In this document: piece by piece, positions 1 to 64,000 of the stretch | Position numbering within the stretch: position 1 is the stretch's first letter | Layout: every line of letters starts with the position of its first letter | Assembly (NCBI GenBank): GCA_030549335.1 | Contig: CM060196.1 | Location: forward strand, 72,438,139 to 72,502,138 | DNA length: 64,000 bases | Origin: Pontederia crassipes | Taxonomy: Eukaryota > Streptophyta > Magnoliopsida > Commelinales > Pontederiaceae | Reading direction: 5' to 3' | The notes under the pieces: generated by a model | What the model was told of the DNA's origin: nothing | Databases searched by the model: none | The model's input: only the letters and a program-made list of their open reading frames with translations | Program-made: the position numbers and the translations under genes

Positions 1-1135
1 CCTTAGCAGATAGAAATTTGGACGTCTATGTTTCCTACTTTCTTCAATTCCTAGGAGGCAATTTTGTTTTCTTTTTCTTTCTTCCTCTTCTTTTCTTCTT
101 GTCTCTATTTTTCTTTCATGCCATTACGGGTCGTGAAGATAAAGTAACGACCCTGCTGCATAATATAACGGGTCGTGATCTAGAAATCATGACCCTTACA
201 GTAATGATGAAGAGGATTTGCAGACGGTCACGGGTCGTGTCATGCGCTTACGGCCACCAAAAGAAGAGTACAACCCGTGATATTCAGCTAACGGCCCTTA
301 CAGAAGTAGTGATGTGAAGATTCTATCATGAACTACGAGTAACGGACCTGCAAACACAGACAAGAGAGAATAATAATAGAAAATAAGGGTCGTTATATGC
401 AAGTTATGTGTTGAGGGCCTAATGTGAAAGTGTAATGGGTCGTGATTCACAAGTAACGACCCATGATAACATAATGAAAAGTCTCATGACTCGGAAAAAA
501 ATGAAGCCCCGTGAATTGTGAAATTTTCCATATTCACGAGGACGACCAAACAACTTACGGACCATTACCACTGGGTAACAACCCGTGATGTGTAGAATAA
601 AAATTTTGAAATATGTGATCCAACATTTACAATTCATAAATAAACATTGAACTCTACATAGGCTTAACCATAATCATTACGGGTGGTGACATGGTTGTTA
701 CGACCCGTTATGCTTAGACGCATAGGTTATACAACACTGTGATACTCGTTACTCTCCAACTACGACCCTGAAATAAATATGTATTGTGTTATGCACGATG
801 TTATGTGGTGTGATGTAAAGATTACGACCCGTAAAAAGTAAAAGTTCAAAACAAAGGCCACTGTGAAACCCATTGTAATGAGATTACGGCCCATAAATGT
901 TGGTTTCTAAACATGAGGTATGTTATCTTACGGGTTGTGAAACAAATGTTATGGCCCGTGATATGTCTAAATTGTCAAATCGTCCACTACAAAGTGCATG
1001 AAATGATTGGGACGACTAGTGAGATGGTCCATATGACCCGTGAAGAGCTCGTCATGACCCGTTAAATCTTGAAAAATTGGATTTTGCTTCTTGAGACTAG
1101 GTGCTTGCAATGGACACTCATTAGAGTAAAAATAA
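1..1135. repeat. Field of dispersed TTACGGGTCGTGA-like motifs
   Basis: Around twenty degenerate copies of a 10-13 base motif (TTACGGGTCGTGA or its complement) occur in both orientations at irregular spacing, for example near 127, 169, 228, 386, 437, 679, 822, 882, 930, 1035 and 1060. The same motif recurs at 4376-4480 and 62070-62270, next to the TATA-bearing LTRs of one retroelement family. It is therefore probably a regulatory repeat of that family's U3-like DNA. No credible coding frame is present. Confidence 0.6.
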
Positions 1136-2535
1136 GGCTAACCAGAAACTAAAAATATGAAATAAAATAAAGATGTAACTAAGTTAAAAGTTAAATCTAA
1201 CTGGAGACAAGGGTTTAGGCAGAATAGTTCTAAGTTATAATCGTTAGCTTGACTTTAGTACATTGAGACTAATAAAAAATTATCACTAAGAATAATATAA
1301 GTAGACATGAAGTTAAGGAATGATCTCACCGGGTTTAATTAATGTGACTAGGAACGCTTGTCGTGGTGAGACTCAACACATACACCTACATTTTCGATTT
1401 GACGTCGTCATCTGGTGGTGGCCGTTCTTCATGTAGAACAGCCTTTTAATGTGGAATTTCAGAGATACACTACTGATGAGCATGGATCATCGAGTGATTT
1501 TTCGATCGCCACTAGACTATTGTAGTTGGAGAAGATCGTGTTGATGTCATCGAAGTACTTCTCTCCTTTAAAGAATTTACAAATTGCACGAAGGAGATGT
1601 GGGGTGATTTACAGTCAACTGTGGGTGATTTGATCTTGTCTTTTGGAGGTGGTTGAATAGGAGATGGCAATGTATTAGTGACAGGAACTTCCAAAGGTGA
1701 GCCCCTCCTTTGAACCTTCTCATTTTTCATGATGTATTTACTTGTCTCCTTGACACGTCATTGAGTTGTCGATGTCTTTACTGAAAAATTTATTTCTAGA
1801 TTCCATGGATATTGATAATGGCATGGGCATAAGATGACCTTCGAATTCTTTTCGATGTGCCTTGGACATTCAGAAATAGAGAACTCAATTTTGTAATTTC
1901 ATTCTCTAGCACATGAAATTTTGATTCCAAAGTCTCGAACTTGAGTTCTGTGTCGAATAGTCGACATCTACTTCAATTTTCTTTTGAATTTTGGACAACT
2001 GAGATTTCAGATTTTGGATGTGTTTGTTTTGCATTGTAAACCTTCTTTCAATTATTGTGGCGAATTGACCGATCATCTCTATGAAGTTAGATGTTGATGA
2101 TTTAAATTCGAGAATTGATGCCACATCTTCATTTGACTATTTGTTGTGCTGCCTCATGTTGTGAATTTGTCTCTCCAAATTTTTTATTTAATAAGTTTTA
2201 GTGGAGAGCTTTTTCAGCAAATAATTTAACAATTCTATGAGTGTAGCAGATGGATCTCAAAATATATCTTCAGTTTTTGTAGTTTGATGCTTCTTCTCGG
2301 TGCTTTTCCTTGATGATGATGCCTCTATGTGAATTTCGTCTTGTTGGACAGCAAGGTTGTTTTCCTCAATTTATTGATTTGTGGTCATTTTTTCTTCGTC
2401 ATTGAGGATGTAAAGATATGCTCGTGACAATATGTCACATGAAAAACTTACACAACAATAAAAAAAGGTGTAGTAAAATAGAAAATAAAAATTCTCAAAG
2501 TAGTTTAATAAGATAAAATAAGAGTTATGAATATA
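1136..2535 (-). mobile_element. Degenerate internal region of an LTR retrotransposon (gag side)
   Basis: This stretch lies downstream, on the minus strand, of a primer-binding-like site and an LTR-like block. It holds only short broken frames. One at 1906-2124 encodes a charged, coiled-coil-like peptide (residues about 15-50, rich in K, Q, I and L) of the kind seen around plant gag regions. Another at 1512-1730 is proline- and serine-rich. No protease, reverse transcriptase or integrase motif is visible, so this is a gutted or non-autonomous copy. The gag assignment is inferred from position rather than from a recognised domain. Confidence 0.4.
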
Positions 2536-2557
2536 GTACCTGGCGATGTCGCCAAAA
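2534..2557 (-). other. Primer-binding-site-like sequence of an LTR retrotransposon
   Basis: The minus strand reads TTTTTGGCGACATCGCCAGG. This resembles the TTTTTGGCGCCGTTGCCGGG block that follows the 5' LTR of many plant Ty3/gypsy (Athila/Tat-type) elements. It separates the LTR-like block (higher coordinates) from the gag-side region (lower coordinates), which fits a minus-strand element. Confidence 0.45.
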
Positions 2558-3350
2558 ATTTGACGATTTGATGATTAAGAATAAAGTTGTGAAGAGCCCT
2601 AAGAATTATGGATGATCAAAAGTAAGGTCAACTTATATGCAATAGAAAAGATTGAACTTTTTAACAAGAAGATTCAAAGTCAATTCTTAAGACAGATTAC
2701 GATCACACAAGGTAACGATTTATGCGTTGATCAAATTGAACAACCTTTACTCCTGAAACTTAAAAGATTTCTAACAATGAGTAAATCCCTTAATTAATAG
2801 AGAACTAAGATGCATGAAATTGTAAATCCTAGACTAATAATTATTCTCGCTGGATATAAGTTATTAGACTACAAATAATCAAGTATTGCACTGGATTACA
2901 AGACTTCCATTATGATTGGGTTAACCTACAAGTTAATATTTTATTTACTTAAAAGTATTATGCCATGAACTTAATCACCCTAAAATTGGTTTGTAATCCA
3001 AACTCACAGTCAAATGCTCTCAGAAAATAAGATTAAGCATGCCAAAATCATAATCTAAAAGAAATAACTATTATATTAAATTCAATGCTAAACCGATTCA
3101 TACAGTTTTCTAAAAAATATACAAATCTCTATCACAAACTAAATGATCAAAATAAAAATAATGAAGTAATAGGGAATCCAACAATGATAGAGAACAAAAA
3201 TTCTTGCTTTAGACGATTTATGGACGATCTTGGAGCCTTGACACTGAATTGCTCCTCCTTCTTCCTAGCAATCTTCATCAACTTTAATCTGTCTCTCTGC
3301 AATAGGCATGGTTCCAGAGTCTCAAGCACGAATTTTTCTATCTTCTAGAG

Positions 3351-3363
3351 CCTCTATTTATAG
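3351..3363 (-). promoter_or_regulatory. LTR TATA box
   Basis: The minus strand reads GCTATAAATAGAGGC. The same box is conserved in the related LTR at 61838-61857 within an otherwise diverged alignment. This supports a real pol II promoter for the retroelement, directed toward lower coordinates. Confidence 0.5.
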
Positions 3364-3524
3364 CCCCTAGGTGTACAAAGAGTTTTAGTAAAATTTTAGT
3401 TTGATTGGGAGTCTTTTTATGTCAAAATAATAAAAATTCAGAGTAAACTTTGATTGGACTTTAAAACTATCCAAAACCTTTTCAAATTTTAGTAAATATG
3501 TTTCCTAATGATTCCTGAGACTTA

Positions 3525-4179
3525 GGCTCTGTTTGGCAATGTCAAAAATAGCGTTTAGCGATTGAAACGCTAATTTTTCTATTTGATTGCACACATAATC
3601 AAGTAGAGTTTAGCGTTTTGAATACAAAAAATTGAAAAGCTACTTTTATTAGCATTTAGAGGTTCATATTTTTTTTCGATTTTATCATTATTCAAAAGAA
3701 TTATTTCATTTTAAATTTATCTTATTATTTTATAATTTTTATTTTATCACCATTCAACATTATTCCTTTTATATTCATATTTAATTAAGTACAAAATATT
3801 TATTTATTAAAAATTGATATAAAAATTAATTTAATAATTAATATTTTTAGATCATGTATGAACTATATAAAATGTATTATAAATATATTTTAATAAAAAA
3901 ATTGCTTGTGAAATTTTATTTTATTTCATTGAGATATTAATTATTTATTTATTAAATTTTAATAAAATTTGTGTAGCGGTTGAATTGAATAATTTATTGT
4001 ATGTCCAATAATGTCATTTTATATTCATCCGCTAATTTCATCGTTAAGTTTATCAAACGCTTATTTATTAATATCTTAAATAAACCGCTAATCATCAATC
4101 GCTATCCGCTATTTAAACCTCTATCCGCTCGTTAAACCGCTATCCGCTCATCAAATCGTTAATTATGCCAAACAGAGAC
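3525..4179. mobile_element. 655-bp MITE with GGCTCTGTTTGGCA inverted ends
   Basis: The left end GGCTCTGTTTGGCA (3525-3538) faces TGCCAAACAGAGAC (4166-4179), an inverted repeat of 13-14 bp with one mismatch. The interior is very AT-rich with several GCGTTTAGCG / CCGCTATCCGCT motifs near the ends and no coding potential. The ends resemble the TCTGTTTGGCA termini common in plant hAT-type MITEs. I could not find a clear 8-bp or 3-bp target duplication, so the superfamily is uncertain. Confidence 0.65.
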
Positions 4180-4663
4180 AGTATAAAGTTTGGAGTCAAT
4201 CTGCAATTGAAATCCCTAAGAAAAGTCAAAGAAATTTCGAAATCGTAATGCCCATAAGAGCTTTATATTGGCTAAATATGACTTTTCAAGGCATGTAACA
4301 CTAATTTCACAGCCCTTACAGTGTCTAAATCGGAGTAAAAGTGTATTTTTAATGCTCCATAAAATTTTGATCACATCCCGTAACTCGGGTAAGTTTCTTA
4401 TTCAAAATTGGACATTTTAACGGGTCGTTAAGTCTATTTCATGCTTATGCTGTTACGGTCGTTACAATCTTCTCATGGCCCATTATGTTCATTTCAGTCT
4501 TAAAAGTCTCCACTAATTTTCACTTCTTGGTCCCGTTTTGAGCGTCGTTTTCTCCGGTGGCTTCGTAATTCAAATTTCTTTCTTTTTGTGCAATAAAACA
4601 TTCAATTTGTGCAGATTTTCATTTTTATAAATTTAAAGCAAATAAGTTCAGGAAAATAATCAA

Positions 4664-5083
4664 GAGGCGCCGCCCCTTCCCCCTTTCTTCTCCCATCATC
4701 GGAGAGGAGTGGGGGTGGGGGCGGCGCCCCCTCCTCTACACACAATTTTTGCATGCGAGGAGGGGGCCCCGCCCTCTTCCCTCTCTCTTCTTTGACGGCG
4801 GGAGAGGAGGGGTGGGGGCAGTCGTCCCTCCTATGCGCGCGGGTAGGGGCATGCTCCCTTCCCTCATCCCTTCTCTGTAGCCAGAGAGGAGAGGATGAGG
4901 GGGCTCATCCCATTCCCCATCTCTTCTTCGTCGTTAGAGGAGACGGGGTAGGAGTGGCGCCCCCTCCTTTGTGCATGCGGGGAGTGGGCCCCGCCCCTTC
5001 CCTCTCTCTTCTTTGACAACAGTAGAGGATAAGGGTGGGGATGGCGCCCCCTCCTCTGCGCGCACAAGGAGGGGACCCCGCCC
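4664..5083. repeat. GC-rich minisatellite-like block
   Basis: About 420 bases of G/C runs repeat the same elements: GGCGCCCCCTCCTCT, then a GCATGCG or GCGCGCG stretch, then GGGGCCCCGCCC, then CCCTCTCTCTTCTTTGAC. At least three imperfect copies are visible, each about 100-120 bases. It is strikingly GC-rich inside AT-rich DNA and ends exactly where the CACTA left end begins. Open frames across it are composition artefacts. Confidence 0.6.
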
Positions 5084-5229
5084 CCCATTACAAAAAATTG
5101 GCGATTAGCGACACAATGTAGCGCCTCCAAAAATAGTGACGCTATAAAGATGCCACTAGTGCCTCCATTGCGTCTACTTAGCATTACGAGAATCAGACGC
5201 CACTTGCCTCCCAATAGCATCTCATTCGC

Positions 5230-6190
5230 GTTTTCTTAGTTACTCAGTGAGTTGACGTTAAATGTAGCGCAATCGAGACGCTACGCAGACGCTATTATTT
5301 AGCGCGACGAATCACAAATGCGCGGCAGCACCTAGCGCCGTTCTGGCATCGACCACGTTAGACGCGAAACTAGCGTCTCACGTCTGAAGACTCTAAAGAG
5401 ACGCTATATGGCATCTCAATGGAAGAAGATGCTAATGAGACACTACCGTATATATTTACACACTATATTATATATACTATATGTCAATCAATAAATTCAT
5501 TAAATATTATATTAGTATTAATTACACGATTATCAACATATTATCAATAGCATAATATCAACATATATATGTATTAATTACATGATTATAAATATATATA
5601 TATGTATTTTTACATGATAAGAGTGTTTCTTAATATATAATTTGTTACCTATATAATTTATGTTATCTATACATATAATATATATAATATCTTAATTATG
5701 CGTCTTCTTAGCTATTCAGCGGGTTGATGTTAACTCTCTACCGCAATCAAGACGCTACGTAGACGCTAAATGCGCGGCAGCACCTAGCGCCGTTCTGTCG
5801 TCGACCACTAGCGTCTCATGTCTGAAGACTCTAAAGTACTTTAGACGCGACACTAGCGTCTCATGCCTGAAGACTCTAAAGCGACGCTATATGGCATCTC
5901 AAACAAAGGAGACACTAATGAGATGATACTGTATATATTTAAACACTATATTATATATACTATATGTCAATCAATAAATTCATTAAATATTATATTAGTA
6001 TTAATTACACGATTATAAACATATTATCAATAGCATAATATCAACATATATATGTATTAATTACATGATTATATATATGTATTTTTACATGATAAGAGTG
6101 TTCCTAAATATAATTTGTTACCTATATTATTTATGTTATCTATACATATAATATATATAATATCTTAATTATGCATATATTATTATTATA
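5230..6190. repeat. Tandem duplication (about 450-480 bp, two copies) in the CACTA arm
   Basis: Sequence from about 5230 to 5700 is repeated from about 5700 to 6190. Landmarks include CGCGGCAGCACCTAGCGCCG at 5321 and 5773 and ATGTCAATCAATAAATTCAT at 5481 and 5962. The offset grows from 452 to 481 because the second copy has an extra partial ACTAGCGTCTCATG segment near 5840. Confidence 0.8.
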
Positions 6191-6469
6191 TACTTAATAA
6201 TGGGATTACGATGGTTGATTAAGTGAGTGATATTTTAGCGTCACAGTAGACACTCAATAGCGCCCGCCTAGCGTTTAACGAGCGTCGCAGCTTGTGTCGA
6301 CGCTATGATGACACTTTGGACGTCTCTCTAGCGTCGCATGTTCGAGACGCCATATTGTTTGCGATGCTAATTCGGCGCTACGGTGTCGCTAAATGAATCT
6401 AGCGACCCAATGGCGTCTGTATTGCGCCTCCTAAGCCGACTTTTTACCCCTCGCTCAATCGGGCACATA

Positions 6470-6800
6470 TAGACATATAAATACGCGTATATGCTGATAC
6501 TTATATATAATAAGTGCATATATACATATTATTATAACCTAATCTGACACATATAAACAAATACACATATATATATGCACTTCGAATACGTATACATATA
6601 CATGTTATCTATATATATATGACTCGCACATGTATAGACATATACATACGCATATATATTTATAATACATATAGACGAAACACATTGTTGTAACTTAATC
6701 TCTCACACGTAGACATATATATATGTACGCATATATTACATATGTATATATATACACACACAATTGTGTTATATACACATACATACATATTTATAATTTT
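6470..6800. repeat. Alternating purine-pyrimidine AT/AC-rich tract
   Basis: This is a run of imperfect (TA)n, (CA)n and ACGCATATA-type units inside the CACTA arm. It has no coding frame. Such tracts can form non-B DNA, but no specific function is shown. Confidence 0.5.
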
Positions 6801-7164
6801 GTATACATACATGATAGATTATCAGAAGAAAATAAAACAATTGGAACGGAGCATAATGCGATGAGACATTACATTGATAAATAAAATTTCATACATACTA
6901 AAAAAATTTGAAAAAAACTTTTAATGAGCATCTCAATGGCGTCGCGATGATGAGACGCTACACCATTGAGATGCCCCGATGACGCTATGGTGTCGCTATG
7001 TTGTCTTAGCGACACATTAGCTTCTCTATAGCGCCGCTCTAGCCGAATTGTGACAGTGTCGGCACCTGCATGGCATCTACGTAGCGTCTCGTTACTTTGC
7101 GATGATAAAAATTACTTAAATCTCTAACCCCTTTTCTTCGTTTTCATTTTTACTATTTACCATC

Positions 7165-7740
7165 GCCCCGATGCCCGACGCGCCCCAATGCCCGACCTCC
7201 AACGCGCCCCGACGCCTGACCTCCGGTGCCCGTCGCCCGACGCCCGACCTCCGACGCCCGACACTGCCGCCTCCGGCCTTCGCCCGACGTCCAATGCCCG
7301 ACGACCGCCCTCCACCGCCACCGCCGCCCTTCGCCTCCGCCGCCCTCCGCACTCGACCGCCGCCCTTCGCCTCCTCCTCGTCCTCCTCCTCCCTCCCCGA
7401 CGCCCGCCCTCCACCACGGGTTGCCTCCGCCGCCGCGTCGTCCGCCTCCACCGCCGCGTCGTCCGCCTCCACCGCCGCGTCGTCCGCCTCCCTGACGCCC
7501 GCCCTTCACCGCGGGTCGCCTCCGCCGCCTCGTCGTCCGCCTCCACCGCCGCCCTTGGCGTCCACCGCCGCCCTTGGCGTCCACCGCCGCCGCCTCATCC
7601 GCCTCCCCGACGCCCGCCCTCCACCGCCGCCTCGTCCGCCCTCCGCCTTGTCCTCCCTCCACCGCCGCCGACGTCCACCTCCGCCGCCACTGCCCACCGC
7701 CGTCTCGGCCGCACTCCGCCCTTCGCCGTCCTCCGATTAA
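7165..7740. repeat. Very C/G-rich CCGCC-repeat core of the CACTA element
   Basis: Short units such as CCGACGCCCGACCTCCG and CCGCCGCGTCGTCCGCCTCCA repeat in near-tandem. All six frames stay open for 60-190 codons simply because stop codons are rare at this composition, so I do not call a protein. It follows a TTTCTTCGTTTTCATTTTTACTA pyrimidine tract and may be the 5' leader or first exon of the autonomous element. Other elements in this window share the layout. Confidence 0.6.
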
Positions 7741-7829
7741 GAAGGTACTAGCCCGTCACCATGTAAATTAAGTTAATTAATAATACATGAAGTTAAATTA
7801 AGTTAATTATTCATGTTAAGTTAAGTATT

Positions 7830-8130
7830 ACTTATTCATGTTATTATCATGTTAAATTAAGTAGTACTTAAGTTAATTATCATCTCTTTGGATCAAGTTA
7901 GTATTACTTATTAAGTATAATATTAAGTATAATATCTTAGGAATTAAGTTAAGTATTACTTAAGTTAAGTATTACTTATTCATGTTATGAATTAAGTTAA
8001 GTAGTACTTAAGTTAATTATCATCTCTTTGGATCAAGTTAGTATTACTTATTAAGTATAATATTAAGTATCATCTCTTAGGAATTAAGTTAAGTATTACT
8101 TATTCATGTTATGAATTAAGTTAAGTATTA
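7830..8130. repeat. 140-bp tandem repeat, about two copies, AT-rich
   Basis: GTAGTACTTAAGTTAATTAT recurs at 7861 and 8001 with matching flanks (CATCTCTTTGGATCAAGTTA). This gives a period of 140 bases. TTAAGTTAAGTATTACTT sub-units fill the rest of the block. It sits in what would be an intron or leader ahead of the transposase remnant. Confidence 0.75.
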
Positions 8131-8336
8131 CTTAAGTTAAGTTAACTTATGTTAATTGTTAAGTTAACTTATGAACTAATTCATGTACTTCCACATTCTT
8201 GGTAATAAAATGAGACTATGATTTGACGATGAAGTACTTGAAACATGTGATTTTGGACTTAATTCGTAAGTTCAAAATCACACGTTTCAAGTACATGAAT
8301 TTATTGACATATGGTTTAATGTTGTCTGTTACAGAA

Positions 8337-9098
8337 ATGATAAAGCCAGATCGTAGTTGGATTCGTCATTGAAAGGATAAACATGGAGTCATAACTGAAG
8401 AATATAAGGATGGTTGAGGAATCCATTAATGTGGCATATCAAAATGAAGGTGTTGCTTCTTCATATGGAGAAATCTTATGTCCATGCCGGAAGTGCAAAT
8501 GTTATCAGTGGAAAGTAAGATATGATGCAGAGTCATGATTGTCATATTTTTATGCAAAGGCTGCTTCCAATTGCTTTTAAAGAACTTTTGCCAAAGGCCA
8601 TCTGGGAGGTTTTAACAGAATTGTCTATGTTCTTTAAAGAGCTTTGTGCATCCATCGTTCGGAAAGAAGACATATCTCGGTTAGAGGCTACTATGTTCTT
8701 TGATGTGATGGATCATTTGATTGTACATCTTCCATATGAAACAAAAATTGCTGGTCCGATTCAGTATCGATGGATGTATCCTTTCGAAAGGTGCATGTTA
8801 TATTTGAAATGGAAGGCGAAGAATAAGGCAAAAATTGAAGGCTTCATTTGTGAAGCATATTTCATTGAGGAGGTGTCAAACTTCAAACTTTGAGCCACAC
8901 ATACAATCACGACACACCCAAGTTCCAAGAAATGATGATGGTGGTGAAGGAGAAATTTACATGAATATTCTATCCATCTTCAAGTACCCATGTCGACTTC
9001 TTGGTGCAGGACGCAAAATTATCTTGAATGACAGAGATCTCACCGCCGTTGAGAATTATGTTCTTGCAAATTGTATCGAAGTGACGTCGTATCTCGAG
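8337..9098 (+). pseudogene. Broken CACTA TNP2-type transposase
   Basis: Three recognisable pieces are present. (1) From ATG 8337 the reading MIKPDRSWIR and, one frame on, EILCPCRKCKC (to about 8505) match the N-terminal transposase-associated domain with its CPC..C.C zinc-binding pattern. (2) 8522-8893 encodes MQSHDCHIFMQRLLPIAF ... LPYETKIAGPIQYRWMYPFE, the diagnostic DUF4218 region. (3) After a frameshift near 8880 the protein continues with VPRNDDGG...YVLANCIEVTSYLE to 9098. The central catalytic Transposase_21 domain, normally several hundred residues between (1) and (2), is missing. There are at least two stops and two frameshifts. AG at 8333-8334 and GTAAGG at 9099 look like original splice sites. 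It cannot encode an active transposase. Confidence 0.9.
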
Positions 9099-9142
9099 TA
9101 AGGCAATTTGTTCTAATTTGTTATATAATTTAAAGCTAATTT

Positions 9143-9567
9143 GTGCAACGAGTGCACACCCCGGAGGATGTGAGCCGTCTACGAAATCTCTGCTCACTTG
9201 TCAATATTCTCCCGTGAGCCACTAGCCATAAAAAAGCATGCACATTCTGAGGTCCTTCCCAAGCCCATATTAGCTTCAATAGATGATTACTCAGCATCTG
9301 TCCAGGAGAGGAGAGCGACTGATAAGTCGAGCGAGTGTTGTATTTTCCAGAGGCCTCCAGTGGCCAATAAAGCTGATCCGAGGGGCCATCCAGCTGAGGC
9401 GTGGGCTCGCCGATGAGCTTGAGCAAGTCAAGTGGAGAGAATAAGACATCTAATTCTTCAAGCTTCCACCGATTCATGTGATCCACCATATGCCTAACTT
9501 TAATTGCTCGTTGCTCCTCAGGTATGGCTAGTGCTGATTTAGAGGGTAGGGGAATTCCATCTGGCAT
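9143..9567 (-). pseudogene. LINE C-terminal zf-RVT region, truncated
   Basis: The frame reads LLKLIWAWEGPQNVHAFLWL and continues to LTSSGVCTRC. This is the W.....P.KV..FLWL....L.T...L..R.....CP.C pattern of the zinc-binding domain at the end of plant LINE reverse transcriptases. It ends abruptly after CTRC at the junction near 9143, so the rest of the zinc motif is gone. Confidence 0.8.
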
Positions 9568-9844
9568 CTAGGAATCAAACCAAAAACTAGCTTGGTAGCC
9601 ATTGTTAACGTTCCACCTGGTGGCTGCTGCAAGCTTATTTCAGGATGAGCTAATTATCCTCCACAACCAAGAGTCTCCAGTTGAAGTGCGAAATTTGCTA
9701 GGATTAGAGAATCGAAACCTGAACCCATAGTTTATCCTGCTCTGTTAACATTTCCCAGCCAAGTTTCACTAGCAGAGCAACATTGAGATGATCAAGACGA
9801 CGCAAGCCTAAACCACCATTTGCTTTTGGCTGAGTTATAATGTC

Positions 9845-10510
9845 CTAGTTTATAAGGTGGATCCTCGTTTGCTCAAATGTGTGGCCCCATATGAAGTTAC
9901 TAGTGAGCATTTGTAATTCATTGCAGACAGATTTGGGAATTCTAAGCGAATTCTTGGCGTACGTCGGGATGGCCTGGATTGTAGACTGGGCAAGCATGAC
10001 TCGTCCAGCTAGTGAAAGTGTATTGCCTACCCAACCATCAATTCTAGCATGAACTTTGTCGATAATTTGCTTGAAGTAATCCTTCTTGACTCGGCCGTGG
10101 ATTATTGGCACACCATGATGACGTCCTATAGATGACACAACAGTGAAGGGGTTGAGTTGCACAATATGATCTCTTGTATGCTGCGGAACCAGCTTTGAGA
10201 AATAGATTGATGATTTGGCAGGATTAATTCTTTGCCCCGCGAGGCTTCAAAAATTTTTGAGAACATCCAACACCACATCTGTTTGCTGCACTGAAGCTCC
10301 TGCAAATAAGAAAATGTTGTCAGCGAACATAAGATGTGAAATCGGAGGGTCGCTCTTATCCACTCTTAAAGGTTTCCAAAAACCAGACTGCATGACATCC
10401 ATGATTGCATGACTGAGTGTTTCAACACATAGTACAAAGATATAATGAGGAAAGTGGGCATCCTTGATGAATGCCTCTTTGCATTTCAAAACAATCAGTG
10501 GCCTCACCAT
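9845..10510 (-). pseudogene. LINE reverse transcriptase fragment with altered catalytic motif
   Basis: The frame at 10247-10510 holds the palm region with SHLMFADNIFLFAGAS. The expected F-A-D-D has become F-A-D-N, so one catalytic aspartate is lost. The frame at 9845-10162 continues with GRVKKDYFKQIIDKVHARIDGW and ...LAGRVMLAQSTIQAIPTYA, the usual LINE thumb region. A frame break lies between them. Confidence 0.85.
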
Positions 10511-11070
10511 TCCACAAAACTTACATGGATGCAGTGGTGAGGCAATCCATTATCGTGTAGCAGAGCTTGGATGGGACCCCAGCAAATTGGAGAGTCTCTA
10601 AGATAAAGCTCCAATGCAGACGGTCAAAGGCTTTTTCAAGGTCGATCTTGATCGACATGAACTACTGCCTTCCCTTCATTTTGCTCATAAAGTGTACCAA
10701 TTCTTGTGCTACGACAATGTTATCATGGATACTTCGCTAAAACTTGATTGGAAAGGAGAGATAAGGGTCCCCATAAATTGTTGTAGAAATGTTGTAATGA
10801 TTTTAGTTATTAGCTTGTATGTGACATTGCATAAACTGATAGGGCGATATTCATGTAATGATTCTGAACAATCAAAGTTTTGTTATAATCTCGTATTGAC
10901 TTTTCTTTTTCTAATATATCATGAGCAAAACCCCAAATTGTGTTTTTTACTGTTCCCTAATTTTTCTGATAAAAGATGGCTTGAAAGTTGTCTGGACCTG
11001 GTGCCTTATACCCTTTCATGCTAAAGATAGCTTTTTGAACTTCTTGTGGTGAAAGTACTGCCTCCGGTTC

Positions 11071-12044
11071 CTAGCTCAATGATATTTCGAGGCGACTAAG
11101 GAAGCGGTTGTGGTGGTGTTGCTGAGAGTGTTGAATGCTTGCTAATCTTGCTACAAGGCATTGTTTCTTTCTTGTGATATTGCCGAAAGTGTGACGGTTC
11201 CATCTAGAAACCTCTCGTTTGAATAGCTCCAAGTTATGTGCGAGAGGGGCTTGGGGGGACCAGCAGGATTTGAAGAAGGCATCAAATTCTGCATGTGTGT
11301 GCCAGGCAGCCAAGTATCTAAACAGTCTGCGTCTTCTGAAGTCGGTACATACTGGCATGAGTTCTAGCAATAAGGGGTGATGATCTGAGTCTATTCTTGG
11401 CAGTACCCGAACGTGTGCCACTGGAAAGTTCGTTCTCCACTCAGCATTGCTCACTGCGAGATCCAACCATTCATATAGGTGGCCACTATTGTGATAATTT
11501 GAACCACGCCAAGTGAAGCACGGACCCGAGCTTCCCAAGTCTAGTAACCGCCAAACAGAAAGAATCTTATGAAAAGAATGTGAGTTGAAAGGTCCTCTAG
11601 TAACCTGCACTATTGGTAACCTTGCAGTGCAGCGCTTGGCTGTGACATTTAATGATGGATAAGTTTAACGACTGCTTCCAAAGGAGCCAGATGCCTCCGG
11701 AGAAGCCCCTGGCCTCCACTCGATCAACTTTATAGCCTCTGAAACTCTTGCAAACGTTTGCCGCTCTAGAGCCACTACTTCGAGGTTCTAGAATGATTAA
11801 AACATCAGTAACCTGCACTATTGGTAACCTTGTAGTGCAGCGCTTGGCTGTGACATTTAATGATGGATAAGTTTAACGACTGCTTCCAAAGGAGCCAGAT
11901 GCCTCCGGAGAAGGCCCTGGCCTCCACTCGATCAACTTTATAGCCTCTGAAACTCTTGCAAACATTTGCCGCTCTAGAGCCACTACTTCGAGGTTCTAGA
12001 ATGATTAAAACATCAGGATGCTCCTGTTGAATGAACTCCTTCAT
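11071..12044 (-). pseudogene. LINE apurinic/apyrimidinic-type endonuclease, interrupted by a tandem duplication
   Basis: The frame at 11805-12044 carries HPDVLIILEPRSSG and GFSGGIWLLWK-type motifs (endonuclease N-terminal half). The frame at 11071-11610 carries SHSFHKILSVWRLLDLGSSG, FTWRG and SDHHPLLLEL (C-terminal half with the SDH catalytic signature). The two halves are separated by a second copy of the N-terminal stretch at 11597-11818, produced by a 208-bp tandem duplication that shifts the frame. Confidence 0.85.
11601..12016. repeat. 208-bp exact-period tandem duplication inside the LINE
   Basis: TAACCTGCACTATTGGTAAC begins at 11601 and again at 11809. The copies run head to tail and differ at only a handful of bases (for example cagtgcag / tagtgcag and agccc / aggcc). 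The duplication is therefore younger than most of the LINE's decay. Confidence 0.9.
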
Positions 12045-12154
12045 TGTCTTAAGAAATCTTGGGTTACCTGCACCACGACAATTTCATGAAAATATTTTTG
12101 TTAACATTAAAACTATGTAAGGGTTAGAGTTACTATATCCTACAAAGCCTTCTG

Positions 12155-13679
12155 TTAAGTGATAGAAGGAAATGAGTGATCAGCTATACTATCCATTTCC
12201 TCCATCGCACGTTCCCTTCGATCCGTATCCATGTCTTGATCTGCCTCGTCACCATATGACATGTGAAGGCATAGAGGTGGAAGCTTTGTTGAATGTAAGT
12301 TAGTGGTTGGTTCCACTTCTTCCACATCAGAGTCATCCATAGTGATGTCTATGCCTGAGCCCATGCCATGATGTGGGCTGTTGTGTGTGGCCCCACTTGC
12401 AGTCTGAACCTCCACTTTTCTAGAGTCGTTTCTTTGAAGACTTTGTTTTGGGGTGTGGTTGTCGGTAGGTGGCCGTTGGAAATCCTGAGAAGCTTCAGTT
12501 GGGGTGCCGTGGGAATGTCTCTCTGCTTGTTTGGCAGCTTGATAGGGACGGGATTTCTTGGAAACTCGCTCCTTTGGCATGCCTGCAGTAGGATGTGCAG
12601 ACGTGCCTTTATTGCTGGCATTGATATGCAAGCTGTGTTTTTGGTCCTTTGGATATGCGCCTCCTTCTCTGTACCATGACCCAAGGACCATAGGGTTCCT
12701 CCTCGCTTGGCCCTCGCAAGGGGTGAGGCAAGTTGGAGCCATTGCGATATCCATCTTCCTCTCTGGGCGCTTTGTCGCCCTCCATGGAGTATACTTGCGA
12801 TCTCAGCAATGGACACACATCCTTGTTATGACCAATTTTTCCGCAGTGGAAGCACAAGATTCTCAGCCCCTTGTATTCCACAGTATAGCTGCAGTCCCTA
12901 ACTTCCACCTCAGGCACAACAGGGTCGTTAGTATTGAGTTCAATGCATATGCGTGCAAAGTTTGCAGTTATGGAGCTCAATAGAAAGCTTCAGAATGGTA
13001 GCCCAGACAGCGACTTTGGAAATATTCTCTTTCCATGGTCGGAAATTTGGCACCCTAAGATTGAGAGGTATTCTCTTTCCATGTTCAATGTATATTCTCA
13101 ATACATGTTCAGATCGAGAGGTAGCTCCCTAAGATTGTCCATGAACCTCCGGTGAGCGCCCAATCTCCATCATCTTCCGCTTCAAACCTAGCAATGAAGA
13201 AATTGTTAGGCAAATCAATAAGGTACAACTCACCCTTACATCCCAACAACTGCATCAGGCGATTACGAAGATTTTCAGGGATGATTTGGCGTCCCAACAA
13301 CTTCACTATGAGCAATGATTTCCGTTCTTCACTGCAGATGGACAGTTCCGCCTCAGAGACGATGATCCGTGGCTTACGACGATTGCTCAAGTCGACCATT
13401 TCCTCAACTGGAAACTCAGGATCGTGGACCACTGAAGAGTCAGGAGGAGTAGTGACTTCGTGCTGGTGTGGATTAGAAGCAGAGCTGCCATTGCGAAGGA
13501 CCATCTGAGAAGGATTTTTTGGTGCTCCAATGGGACTTTGGCGGAGTAGGATCCCCCACTGGTCCCCTAGCTCTATTGACACTGCGATCTAGTTGATCAC
13601 CTTCCTCGGACAACAGATCGCCGGAGGATTGGTTTCTGGAGGAAGAGGGGCCTGCACTTTTTTCTTTCTTAGCCTCCAT
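12155..13679 (-). pseudogene. LINE ORF1 (DUF4283 plus CCHC zinc knuckle), frameshifted
   Basis: A start at 13679 opens MEAKKEKSAGPSSSRN. One frame on (13109-13582), ICSEERKSLLIVKLLGRQI and FIARFEAEDDGDWALTGGSW match the DUF4283 nucleic-acid-binding domain of plant L1 ORF1. In 12609-12980, LRILCFHCGKIGHNKDVCPL is a CCHC knuckle (C-X2-C-X4-H-X4-C). The tail at 12155-12754 is low-complexity and polar. At least three frame changes make it non-functional. Confidence 0.85.
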
Positions 13680-13700
13680 TGCCTCCTTTAAGCGTTTGCT

Positions 13701-14720
13701 TACTGGGAGGGCTTTTAATAGAGCACATATGAATTAGAAAATTCGCTCAGCGTTCTAAAGAGTTTAAAAGCACAGGAAATAGCAGGTTACACCACTTGCT
13801 TAATATACTAATAGGAAAAGCAATGTTTGTTATAAACTATAAACTGCATACTTTAGCCTTCGCGCCGCTCATAATTAAATCCGGCATCAAATTGTTTAAC
13901 CATAATTTTATATCAAACATTTGTAAATAAAATATAACTAATAGTAAAAACAATAAAATTAAGTTCTTGAATAATAGCCTGTTAAGTTAATAATAAAACA
14001 ATGATGTAAAAAGAAACTGACTTGTTTCACAAATAATAGACGAGACGATAGCATAAATTTTTAATGTGGAAATCATAATAATTATGAGAGAGCCAGATGG
14101 AAAGAACTTACGTGAATAATAAGGTGCCATATATTATGCATGAAATTATTAACAATTATTGTAGGACTGACGTTGAAATGGGCCTTAGGCCACGCCCATG
14201 CATGGGCATGCGTGGCCTAGTACCAGTACCAGCTATTGGTAATAATTATACAAGTTTCTTGCACGTTGTTGTCACGGCTAGAACGATGAACCGCACAAGC
14301 TCGCAGTTTTGCAGCAATGTCGAAAAGAAAAAAAGCGAGAAAGATTTTTCCTATCAGTCTGGTTTAACATTTTTTTTCTTTAATTTTAGATAAATTAGAG
14401 GTTGTTGTTGCAGTCACGGAATGAGTCTTCATGCAGCCATCCAAATTAAACACAATAAAGTTCGCACAATTTGTTCTGAATTCTGAAACCCATTGTGGAT
14501 TATTACTGTACATAAGTGAAGTAACAAATTGGAGAAATTTTGAGTTCATCAGATCAAGTGATGTAAAACTAATGAGACGTCCAAATTTTAACAACTTGTT
14601 CGGAAAGATGGTGATACTCGGAATAGAGGCCACTAATTAAGAACATCATCCAAGCAACTGTGACGTGAAAACTTACATGAGTTTACAAATTACAACGATA
14701 ACTGAAATGAAATCAACTGG
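13701..14720. other. Intergenic DNA between LINE and kinase gene
   Basis: Mostly AT-rich sequence with no supported gene; short open frames at 14097-14393 and 14364-14640 look random. The one structured item is a palindrome at 14186-14219. A poly(A) signal for the downstream kinase lies at 14726-14731. Confidence 0.5.
14186..14219. repeat. 34-bp near-perfect palindrome with a CATGCATG centre
   Basis: TAGGCCACGC (14186) pairs with GCGTGGCCTA (to 14219) around CCATGCATGGGCAT. The centre contains the RY/Sph motif CATGCATG known from B3-factor binding sites. It could form a cruciform or hairpin. It lies about 560 bases beyond the kinase stop codon; function unknown. Confidence 0.7.
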
Positions 14721-14725
14721 CAATC

Positions 14726-14731
14726 TTTATT
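14726..14731 (-). terminator. AATAAA polyadenylation signal of the kinase gene
   Basis: The minus strand reads AATAAA 46 bases beyond the TAA stop at 14777-14779. This is a sensible position for a plant 3' end signal. Confidence 0.55.
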
Positions 14732-14776
14732 ACATCATCATTGTTTTCGATAAACAAGTGCAACGCGTCATCATGT

Positions 14777-17460
14777 TTACCTCCCGTCATTAAGTACGCT
14801 GAATGCTGTCCCACTGTACTTGTCATAATATGGTGAGCTGACCGTATTCGTGGAGCTTGGTGACTCAATGGACGCAGTCGTCATCTGTGCAGGGTTATAC
14901 TCTATAGCTTCTGTGACAGAGTTGTTGCCCATGTTGGCCAACCTTTGAAGTCGTTCTTCCACCTCCTTCATGGTTGGTCTCATAGCTCCGTTCACATTCA
15001 AGCACTGTTCAAGTAACCGCCCGAGCTCATCGACCTGTTCCGCCGTGATCTCATTTATGATATTCGCGTCTATTATGTCTGCAAATCCGTTTCCCCGTGA
15101 TTTTTCCTTAAATATGGTGACCAAGCTCCCATATTCTTCTGATATCACCTTCCTCCTCGTAAAGAGTTCCAAAAGGACGACGGCGAAACTGTACACATCA
15201 CTCTTCTCTGTTACTTGCCCCGTCTGCAGGCATTCTGGATCAATATAACCTCTCGTTCCCTGTATCTCCATGGAATTCTGATCCTTGGATGAGAGCAGAG
15301 CGCCTCCAAAGTCGGAAAGTATCGGCCTGAACCCGTCGCCTATGAGAATGTTTGGAGGCTTCATGTCCCCATGAAGGATTTGCGGCTCGGCGTCTGTGTG
15401 TATGTACGCAAGTGCTGATGCAGACTCCACTGCGATCTTAAAGCGGATGCTCGACGGCATCTTGACATTTTCTTTATGGATGTAATCATGAAGACTCCCG
15501 CCACTGACGAACTGGTAGACCAACATGGGGACTTCGACCTCTAAACAGCAGCCGAGTATCTTGATCACGTTCTTGTGATTGAGCAACGATACGATGTACA
15601 TCTCCTTTGCGAATTCTTTCCTCTGTTCCTGGTTTGTGTGCTTGGATTTCTTAATGGCAACTGTTTTCTTGTCGTCAAGTTCTCCTTTGTAGACAGTGCC
15701 GAAGCCCCCCTGGCCCTGTACTAAGCTACTGTCGAAGTTTCTTGTTGCCTTTTCCATCTCCTCCTTCTTGAATATTTTGAAGTTGACTCCCTGATGCGCG
15801 TTTATTTGTTCTCGCAGCAACAGTCCTCCGTTTTCTTCAAAACATCTTCGTTTAGCTCTCATGAGCTTTGTCCTTTCATATACCCAGAATATTGTGGCAA
15901 GTACAATGACACAACTTATGACACCTGGAATTAGTAATATATGTAATTATAGGAATCAATAGTTTTCTTGCGTGGGCGATAATTTTGTTGTAATAAAGAG
16001 AAGCTGGTGAACTATTTTTTATGATCAAATGATTATGCAATAAGCTACTTAATTGGCTAATGTCAAAAATCACAAAGAAAGATGTGAATTGCTGGAGATC
16101 ATATCAGAATCAGTAGGCTTTTTCATGTTGCTGTTCTGTATACAGGCGAACATATGAAAGCCTGATCGAGTCTTCATTTCACGAAAGGAAAGACAAAAAG
16201 GGAACAAGATTATTCTGATTTCTCAACTGCTCCAAGACAGAAACATAAGAATCTTTTGGGATAACAGAACAAAATTAATTGAAAAATAGAAGTAAAAAAG
16301 TCATACCAACGGCGATCTTTATTGCAGCCGACGCCGTTCGCTTCTGGATGTCCGGTATGCAATTTGCTTCGCGGGGATTGCCGTGTGTTCCCGGGGGGCA
16401 TGAACAGTCATATGAACCCAACGTGTTGCTACAGACCCCATGGCACGGATACAACGCGCCACCAACAGTACACTCATCGATATCTGCATGTGCGAGTGCA
16501 TCCATGATTTCGTGAGAACCAGCACATGTACGCAGGTTACAGCAGATCAGCCGTACCAAAATTTTAAAAAGTAAACAATTTATGTATACCGTGACATCCG
16601 TCCTCAAGATAAGGATTTCCTTGGAATCCAGCGGAACAGTTGCAGATGTAGCCGGGGCCGTTGGTGGAGTCGAAGCACTCACTGTGGCGGCTGCGGCACG
16701 CTTGCGCCTCTTGACAAGTGCCGTTCCTGATGGCCCAGTCCAACACTAATTGAACGCGCCCATCGTGCTTACGGTAGAAGTTGTCGCGGACCACGTCTGA
16801 AGGGTCGAGCCGAAACCATTCTTCGTCTGCCACGAAGGAATAGCTGCAGGGACTGAAGCTTACGATGGAGCTGTGATCAAAGGCATCGTCGAAACTGACG
16901 TCGTAAAAGTCCAGGCCCTTGGGAATGTCGGTCTGGCAGCAACCTCTCCCGTTGCACTTCCCAGTTGTTTCTACGTCAGTCTCGTTTCCGCAGAGAGAGA
17001 GGCACCCACTCATGTAGTCTTTCTCGCTTCTTCCCGTGACGTAGGCGAGGGTTGAGCAGCCGATGGCCGTGAACTTGTTACGGGCGCTCGAGAACATATA
17101 GGGTGTCGTTGAGAAGTCTATGCTCCGGTAGTCCGACGCCTCCTTGCCGGACTTGTTGTAACATGCATAGGAGATGTATTTGTAGATACGCACTTCGCCG
17201 GTGATCAATGATATGTTGATCATCTCGATGTTGCCGTGACCTTTGTACAAGGATCCGTTCTCCGCGCATGTGAGTTGGAAGCCTTCCATAAAACAACCAT
17301 CGCCGATGCCAAAAGGGTAGGGGATGCTGATATTGCCGCATCTATCAGGACAATTGGGGGAGATGGCGATGTTGCCGCCGGCAACGGCAGTCGACGTCAT
17401 CATTACGGCCACGAGAGCAATCAACCCTAGACGCTCTAATGGTGAGCTAACCTTCGACAT
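14777..17460 (-). CDS. Wall-associated receptor kinase, three exons, intact
   Basis: Exons 17460-16590, 16483-16307 and 15924-14777 join in frame (871+177+1148 = 2196 nt, 731 aa). Both introns have GT...AG borders in phase 1. Residues 1-29 form a signal peptide. CPDRCGNISIPYPFGIGDGC (37-56) opens the GUB_WAK pectin-binding domain. An EGF-like repeat ends exon 1, and exon 2 holds the calcium-binding EGF (DIDEC...). A membrane helix spans about 347-366. The kinase (about 400-690) has GQGGFG at 420-425, Lys441 (VAIKK), HGD at 534-536, Asn541 and DFG at 554-556. HGD in place of HRD makes it a non-RD kinase, a class often tied to immune receptors. WAKs are known to bind pectin or its fragments at the plasma membrane and signal in growth and defence. 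I chose the ATG at 17460 because it starts the signal peptide; an in-frame ATG at 17532 would bury it. The exon junction recreates the canonical CHDIDEC. Confidence 0.95.
15925..16306 (-). other. Intron 2 of the wall-associated kinase gene
   Basis: The donor GTATGAC begins at 16306 and the acceptor TTCCAG ends at 15925, splitting a glycine codon (phase 1) at the start of the membrane helix. This position, between the EGF exon and the helix-kinase exon, is the usual WAK gene structure. The apparent peptide at 15876-16073 is only an overlap of intron and exon. Confidence 0.9.
16484..16589 (-). other. Intron 1 of the wall-associated kinase gene
   Basis: The donor GTATACA begins at 16589 and the acceptor CATGCAG ends at 16484. 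It splits the codon between CH and IDEC in phase 1. The 177-nt EGF exon that follows is a symmetrical 1-1 module, typical of EGF exons. Confidence 0.9.
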
Positions 17461-17645
17461 GTTTGCCGCTTGAGGTTGTTTGTTCACCGTGAAATAAAAA
17501 CTTAACGCTTGCATGCCGCATGCATGTGGCATTTAAAGCACCGTGTGACGTGTGTACGCGTAGTCTGTAATTTTGGGTGGAAATATAAGTTAATTCAAGT
17601 CAAGTCAATCATGAAGTGATGTTTCTGACTATGTCAAGTCAAATT
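17461..17645 (-). promoter_or_regulatory. Proximal promoter of the wall-associated kinase gene
   Basis: On the minus strand a TTTAAAT box lies at about 17532-17540, roughly 75 bases before the chosen ATG. CACACGTCAC (ACGT core, TGACG on the other strand) sits just upstream. Three W-box-like TTGACT motifs occur at 17598-17603, 17603-17608 and 17637-17642. WRKY and TGA factors are known regulators of defence genes including some WAKs. Their use here is inference from motifs. Confidence 0.45.
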
Positions 17646-18173
17646 ATTGCAAAATTAAGAATGTTATATCTAAACTAATCTATCGGAGAGAGGCAATATT
17701 TTAATAACTGTTACCGAGAATCAAGCATGTTTAGTAGTACTAATCATTTAATCAATTGGAGTCAATGGAATAATATTAAAATAATATTATTTGTAATAAA
17801 TTGGGTGATATAACATAACAAGTACGATATAATGTATAAAAAAATAATGAAACATTAATATAAATATATTGTTTACTTTATTTTAAAATATTAGTATTGA
17901 TAAAAAAATGAGACGATCTTTTAAGTATTTATTGTTATTATTAGATTTTTTATTTATCATCTAATACAGTTAATTATATATTGATTTAATTTTATCATAC
18001 ATATTATTATTTTACTTGTCTTAACACTTTCCTTTCTGAGCGCCTAAGTTTAGTATACAAGCGGAGCACAATATCCGCCCGTCAATTTGGATCAGCCGCT
18101 CAGATTAAATCATGGAGCTGAATTTGGTACTTCTCCTTTTGTCCAAAACATTCTCTCCCACTAAAGAAAATTC

Positions 18174-18178
<5 letters not shown>
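17646..18178. other. AT-rich intergenic stretch upstream of the kinase gene
   Basis: No open frame, RNA gene or element end is supported here. Confidence 0.4.

Positions 18179-18217
<39 letters not shown>
18179..18217. repeat. (TA)n microsatellite
   Basis: An uninterrupted TA dinucleotide run of about 19 units. Confidence 0.95.
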
Positions 18218-18218
<1 letters not shown>

Positions 18219-18229
18219 AAAAAATAATT

Positions 18230-18255
18230 GTGCTACCTCTTTTAGGAGGTAGCAC
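18230..18255. repeat. Perfect 10-bp-stem hairpin (GTGCTACCTC / GAGGTAGCAC)
   Basis: Stem arms at 18230-18239 and 18246-18255 are fully complementary with a 6-base loop. It lies between a TA microsatellite and a second perfect hairpin at 18317-18341. Confidence 0.8.
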
Positions 18256-18316
18256 CATCACATTATCGTTCATTTCATAATGAATGGTGGATAAAAAAAT
18301 TATTTAATTAATCAAG

Positions 18317-18341
18317 TCACCATCTATGAATTAGATGGTGA
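18317..18341. repeat. Perfect 10-bp-stem hairpin (TCACCATCTA / TAGATGGTGA) abutting a T8 run
   Basis: Stem arms at 18317-18326 and 18332-18341 are fully complementary with a 5-base loop. T8 follows at 18342-18349, which on the minus strand would be the poly(A) end of the LINE. The hairpin therefore marks the LINE insertion point. Confidence 0.75.
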
Positions 18342-18527
18342 TTTTTTTTAAAGGAAAGCATAAATTAACTTAGAAGTTGATAGTCATGATACATCAACTG
18401 AGTGAGATGTGGATCATCAACTCATAAAAATTGCTCAAAGTGATACGAACTTGCTTAGCCAAAAAATTAATAGCTAAATTGTAGTCTCTGCTAATGACAA
18501 TAGGAACAAAAATGCCAAAATTCTTAG

Positions 18528-18960
18528 TTAGGAGTAAGATGTCAATAATAAGGTTCTTGATAATGCCAGGGGCAGCATTAGTACTATAAGGGTAGTAGAA
18601 TCGGAACAGAGTTGAATACACTTGTGGTACCACTCCAGACACCGCAATAGGGTCTTCTTCAACGCCCAAGCTTCAACCTTCAATGCAGAGTAAAATTTAT
18701 TATGTTCAGCAACTGCAAAAATCATATGACCATTAGGATTGAGCAGTGTGTAGCCTGCACCACCCATTTCCCCTGGCTCGAAAAAAGAATCATCAGTGTT
18801 CAAAATGAACAGTGAGGGAGATGGGGACACCCGCCTTGGTCCAGATGGACACAATAGGGGGGGTCTCTCAGAAGTGTTGGAAGTATCATAACTATTGAAG
18901 TACGCCAAGATCCTATCCTGGCACTGCACTGATAGAAAGTTTGAGAGAGCCAAAATGGAT
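18528..18960 (-). pseudogene. RNase H-like domain at the LINE 3' end
   Basis: The frame includes LFILNTDDSFFEPGEMGGAG, then YTLLNPNGHMIFAV and ALKVEAWALKKTLLRCLEW. This matches the plant reverse-transcriptase-like RNase H domain pattern (D-G-S ... GGAG.V.RN..G ... AEA.AL..GL..A). The expected DGS is DDS, and the second acidic motif is EAWAL. Some plant L1 lineages carry this extra domain after the reverse transcriptase. Confidence 0.75.
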
Positions 18961-19071
18961 ATCATTTTTATACTTCCAGATGTTCCACAAGGTGAGGGCA
19001 ATGAGGGATAGAAGATTATTTTTCGACTGTGAATTGAGGTGATCACCCTCATCCAGTCATGAATCAAATGG

Positions 19072-19296
19072 TCAGTACTGGAAATGAAGGAAGGTATAGG
19101 ATGCATGGTGCTGAAGAAGTTGCCAAAGCTGAAGACAACAATGGCAATTGAAAAATAAGTGACTAATTGTTTTAGTCTCCCTACCATAGATTGAGCACAA
19201 TGTGGAGATAGAGTTATCAAACAAGCACAGCATGGTTTTGTTAGGTAGTTTGCCGTGAAGAAGTTTCCAAAGGAAGTTCAGGACTCTAGAGGGCAT
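19072..19296 (-). pseudogene. LINE zf-RVT domain
   Basis: MPSRVLNFLWKLLHGKLPNK continues to C..YGRETKTISHLFFNCHCC. This is the FLW.L.....PT...L.......C..C....ET..HLF..C pattern. The first Cys pair reads CSIYG, so one zinc ligand is lost. Confidence 0.8.
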
Positions 19297-19427
19297 TGAT
19301 ATTTCATAATCTTCTCCATCTCAGACTGACATTAGTGCCATGGCTCAGAATCGGCCCTTCAATAAATCTATAAACTAACCTAGCATGAGGAATGCCATGA
19401 AGGTCAGGCTCCCAAATCCAGGTATCA

Positions 19428-21311
19428 TCATAGGGACGTGCAGGCAAATAAATAGAAGTATTTTTTATCAATAATCACCGGAGCAAAGTAAGTAAGTAAT
19501 GTTTGATGATTCCAAGTACTAGAGGATAACAGATCAGATACCATTGAGTGTTGTGGATCAAAGTCTGTAGTAATGTAGGTCGATTTCCAAGCCAAGAGGA
19601 TATTGAAGAGCCAAGGATCCAAATACCAATTAGTGGTTATGCCATTACTAATGAGTTTTCTAAAGTCAGATTTGAGTTTCTCTAAGGAGCTAAGGATGAT
19701 TCTCCAAGACCAGGAAACATGTGTCCTAGAATTGGAGCAGGACCAAGGGTGAAGTGGCCCATACTTATTCAGGCACAATTGAACCCAGAGGTCCTGAGTC
19801 TCATTCAAGGCAGCAAGAATCTTCTTAGCAATGAGGGAAGTTTTAAGGCTCTTGAGGTTTTTGCTATCTAAGCCACCAGAGAGTTTAGACATATTCTAAA
19901 AGTGTCCCAGTTTATGAAATGTAAACCTTTTTTTTTACCATCATGAGACCAAAGGAAGAATCTGGTCTGCTTGTCCATTAAGTCAATGAGGTTGTTTGAA
20001 ATGTGAGAGGAGCTCATCAGATAAATGGGGATGGAATGGATAACAGAACGAATTAAGGTGATCCTGCCAGCTTGGGATAGAGATTTAGCTTTCTAGCCAA
20101 ATAGTCTATTTGAGATCTTTTGCAATACAGTCTGCTGGTTCTTAGAATTGATGTACTTATAGGAGATGGGGGTTCCAAGGTAATTGAATGGAAAAGAGCC
20201 AGAGTTCATACCCAGGATATGGAGAATCTTGTGCTTCCTAGTATGATTAAACTTTGGTGGGAAGTATGCTTCTGATTTTGATGTATTTATTTTTTGATTT
20301 GTTAGTAGGTAATATGTTTGAAAAATATCTTTGAGGGTTTTGTAGTTCTTCAATGTTTCCGCCATGGAGATTAGGATATCATCAGCAAAGAGCAAGTGAC
20401 TAGTTGAGAAATGGTTAATAGAGAAGGGTGTTAAGGAACCAAGCTGCTCAGCCTGACGAATGAGGGTAGAAAAGACCTGGGAGACAATAATAAATATATA
20501 TGGAGAAATAGGATCCCCTTGCCGAATATCACAAGAGGCAAGGAAAGGTTGTGAGAGTGTGTCATTTATGTTACAGGAGAAAGTAGTAGTGGTGATGCAG
20601 GTGGCAATCCTGTTAATCACTTGGGGGGAAGTTCATGAGTATGAGGGAATAAGGATAGCATGCCAAGAAATTCTGTCAAAGGCCTTTTCCATAACAATTT
20701 TAATTAATAAGTTTTTCTTCCTACCAGATCTCATAGAGTGAGTAATCTCTTGTGCAATCAGAATGTTATCTGGATAGATCTGTTAGCCACATAGGCATAT
20801 TGAGCAGGATCAATTATGTGTGTTAGAGTTTGCTTAATTCTGTTAGCAATGATTTTAGAGATGACTCTATAAAGCACATTGCAGATATGTATGAGCCTAG
20901 AGTCAGAGGCAATGATGGGATTTGGCTTCTTTAGAATGAATATGAGAGATGTGTGATTCCACTCCGGAGGTAATGAGTTAGTCTGGAAAAAGGAGGATAT
21001 ATGCTAGGTAATCTAAGAGCCAACTATGGTCCAATTATGCTTATAAAATTCTATAGGGAAACCATTTGGTCTAGAAGCCTTACCTTGGGCCATGTTCCAT
21101 ATGGTGTCTTTTATTTCTTGATCAAAGATAGGACTTGTGAGAGAGGGATGCCAATCAGATGAAAGGGAGGGCAGGATTGGCCAGGAAGTAATATCAGAGT
21201 GGAGGTTGTTACTAGGATCCCACAGAGTTTTGTAGTGATTGACAAAACAATTTCTAATTGTAAGGTCCCTGGTGACTTTGTTACCCTCCTGGTCCTTGAT
21301 ATAGGTAACAA
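19428..21311 (-). pseudogene. LINE reverse transcriptase with intact FADD motif, interrupted frames
   Basis: 20093-20620 encodes DIRQGDPISPYIFIIVSQVF and SHLLFADDILISMAE, the conserved R-Q-G-D-P-L-S-P and F-A-D-D catalytic motifs. It continues with FPFNYLGTPI. 19428-19892 follows with the SKLSGGLDSKNLKSLKTSL thumb region. 21111-21311 is an upstream fragment. Stops and shifts separate the pieces. Confidence 0.85.
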
Positions 21312-21611
21312 GGTTCTCTTTTGTCTAATGAGTGTAGTCAGATGAAAGAATTTGGTATTTTTATTCCCATTCCTCTACCATGATACCCTAGTTTTTCTCC
21401 ACCATTTGATACTAATTTGCCTAAGCAGAACTACATGCAATCCATAGAGTGATCTAAGCTTATCAAGGTCATGGTCATAGAGAGGACTGACAGAGTCTTT
21501 AAGTTCAAGTGTATTGATATCCTCTTTTTTTTTTTGCCCTTAACTCAAGCTTACCAAGTTCCTCTTTATTCCATTTCTGAGTTTTTTGTTTGATATCATG
21601 CAGAGTCTTTG

Positions 21612-22431
21612 TTAAAGGGACCAGAAGCCTTGAGTAAGCCTAGACCAAGAGTGATGGACAATAGTGCTAGCCTCAGGATATTCTAGCCAAAAGTGCTCAT
21701 ATCTATATAATTTATGTTTGAGGGGGCACTGAAAATTAGCAGAGAATAGAAGTGGGGCATCATCAGATGCACACCTCTCCAGGGTCTTAAGAGAGATGTT
21801 AGGATACTTTATTAACCAGTGATGAGTGATTAAGACACGATCAAGGCGACATTGACTTTTTGCAGGACCCTTCCTATTATTACACCAGGTAAATTGAGTA
21901 CCCATGGGCTGCAAGTCAATTAAACCATGTGTGAAGATAAGGGTCTTCAGTGATATGACAAAATTAGTTAAGGTGAATGACCTACCCCCACGCTTCTCGA
22001 TGGGATCAAGAATGGTGTTAAAGTCACCTAAAATAATCCAGGGGACGTCATTTAGAGTAAGATCAGATAGGGAGCTCCATAAGGAGGAGCGAAGGGGGAC
22101 TAGTACTAGCGTAAACAGATGTAAGCAGAAAAGAAAAGTCATTTAAAAATATCAGTAAATGTAAAGCTTGTGAGTCTAAGTAGATTCGTGATACCTTCAT
22201 GTTGCTATTACACCAACCAATGAGGATTCCACTAGATGAGTTAGAATCCCCAACACTGAAAGTACTCCATGCATTGCCCAATTTCTTAACCACTATGCTT
22301 GCACTATCTGCATTAGTGTGAGATTCTACCAAAGTAATGATATCAGGATTGTGACTACGTATGAGGTCGTTAAGCCTATCGCGTACCTTGCTCCTCAGAG
22401 TGCCTCGGCAATTCCAAGAGATTATACGCAT
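21612..22431 (-). pseudogene. LINE endonuclease, one frameshift
   Basis: 22063-22431 opens MRIISWNCRGTLRSKVRDRL with DIITLVESHTNA, the canonical WN.RG and E.H/E.K motifs. 21612-22142 holds PWIILGDFNTILDPIEKRGG, FTWCNNRKG, RLDRVLI and SDDAPLLFS. The catalytic D-F-N is kept, and the terminal SDH is SDD. Confidence 0.85.
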
Positions 22432-22459
22432 GATGAGGTGCTAGGGGGAGGGCCATTCT

Positions 22460-24249
22460 CTAAAACAAGGGGAGAGACAAGAGTATCAGTAGATTTTGAA
22501 GGAAGGGTTTTTTTTTCATTTTACCTGGCTTAGCTTTCCCCATGATCTTCCGGAACTGAAGGACCGGTGGGGACGGTGAGAAGTGCCTCGTAGCTTTCCT
22601 GCTCCTCTCCGTATGTGGTTGGGGAAGAAGGTCGAGGTCCTCTTCTTCTAGATCTTTCTCCACCTCCACCGAATCATCCGATATAACATGACTTTCAAAG
22701 GGGTTATCTGAGTTTTGTGGAATCTCACCAAACTTTTGGAGCACATGACGCAATAGATCATCATGTGGCCAGGAGGAGGAAAGGTTTGTGGGGGAGGGTT
22801 TGGAGAGGGAGTGCTTTGGGGTTGGAGAGTGAGAGCAGGCCACGAAGGACGAAGGGTTAGGGTTAGGGTTAGTGGTGGGTGAGGAAGATGGAAAGCTGGT
22901 TAACATGGTGGAGGGGTTGAGGCAGCTATGTGGGACAGCTGTGGTCATTGAAACCCTCCGATCTGAGGGGTAAGATCTGGGATGTTGATATGGTTAGAAA
23001 AATCTGGGCCATGGGATGTGTCGCGTGAGAGGGTGTCACGTGGGGAGGAGTTAGGACAGACTGCACGTGAGGGCGAGTTAGGGCAGAGCTATAGAGTCGA
23101 TGCATCAGAGCCATCCGATCGGCCGAGGGAAACCTGAGGGGTGCCCGACCGCGTAGAACGATCAGAATGTTGGTCTGGAGGCGGTGCTCCACAGAGCTGC
23201 CCGACCGCGCAGAGCGCTTTGATCATTTGCCCGATGGCGGCCTGCGAGAATGGCTATAGTAGCTGTCCCCCGTAGTCACCGTGTCATCTTGTTGCCAGCC
23301 CGGGCACGCCTGCATCCATGGTTCATAAAGCAGGACACCAACGGAGGTGGCAGGGGAGGCACTGGCCGACGACGATGCCTTAGCCAGGGTGCACGCCTCG
23401 AGCCGGTGTCCAATACATCCACATCTGAAGCAAAATAAAGGAAGGTTGTCATAGAGGGCCTGTTGAAAGAATCACAATCCATTCGACACCTAGATCTAGA
23501 TGCCCTGCTTGATGGGTTTGGAGATGTCTATTTCCACACATACGTGCGCTCCGTCAGAAGTGGGTAGATCCTCAATTTTTAGAACCTGGCCAAAGTTCTC
23601 AGCAAGCCGCTGTATCGAATCGGTGTTGCAAAGTTCCCAATCCAGGCCGGGGAAGCGCAGCCAGACTAGGAGCTTCTGAAGCTGCTCCTCACGGGGGTGG
23701 AAGAACGGAGAGGTTTGGGATAGCAGCAGAGTGGTGCCATTTATCATACACGGTCCATGCGAGAGGATATGCAAGCGCTCCTCAGGATCATTGAAGAGAA
23801 AAAGGAAATACCCGTTACCTCTGTCAACCAGCCGGATAGGATGAGCGAGGGCCCATGATTCATTGACGTGCACTTGAAGTTGCTCCAAAGAGATATCGCG
23901 ACCCAAAGCGCGGCCCATTAGACTGCATTCAACCTCCAGAACTCGATCAGCAATGTCCGAGGCTGGAATAGAGACCACATCGGAGATACTCATCTTCAGA
24001 GCCCTCAACTGGTGAGCGGAGATGCCTTGTTGAATGAAAGAAGATTTAGGGTTACCATGGACCACATCGGCCTAGTTAACACGGGGATGAGGGGGAAGAG
24101 GCAAGAGCGATGGAAGGTGAGAGGAGATGGTGAAGTATGGCGGAGGGGGAAGGGGATGGATGGACGAGGGTGGGTGGGGGTGGATGAGGGGAGGAGGCGA
24201 TGTGAGTTAGGGCAACGGAAGAGAGGTCAGGGGGTTTCGCAGCCGACAT
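22460..24249 (-). pseudogene. LINE ORF1 (DUF4283 plus CCHC), frameshifted
   Basis: A start at 24249 opens MSAAKPPDLSSVALTHI, proline-rich, and stops before 24080. 23496-24065 carries DUF4283 (VECSLMGRALG ... NGYFLFLFNDPEERLHILSHGP) and a WLRFPGLDWE motif. Around 23380-23440, one frame on, FCFRCGCIGHRLEACT is a CCHC knuckle. 22460-22948 is a serine/proline-rich tail that contains an NPNPNP repeat. Confidence 0.85.
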
Positions 24250-24300
24250 GACTCCGCTCTATGATGGAGTAGAACAAACATTAAACCCATATATATATAT

Positions 24301-25101
24301 GGATTTAATGGGGGTCATACGCCATATGAAGCGTATGACCCTCATACGCCCGCTACCATCGTTTGATTAGATTGGACGGTGGTGAGCTTCATGGACGATC
24401 GAGGGCATCGGATCGTAGCGACTGTGCAGCCAGTGAGGCATCGGATCATAGCGACAGTAGATCACAGTCGGTGGGGCGACGGTTGAGCGGGATACAGAGG
24501 GTTAGCGGCAGTCCACGACGCTCGTAGGGGCTCAGTGTGGGAGAGGGGCGAACTCAAGGGATTGAGTGGTCGTAGGAGGGCTCGATTGGGGTGCCGGCAA
24601 TAGCGACTTGCGGAGGCGGCAGCATGGAGGTGGATGGCGGGCGACAGACGATAGATCGGGGATGACGACAACTCAAATCTGGAGTGGACGATGGATCGAG
24701 GATGATGGCACAGATATGGAGAGGTGGCGCGTAGACACGAGTTCGACGACCATGACGAAAGCGAAGAGAAGAGATCGATCGGGGTGGCAGTCGCAGGCGA
24801 GAGGGGGGTGCCGCCGTGCCATCCGTCGCATCCTCTGCTAGAATCGTGAGGGCATCGACATGGTTCAAGCCATCGTCTTCTTTGTTCGTCCTCTTCTAGG
24901 TCCCTACGCCGATTGCAGCTACCGCCGCGCCTCCCTCCTCCGATCGTAGTCGCCATCACACCCTCACCCCCGCCGGCACCGATCGTAGTTGTCATCGTGC
25001 CCACTTCGACGATCACGCCCACCGTCTTATCTAAATAGATGGTGGGCGAGCAGGCGTATGGGGGTCATACGCTTGAGATGGCATACGACCCCCATCAAAT
25101 C
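24301..25101. mobile_element. 800-bp GC-rich element with about 60-bp terminal inverted repeats
   Basis: The left end (24301-24360) and right end (25038-25101) are inverted copies beginning (G)ATTT[A/G]ATGGGGGTC. Each end is itself a hairpin: GGGTCATACGC pairs with GCGTATGACCC across 8 bases on the left, with a similar pair on the right. Flanks are (TA)n on both sides, so the target duplication cannot be read. Long inverted ends and an AT-rich target suggest a Mutator-like non-autonomous element, possibly a Pack-MULE, since the inside is GC-rich and open for 186 codons on the minus strand (24462-25022). I do not recognise that peptide. Confidence 0.7.
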
Positions 25102-25133
<32 letters not shown>

Positions 25134-25640
25134 GTATGTATAAAACTGGCCTCTTGCAAGACGGTATCATGCAAATTTCAAGGCTCAGAAACATGGTAAA
25201 AAAATTGTAAAATCATCTGTCCTCAAGATAGTTGTACGGGCAACATAGTGTTTGGATTAATGAGTTGATGTAAAATGACATAAATGCACTTAATTAAGCT
25301 ATGATGAAATATAACTTATATCACTATGTGCAATAAAAGTTCATTTAAATTTTAATATAGAAATAAAATTTTAGCTAAATATGTACTATTTAAAATACAA
25401 AAATACTAGAGAATTTTTTTAATTTCATTACATAATACATATTTAGCATTTTCAATATATTATTGATGACATGAATTTCTTACTCATTATTGTTAAGGTA
25501 GAAGAATGATTTTCTTGATTTATGTTGCAATTAAATAACATAAAATTTGCACTTTTAACCTTTTACTTATTATATGAAATATCCATGTCATCTTAGCTCT
25601 TTTGCTGAAAACATAGATAAAAATTTTTAAATTTATAAAC
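25102..25640. other. AT-rich spacer with TA and GTAT microsatellites
   Basis: (TA)n and (TATG)n runs at about 25103-25141 are followed by featureless AT-rich DNA. Confidence 0.4.
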
Positions 25641-27030
25641 TTTTGTCTTCAGGAGGTATCTGCACATTGCATGGGGGTATCCGACAGCTAAGTTAAAAGA
25701 GTCCCTACATGGGAGTATCTGACGCTGCTAAGACCAGAAGCTGAGCTGAAAGAAAAGGACAAAATGGCTGCCACCTGACGCGTGCAGGGAATAGAATAGA
25801 GTTGCAGAAAAAGATAAAAGCGCTAGGACATGTGTCACACATCCACCTGCCTGATAAAGGAAAGAGAGAGAAATCAAAGATAGAATATTGTGTATCAGGT
25901 TGGACAGGTGTTACACATCTAATGGCTGGACAAAAATATGATGTTGCAAAAGGGACAGGTGTCAAAGATCAAATGGTGGACAGAAGTGATGCCATGATAT
26001 AAAAAGAAAAGAATGTCTCAAGAAAAGGGGGGGGGTTACTATCAAATATCATGAGACAATGTGAGGCACTAGAGGCATGGAGAAGGCCAACCTGTAGGAA
26101 GAGGAGAAGCCACTTTAGAGAGGAAGAACACCAGCTGAGCTGAGAGGGGAAGCTGGAGCTCTAATTCTAGTGTTGTTTGCTGCATTCTATTTTTCTTACT
26201 TCTTTTCGATTGCTATTTCTTTAGTTTTCTCTATTGTAAAATTTTTAGTGTTAGGATGATGTGTTTTGTGTTGTGATCTCCATAGTTATTACTAACTAAT
26301 CAGCCCATGAGGTTGAGGGATCATTTGATGGGTGTGGATTCGATTTGTGGTTTTTACTTGATTTCGAATGATTTGCTTTCATGGTGTTTGATCTTATTGT
26401 TATTTATGCGAATGTCATGATTGCAAGTTCCCCTTCATGCGATGGTTTCCTGAGAAGGGAACATATGTCTTTAACAACATGCTGTGAGCATGGTTGTAGA
26501 GAAGAGAAACCATAGTAATGGATCTTTACTTTCCTATCTAGAACGAATCGAGAGAGGATTTCTATGAACTTCTAATATGATATCACCTACTGGTGAAGTG
26601 GCTCGGTCCAAATACGAGAGTAGGAGGATCAAAGGTTATCTTTCATGAGAATGAAAAGTACCCACTAAGTATCATCATCTGAATGCAACCTTAAAAGAAA
26701 CAACATCTGTTTACCAAGTCCCCCCATAAGAATGATCCCTCATACCTCTATTCTACATACTGTTGAGCAACGAGACTTTACTCTAAATTTTGTTTTTCTC
26801 AAATTTTCTAGTTAAACACGAAAACAACAAACAAATTACAAAATCTAAAACATAAAAATACATCATTACTTCTCTTACTATTAAAATCGGATTCTCTTCT
26901 CTCATTGTTATATAAGTCTACGAACAAATACAACTTCTCTCTTTGTGGTTCGACCCCGATATATACATCGACGACGGTTGTATACTTGCAACTAGTTGGG
27001 ATTATAAATTTAAAACTTGTTTACATTTCT
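25640..27030 (+). mobile_element. Probable solo LTR of a Ty3/gypsy-like element
   Basis: Three features fit a plant gypsy LTR: a TATA box GATATAAAAAG near 25997-26007; a middle with ATCTCCATAGTTATTACTAA and AATCAGCCCATGAGGTTGAG, the kind of 'start to flower of LTR R region' wording shared by many Athila/Tat LTRs; and a 3' part with CTTTGTGGTTCGACCCCG followed by a TACTTGCAACTAG stretch, as found just before LTR ends. No primer-binding site or gag follows, so it is likely a solo LTR. Exact ends and target duplication were not resolved. Confidence 0.5.
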
Positions 27031-28310
27031 GCAAAAGAGAATTCGATCTTTACATACCTGCATCTAACATGTGAATACTACTTCTCATACTTACACATAT
27101 TTCTCACAATAATTATATATATAGGAGTATTTTGAAATCAAAAGTTTATCTCCCATACTAGTATATTTAAACCATGATATTATATTATGAACCATTGAAA
27201 GATATGAAATCATATATTTGAGCTAGACGGCGTTCGATCTAGTTTCTCCTATCAAACAGGGCGGACGTTCGAACTGCCGACATGTAATTGAACCACTTAA
27301 GCAACTTAAATGAATGCACAAATGATCACATCCTCATTCCGAATGTGTGATATAATGTATGTCATTATCCAAATTTGAAATAGATCAAAATGGATGTCCC
27401 AATTGTCCTGATATAATGAATGTCCGAATGATCGATCATTCTGAATGTGTGATATAATGTCCATCATTATAGAAAATTGCTGAGCCATCACGAAATTATC
27501 ACCATAACTTCGGGCATCTATGGGAACAAAAATGTAGTGCAGTGATATATACCAAAGATCGAGAGGTCATGAATTTAAATTTCATTGGTAAAACATATCT
27601 ACTTCCTTATTTTCAGTCTCTCTAGACATCCAAACACTACACAAATAAGTTATTTAGAAATAAACACATTAGATCCTAAAACTTCAATTTTAGTCCTTAA
27701 TACTTTTTGGGACCAAAATTTTTTAATCTTCCATGGTCCCTACAAGCTGGTCAATAAAAGTTCTTAGTGGCCCAAATTTTTTCATTAGTTTTAAAAAGAT
27801 GGTCTTTTAATGATCACAAGTGAAATTTTGATTATAAATGAATAAAAATTTGGAACTACTATCACATTAATCTCCAATACTTATTTTTTTAAGAACTAAA
27901 TATAATTAAAAGATTAATCTCTAAATCATAATTTTATTGTAGTGGAACTCATGATAATGCTCGAAAATTTATTGGACCTTTTTATGTTTCTTTTCAGTGT
28001 ATGGATTAAAAATCAATTTTGACACTCTCCCAGTTTTCCTGACTTATCATAATCACGTTGCATAGCTACAATCTAAGTCACAAATGGGTCAAATGAGAAG
28101 CAAACTAAATCAAAAGATGAAAGTGTGGATGTTGATGCCACTGATCGACGGGAATTCATTGCATATAATTATTTTTGTCGCATTGTTAGAAGCATAGGTT
28201 CAATTTTTTGTCAGTGAGAGGCCATTGTGCTGGTTATATGACTACTTCCCATTGTGCGACAAGAGAGAATCTCACTAAAAAGATGATGCACCCTCCCCTT
28301 ATATAGATCA
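27031..28310. other. AT-rich intergenic DNA
   Basis: No gene is supported. Two copies of GAATGTGTGATATAATGT (27340 and 27432) form a small local duplication. Confidence 0.4.
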
Positions 28311-29689
28311 TTTATAATGGTGTGCACAAATAATAACCATTCATGAAATACGTTAACACCTCAATACTAACGAATACACAAATTTTTGCATTTAATAAAG
28401 ATATCGATAGGTTGAATGCAACTCCCTCCTTTAGCGTTGCAACATGAACGAATTAAAACCAGAGCATCATATTGATCACACCCAACGGTCTTAACAAAAG
28501 TTTTCTTGGATGATGAACATCCTTTGGTAGAAGAATTAAATTATTATATGACCCTCATTGTTATATTCTCAAGTATTATTGTGCACTTTATGTCATGCTT
28601 ACCAAACTTATTATCATTTGCTTTCTTTCAAACTTATCGGGATTAATAAGTTTAACGAACTTTTTTGTGATAGAATATTTTTATTATGAAAGATTTTATT
28701 TTATAGATTATCTCAAAATTTCAAGTTTAATGATATTGTTATTCACCTTCAAGTTTTTCACATTTTGTATATTTGGATCAAGTATGTTGAATGATAGCGC
28801 CGCGTGGTGTTCGAGGTGGCAATCGGGAAAAAAAATATGTCGAATGATCCTTTGACGTAGCTTCTTGCATAATATATATACTGATGACCGGATATTTTAT
28901 GGATTAATTTATCACCACTATTCGAATATGGAGAACAGCCTCAGTTACTCCACTCCAATGATTGGTCACTCTAGGCAAAGGTCAAATGGTTGCATGGGCA
29001 TATCCCAAACATTTTACGAGCTATAAAGAAAAAAAGAAATTAAGATCAAGCACTTCAGAAGCACCCGGTGAAAGCTTCTACCATTTGGAGCACAATGATA
29101 AATCTCTGCCAATATGATAATTCTCGTGAGTCATAGTTTGATCCGAACAATTGAATCAAATCCCATTTGTTATTCTTCACCCCAAAAAACAAAAAGAAAA
29201 TCCCATTTCTTATTAAAATAACATTATCGTTAGTGACTTTGAAGATGTAATACGAATGAAAGTATAAAACTATAAAAAAATATAGTTGAATAATAAACTA
29301 TTAATAATCACTTTAAAATAAATTTTAAAAATAAAAAACTTTGCTTTTTTTATTATATTTATTTATGATCATTTTCGTTCTATTTTCTCGTTTAAAAATT
29401 TTGTGGATATTCAACTTTTCTCTTTGTTATATTAACAATTTTATTAAATGTCCTTTAACTTTCACGCTTTTCCAACGCTATCATTGAACTTCACTTTATA
29501 ACTAGACTGTTATTCATTTTTTAACTTGTTTTACTAATTGCTCATCTGACATGTGATTGAACATTTTTCAATTGCCCATTTTGACATGACGTCCCCACGA
29601 TGATTGTCTCCCACGCAAATAACTGAATGATGTGGCATCATTAAAAAAATAAAATATTAATAAATAATAAAATAAGGTGCCAACCCTAG

Positions 29690-29995
29690 GAGGTTCGCCC
29701 TCCTCTGCCGGTGATGTCACAGAGGGAGGGGCGGACCTCCACCCCCCCCCCCCCCCCCCCATGTGTGCCCCTGCAAGGTCGTAGGAGGGGGGAGCGGGCA
29801 ACCCCCCTTTCCCTACACTCGCCAACGTAGTGGGGTCATCCCCTTATGCGACCTCTGGCGTGAGGTCGTAGAGGGTGTGATCCCTCCCTACGCGCGCCAA
29901 CATAGGGAAAAGGGGGGATCCCCTCCCCCACCGAAAGAGTGGGCACCGTCCCTCGCGCGGGCAACTGAAGGTCGTAGAGGGGCAGCGTGTCTGTT
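29690..29995. repeat. GC-rich block with a C19 homopolymer
   Basis: Repeated pieces of the type GGTCGTAGAGGG and CCCTACGCGCGCCAACATAG surround C19 at 29742-29760. The composition resembles the block at 4664-5083. The homopolymer length may be an assembly estimate. Confidence 0.6.
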
Positions 29996-30469
29996 TTTTT
30001 AATTTTATTATTTTTAATGTTAATTTATTTTTTTAATGATGCTACGCTATCTAGTGCTCGTCTGGAAGAGAGAGAATTGTGGATCAGATAATTGGGTAAC
30101 GGTCTATCACAGGTCAAAAGGACAGTAGATAAAATAAGTTCAAAGATGGAGGACAGACTGGTTACAAATTGAAGTTGGAGAATAACTCTGCGAAAATGGC
30201 CAAGGTTAAAGGGTATTTAGTGGAATTTATCCCAACTTTCCTTATTATTAATTTTCCTTTTCAATTTACCCTTCCTAATTTACTTTAGTCCTTATTTTCC
30301 ACTTTCCACCTTTCTTCTTTAAACATTTTCCATATATTCACTAGTTTCATTGTTTCAAAAAAAAATGAAAACCTAAAATGGACATCCTTCTAATATTTTT
30401 CCTTATTTTTAATATATTCACTATTTTTATATTTTTAAAAATGAATAAGCAAATTGATCATCCGAATCC

Positions 30470-31157
30470 CTCGGCTTAGGCGATGATTGTCCTCTTCAAT
30501 GACCCCTCTCTCTCTCTCTTTCCATCTCTCCCCTGTCTCTCACTCTCCCACGACTTTGGCGATAACCATCCTCTCCGGCGACCTCTCTCTCCCCCTTTCT
30601 CTCTCTCACTCTCTCGATTTCGACGACCTCCCACGGCTGTGGCTCTTGCTCTCCCTCTCCCTCTCTCACGACTCCAGCCAAAGGCAGTCGGATTGGCCGC
30701 TTGTAGGCAGCCGAGTCTGGCCGCCCATGTCAATCCCGCTGGCCCCACCACCTATTCGAGCATAGGTGGCCCGAAGTTCATATCCGGCCGCCTGTGGTTG
30801 ATTCGTTAATTTTTTATGTTTTAAATAAATTTTTGATGGACGTACCTATCAAAAAAGTAGTTAACCATCAGAGATTTCGACGGGAACAATTCGTTGGAGG
30901 TTCCTATGAGTAACTCTTGTTAAAACCTTCATCGAAAATATACCTGTCGGATCTACGGACAGTTTTACCCATCGGAACTATCGATGGTTTTAATTGTCCA
31001 AAGTTCTAAAGTTCATGATTTTCCGTTGGAAAGTTTTTACAACGAGGAGTTTTTGATCGATTTCTTTCCATCAAAAAATGATGTATGATATTTCTGACGG
31101 AAATTTGGGATTTGCAATGGATACGGTCATCAAAATTCGATTTTGTTTTTCTTATAT
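30470..31157. mobile_element. CACTA-like 3' remnant: CT-rich leader, GC-rich core and degraded right end
   Basis: (CT)n and CGACGACC-type sequence lead into a stretch with ACGGA, CGGAACTATCGATGG and GACGGAAATTTGGGATTTG motifs. It ends in TTTTTCTTATATAGA directly before array module S1. The same block ends in a clean TTTTTTGTAGTG at 35685 and 45737. These are transposon right ends trapped in the array; no matching left end is visible. Confidence 0.5.
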
Positions 31158-32096
31158 AGAATAACCATTCATAAAATACATTAACACCTTAGTACAAGGA
31201 ATACTTTTTGCATATAATAAAATATGAACTAATTAAATCGGAGCATTATATTGGTCACACCCAACGGTCTGAACAAAACTTTTCTCGCACGATGAATATC
31301 CTTTCGTAGAAGAAATTGTTAAATTATTATATGATCCTCACGTCATCTCATTGTTATATTCTGAAGCATTATTATGCACGCTATGCTCGTTAGTCTCTAC
31401 ATCTACAAGATGTCGATATATGTACCTCATTCTTACCAACGATTGAAAACTACTTTTCTAATTTCTTGTTTACTTATTGAGCTATGAAGGTTAAAAAATA
31501 ATATTGTTCTCTAAGATTGTGATTGTTCCTGACGGTGACGATGATAATAAATATTTACTATCATTTTCTTTCTTTCAAACTTTATCGGGATTAATGAGTT
31601 TGACAAACTTTTTTATGCTATAATATTTTTTGGTCAAATAACCGTTCAAGATTAATATTATAATCAAGGTATTATATAATTGATAGCGTCCCCTATATTA
31701 TATTTTGTAATGTGTGAAAATTCAACTTGGGATGCAGTGATAGCGTGTATCTATGACAACTTTGTATCACTTAATTAAGTGCACAATTCAAATTGCTATA
31801 TACGTCTAAAACTTTGGCAATGCCAAGTCAACCTAAATTAATAATTAATCAAAGGCCTTGTTATAAACAAGTCGCTCAAAGTATTATAGTCAATAGTGGT
31901 CAATGCTTAACTTCGATCAAGTATGTTGAATGGTCGATTAACTTCTTGCATAATATATATACTGATGACTGGAAAATTTATGGATTAATTTATCACCACT
32001 ATGCGAATATGGAGAACGGCCTCAGTTACTCCACTCCAATGATTGGTCACTCTAGGCAAAAGGTCAGATGGTTGCATGCGCATGTCCCAAACATTT

Positions 32097-33591
32097 CACT
32101 AAAAAAGACATTTTTATGACGAAAAATTTTTTACGGACGAAAATCTATCGCAATTTGCGACAGATTTTTCGATGAATTATCTTCTGTCAAAATTTTTGAC
32201 ATCTCAAATTGTGAAAAACTCTTCCCACGGCTCGAGCCGTGGGAAATATTTTCCATGACCTGAGCCGTGAGAATTTTCCACGGCTGAGCTGTAGGAAACT
32301 TCCACGACTCGGATCTTGGCAAACTTTTTTCACAACTTGGACCGTAAAAATTTCCCATGACCTCGACAATGGGAAGACTTCCTGTGACCTAAACCATCGA
32401 TAATATACAATAAGTATATATATACACACATAGGATCACAATCAATCAAGTAATATATAATACATTTAATAATCTATTATTAACATATCCGTTGATAATT
32501 CTAATGGTTGGAATCGTCGTAAAATTTAATTACATTTCCCACTACATTTCCCGCTAATTTTTTCTCACTCCCTATATATCTCTCCGTCTGTCCTCTCACT
32601 TTCCATCTCACATCTCTCTCTCCCTCCTCTCTTTCTCAGCCTCTCCCCACTTTCTCTTTCCATATGAGTCTCTCTCCCTCCTCTCTTCCTTGACTCCGGT
32701 GACCACCTCTGACGGTTTCGACGACCATGTGGCCTCTCCCTCTTTCAACTCCCGCCACCCACCCGCAGTAGCATCACGCTAGGATTGTACTGCAGCCGGC
32801 CGATCTTGCCGCCTGTGGCGAGATCCGATCTGCGGACGGCCAGATCCTGCCTACGGGTGGTAGATTTGGTCACCCGCGGGTGGTAGATGGGGCTGCCTGT
32901 GGGGAGATTCGGGCTGTGGGCGGGCGGCCAGATCCCGCCTACGGGGGGCAACTCCGGCTACCCGCGACAGGATCTCGCCCACAGGAGAGATCCAGCCGCG
33001 GCGGTCTGATCCCGCCTGCGGGGGGCAAATCCGGCTACCCACGGCCGGATCTCGCCCACAGGCAGGATCCAGCCGCGGCAGTCCGATCTACCGCCCGTAG
33101 GTGAGATCTGACCGCGGGCAGCTGGATCCCGCGGTCCGATCCGACCTATAGGCGATCCTTTTTTATGTTTAAAATAACCTTTCCGATGGTCTTAATCGTC
33201 GAAAAATCATGCATCCGTGAAAAATTTCCACGGCTAAAGCCGTGAGAAAAGTTTCCACGCCCGTGGGACGTTCCCACGGTCCAAGCCGTGAGAAATATTT
33301 CTCATAGTCCAAGTCGTGGGAAGTTCTCATGGCTCAAGACGTGGGAACTATTTTCGACATCTCTTGCCATGGAAATGTTTTCAATCCCTAAGTCATGGCA
33401 AATTTTTTTCATGACTTGGGCCGTGGGAACATTCATATTGTTGTAATAGAGCCGTCGAAAAAAAATTGCAATGAGCAATTTTTCGACAGTTCTCTTCCAT
33501 CGGAATATCTGTCGCAAACTGAACTTTACGACAGATTTTTCACAATTTTCGACGACTCAGACCGTCGGAAAGAGCGATTTCTCTTATAGTG
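32097..33591. mobile_element. 1495-bp non-autonomous CACTA element with 3-bp target duplication
   Basis: The element starts CACTAAAAAAGACATTTTT (32097) and ends TTCTCTTATAGTG (33591). TTT lies on both sides (32094-32096 and 33592-33594). The related array copies at about 29008 and 34655 show the uninterrupted site (AACATTTGCGAGA), which proves the insertion. Both arms are packed with imperfect palindromes related to TTCCCACGGCT / AGCCGTGGGAA, including a perfect 24-base one at 32222-32245. The middle has a CT-rich leader (32560-32690) and a GC-rich core with a 77-bp tandem repeat (about 32968-33110). It has no transposase. Confidence 0.9.
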
Positions 33592-34339
33592 TTTGCGATA
33601 TAATTTAAGACTAAAATACCAAGCACTTCAGAAGCACCGTGAACGTTTAGACCAGTTGAATCAAATTCCATTTGTTATTAGCATAATATTATCGTTAGTG
33701 ACTTTGAAGATGTAGTATGAGCGAAAGTGTAAAACTTTTAAAAAATAGTTGAATACTAATTAACCTATTAATAATCACTTTCAAGTAATTACAAACATAA
33801 AAGTGCTTTATTCTTTTTTTAATATATTTATTTATGGTCATTGTCATTTTATTATTTTCTCGAAAATTTTGTGAACGTTCAATTTTTCTCTTCGTTAAAT
33901 TTATTATGCTATGACATGAAAGTTAAAAAAAATATATTGTTAATTCTCACTGCATCGGAAGTTGATGTATCACTAGTGAAATAAAGGAAGTTGATGTGCG
34001 ACAATGGTTGTTCGTAGTGATGATGATTGGGTGCTGCTTTGCTTTATTATCATTTGCTTTCTTTCAAACTTATCGGGATTAATAAGTTTAACAAACTTTT
34101 TTTACGATAGAATATTTTTATTATGAGAGATTTTATTTAAAAGATTATCTCAAAATTTCAAGTTTAAATATTGTTTTTCACCTTCAAGTCATTCACATTT
34201 TGTGTATTTGGTCAAATGACCATTCAAGATTAATATTATAGTCAAGGCATTAAATAATTAATAACGTCCTTTATATTATATTATATTTTGTATCTATGAC
34301 AGCTTTGTATCACTTAATTAAGTGTACACTTCAAATTGC

Positions 34340-34340
<1 letters not shown>

Positions 34341-34376
<36 letters not shown>
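34341..34376. repeat. (TA)n microsatellite
   Basis: About 17 uninterrupted TA units inside one array module. Confidence 0.9.
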
Positions 34377-34380
<4 letters not shown>

Positions 34381-34971
34381 CAAGTCAATGCAAATCAATA
34401 ATTAATCAAGTCCTTGTTATAAACAAATTAAGTCGCTCAAAGTATTATAGTCAATGGTGGTCAGTGCACCATTAACATCGATCAAGAATGTTGAGTGGTC
34501 GATTGACTTAACATCTTGCATAATATATATAGTGATGATAGGAAAATTATAGAATAATTTATCACTACCATTCGAATATGGTGAAAATCCTCAGTTACTC
34601 CGCTCCAATTGGTCACTGTTGGCAAAGGTCAAGTGCTCGCATGCGCATGTCTAAAAAATTTGCGAGATATTAAGAAAGAGAGATCAAGCGCTTCAGAAGC
34701 ACCGGGTGAATGCTTCGACCAATTGGTGCACAATGATAAATCTATGCCAATATGATAAATCTCATGAGTCATAGTTTGATCCGAACAAATGAATCAAATC
34801 CCATTTGTTATTAAAATAATATTATCGTTAGTGACTTTGAAGATATAATACGAATGGAAGTGTAAAACTATAAGAAAATATAGTTGAATAATAACCTATT
34901 AATAATCACTTTAAATTAATTATTTTAAAAAAGAAAATTATTTGTTATTATTTATTTTTTTTATGTATGAT

Positions 34972-37900
34972 CATTTTCATTTTATTATTTTCTCCTTTAA
35001 AAATTCTGTGACCATGAAATTTTCCTCTTCGTTAAATTTTTTTTTTCATTTTCTCCACCTATTTGGTATCAACTTTGCTTATTATTAATTTTTCGTTTCA
35101 ATTCACCCTTCCTAATTTACTTTAGTCCTTATTTTCCTCCACTTTCCTGTCTTCCACCTTTCTTCTTTAAACATTTTCCATGTATTCACTAGTTTCATTG
35201 TTTTAAGAAATATGTAACTAAAATGTCTATCCTTCAAATATTTTTCCTTACTTTCAATATATTCACTATTTTTATATTTTTTAAAATGTATAATTAAATT
35301 GCTCATCCGAATCCCACAGCTTAGGCGATGATCGTTCTCTCCGGTGACCCCTCTCTCTCTTTCCACTCTCCATCTCTCCCCTCTGTCTCTCTCTCTCACT
35401 CTGACGACTTCGATGGCCATCCTCTCCGACGACCTCCTTCTCTCTCTCACTCTCTCGACTCCGACAACTCCAGCGACCTCCCATGGCTCCAGCAACCCTC
35501 TTCCTCTTCCTGTCTCATGATTTTAGCCGAAGGAAGATCATGGTTTTCTGTCGGGAGGTTTTTGCGATGAGAAGTTTTCTAATGGTTTTCTTTCGCCAAA
35601 AAAGTCGTCGGAAAATAACATTTTCAATGAACTTTTGGGATTTGTGATGGATAGGACCGTCAATTAATTTGACTTTTTTGTAGTGAATAACCATTCATAA
35701 AATATATTAACTCCTTGATACAAGGAATACATTATTTTTCATTTAACAAAAAATATCTAGAAGTTCAATGCAACTTCCTCCTTAGCATTGCAATATGAAT
35801 TAATTAAATCGGAGCATCTTATTGATCACACCCCACGGTCTTAACAAAAGTTTTCTTGCATGATGAATATCCTTTGGTAGAAGAAATTGTTAAATTATTA
35901 TATGACCCTCACTCCATCTCATTGTTATATTCTGAAGCATTATTGTGCACTTTATGCTCATTAATTAATCTATACATCTGCAAGATGTCGATATATGTAT
36001 CTCATGCTTACCAATGATTGAAATGTATTTTTTTATTTTATTATTCACTTATTGAGCTATGAATGTTAAAAAAATATTGTTTCTATGCGTTTCTGATTGT
36101 GCATGACGGTGATGATGTTGCACGCGGATAATCCTTGGGTGCTGCTTTGCTTTATTATCATTTGCTTTCTTTCAAACTTTATCGGGATTAATGAGTTTGA
36201 CAAACTTTGTTATGCTATAATATTTTTTGGGCAAATAACCGTTCAAGATTAATATTACATTCAAGGAATTATATAATTGATAGCGTCCCCTATATTATAT
36301 TTTGTAATGTGGCAGAATTCAATTTGGGATGCAGTGATAACGTGTAACTACGACGACTTTGTATCATTTAATTAAGTGTACACTTCAAATTGCTATATAC
36401 GTTTAAAAACTTAATCAAAGGCCCTGTTATAAACAAGTCGCTCAAAGTATTATAGTCAATAGTGGTCAATGCACAATTAACATCGATCAAGTATGTTGGA
36501 TGATCGATTGGCGTAACTTCTTGCATAATATATATAGTGATGACTTGAAAATTTATAGATTAATTTATCACCACTATTCGAATATGGAGAACAGCCTCAG
36601 TTACTCCACTCCAATCATTGGTCACTGTAGGCAAAAGGTCAAATGGTTGCATGCGCATACATTTGCGAGATAATTTAAGACAAAAAGTTCAAGCATGTCA
36701 GAAGCAACTGGTGAACGCTTCTACCAATTGGAACCCAGTGATAAATTTATACCAAATATGTTTGAAAATAGATCCCTAGTGAGTCATAGTTTGTTCGGTA
36801 CAATTGAATCAAATCACATTTGTTATTAAAATAATATTATCGTTAGTGACTTCGAAGATGTAATATAGAGATGAAATTTTGAACGGATGCATGGTCAGCA
36901 TCCAAAATTCGTCCCAGTCCAATTCAGCACAGACACGGTTCACGCATGAAAAATAAGTTGTATCCATGCCATTTCATGCCGAGTCACCTATTTGCACTGT
37001 GGACACGACACAGGCCGAATACGATGAACGTGGATTACGTCAACACGGACGCGCACAAACACGGCCCGCGCTGAAATCAGTGGCCCGTGTTACTTATTTG
37101 AATGAAAATTGTAATTTGACAACACGAATACGAATGATTTGACAAGATGAACGGTAACATAAGTAGGATAACTTTAAATGATCTGTTGAATGATCGATTG
37201 ACGTAACTTCTTGCATAATATATATATAGTGATGACTGAAAAATTTATACATTAATTTATCACCACTATTCGAATATGGAGAACAGCCTTAGTTACTCAA
37301 CTCCAATGATTGGTCACTGTAGGCACAAGGTCAAATGGTTGCATGTGCATACATTTGCCAGATAATTTAAGACAAAAAGTTCAAGCACGTCAGAAGCACC
37401 CGGTGAACGCTTCTACCAATTGGAACCCAATGATAAATTTATACCAAATATGTTTAAAAATTGATCCCTCGTGAGTCATAGTTTGTTCCGTACAATTGTA
37501 TCAAATCCCATTCGTTATTAAAATAATATTATCGCTATTCACTTTGAAGATGTAATATTGTTAAGAATATAAAATAAATGATGTTGTATTTTTTTAACGG
37601 CTTAAGCTTTTAGAAAAAGTATTTAGCACAACAAATTTTACATGTATCGAAGTCAGAGGTCAAGAGTTCGAATCTCGTTAAGTTTTTTCTAAAAAATAAT
37701 TTCCTTCATTAGTTTTCGACGTGTTGGACTTGGGATAGATCAAAAGTTGTCAGCAGCCCACACGTGAGGACGAGTGTTAAGAATATAAAATAAATGAGGT
37801 TGCTCTTTCTAACGGTTTAAACTTTTAAAAAAAGTGGTTAGCACATTAAATTTAACAAATATAAAGATGGAATTTCGAACGGGCGTATGGTTCGGCATGT

Positions 37901-38640
37901 CCAAAATTCGTCCCGGTCCAATTCAGCGCGAACCTCGTCCACGGGTGAAAAATATGTTGTATCCATGCCATTTCGTGCCGGGTCATCCATTTGCACTGTG
38001 GGCACGACACGACCCGGACACGACGAATACGAATTAGGTCAATGCGGACCGCGCACAAATATGGTTCGCACTGAAATCAGACTTGTGTTACTTATTTGAA
38101 TGAAACTCACGATTTAACAATACGAATACGAATGATTTGACAAGATGAACACTGACGTAAGGAGGATAACAGGACTGTTTAAATGAACGTGGGTCGTGTT
38201 TAATCCCTATAAAAATTCGCCGAATCTCTCCTCTTCTCTTCATTCAACCGCCCCTCACGGCCGCCTCACCCTCTCCCTCTCTCTCAATCTCTTTCCTTTC
38301 ACTATCAGCTTCTCATGTTCTCTCTCTCAATATCTTCTCTTTTCTCATTGAGCAACTAAGATAGCATTCTCACAACAATTATTATAGACCCATTTCCAAT
38401 GAAAATGTTGCATTTTGGCATTTGAAATTTACTAATTTACTTAGTATAACTTAGTTATAGATAGTTAAGTACTAATTTACTTGGTATAACTTAGTTATAA
38501 TAACTTAGTTATAGATAGTTAAGTACTAATGTACCGAATACAACTTAGTTATAATTTAGTATATAGTAAATATGTAGTATACTATCTATAGTACTATACT
38601 ACTAATACTATAATCTTATACTAATATGATATTCTACTAT
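34972..38640. repeat. Copy A of a 3.67-kb near-identical duplication
   Basis: The block matches 45022-48692 with an offset of 10048-10052 bases from end to end. There are only scattered single-base differences and a few short indels by eye. Left breakpoint: CATTTTCATTTTATTATTTT. Right breakpoint: ATTCTACTATTAT. Confidence 0.92.
37559..37857 (+). mobile_element. 299-bp TRIM/SMART-like LTR element (copy 1)
   Basis: Two direct repeats of about 83 bases, each starting TGTTAAGAATATAAAATAA and ending ...CA, flank an internal region. The internal region begins with a diverged initiator-tRNA primer site (TGTATCGAAGTC; copy 2 keeps TGTATCAGAG) and ends with a purine tract (GTGAGGACGAG). AATAT lies on both sides (37554-37558, 37858-37862). 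The sister module at 36861-36876 shows the empty site (GATGTAATATAGAGATG). It encodes nothing and would move only with help from an autonomous element. Confidence 0.88.
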
Positions 38641-39675
38641 TATATATAGTGATGACTTGAAAATTTATAGATTAATTTATCACCACTATTCGAATATGGA
38701 GAACAGCCTCAGTTACTCCACTCCAATCATTGGTCACTGTAGGCAAAAGGTCAAATGGTTGCATGCGCATACATTTGCGAGATAATTTAAGACAAAAAGT
38801 TCAAGCATGTCAGAAGCAACTGGTGAACGCTTCTACCAATTGGAACCCAGTGATAAATTTATACCAAATATGTTTAAAAATAGATCCCTAGTGAGTCATA
38901 GTTTGTTCGGTACAATTGAATCAAATCACATTTGTTATTAAAATAATATTATCGTTAGTGACTTCGAAGATGTAATATAGAGATGAAATTTTGAACGGAT
39001 GCATGGTCCGGCATCCAAAATTCGTCCCAGTCCAATTCAGCACAGACACGGTTCACGCGTGAAAAATAAGTTGTATCCATGCCATTTCATGCCGAGTTAC
39101 CTATTTGCACTGTGGGCACGACACAAGCCGAATATGAAGAACGTGGACTACGTCAACACGGACGCGCACAAATACAGCCCGCGCTGAAATCAGTGGCCCG
39201 TGTTACTTATTTGAATGAAAATTGTAATTTGATAATATGAATACTAATGATTTGAAAAGATGAACAGTAACATAAGGAGGATAACTTTAAATGATCATAG
39301 TATGTTGAATGATCGATTGACGTAACTTCTTGCATAATATATATATAGTGATAACTGAAAATTTTATATTAATTTATCACCACTATTCGAATATGGAGAA
39401 CAGCCTCAGTTACTCAACTCCAATGATTGGTCACTGTAGGCACAAGGTCAAATGGTTGCATGTGCATACATTTGCCAGATAATTTAAGACAAAAAGTTCT
39501 AGCACGTCAGACGCACCCGGTGAACGCTTCTACCAATTGGAACCCAATGATAAATTTATACCAAATATGTTTAAAAATAGATCCCTCGTGAGTCATAATT
39601 TGTTCCGTACAATTGTATCAAATCCTATTCGTTATTAAAATAATATTATCGCTATTCACTTGGAAGATGTAATAT

Positions 39676-39974
39676 TGTTAAGAATATAAAATAAATGATG
39701 TTGCTTTTTTTTAACGGTTTAAACTTTTAAAAAAAGTATTTAACACAATAGATTTCACATGTATCAGAGTCAGAGGTCAAGAGTTCGAATCTCGTTATGT
39801 TTTTATTAAAAAATAATTTCTTCCATTAGTTGTCCTCGTGTTGGGCTTAGGATAGATCAAAAGTTATCAGCAGCCCACACGTAAGGAGGAGTGTTAAGAA
39901 TATAAAATAAATGATGGTGCTCTTTCTAACGGTTTAAACTTTTAGGAAAAGTGGTTAGCACATCAAATTTAACA
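39676..39974 (+). mobile_element. 299-bp TRIM/SMART-like LTR element (copy 2)
   Basis: LTRs lie at 39676-39759 and 39892-39974, the primer-binding site TGTATCAGAGTC at 39760, the purine tract GTAAGGAGGAG at 39881-39891, and AATAT on both sides (39671-39675, 39975-39979). This is the clearest copy. It came here by duplication of the module, not by a new insertion, because flanks and target are the same as copy 1. Confidence 0.88.
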
Positions 39975-40756
39975 AATATAGAGATAGAATTTCGAACGGG
40001 CGTATGGTCCAACATGTCCAAAATTCGTCCCGGTCCAATTCAGCGCGAACCTGGTCCATGCGTGAAAAATAGGTTGTATCCATGCCATTTCGTTCCCGGT
40101 CACCCATTTGCACAGTGGGCACGACACGATCCGAACATGACGAACACGAACTAGGTCAACGCGGACTGCGCACAAACATGGCTCGCACTGAAATCAGACC
40201 CATGTTACTTATTTGAATGAAACTCATGATTTAACAATACGACTACGAATGGTTTGACAAGATGAACACTAACGTAAGGAGGATACCAGGACTGTGTTTA
40301 AATGAACGCGCGTCATTTTTAACAACAACAACAACAAAGCCTTATCCCACTAGGTGGGGTCGGTTACATGGATCATACGACGCCATTCCGCTCTATTAGT
40401 AACCAAACCTTTCGATATATTATTCACCAATAGATCTTGCTCTATTAGTTCGTCAAGTGTCCGCCTTGGCCTCCCTCTCCCTCTTTTAATCGGACTCTAG
40501 ATTATTTGATCTACTCTTCTTACTGGCGCATCTAATGGTCTTCTCTGAACATGACCAAATCATCTCAAACGATTATCTACCATTTTCTCACTAATAGGAG
40601 CCATTCCGACTCGTTCACGTATATGGTCATTCCTAATCTTATCTAATCTTGTATGACCACACATCCATCTCAACATCCTCATTTTGACTACCCCCACTTT
40701 ACGTTCATGTTGTCTCTTCATAGCCCAACGTTCACTACCATATAACACTGTTGGCC

Positions 40757-42367
40757 TTATAGCAGTACGATAGAATTTTCCTTTAACTTTATTGGGTACT
40801 TTTCTATCACAAAGAACTCCAGTGGCTTTCCTCCACTTACACCAACAGCTTGAATTCTATGATTAACAACGTCATCAATCTCACCATCTTGTCTTATAAT
40901 TGATCCTAAATATTTAAACTTTGTCACTTGAGGAATTATATCCTCCCCTAGCCTAACCTTCAAATCGTCTCTAAATTGTTTATTTATGAAATTGCTATGC
41001 ATATATTCTGTTTTATTCCTACTTAAACGAAAACCCTTTGACTCCAACGTATTTCTCCATATTTCTAATTTTATATTAATCTCTTCTCTTGAATCCGCTA
41101 AAAGTACTATATCATCCGCAAATAGCATACACTTAGGTACCTCCTCTGTGATACTCTCGGTTATAGCATCGATAACTAAGTTAAATAGATACGGGCTTAA
41201 AGTTGATCCTTGATGTAGGCCAATTCCTATAGGAAATTCATTTGTCTCACCTCCGGGTGTCCTAACCCTAGTCAATGCCCCATCGTACATATCTTGTATT
41301 ACCTTAATGTAGGCAACACTCACCCTCTTCTTTTGCAAGGCTTTCCAAAGTACATCCCTTGGTACCCGATCATACGCCTTCTCTAAGTCAATGAAGGCCA
41401 TATGTAAGTCTCTTCTCCTACTTCGATACTTCTCCATCATCCCCCTTAGTAAATAAATCGCCTCTGTAGTGGATCTTCCTGGCATGAACTCAAATTGTCT
41501 CTCAGAAATACTAGTCTCCATTCTCAATCTATGCTCAATCACTTTTTCCCATAATTTCATTGTGTGACTCATAAGTTTAATCCCTCTATAATTTGCACAA
41601 TTCTGAATATCCCCTTTATTTTTGTAAATAGGAACTAATGTACTTAATCTCCAATCATCAGGCATCTTTTTCGATCGTAAAATCTCATTAAATAGTTTAC
41701 ATAACCACAATACATATTTTTCTCCTAAATATTTCCAAACTTCAATCGGTATACCATCCGGTCCAACGACTTTACCATTCTCCATTTTCTTAAGAGCTTC
41801 GCTAACTTCCGAGACTCTAATTCTACGATAAAATGACCTATTAAGCTCACATTTGCTAAGTGTCAAGTCCTCCAAATCACAATGGAAACCTTCACATTCA
41901 TCATTAAATAGCTTATAGAAATACTCTTCCCACATGTTCTTAATATCTCCTTCATTAACTAAAACCTTGCCAACTTCATTTTTTATGCATCTTACTTGAT
42001 TCAAATCTCTCGACTCCTTCTCTTTATTCCTTGCAATCTTGTAAATCCTTTGTTCACCAGCCTTTGTCTCTAACTCCTTATAAAACCCCTCATATGCTTT
42101 AGCACGAGCATCACTAACTGCCTTCTTAGTCTTCCTTTTCGCCAAACGGTACTTTTTCCAATTGTCAGAACTATTGTCCAAATGTATCGTCTTGAAACAA
42201 TTCTTCTTATTACACACCTTTTCTTGGACCTCCTCATTCCACCACCAAGTCTTCTTATCTCGTGGTCTAAAACCTTTTGATTCTCCTAAAATGACTTTAG
42301 CAACCATTTCAACCTTTTTTGCCATATTCTCCCACATGATACTAGCATCTCCTTCTAACTCCCACAC
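40757..42367 (-). pseudogene. RTE LINE reverse transcriptase (536-residue open frame)
   Basis: The open part includes GPDGIPIEVWKYL, the NYRGIKLMSHTMKLWE block, QFEFMPGRSTTEAIYLL, FIDLEKAYDRVPRDVLW and CMLFADDIVLLAD (FADD at residues 416-419), in the standard order of RTE reverse transcriptases. A single frameshift near 40850 diverts the C-terminus; the correct frame resumes and is open again at 40560-40748 (LYGSERWAMKRQHERK). Upstream, an in-frame stop near 42430 separates it from the endonuclease. The catalytic residues are kept, so inactivation is recent. Confidence 0.9.
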
Positions 42368-42478
42368 ATTTTTCTCTAATAACTTACTTCTAAAAGTCTC
42401 TCGCTTCTCCCCCTTTAACTGTCACCACTTGATCTTTCGATCAAAAACTGTTCGAGATTTTGGTTTTATACATTTCAT

Positions 42479-43444
42479 TTACATATCAAGAACTAACAAT
42501 CTATGTTGTGTAGTCACCCCATGCCCACGAATTACTTTGCAATTAGTACAACGACTTTTATCAGTATTTCTTGTCAAGAAAAAATCGATTTGAGACCTAT
42601 GAGTTCCACTTTTATATGTGATTAAATGTTCCTCTCTCTTCCTAAAGCAAGTGTTGATAATCTTAAGGTCGTATGCTAAAGAAAAATCAATAATAGTTTG
42701 TCCTTCCTCATTCAACTCCCCAAAACCAAAACCACCATGAACCTTTGCATGTGGTCCTGCCTCTTTACCAACATGTCCATTAAGGTCTCCCCCAATATAA
42801 ACTTTCTCGGTTGTTGGTATACTTTCAATCAAACCCTCCATATTTGCCCAAAACTTCTCCTTGAGATGTGATTCTGCTCATACTTGGGGTGCATATGCAC
42901 TAATAATGTTCATAGTCTCATTTCCAATAATTACTTTCACGGATATGATTCGATCCTCAATCCTTTTAACTTCCACAACATTCTTCCTCCATTTTGCATC
43001 CGCGATAATACCAACACCATTCCTTTCATTTACCTTACCTGTGTACCAAAGTTTGGAATCATTTAACCTAATTTCTTTACTTCCCTCTCATACCCATCTA
43101 GTTTCTTGCAAGCATAAGATATTAATCTTACGCTGGTCCATTACTTGTGCCACCTCGAGGCGCTTTCCATTCAACGTCCCAATGTTCCAAGAACCTAATC
43201 TGACCTTAGTCTCATAAACTAGCTTCTTTAACCGCCTCTGTCCATTAGAGTGCGGTAGCCCTTGCTCATTTAACACTGCATTCAGACGAGGATGCAACGG
43301 CTCTTGCTCTCTTATCAATGTACCCGAGCTGTACAGCGCGTTACTTACGGGTAATGATCTAGTATTAACACAATATATTCGTTGATCCATGTTCATAAGA
43401 TTCGATAGGATTTTATGCCGGCTGTCGGGGCCTAACACAACCAT
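42479..43444 (-). pseudogene. RTE LINE endonuclease, with point stop codons
   Basis: 43088-43444 contains VRLGSWNIGTLNGKRLEVAQ and ILCLQETRWV, the N-terminal endonuclease motifs, and stops at TGA just before 43090. 42479-42841 contains YIGGDLNGHVG, GFGFGELNEEGQTIIDF and SQIDFFLTR, the central and C-terminal motifs. Stops near 43090 and 42875 read TGA where related elements have GGA-like codons, so only a few point changes have broken the frame. Confidence 0.85.
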
Positions 43445-43950
43445 CCTCTTTTATCCGGGCTTGGGACCGGCTATAAAATATAGGTGGAGTTGCGTCATGT
43501 TTAAACCCTATAAAAATTCGCCGAACCTCTCCTCTTCTCTTCATTCAACCACCCCTCACGGCTGCCTCACCCTCTCCCTCTCTCTCAATCTCTCTCCTTT
43601 CACTATCAGCCTCTCATGTTCTCTCTCTCAATCTTCTCTTTTCTCATTGAGCAACTAAGATAGAATTCTCACAACAATTATTATAGACCCATTTCGAATG
43701 AAAATGTTACATTTTGGCATTTGAAATTTACTAATTTACCTGGTATAACTTAGTTATAGATAGTTAAGTACTATTTTACTTGGTATAACTTAGTTATAGT
43801 AACTTAGTTATAGATAGTTAAGTACTGATTTACCGAATACAACTTAGTTATAATTTAGTATATAGTAAATATGTAGTATACTATCTATAGTACTATACTA
43901 CTAATACTATAATCTTATACTAATATGATATTCTACTATTATGAATTATA

Positions 43951-44914
43951 CGATGTTATTAAAATTGGACCAGACCGGCCGGTTCGACCAGTTCAACCAC
44001 GAACCGACACTTGGTCTGGTCCGGATTGACTCTAAAAATCATTGTGTGTTAAATCGAAAAAGATTCGGTTGAATCAGAAAAAATCGGCAAATCGGTGAAC
44101 CGGTAAAAAATCAGTTCAATTGAATTTTGAAAAAAAATCAAGTTAAGATGGAAAGTAAGTTGAATGAAATGGAAAGAAAAATAAATAAAGAAGGTATTAA
44201 TGGGGGAATCGGGATAGCTGGATCAAAATTTAAATGAAATAAAAAGATAAATGTAGGGAAATAATTAATAGGTAGAAAACAAATTTGAAAGTAGAGAAAT
44301 AAATATGGCGTAAATTAGTTAATGGCACAAATGTAAATATAGAAAGATAATTAATAGGTAGAAAAAATAAATTTGAAAGTGAAAATATAATTATAAAAAA
44401 ATAAATAATAGTAAAATAATTGATTAACTGTTATGTTTTTTAATATAATAAATAATTTGAAAAAGAAGCCTAATTCAACTATAAACATGAAAAGAAGGGA
44501 AACAAGGAATAATGGAAAAAATGAAAATAAACAAGAAAATAAATGTGGAAGGAAATACAATTAGAAGAATAATTGGAAATAAAAAAGAGATGAAAAATAA
44601 AAAGTGAATGAACTTTAAATGAAGTAAATTAAATCACTGATATTATATTAATAATAGAAAATTAATAATAATCGATTAGATTTGATAGTTTAACTTTATA
44701 CAATATGTCAAAAATAATTTTATGTTAATTTATGATTATTAGTGGTTTATTATAATAAAACATAATATATTAATTGTTATATTAATTCAAAATTAATATA
44801 AAATTATTATTTTAATAAAAATCCGATTCTTTACGGTTGAATCCGATCGAACCGGTCCAACCACGACCCAATTGAGACGCCGATCGGGTGGCGGATCGGG
44901 TTATAATAACATTG
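43951..44914. mobile_element. 964-bp hAT-like non-autonomous element, copy 1
   Basis: Ends CGATGTTATTA...TAATAACATTG are inverted repeats. GAATTATA occurs on both sides (43943-43950 and 44915-44922), an 8-bp target duplication typical of hAT elements. Subterminal GACCGGCCGGTTCGACC and CGAACCGGTCCAACC motifs face each other. The AT-rich centre is non-coding. Confidence 0.85.
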
Positions 44915-47610
44915 GAATTATACAATAAATTATATATAATATATTTATTAAATAGTTACCAGTTAATTTAATTATATATAATATATTTATTAAATAGTTA
45001 CCAGTTATTAAATATCCGATTCATTTTCATTTTATTATTTTCTCCTTTAAAAATTTTGTGACCATGAAATTTTTCTCTTCGTTATATTTTTTTTTCATTT
45101 TCTCCACCTATTTGGTATCAACTTTGCTTATTATTAATTTTTCGTTTCTATTCACCCTTCCTAAGTTACTTTAGTCCTTATTTTCCTCCACTTTCCTGTC
45201 TTCCACCTTTCTTCTTTAAACATTTTCCATATATTCACTAGTTTCATTGTTTTAAGAAATATGTAACTAAAATGTCTATCCTTCAAATATTTTTCCTTAC
45301 TTTCAATATATTCACTATTTTTATATTTTTAAAATGTATAATTAAATTGGTCATCCGAATCCCACAGCTTAGGCGATGATCGTTCTCTCCGGTGACCCCT
45401 CTCTCTCTTTCCACTCTCCATCTCTCCCCTCTGTCTCTCTCTCTCTCTCACTCTGACGACTTCGATGGCCATCCTCTCCGACGACCTCCTTCTCTCTCTC
45501 ACTCTCTCGACTCCGACAACTCCAGCGACCTCCCATGGCTCCAGCAACCCTCTTCCTCTTCCTGTCTCATGATTTTAGCCGAAGGAAGATCATGGTTTTC
45601 TGTCGGGAGTTTTTTGCGATGAGAAGTTTTCTAATGGTTTTCTTTCGCCAAAAAAGTCGTCGGAAAATAACATTTTCAATGAATTTTTGGGATTTGTGAT
45701 GGATAGGACCGTCAATTAATTTGACTTTTTTGTAGTGAATAACCATTCATAAAATATATTAACTCCTTGATACAAGGAATACATTATTTTTCATTTAACA
45801 AAAAATATCTAGAAGTTCAATGCAACTTCCTCCTTAGCATTGCAATATGAATTAATTAAATCGGAGCATCTTATTGATCACACCCCACGGTCTTAACAAA
45901 AGTTTTCTTGCATGATGAATATCCTTTGGTAGAAGAAATTGTTAAATTATTATATGACCCTCACTCCATCTCATTGTTATATTCTGAAGCATTATTGTGC
46001 ACTTTATGCTCATTAATTAATCTATACATCTGCAAGATGTCGATATATGTATCTCATGCTTACCAATGATTGAAATGTATTTTTTTATTTTATTATTCAC
46101 TTATTGAGCTATGAATGTTAAAAAAATATTGTTTCTATGCGTTTCTGATTGTGCATGACGGTGATGATGTTGCACGCGGATAATCCTTGGGTGCTGCTTT
46201 GCTTTATTATCATTTGCTTTCTTTCAAACTTTATCGGGATTAATGAGTTTGACAAACTTTGTTATGCTATAATATTTTTTGGGCAAATAACCGTTCAAGA
46301 TTAATATTACATTCAAGGAATTATATAATTGATAGCGTCCCCTATATTATATTTTGTAATGTGGCAGAATTCAATTTGGGATGCAGTGATAACGTGTAAC
46401 TACGACGGCTTTGTATCATTTAATTAAGTGTACACTTCAAATTGCTATATACGTTTAAAAACTTAATCAAAGGCCCTGTTATATACAAGTCGCTCAAAGT
46501 ATTATAGTCAATAGTGGTCAATGCACAATTAACATCGATCAAGTATGTTGGATGATCGATTGGCGTAACTTCTTGCATAATATATATAGTGATGACTTGA
46601 AAATTTATAGATTAATTTATCACCACTATTCGAATATGGAGAACAGCCTCAGTTACTCCACTCCAATCATTGGTCACTGTAGGCAAAAGGTCAAATGGTT
46701 GCATGCGCATACATTTGCGAGATAATTTAAGACAAAAAGTTCAAGCATGTCAGAAGCAACTGGTGAACGCTTCTACCAATTGGAACCCAGTGATAAATTT
46801 ATACCAAATATGTTTAAAAATAGATCCCTAGTGAGTCATAGTTTGTTCGGTACAATTGAATCAAATCACATTTGTTATTAAAATAATATTATCGTTAGTG
46901 ACTTCGAAGATGTAATATAGAGATGAAATTTTGAACGGATGCATGGTCAGCGTCCAAAATTCGTCCCAGTTCAATTCAGCACAGAGACGGTTCACGCATG
47001 AAAAATAAGTTGTATCCATGCCATTTCATGCCGAGTCACCTATTTGCACTGTGGACACGACACAGGCCGAATACGATAAACGTGGATTACGTCAACACGG
47101 ACGCGCACAAACACGGCCCACGCTGAAATCAGTGGCCCGTGTTACTTATTTGAATGAAAATTGTAATTTGACAACGCGAATACGAATGATTTGACAAGAT
47201 GAACGGTAACATAAGTAGGATAACTTTAAATGATCTGTTGAATGATCGATTGACGTAACTTCTTGCATAATATATATATAGTGATGACTGAAAAATTTAT
47301 ACATTAATTTATCACCACTATTCGAATATGGAGAACAGCCTCAGTTACTCAACTCCAATGATTGGTCACTGTAGGCACAAGGTCAAATGGTTGCATGTGC
47401 ATACATTTGCCAGATAATTTAAGACAAAAAGTTCAAGCACGTCAGAAGCACCCGGTGAACGCTTCTACCAATTGGAACCCAATGATAAATTTATACCAAA
47501 TATGTTTAAAAATTGATCCCTCGTGAGTCATAGTTTGTTCCGTACAATTGTATCAAATCCCATTCGTTATTAAAATAATATTATCGCTATTCACTTTGAA
47601 GATGTAATAT

Positions 47611-47909
47611 TGTTAAGAATATAAAATAAATGATGTTGTATTTTTTTAACGGCTTAAGCTTTTAGAAAAAGTATTTAGCACAACAAATTTTACATGTATC
47701 GAAGTCAGAGGTCAAGAGTTCGAATCTCGTTAAGTTTTTTCTAAAAAATAATTTCCTTCATTAGTTTTTCACGTGTTGGGCTTGGGATAGATCAAAAGTT
47801 GTCAGCAGCCCACACGTGAGGACGAGTGTTAAGAATATAAAATAAATGATGTTGCTCTTTCTAACGGTTTAAACTTTTAAAAAAAGTGGTTAGCACATTA
47901 AATTTAACA
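47611..47909 (+). mobile_element. 299-bp TRIM/SMART-like LTR element (copy 3)
   Basis: It has the same structure and the same AATAT target duplication (47606-47610, 47910-47914). It is the copy B counterpart of the element at 37559. Confidence 0.88.
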
Positions 47910-48257
47910 AATATAAAGATGGAATTTCGAACGGGCGTATGGTTCGGCATGTCCAAAATTCGTCCCGGTCCAATTCAGCGCGAACCTCGTCCACGGGTGA
48001 AAAAAATGTTGTGTCCATGCCATTTCGTGCCGGGTCATCCATTTGCACTGTGGGCACGACACGACCCGGACACGACGAACACGAATTAGGTCAATGCGGA
48101 CCGCGCACAAATATGGTTTGCACTGAAATCAGACTTGTGTTACTTATTTGAATGAAACTCACGATTTAACAATACGAATACGAATGATTTGACAAGATGA
48201 ACACTGACGTAAGGAGGATAACAGGACTGTTTAAATGAACGTGGGTCGTGTTTAAAC

Positions 48258-48415
48258 CCTATAAAAATTCGCCGAATCTCTCCTCTTCTCTTCATTCAAC
48301 CGCCCCTCATGGCCGCCTCACCCTCTCCCTCTCTCTCAATCTCTTTCCTTTCACTATCAGCCTCTCATGTTCTCTCTCTCAATATCTTCTCTTTTCTCAT
48401 TGAGCAACTAAGATA
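48258..48415 (+). promoter_or_regulatory. TATA box and pyrimidine-rich leader (also at 38205 and 43508)
   Basis: CCCTATAAAAATTCGCCGAA is followed by about 100 bases of CTCTCCTCTTCTCTTCATTC-type leader in all three copies. This looks like the promoter and 5' leader of a transposon. No open frame of useful length follows, so it is probably an orphan promoter. Confidence 0.45.
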
Positions 48416-48703
48416 GCATTCTCACAACAATTATTATAGACCCATTTCGAATGAAAATGTTGCATTTTGGCATTTGAAATTTACTAATTTACTTGGTATA
48501 ACTTAGTTATAGATAGTTAAGTACTAATTTACTTGGTATAACTTAGTTATAATAACTTAGTTATAGATAGTTAAGTACTAATTTACCGAATACAACTTAG
48601 TTATAATTTAGTATATAGTAAATATGTAGTATACTATCTATAGTACTATAGTACTAATACTATAATCTTATACTAATATGATATTCTACTATTATGAATT
48701 ATA

Positions 48704-49672
48704 CAATGTTATTAAAATCGGACTGGACCGGCCAGTTCGATCGGTTCAACCACGAACCGACACTTGGTCTGGTCCGGATTGACTCTAAAAATCGTTGTGA
48801 GTGTTAAATCGAAAAACATTCAGTTGAACCGAAAAAACCGGCAAACTGGTGAACCGGTAAAAAACCGGTTCAATTGAGTTTTGAAAAAAATCAAGTTAAG
48901 ATGGAAAGTAAGTTGAATGAAATGGAAAGAAAAATAAATAAAGAAGGTATTAATGGAGAAATTGGGCTAGCTGGATCAAAATTTAAATGGAAATACAAAA
49001 ATAATGGGAAATAATTAATAGGTAGAAAACAAATTTGAAAGTAGAGAAATAAATAAGGCGTAAATTAGGGAATGACACAAATGTAAATATAGGAAGATAA
49101 TTAATAGCTAGAAAAAATAAATTTGAAAGTGAAAATATAAATAAAAAAAGAATAAATAATAGTAAAATAATTGATTAACTATTATATATGTTTTTTCAAT
49201 ATAATAAATAATTTTAAAAAGAAGCCTAATGCAACTATAAACATGAAAAGAAGGGAAATAAGGAATAATGGAAAAAATGAAAATAAACAAGAAAATAAAT
49301 GTGGAAGGATATACAATTAGAAGAATAATTGGAAATAAAAAGAGATGAAAAATAAAAAAAGTGAATGAACTTTAAATGAAGTAATATAAAATCACTTATA
49401 TTATATTAATAATAGAAAATTAATAATAATCGATTAGATTTGGATAGCTTAACTTTATACAATATGTCAAAAATAATTTTATATTAATTTATGATTATTA
49501 GTTGTTTATTATAATAAAACATAATATATTAATTGTTATATTTATTCAAGATTAATATAAATTATTATTTTAATAAAAATGTGATTCTTTATGGTTGAAC
49601 CCGATCAAACCGGTCCAACCACGACCCAATTGAGACGCCGGTCGAGTGGCCAGTCCGGTTATAATAACATTG
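48704..49672. mobile_element. 969-bp hAT-like non-autonomous element, copy 2
   Basis: Perfect 11-bp ends CAATGTTATTA / TAATAACATTG carry GAATTATA on both sides (48696-48703 and 49673-49680). It is the duplicated partner of the element at 43951. The two differ by scattered substitutions and small indels, more than the surrounding modules seem to. Confidence 0.9.
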
Positions 49673-50782
49673 GAATTATACAATATATTATATATAATAT
49701 ATTTATTAAATAGTTACCAGTTAATTTAATGTAGAAGGTTATAACTTATAATTTATTATATAATAATAATAAAAGTGGTCACTATAGTCATGTATTATAT
49801 ATTATAGAACAATATTAATTCTATTATATAAAAAGTAAATTAGAAATTAGAAGGTTTGAAAAAAAATGGACCGTGTCAGGTAGAAAATTTTCTTATTGGC
49901 ACGACACAGCCCACGACATGAATTGATCATCGATACAGACACGATAGGACCCACTTTTTCATCTCTAGTGCAATATGGTCATTGTCATTTTATTATTTTA
50001 TCATTTAAAAATTATGTGAAGGTTCAATTTTTCTCATCGTTATATTTTTCTATTTTCTCCACACTTCTTTAAATATTTTCCATATATTCACTGGTTTCAT
50101 TTTTTTAAAAAAATAGTAACTAAAATGGCTATCCTTCCAATATTTTTCCTTATTTTCAATATATTCACTATTTTTTATATTTTTAAAAAGGGATAATTAA
50201 CTTGGACATCCGAATCTCTCTGTGACAAGTCAAGGTACCATGTAACTTAACTTCTCACTATTGTTGACTTATTCTAATACGGAGACAAAAAGAAAAAGTA
50301 TCTAGGCAAACGTGCAAATGGATGCAAGCAAAATTTTATGTTAATGCCGACAAAAAGCTTTACGCGTAAGATCTCGAGAAGACAATAACAACTCTTAACA
50401 CTATTAGCATGTTGCTTATAGTAAGTACCATATTGTGGGAGACCTATCATTGAACTCTTAACACTATTAATAACAACTCTAATTCATCAACACCTACGGT
50501 TAACTATCATACAATTGTATATATTTATTTGCGACACGAAAATGTAAACTTTTCAAATTAGTAAGAGCTGAGATAATCTTCATTAATTAAAATTTAAAGT
50601 ATTAGACCAGTTGTCTTAGTCTAATTGACTAATAATAGTTAACCTATCACAAATTATGAGAGAAGTGAAAGTACCACGTAAATTAACTTGTCACTATATT
50701 ATAATATTGGGGCAAAAGAAAGTGTATCTGTCAGTGTAAGCAAAGTGCAAATGGATGCATGCAAAATTTCTATGCCAACAAC

Positions 50783-50836
50783 CATTGTTTTAAAAATTGA
50801 ACGATATGACCAGTTGGATCGGTTTAATCGTGAACA
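50783..50836. mobile_element. Truncated left end of the hAT-like family
   Basis: TTGTTTTAAAAATTGAACGA and the following CAGTTGGATCGGTTTAATCG resemble the first 55 bases of the elements at 43951 and 48704, then stop at a junction with an S1 module. Confidence 0.45.
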
Positions 50837-51880
50837 TAAATTAATTAAATTAGGGCATCGTATTGATCACACCTAACTGTATTTGCAAAAAATTTCTTGC
50901 ATGATGAATATCCTTTAGTATAATAACTTTTTAAATTATTATATGACCCTTGCGTCATTTCATTGTTATATTCTCAAGTATTATTGTGCACTTTTATGCT
51001 GGTTAATTTCTACATATACAAGATGCCGATATATGTATGTCGTGCTTACCAATGATTGAATTTTACTTCACCTATCAAATAATTTTCTCACTGTATTGGT
51101 CCTGCGTCCCTAGTGAAATAAAGGATATTGACGTGCAACTGTGATTGTTCGTGATAGCGATGATGTTGTACATGGATAATCCTTGGGTGTTGCTTTTCTT
51201 TATTATCATTTGCTTTCTTTAAACTTTATCAGGTTGCAATAAGTTTAACAAACTTTTACGCTAAAATATTTTTTTATTATGGCAGACTTTATTTCCAAGA
51301 TTATGTCAACTTTTTAGTTTAATGATCTTTTTATTCATTTTCAAACTTTTCACATTTTGTATATTTGGTCAAATGACGGTGCAAGAGTAATACTATAGTC
51401 AAGGTATTATATAATTGGTGGTCCCCTGGATTAAGTATATTTTCTAATGTAGCAAAATTCAATTTGGGATGTATTGATAGCGTGTATCTATGACAGCTTT
51501 ATATCACTGAAGTGTACACTTCACGTTGCTATATACGTAAACACTTTGGCTATGCCATGCAAGTCAATCCGAATTAATTATTAATCAAAGGTCTTGTTAT
51601 AAATAAGTCGATCAAAGTATTATAGTCAATAGTAGTCAGTTGACCATTAACATAAAGTATCGTGAATAATTTAGAATATGGAGAAGAGCCTCAGTTAGAC
51701 CACTCCAAGTATTGGTCACTGGAGGTAATGGTCAAATGGTCGCATGCGCATATCCCAAACATTTGCGAGATATTAAGGGGGAAAAAAAGATAAAGCACTT
51801 CACAAGCACCCGGTGAATGCTTCTACCAATTGGAGCACAATGATAAATCTATACCGATATGTTTAAAAATAGATCCCTCT

Positions 51881-52137
51881 AAAATTTGATGCGTTAATTA
51901 GTTTTTCTAAAAGTTTAAATTATTAAAAAAGTAATATCATTCATTTTATATTTTTAATATCTCTGGCCCAATTTATCATGTGAACAACAAAGAAAGAAAA
52001 ATATATTTCTAATAAGAGTCTAACGATGTTTGAACCTAGAACGCTTTTATATTACGTTAAATTTGATATACTAATTAGTTTTCCTAAAGACTTAAGCAAT
52101 TAAAAATAGCAACGTCATTTATTTTATATCCTTAACA
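51881..52137 (-). mobile_element. Diverged, inverted TRIM-like copy at a different site
   Basis: On the minus strand it begins TGTTAAGGATATAAAATAA and ends with a second related repeat near 51881-51965. It interrupts an S3 module between ATCCCTC and GTGAGTCAT, which are contiguous in the other modules. This shows the family has moved more than once. The target duplication is eroded. Confidence 0.65.
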
Positions 52138-53782
52138 TCGTGAGTCATCGTTTGTTCCGTCCAATTGAATCAAATCCAATTTGTTATTAAATAATATTAT
52201 TGTTAGTGACTTTGAAGATGTAATATGAATAAAAAATTGAACTGTGAAACTATAAAAAATACAGTTGAATAATAACCTATTAATAATCACTTTTAATTTT
52301 TTAAAAAATAGTTTTTTTATTTTTTTTAATCTATTTATTTATGATCATTTTTCATTTTCTTATTTTCTCGTTTTAAAATTTTGTGAGCATTCAATTTTTC
52401 TCTTGTTTATATTTTTTTGTCCATTTTCTCCACATATTTCGTATCAACTTTCCCTACTATTAATTTACTTTAGTCCTCTTATTTTTCTCCACTTTCCTAT
52501 CTTCCACCTTTCTTCTTTAAATATTTTCCATATATTCACTAGTTTCATTTTAAAAAAAATGTAATCAAAGTGGCTATTCTTCTAATTAAACTAGCTAGTT
52601 TATATTTTTAAAAAATGGATAATTAATTGGTCATCCGAATCCTACTACGTGAGAAGTCAAGGTACCATGTAAGTTTAACTTATCACTATTATTGTCTTAT
52701 TGGAATACGGCGACAAAAAGACAAGTACCTATCACTGTAAGCAAAGTGCAACTGGATGCATGCAAAATTTCAATGTTAGTGCCTACAAAAGTTTTATGCT
52801 TAACAAGTCTTAACACTATTAGCATGTTGCTTATAATATTATATTGTGGGAGCCGTATCATTGAACTGCAAGAAAAGCTAGCCTTTGTATTATTGGTTGT
52901 CGTGGAGTCAATGACAGTCTAATTAATCAACAAGTAACTATCACACAATTGTATATATTTATTTGTGACACAAAGATGTTTCATAAAAATCTTAAAGTTT
53001 TTTAAATTAGTAAGGGTTGACAAAATTTTAGTTATTTAAAATTTAAATTATTAGATGATTTGTTTAATTAACTATATAATAATAGTTAACTTGTCACAAA
53101 TTATGGGACAAGTCAAAGTAGTGAAGTACCATGTAAATTGACTTGTCACTATATAATACTGAGACAAAAGAAGAAAAAAAAGTATCTGTCAGTGTAGGCA
53201 AAGTGCAAGTGGATGTATGCAGAATTTCTACGTTAAATGACGACAAAATGCTTTCGCCTCGAGGAAAAAGAGATAAGCATTTAACACTATTAACGTGTCG
53301 TTTATATTATTTGTCGTGTATATTATTATAGGAAATGGCAGCAATTGCATGTTGCTACAAAGACAAGTGATTCTCCGACGAAAGTGTATTTCGGCAACTA
53401 GAGAAAAGGTTTTATTAGATTGACTAAAGATTGACTAAATGTGCTATGTGTTGTATTTGATGCTCCTTTTTATTTTAAAACAGAACTCTTTTTTATTACA
53501 ATTTTTAGCAACTAAATGTTCTACATGTATTTGATGTTTTCAACTTCCGAAGACATTCAAATTTTTACCTTTGGATAATCTTATGAGAGACATGTTTCAT
53601 TTTTTACCTTTGAATGATATATTGATTTTGTGGATGATCCAGTGCTTTGAAGGAATTCAAAGTCTATAGCCCTTTATAATTGTGATATATCCCATAAGCA
53701 GTCCTTTTTAACTCTTGGATCTAGCTTTCATTTGTTGACATGATAACAGCCACAAGAATCTAAATTTTTTTAATTATTATTA

Positions 53783-53930
53783 CACTACAAAAAGAGATTC
53801 CTAAATCAAACTAAATTTGTCGAAAATATGTTTTTTGATAATATTTTCTATGGACAAATACCGGTCGAAAAATGCTCATCGCAATATTTTCTTCGGCAAA
53901 TTAGAATATTGGTCGCAAGTTCTAACAAAG
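53783..53930. mobile_element. CACTA left-end fragment
   Basis: CACTACAAAAAGAGATTCC is followed by GTCGAAAATATG and CGGTCGAAAAATGCTCATCG motifs, then the similarity fades. No right end was found. Confidence 0.5.
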
Positions 53931-54693
53931 AGTAGAGACATAATGTAATAATTTAATTGTCATATTCAGTAACAATGGATTTTGAAAGTAAAAGACAGAA
54001 TTAACTAGTTAACCGCCAAGAACATTTGTTCACTTGAATCTTCAACTTTTTATGGTTTTTTGGATTGAGAGTTTTGAAAGGTGGAGTAGAATACGATGAT
54101 ATGAATTTTATTTAGATAATTATTTTATATAATTAGGAGGAATGAGATGGACTAGCCAAACCTTCCTAATATTGGAATTAATAATTTTAGATCAAAATTA
54201 ATTAATCTCCCCTCCTCTCCCCCTCCCATTTCTCTTCTCTCCCATTAAACTCTCCTTTCTCGTATTACTAAAAAAATATTATAATAAAATAAATTTTATC
54301 TATATTTAATTTTTATCAATTTTTATCTTTTAGTTTTAATTTTTATATGAATAAAATAGTTATAAAAAATAAAAATATATAATAAAAAAATAGAAAAATA
54401 GTCCAAACAGAAAATAGAAGAAATAAATTTTAAATGATAGAGACCTATATAATAAATACTTAGTAGTTATTAAATAATATAATAAGGTAACAGATAATCA
54501 AGAGTAAAAATATTTTTACAAAAATAAAACTTTCACACACCTCCTTTTTTATGATTTATTATTCACAAATGATTTTCCTAATAACACACGATTCAATCAC
54601 TCATCACACAACTCCATGCCACTCTATTAATTATTTCTCAAACAAACCCTTACTACAATACACGCTCTCAACCGTCAGTCTTAAGATTTATCA
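53931..54693. other. AT-rich intergenic DNA downstream of the DUF247 gene
   Basis: No gene is supported. It includes the 3' flank of the minus-strand DUF247 gene. Confidence 0.4.
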
Positions 54694-56085
54694 TCATTTT
54701 CCAAGCTGTTTCGTAAAATACAAAACGGAAAAGATTGCCTCAAGCGCATTGAGGACTAGCAAAGGAACTCCAACCAAACAGGATACGACAGACCACGGAT
54801 TGCTGAAGTAGTCACGCATCAACCTCGCCCTCCAAGCATGCCAATATACTCTGTTGTAATTGTCGATGTCCACGAACAAATCCTTGAACTTGTGGTCATG
54901 GTAGTTCAAGCGACAACAGTTGGAGAGCTGGTTGAAGAAGTGTGTTGCCTCTTCATTGCTGGGAAGCATCCTCTCCAAGATACCCTTGCGCATGAGCAGC
55001 TCGACGTCCTCCGGCGTGTCCACCAGGTGATCCATCACTATCGCGTAACTGCTCACCTCCTGGTCTTCGTCTCCGATGCACTGCTCGAAGGCCACGAGGT
55101 TGGCCAAAAGGCAGTTCATCTCAAGATTGAGCATGATGAGCGGGATCTCAAGAACCCCGTCCCAGGTGAATGATATGTCGAACATGCCATCGCACGATGG
55201 CTTCTTCTTCAACTCCACGCCGGCGTCATGTAGCCATGTAGCCGATGGGATCGAACGAGGTGGGTCTCTTTTTGTGTCGCCGAGTTTCTTCCCAACTCTG
55301 AAGAGTATGTAAGAAAAGAGGCTGCAAATTAATTTAAAAATGTTCAGGTATCCGAGCAGCCCTCCGAGTGGCGCACGAGATTTGACTGGTTGTGTGACGC
55401 GAGAGCATATGCAGTGATGGTAAAGGTCAAGCAAGTGATGATAATGCATCTCTTTTATAGACGTGTGCTTGCTTGGCATCGTAATGAGAAACAACTGATC
55501 GATCAACTCAAACATGTTCGGATGCCCGTAGAAAAGGTGGGGATGGATTTCAGCAAAATGATCATATAGAGTCAGAAGAATGAAGAAAGGAATTTGGTTT
55601 TCTAGCAGCAGCAGATCGTGAATTATCATGTCTTGGAACCACTTGCTTCCACAAACTCCGTTGGACTCAGACTTAATTTTCTTGAGTATAAGTAGGAACT
55701 GGATGATGAAGCACCCATCTTTCAGCAACATCTGCACGAACTCCTCGCTTTCGAGTTTAGCACTGTGGAAGTAGCATTTTCTTGCTTTGTCCTCCAGCTC
55801 CTTCAGCATCGAGATGCAACTCTGCAGGTGCGCCTCGGTCGGCAGGAGCTCGCTCACGAATTTGATCTTTACTTTCTCCATGTCCGCGAACTTGGGATCG
55901 GCGTGATGGTAGGGGCCTATGGACACTGCTTGAGGATGGAACAGGTGCTCCCGCCTGCTCTTCACATGCGGCGGGACTCGGAAGATGGTGCACCCTGATT
56001 CCGACGATTTTGCTGATCTGTTCAACTCAGCAACTTGTATCTTGATGGTGGTGAGTAGGCCGTCCGCAGCCATCATGTATTGCAC
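54694..56085 (-). CDS. DUF247 (UPF0481) family protein, single exon, intact
   Basis: A 463-residue open frame has the full DUF247 pattern. Near the N-terminus are IFRVPPHV (34-41) and PQAVSIGPYHH (51-61), the family's 'yP..vSIGPyhh' signature. DGCFIIQFLL and then DMIIHDLLLLENQIPFFIL (about 152-170) give the conserved 'rDllLLENQiPffvL' block. A variable middle follows, then SCDGMFDISFTWDGVLEIP and the FFNQLSNCCRLNYHDHKFKD-type C-terminal block. A hydrophobic helix at about 433-457 ends the protein, giving a short C-terminal tail and a likely membrane anchor. The usual family length is 400-550 aa. Biochemical function is unknown; in grasses, DUF247 genes are tied to the S and Z self-incompatibility loci, but the family is large and this link should not be assumed here. 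The start could also be Met4 or Met5. Confidence 0.95.
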   Translation of the reverse strand: MQYMMAADGLLTTIKIQVAELNRSAKSSESGCTIFRVPPHVKSRREHLFHPQAVSIGPYHHADPKFADMEKVKIKFVSELLPTEAHLQSCISMLKELEDKARKCYFHSAKLESEEFVQMLLKDGCFIIQFLLILKKIKSESNGVCGSKWFQDMIIHDLLLLENQIPFFILLTLYDHFAEIHPHLFYGHPNMFELIDQLFLITMPSKHTSIKEMHYHHLLDLYHHCICSRVTQPVKSRAPLGGLLGYLNIFKLICSLFSYILFRVGKKLGDTKRDPPRSIPSATWLHDAGVELKKKPSCDGMFDISFTWDGVLEIPLIMLNLEMNCLLANLVAFEQCIGDEDQEVSSYAIVMDHLVDTPEDVELLMRKGILERMLPSNEEATHFFNQLSNCCRLNYHDHKFKDLFVDIDNYNRVYWHAWRARLMRDYFSNPWSVVSCLVGVPLLVLNALEAIFSVLYFTKQLGK

Positions 56086-56156
56086 GTCCTCTCTAGTTTC
56101 TCCCCCTCGATACTAAAGGAAATGAGCCAATATTGGTTTCTTCTTCCATCAAATGC

Positions 56157-56201
56157 ATGGCTATTTATACATTTTTTTTTCGGTAAGGGCTATTTATACA
56201 T
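56157..56201 (-). promoter_or_regulatory. Duplicated TATA box of the DUF247 gene
   Basis: TGTATAAATAGCC occurs twice on the minus strand (56159-56171 and 56188-56200), about 75 and 105 bases before the ATG, separated by a poly(T)/CGGTAAG stretch. The nearer box would give a leader of about 45 bases. The duplication may offer two start sites. Confidence 0.65.
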
Positions 56202-56209
56202 TTCATGGA

Positions 56210-57359
56210 GTGAGAAAATCTCCAGCATTGACGTAAGGGGAGCTATTATATTATAACTAGTCGATTCCAAAAGTTGCGGCTGATGGTTGAACAGTTAGTC
56301 ATTAAAAAAACCATTTATAATCCATCAATTTGGTGTAAGTACAAGTGATGACTGGGTTTGCAGAATCGAAAAGTCCACCAAACTTTTAACGAAAGGATGA
56401 GAATTATTCTAATAGAATTGTTATTCAATATGAACTGAAAAAATTATTCTTGTTTAGCATTTGGCAGACAACCTTGTGAAAAATTAATCGTGAGGAAACA
56501 AATAATGTTATGATTATTGTAAATAATATTCATTTCATAATTTCTATATATTTTTTAAACTATTCAAACCTAAAAAATGACATAAACTGCATAAAATATT
56601 TTATCCCAAACTAATGATTTTTCCATTAAATATTCTTTGGGGGAAATTATATAAAATTAATCTCTATTGACTACAAAAGTTTTCTTTGCCATGAAAATTA
56701 ATTCATATACAGTAAGGTCAAATGACAAACTCTACGTGTCTCTTATTTTATACATATAAACCTAATTTGTATAATATTGTACATTATTATTATATTATAT
56801 ACTTCATTGTAAACAAAAAGTTGTTGGAAATGAAAAATAAAAAAAAGTACAATCGAAAATAGACCGGAGGGATTTGGGAATCATATTTTACATATCTATG
56901 GGATGCAATGACAGAGGTTAGGTATTCGTCCATTTCAAAAGAATAGAAAATCAAGGTTTAGTTGGATTTAGGCGAGTTAAATTGCGACGACTACGATTAA
57001 ACACTGGTAGGTTTTGCATTTTCGGATTAATAAAGCTTTGAGTCTTTGGAGTTATTAATTCAACGGATAATTATGGGATTGCGTAAATCGTTGTCCCTTA
57101 GGTTTTAGCTAATAAAGCCACCATGGCGCTGATCAGCTTGACTATTTTTCTAAGCACTCCAATTCTTGTATCAATTTATTACTTCTTTCAACCATTCCTA
57201 TCTGAAAAATGCCTACCAATTTGGGTCAACTTCAATATTATTTTTTGGTTACAAGTAGTCGTTTTAACCAACGAAATTCTAATTGGATACAAATAGATGC
57301 TAGATTTTGAGACTCATTTTCACAACTTATATATTGTTTATTAGAAAAAGATATATATT
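56210..57359. other. AT-rich intergenic DNA upstream of the DUF247 gene
   Basis: No gene, RNA or element end is supported. Confidence 0.4.
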
Positions 57360-57410
57360 CTAATTGCGATGAATTTTTATCCGTTGAAAAATGGCAATTT
57401 TCTTATAGTG
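57360..57410. mobile_element. CACTA right-end fragment
   Basis: TGAATTTTTATCCGTTGAAA leads to GGCAATTTTCTTATAGTG, ending at 57410. The end matches those of the elements at 32097-33591 and 59617-61498. No left end was found nearby. Confidence 0.5.
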
Positions 57411-59007
57411 TCACCCTTGAATCTGACCTTCGTTCAATCTAATTTATTTTCCTCATCTTAGTTATTTTTTTCCTTTTCTTTTCTCTTCCCTTCTTAATAT
57501 AAAAATACTGAAAAAATATGGCCTCTAGGCTGCATGTGGATCAGCATATTGTTGTAAAAGCGAATGGAGAATTTGTACAGATTAATTGTTTTTGAAACGA
57601 CTTAATTATCAATTGAAATTAACTTCGAATTCTAATTTAATCTTGTGGTCCGGAGTTAGAAACCCACTCATTTTGCTTTACAAATGATTGAATGTTGGTC
57701 ACAAACTCACGTTTTCCTTATCTCCCTGGTTATCAACTTATCATGCATATCATTTTTTTGTTCCAATTGTATTGTAATGTAAAAATGATAAAAATTCTGA
57801 ATGGTTGTATTGTTCTGGTTAATTAGGTCTCAAACTCTTCTGTTATTGTACTGTTCAAGAATTTAATTAACTTCTCAATTTTCTGATCATTTTTCATATT
57901 TTTTTGTGCCATGTTCTTTATGAGAGAATAAAGTTATTCATCAAGTTTCACAAGAGGATAATTGGCTTATTGAGATGCTTCATTGTGCTGTCTTTAGTCT
58001 GTTTTGTACACCACGATTAATTGCCTTGTCTTCAATGCATTTTTTGTTCACGATGAGTTGGTCTAGAACGTCGCTGCAACCCACGTTTATAGTTGATGTG
58101 TGTTTGTAAAATTGGTGACCTTGCTGTTGATAAATTAACTACGGATATATATATGCCAGCGACTGGGCTTGTGGTTCCTTCGAACACTGAAGCAATCAAA
58201 AGTGATTCTGCAAGAGAAAAGCAATCATGTTCAAAGAAAGAAAAAGGTTGGAAGAAAATATATTTTTTTACACTCGAAACCTTTGGTTTTATATGTGTGT
58301 TCAGAGGGCGAAGTCCTTCATGAGGATAATAATCAAGAGGACTCTTATCTATCTGATAGAAGTTTATACAGAAGCACACGAATTCAGCGAGGCTAACAAT
58401 CCAATAGAAGACAACAACGTGCCCAACATAAAATTCTCAAAATTGGTAATTATATGTTTAAGAGGACTGAGTTACAAGGATACTTGCCATACAAAAGAAC
58501 ATGGAGAAAAATAATGTAACATTGAGAAGCTCTTCTTCTTCAAGAAAACCAGCTGTAGTGATCATGCCATCTGCTATAGGTTCCACCAGAGAGATGAGAT
58601 GATATAACTTGAGAGAGAAGTGATAAATCCGCCAATGTTCTAGCTTCAATCAACAACAAACCACCAACGTACCTTCCACGAGAGAGAGAGTCAGGATGAC
58701 AGAACTTGAGAGAGAAGTTATAAATTCACGCCTGCACATATGTAAGCAGTAATTAATGAACTTATAGTTGCATAATAACAGTTGTCAAAGTTATCTAATG
58801 AGCTAATAAATTTGGCACATTAAATTCTAGGAACACAAGAAGAATACATGTCCATTGAAACTTATAGATGAACAAACAACATTGACAAAGAAGTAACTAT
58901 TAATCCCAGGATGTTTATGAATAAACTCTGCATACTCACCATGGACTAATTTTCACCTATCTACAAATTATAGTAGGATCATCATAAATCAAGAAGATAA
59001 GCTGCAC
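57411..59007. other. AT-rich intergenic DNA
   Basis: Short overlapping frames at 58093-58514 (plus) and 58032-58649 (minus) have no recognisable domain, and I do not call them genes. Confidence 0.4.
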
Positions 59008-59616
59008 CACTACAACAAAAATAAGTTTCGGGACGTTTAATAAAAATCACCATAACTTAATTAAACATCGTAAAAGACTATTAGTAGCGTTCATTAGACA
59101 CTCTGCAATCGTTCAAAAAAACGCGCTATAAAAAATATGGGGTGACGTTCAATCAAAAGGGGTGACAAAATGTTGACTCTTAGGTCATAAGTAGGTGACA
59201 TTTAAATGCCACAAAATGCCAAATAAAAAACCAAAGAAGTTACTTAGACGTCACAAAAGGTCATCATTTGTTATGTATAAACAATAATCATTTGTAACAT
59301 TTAAATGTCAGAAAAGTGTATTTTACTGTTTAAAGGGTGATTTTAGCTATGATTAAATGTAAGATGAAACTTTTGATGATTTTTAAAAGATAAACAATAT
59401 TCTGGTCACATTTAAGCATAATTTAAAAATAATTAAGTGATAGTTAAGACATTTTAATGATGCATAATGGTCATCTTTTGTGATATTTAAATGGTCTGAA
59501 GATATACCATGAACATCTAAATATCACTTCTAAAAGTTCAATAAGGAATTTCACCATCTCATTTTATAATCCCAGACCAAACAAAATGGAAAACATAGAT
59601 GCGGTCCATTAGGACA
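59008..59616. mobile_element. Left arm of a CACTA-like element with CATTTAAATG subterminal motifs
   Basis: CACTACAACAAAAATAAG (59008) is followed by repeated GTGACATTTAAATG-type motifs (about 59207, 59300, 59411, 59480, 59515). The right end is missing; the next element begins at 59617. Confidence 0.5.
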
Positions 59617-61498
59617 CACTACAAGAAAATCACGATTTTCCGACGGATAATTTTCGACGGTTCTAAATCCGTCGCTATTTGCGACGGATTTTTCGACGAT
59701 TCTGTTTCCGACGAATTTTTTGACGGTTATGACCGTCTGAAATAATTTATATTATTATTTAATTTTTCGACGATTAGGAACGTCGATATTTTCGACGGAT
59801 AACCATCCGTCGTAATTTTCGACGACTTTTCCGACGGTTATGATCGTCGGAAATAAAAAAAATTAAATTATGTATTTTTAATATTATTATTAAATTTTTT
59901 CGACGGATTTTCCGATGGTTTTGACTGTCGGAAATAAAAAAAATTAATTATATAATTGGTTATATTATTATTTAATTTTTCGACGGTTAGGAACGTCGAT
60001 ATTTTCGACGGATATCCATCCGTCGCAAAATCCGCCGCAATTTCCGAAGGTCGTAACCGTCGGTAAATCCGTCGCAATTACCGAGGGATATCCAAACCGT
60101 CACAATTACCGACGGTTTTGACCGTCGGAAATAAAAAAATTAATTATATAATTGGTTATATTATTATTTAATTTTTCGACGATTAGGAACGTCGATATTT
60201 TCGACGGATATCCATCCGTCGCAAAATCCGACGCAATTTCCGAAGGTCGTAACCGTCGGTAAATCCGTCGCAATTACTGACGGATATCCAAACCGTCGCA
60301 ATTACCGACGGTTTTGACCGTCGAAAATAAAAAAATTAATTATATAATTGGTTATATTATTATTTAATTTTTCGACGGCTAGGAACGTCGATATTTTCGA
60401 CGGATATCCATCCGTCGTAAAATCCGCCGCAATTTCCGAAGGTCATAACCGTCGATAAATCCGCCGCAATTTCCGACGGATATCCAAACCGTCGCAATTA
60501 CCAACGGGTTTGACCGTCGGTAAATATTACCGTCGGTTGAAACCGTCGGTAAAATAAAAAATAAATATTATATATAACTAAATAAAATAAATTTTTTTAT
60601 TATTTATGTTTTCGACGGCTGAAACCGTCGGTAATTAAAATTTCGTTATCCCGCGCTTTTTTTTCCCTTTTTCCCGCTTTCTTTTCAAATTTTTTCCTTT
60701 ATATATTTTCCCTCCTCCCTCTTCTCTCTCCCTCCTCCCTCCACTCCTCTCTCTCTCCCTCCTCTCCTATCTCCCTCTCCCGGCCGCGAGCACGGACGCC
60801 GGACGTCGGTTACGCCGCGAGATCGGCCTCTCCCGCGCGCCGGACGCCGGCGACCCTCCCACGCCGGACGCCGGCGACCCTCTCCCGCACCGGCGTATCT
60901 CTCTCTCCCGCACTGCTGTCGGCCGGATCCGGCGCCGGCATCTCTCTCTCTGCCGTTGGCCGGATCCGGCCGTGACCGTTCGGATCCGGCAGCCAGGCGG
61001 CCAGTTCCGGCCTCCAGCGGACGGATGGGTATCCGTCGGAAATATCGACGTTCCTAACCGTCGAAAAATAAAATAATAATATAACAAATTTTATAATTTA
61101 TTATTTTCCTTTCCGACGGTCGTAACCGCCGGAAAATTCGTCGCAAATTGCGAAGGATGGGTATCCGTTGGAAATATCGACGTTCCTAACCGTCGAAAAA
61201 TAAAATAATAATATAACAAATTATATAATTTATTATTTTCCTTTCCGACGGTCGTAACCGTCAGAAAATCCGTCGCAAATTGCGACGGATGGGTATTCGT
61301 CGGAAATATCGACATTCCTAATCGTCAAAATACAAAATAATAATATAACAAATTATAAAATTTATTATTTCATTTTCGACGGTCGTAACCGTCGGAAAAT
61401 CTGTCGAAAATTGAACCGTCGCAAAATCCGTCGCAAATTGCGACGGATTTCAAACTATCGGAAATAGCCCGTCGGAAAATGACAATTTTCTTGTAGTG
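59617..61498. mobile_element. 1.88-kb non-autonomous CACTA element with CGACGG repeat arms
   Basis: The ends are CACTACAAGAAAATCACG (59617) and ATTTTCTTGTAGTG (to 61498). The left arm holds a tandem repeat of about 195 bp (from about 59940, 60140 and 60335) and the right arm one of about 125-130 bp (61020-61375). Both are dense in CGACGG / CCGTCG in alternating orientation. The middle has a TATATATTTT box, a CT-rich leader (60705-60780) and a GC-rich core (60780-61025). No transposase is present. The flanking trinucleotides (ACA and AGT) do not match, so the target duplication is lost or an end has been rearranged. Confidence 0.85.
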
Positions 61499-61599
61499 AG
61501 TACGCATATTCGGAATAAAACTAAATTATAATTGATTATAAAATAAAGTTTAACAGTTTGCCTTTAACGATTAAAACTATTACACAAATCTTAAACAGA

Positions 61600-62512
61600 A
61601 AGAAAACTAAATTATCCGGATTACAGAAGATAGGAAGATGTATAAATTAGGCATGAGATCATACCAACATTAAGTAGAACAGATAATACTCTTCGGAAAT
61701 TACCAATGAACTCTACAGAAATCTCGTTTAGAGTCGATCCAATAGGAGTCTTCTCAATAATCCTTCAGAGTCTTATCACGTTCTTGACTTCAAAGCTCTG
61801 GTTGCAGGCCCTAGCATGCCTCTTCTGGCTGTAGAAGGCCTCTATTTATAGGGGTTGAATTTCCATGTGATCGGAGAAAAAATCTTTTCTATGTAAAATA
61901 AGGTAAATTCGGATCTGAGTTGATTCTGAAATTTTAGCCTTGTCAAACTCCAAAATTTAAGTCATAATATATTTTCAAGTCATCTAGTCTCATATAATAT
62001 GAGTAGGAATTCTTGTACACTTCAAATTCTTCCAAAAATTCATGTCAAACTCGATATTGGGCTTCGTCACGACCTGTTATGGTGATTTAATGGCCTAAAC
62101 AGAGTTCGAAGTGGATTGAAAATGAGTTTTCACGGTTTGTTAGAGGGTTTTGATGGCCCTTTCAGTGTGGAAATAGTGAATTTAATGGCCCGCGAAGACC
62201 TGGTCACGACCGTAAGAAGGTTTTACGGGTCTGTTTCACGGCCCGTTAAAACTTCTTCATGGCCCGTGACAGCCATTTTCACTTCACTCTTTTTGACTTT
62301 CTGACTCTGTTTTAACTCCGATTTGAGCGTGATTTACTCCGTTGGTTTCGTAATTCAGTTTTCTTGCTTCCTAGACAATAAAATACAACATTTTGATAGA
62401 TTTATAGTTTTTTTAAAATTAATGTAAATAATCCAATGATGCATGCTATTAGAAAATGATTCGAAATGAGATTAAATGCATGGCTAAATATATGTTATAT
62501 TTTGCATACATC
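61600..62512 (-). mobile_element. Second LTR of the same family as 2560-4660
   Basis: It shares the minus-strand TATA box (CTATAAATAGAGGCC, 61838-61857), CGGGCCGTGA-type motifs (62080-62275) and the TTCGTAATTCA tail with the LTR at 2560-4660. It lacks the MITE. It may be a solo LTR or a piece cut by the CACTA element that ends at 61498. Confidence 0.5.
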
Positions 62513-63780
62513 AGTACACAAATTTATACATTTCTAACAGTTTTACTTCTTCGAACTTATAGTTTAAACATCTATATAGGTTGAGAACTAAGCTTAATCT
62601 GTAAAAGCAATGAAAACCTTGAGAACATAATCTTTTGTGAGGATTGAAACCTGAACAATCCACCTACCTCTCAGTTACATATCATCCATGGAAAGCGAGC
62701 AATGTAGATTAGAAACAAACAAATGAAATAGAAATAAAGGAGTTAATAGTTGTCGAGGATAATAGAACTAGTGAATGTGTCGAATATTAAATGAGAGCAT
62801 CATAAATGAAATGTCAACTATTTATGGGTGAATTCACTTCATCCTAAGTCTACAAGAATGAAGAATCCAAACCATAAAACTTTTAATTCGTGAACTCTGT
62901 TGTTGACTGAATAGAAAGAATTTTAGTGAATAAAATAAGAAATGATATAATCTAAAATATTCAATGTGAATAAATTACTAACTTTGAGTGTAACATAAAG
63001 ATCACAAGGTTGATTCATGATTGCCTTCGGGGACAGCTCCTCTGGTTCTGTAAATTAAAAGAATGGGGTGCAACACAAGACTATATGGATACCAATTGTC
63101 CTAAATGTAATATGCAAAAAAACAATAACAATAACATTACAAACATTTTATTGTCAGTTTAATATAAAAAAATTGAGAAACTTATCTGGAACTATAAAAC
63201 ACTTATGAAAGCTGAAATTTTATGCGCCTAATTTAAATTGTCGAGAGTGGTCAATGCATTGGTATGCTCCTTGGGCTTTCAAAATAGACTATTAAACATC
63301 TTCAGGGGTGAAACGTTATCTAAAAAAATTGTAGAAAAATTTGCAAACAGAAAGGACAACAAAACTAAGACCCTCAGACCTTCCAATACCAAATACAACA
63401 ACAATTCGGACTAGCAAATTCCTAATTCCACCCAATTAGTCAGGAGAGAATTAGAAGAAAACTTTGAACCATACATATAGAAAGGCCCTCAACATTAATC
63501 GAATAGAGACAAAAGTACCAAATATAAACACAGAATATCTAAAAAACTACAAAATGAAATAGTATCAAATCTTTTGAGAAGGGAATGACGCAAAAGTGGC
63601 CTCTCTAGCGTGCTCTCTATAGAAGGGCTGCAATGCGCCATCAAATCTTCTCCTAGGATTCTCACTAGCACAAATTGCAAGCTGAAAAAAATCTCCAATA
63701 CCCTTTGGAAAATGAAAGGGAGAATAGACGATGATGGTGAGTGGCCGTGAATGAAGATGGCCGATGGGTGAGAGGTGAGT
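62513..63780. other. AT-rich intergenic DNA
   Basis: No gene is supported. Minus-strand frames at 63495-63873 partly overlap the LTR-like edge and show no domain. Confidence 0.4.
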
Positions 63781-63784
63781 TGGC

Positions 63785-64000
63785 TCATGCAAAAAATATG
63801 TAACAACGCAATAGCTAGCAAGTGCATTAGTCGTATCAAGTAATAAAGTGAAGAGTAGAGTTGTCGATCTCACGAGGAACTATCTAAATCAATCATATCC
63901 TAGAGACCTATTAAGAGAAGAAAGGGTTTGGTATGTGTAAGACAAAAATATAAAAATTACAAAAAATAGATAATTGATGCGTAAAGATAAAGTGGTAATG
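63785..64000 (-). mobile_element. Partial LTR at the window edge
   Basis: The minus strand carries GAGATCGACAACTCTACTCT followed by ACTTTATTACTTGATACGAC and TGCACTTGCTAGC. This closely follows the sequence found near the 3' end of many plant Ty3/gypsy LTRs. The rest lies outside the window. Confidence 0.45.

Follow-up and report, generated by a model that had tools for sequence, protein, structure and literature searches.

A 299-bp TRIM/SMART-class element in Pontederia crassipes and a chimeric insertion that suggests one Ty1-copia helper candidate

The SMART element FRetro129 of grasses is 292 bp long and is described as having 85-bp LTRs with TGT..ACA ends and a TATAAAA motif, a primer-binding site (PBS), a polypurine tract (PPT) and 5-bp target duplications, and the copia element FRetro64, with a dissimilar LTR, was proposed as its helper (PMC3281118). 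An element of 233 bp is on record in a plant TRIM survey (PMC4717578). Helper elements have been identified for few TRIMs: in that survey 278 of 289 subfamilies were without a coding partner, and the partners found, for which the search had relied on sequence similarity with the TRIM, had the TRIM's LTR. Complex LTR insertions in the Triticeae, described as fusions with flanking 5-bp duplications, were attributed to template switching (PMC1950507).

We analyzed 64,000 nucleotides of the Pontederia crassipes genome (the window), in which the original prediction had placed three 299-bp copies of a TRIM/SMART-like element with ~83-bp TG..CA repeats. All three were confirmed on the forward strand, each of 299 bp with direct LTRs of 84 and 83 bp and TG..CA ends: copy 1 at 37559–37857 (5′ LTR 37559–37642, internal region 37643–37774, 3′ LTR 37775–37857), copy 2 at 39676–39974 (5′ LTR 39676–39759, 3′ LTR 39892–39974) and copy 3 at 47611–47909 (5′ LTR 47611–47694, 3′ LTR 47827–47909). 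The two LTRs are identical at 71, 71 and 72 of 83 aligned sites in copies 1, 2 and 3, respectively, and match each other in copy 1 with a BLAST E value of 2.9e-18. A diverged copy 4 lies on the reverse strand at 51881–52137 (5′ LTR 52055–52137, 3′ LTR about 51881–51957); it has 257 bp, and 43 of the 44 aligned copies have 294–305 bp. The TRIM, at only 299 bp, shows no coding capacity at a threshold of 110 aa: none of the window's stop-to-stop frames of at least this length overlaps any copy.

Copy 2 carries the PBS TGTATCAGAG directly after its 5′ LTR (39760–39769, forward strand), one base shorter than the form TGGTATCAGAGC of many genome copies, and the PPT AAGGAGGAG before its 3′ LTR (39883–39891, forward strand). 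When 42,654 window positions were sampled and scored against the complement of the plant initiator tRNA, just 1 or 2 did as well as the copy 2 site. Copies 1 and 3 have weaker sites, equalled at 48 to 173 of these positions, and that of copy 4, scored one base out of register, is at background level. With L024, L040 and window copies 1 and 3 set aside as duplicates, 40 genome rows were kept; 35 of them have a PBS that differs from TGGTATCAGAG by one edit at most (exact 12-mer in 17), and the PPT/LTR junction pattern is found within two changes in 32. The initiator-tRNA-like primer site and the purine tract of the original prediction extend to most kept rows.

AATAT abuts both ends of copy 1 (37554–37558 and 37858–37862), copy 2 (39671–39675 and 39975–39979) and copy 3 (47606–47610 and 47910–47914), and uninterrupted sister modules hold a single AATAT at 36862–36866, 38974–38978 and 46914–46918, as had been anticipated. 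Copies 1–3 are one insertion, multiplied by segmental duplication and to be counted as one event, because they lie in repeated segments (34971–38643, the unit that copied the TRIM, is 98.9% identical to 45021–48695, and 36526–38203 is 94% identical to 38638–40322) and form a single clade in the tree (100/99). The element would have entered the window once at AATAT and later have been copied twice. Perfect target duplications had been predicted; they are present at copies 1–3, which represent this single event, but copy 4 has no clean 5-bp repeat at its ends; loss of 5 nt at one end would be consistent with a former TCGTG duplication. Copy 4 is a separate, older insertion, and would be the second of the window. 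Its placement in a different target was borne out in that it occupies, in opposite orientation, another site at which the other modules are uninterrupted; that site, however, belongs to the same module family.

The host genome (1.13 Gb) was searched, and 40 of 2101 first-look candidates were scored; these gave 55 matches spread over 17 contigs. The copies have mostly different flanks and 5-bp duplications of their own, and are not always in the same module. Among the 40 full-length places (matches covering 286 or more profile positions, with no rows dropped and with two duplicated pairs and tandem members included) the duplication was perfect at 18 and 4/5 at 8, hence at least 4/5 at 26, whereas 1560 mismatched flank pairs gave 5/5 in 0.19% and 4/5 in 1.6%. 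Of the 14 places without a duplication of at least 4/5, 9 belong to tandem-TRIM loci and 5 are single. Copies throughout the set keep the LTR similarity, the PBS and the PPT, and LTR–LTR identity reaches 98.8% in 3 of the 44 aligned rows.

The unit is a TRIM/SMART-class retrotransposon, because the scored copies occur on 17 contigs with 5-bp duplications far above the mismatched-pair rate; LTRs, PBS, PPT, TG..CA ends and a length below 1000 bp agree with the class that had been proposed. The position of all four window copies in one module family, with AATAT common to three, could be taken to mean that the unit merely belongs to a larger segmental repeat, without being mobile. We reject this reading as extremely improbable: on other contigs both the flanks and the 5-bp duplications of the copies differ, so that the family has moved more than once, as originally stated, and copy 4 sits at another site in opposite orientation. 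Just as remote is the reading as a tRNA-derived SINE whose terminal repeats arose by chance. It would account for the A-box-like motif at position 52, in the LTR, and the B-box-like motif at 108, beyond the PBS, with a 44-nt gap, but not for 83-bp LTRs, PBS, PPT and 5-bp duplications, and no tRNA was detected by ARAGORN in the window or by Rfam in 36400–40500 and 11 copy loci.

The element belongs to a known plant class, and its size is no record: ~300 bp had been called the lower limit for LTR elements, yet elements of 233 bp (PMC4717578) and 292 bp (PMC3281118) are published. Likened by description, it resembles FRetro129 in size class, LTR length, TGT..ACA ends, duplications, PBS, PPT, TATAAAA and a proposed copia helper; the hint to the helper is an integrated chimera here and a shared internal region there (PMC3281118). 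With the surveyed plant TRIMs it has in common size class, structure, 5-bp duplications and tandem arrays sharing LTRs, but the published partners described share the TRIM's LTR and the helper candidate presented below has an unlike one (PMC4717578).

The chimera lies outside the window in the same genome, at C1:29682841–29687759. Its 5′ end is the TRIM LTR, joined at the PBS to a copia leader; in its body, gag, integrase and RT domains each occupy an open segment apart from the others; its 3′ end is a different, 193-bp copia LTR; and ATGAT is present on both outer sides. The junction, at which ~14 bp at the PBS are shared, occurs once in the genome (search allowing up to one mismatch in 24 bases). 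Four copia relatives with 193-bp LTRs were read, at C2, C4, C8 and C10; their LTRs are identical at 188 to 193 of 193 positions, and three of the four have a 5-bp duplication. By eye, the copia and TRIM LTRs are alike in their first bases only.

The C1 chimera is most simply explained by a plus-strand transfer, inside a single particle, between the cDNAs of the TRIM and the copia element. Its layout is the one expected if plus-strand strong-stop transfer at the PBS was intermolecular, which requires both cDNAs in the same particle. Because the chimera joins the TRIM LTR at the shared PBS to a copia body, it suggests the 193-bp-LTR family as one helper candidate; this link rests on one clean chimera. 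We hold it very likely that the unit is a non-autonomous LTR retrotransposon of the TRIM/SMART class, with this copia family as one helper candidate. The TRIM RNA would be packaged in a Ty1-copia particle, reverse transcription might be primed by initiator tRNA-Met, and the copia integrase would insert the product. The Triticeae insertions, as described, are likewise fusions with a flanking 5-bp duplication, but they have three LTRs with similar outer ones, whereas the LTRs of the C1 chimera are two in number and unlike, and the PBS is the point at which the foreign LTR is joined (PMC1950507).

A TRIM LTR, an unlike copia LTR and a target duplication in one insertion point to a helper that similarity search would miss, and suggest which larger element may lend the TRIM its missing enzymes. 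Screening for TRIM LTR, PBS and foreign leader is simple and applicable to other genomes. Here it gave 154 exact 21-mers at TRIM-LTR/PBS junctions, and 71 junctions lacking the GG with which the TRIM leader is marked. A second candidate junction, L076 on C3, joins the TRIM LTR at the PBS to another, 4.8-kb copia family; its structure is complex, and an insert first taken for coding gag proved to be leader and LTR of another copia family. L097 and L098 are further candidates, the foreign part of L098 being present at two genome places, itself included. L099 was discarded as a chimera: its foreign part starts like another LTR and recurs, with several pairs ~3.1 kb apart, which fits nested insertion. 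L100–L103 are TRIM copies with changes or deletions, and L078 consists of a TRIM LTR plus leader that is cut off on both sides (6 kb of flank examined).

Recombination at the DNA level between two integrated elements, over the 14 bases common at the PBS, could also have produced the C1 chimera, and complex insertions are usually ascribed to recombination of LTR elements that lie next to each other (PMC1950507). We consider this unlikely. The junction homology, only ~14 bp, is nevertheless compatible with it; the matching ATGAT counts against it, because recombined independent insertions would not leave matching duplications, and such a match arose by chance in 0.2% of the mismatched-pair control built from TRIM flanks. 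It is quite possible, even if we slightly favor the opposite, that an unseen copia family, its LTR like the TRIM's, normally serves as helper and that the chimera records rare cross-packaging. The TRIM/partner pairs described have LTRs 79–98% identical (PMC4717578), and the L076 family is also joined to the TRIM LTR at the PBS. In the copia survey (20 top-scoring loci read; 150 scored of 16,717 first-look RT candidates) the TRIM LTR end was found in 0 of 17 loci with PBS, the other 3 showing no such PBS. The top-scoring families, with LTR ends unlike the TRIM's in these 17 loci, were thus rejected as partners; this is weak evidence against an unseen helper because only 150 of the 16,717 candidates were scored.

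The tRNA-like motifs invite comparison with the TRIMp3 elements Cassandra and Helenus as described in PMC10886601: A- and B-box-like motifs are common to them and to this element, as is a T-run in the 3′ LTR, a potential terminator of Pol III transcription. A tRNA-like sequence with both boxes inside the LTR, as reported for Helenus/TRIMp3, is not found here, where the B-like motif lies outside the LTR, nor is the 5S rRNA of the Cassandra LTR: Rfam detected no RNA, tRNA and 5S included, in 36400–40500 (E up to 1) or in 11 copy loci (E up to 10). In copy 2 the putative B-box/T-arm-like motif GTTCGAATC lies after the PBS at 39783–39791 (forward strand). The A/B-box pattern, with a consensus picked after the motif had been seen, passes in 17 of the 40 kept copies vs. 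8 to 11 of 4000 sequences when three copies were shuffled and 2 of 1276 window tiles; it is suggestive only, and its function putative. Special selection on the T-arm block was not supported (mean majority fraction 0.91 vs. 0.92 in the following internal block), and sense-strand T-run depletion (0.5 seen vs. 1.4 expected per copy) is not significant because the copies share descent and amount to about one sequence. A broader scheme, which we regard as improbable, would combine a tRNA-like Pol III promoter in two parts (the A box where the 5′ LTR ends, the B box past the primer site, start and LTR T-run stop making a short terminal repeat) with parasitism of two or more copia families whose LTRs are unrelated, recognition resting on hardly anything but the primer site, and PBS-joined, LTR-swapped chimeras as the record. 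The LTR T-run is conserved at position 49 and again at 265.

Three copies of a 299-bp LTR element of the TRIM type lie in the window, at 37559–37857, 39676–39974 and 47611–47909, where the original prediction had placed them. The direct repeats, expected to be ∼83 bp, measured 84 and 83 bp, starting with TGTTAAG and ending with ACA; in copy 1 the two LTRs matched each other with an E value of 2.9e-18. AATAT adjoined both ends in 3/3 copies, and the sister modules predicted to be uninterrupted carried a single AATAT at the same point (36862–36866, 38974–38978 and 46914–46918), with sequence continuous on either side. The predicted initiator-tRNA-like primer site was borne out strongly in copy 2, whose internal part starts TGTATCAGAG: its fit to what we take to be the plant initiator-tRNA complement was equalled by only 1 or 2 of 42,654 sampled window positions. 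By the same sampling copies 1 and 3 fitted less well, and copy 4 (51881–52137) showed no fit, but its scoring was one base out of register. All TRIM/SMART features tested were found in the element, and the proposed structure and class proved correct: the copies are new, but their kind is already known and they are otherwise ordinary. Its size, thought to be near the lower limit for LTR elements, is unremarkable, because a TRIM as small as 233 bp (PMC4717578) and a SMART of 292 bp (PMC3281118) have been published.

Copies 1–3 are a single insertion, multiplied later by duplications. They have in common the site, the target duplication and distinctive 5′ LTR bases, and form one clade (support 100/99). 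Segment 34971–38643 is 98.9% identical to 45021–48695, and 36526–38203 has a repeat at 38638–40322 (94%). A non-LTR (RVT_1) element (40323–43490, minus strand) breaks the second copy of this tandem unit. Copy 4, on the minus strand, occupies a different position within a related module, in agreement with the different target predicted for it; its insertion place is uninterrupted in the other modules aligned, and its target duplication is not intact. We take it as the older insertion, because its LTR–LTR identity, 75.9%, is the lowest of 44 aligned copies. At the AATAT target (36862–36866) the module also ends: it continues there either into the spacer 36862–37172 or, as after 34850 and 52161, into a different sequence, so that module boundary and insertion site coincide.

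In the 1.13-Gb host genome (G000), where the window occupies C14:72438139-72502138, the 299-bp query gave at least 55 matches on 17 contigs, a lower bound because 40 of 2101 first-look candidates were scored; 37 stretches were fetched around the best matches. The predicted independent 5-bp duplications were found: flanks were identical at 18 of 40 full-length places (two duplicate pairs, L023/L024 and L025/L040, with common flanks included), agreed at four of five bases at 8 and at fewer at 14. Identical flanks occurred in none of eight shifted controls and in 0.19% of 1560 mismatched pairs. Nine of the 14 failing places belonged to tandem-TRIM loci (L014, L021, L025, L033, L037, L040) and five were single TRIMs (L016, L019, L026, L035, L036). 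The arrays at L033 (G000:C12:76660500-76665500), L025 and L021 have a spacing of ∼215 or 299 bp, in some with LTRs common to neighbours; such arrays are published as TA-TRIMs. Since LTR–LTR identity spans 75.9–98.8%, the family seems to have been active over a long period, partly recently.

Among 40 non-duplicate copies, TGGTATCAGAGC was exact in 17, its first 11 bases matched at ≤1 edit in 35, and the PPT/LTR junction was found at ≤2 changes in 32. A tRNA T-arm-like sequence, GTTCRAA, follows the primer site in 32/40; across these copies its conservation was no better than that of the remaining internal region. An A-box-like word lies at LTR position 52, separated from it by 44 nt; the combined pattern is kept by 17/40 copies and also arises in 8 to 11 of 4000 shuffles. 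A longer stretch of pairing with the initiator tRNA could account for the T-arm-like sequence as well as a Pol III promoter could.

The exact 21-mer of LTR end plus primer site occurred 154 times in the genome (backward control, 0). At 9 of 100 listed places (of the 154; two listings compared by eye) the GG of the TRIM leader was missing, and all nine were read: a chimera (L067), a complex chimera (L076), a nested insertion (L099), two further candidates (L097, L098), and L100–L103, which were ruled out as chimeras, being four TRIM copies.

In the L067 chimera (C1:29682841-29687759), a TRIM LTR lacking 15 nt leads into the primer site, then a copia leader and copia segments for gag, integrase and reverse transcriptase; the far-end LTR is of a 193-bp type unlike the TRIM LTR. 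Its TRIM/copia junction at C1:29687680 is unique in the genome at ≤1 mismatch, and ATGAT flanks the element on either side. Copia relatives read at C2, C4, C8 and C10 carry the 193-bp LTR at either end, with agreement between the two at 188 to 193 of the 193 positions; three of the four have a 5-bp duplication. When LTR elements replicate, the plus-strand strong-stop DNA has the primer site at its end, and it is through this site that it anneals to the minus strand. Pairing of TRIM strong-stop DNA with a copia minus strand would yield exactly the L067 layout, and we infer this origin for the chimera from one clean case. It turns the question of the TRIM helper into a testable one. Among the papers listed on template switching, chimeric elements, LTR asymmetry or Pol III use by TRIMs, none described, by title or abstract start, the fusion of a TRIM with a copia element at the primer site.

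The complex chimera L076 (C3:24146698) runs TRIM LTR, primer site, ∼156 bp of the leader of another LTR family, that family's LTR end, and TRIM. The foreign pieces occur elsewhere in normal order; at C7 they span ∼4.8 kb and enclose RVT_2. L076 is truncated at its 3′ end. At L099 (G000:C6:42363990-42364200), LTR-start-like sequence breaks the TRIM listed at C6:42364075, 5 nt past its 12-nt primer site; other copies of the intruder are in several cases paired ∼3.1 kb apart. At L046 (G000:C13:61282800-61292700), three copia RT matches with long open frames lie in a row, 4582 bp apart, with no difference over 4543 bp between the two units that were read.

Elsewhere in the window, wall-associated-kinase-like gene pieces with kinase and GUB_WAK_bind domains (14777–17532) and an open frame encoding a complete DUF247 domain (54694–56112) lie on the minus strand. 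Tandem arrays of CCGACGGT-type units at 59909–60526 and 61020–61413, in inverted orientation either side of ∼0.5 kb, may be DNA transposon ends.
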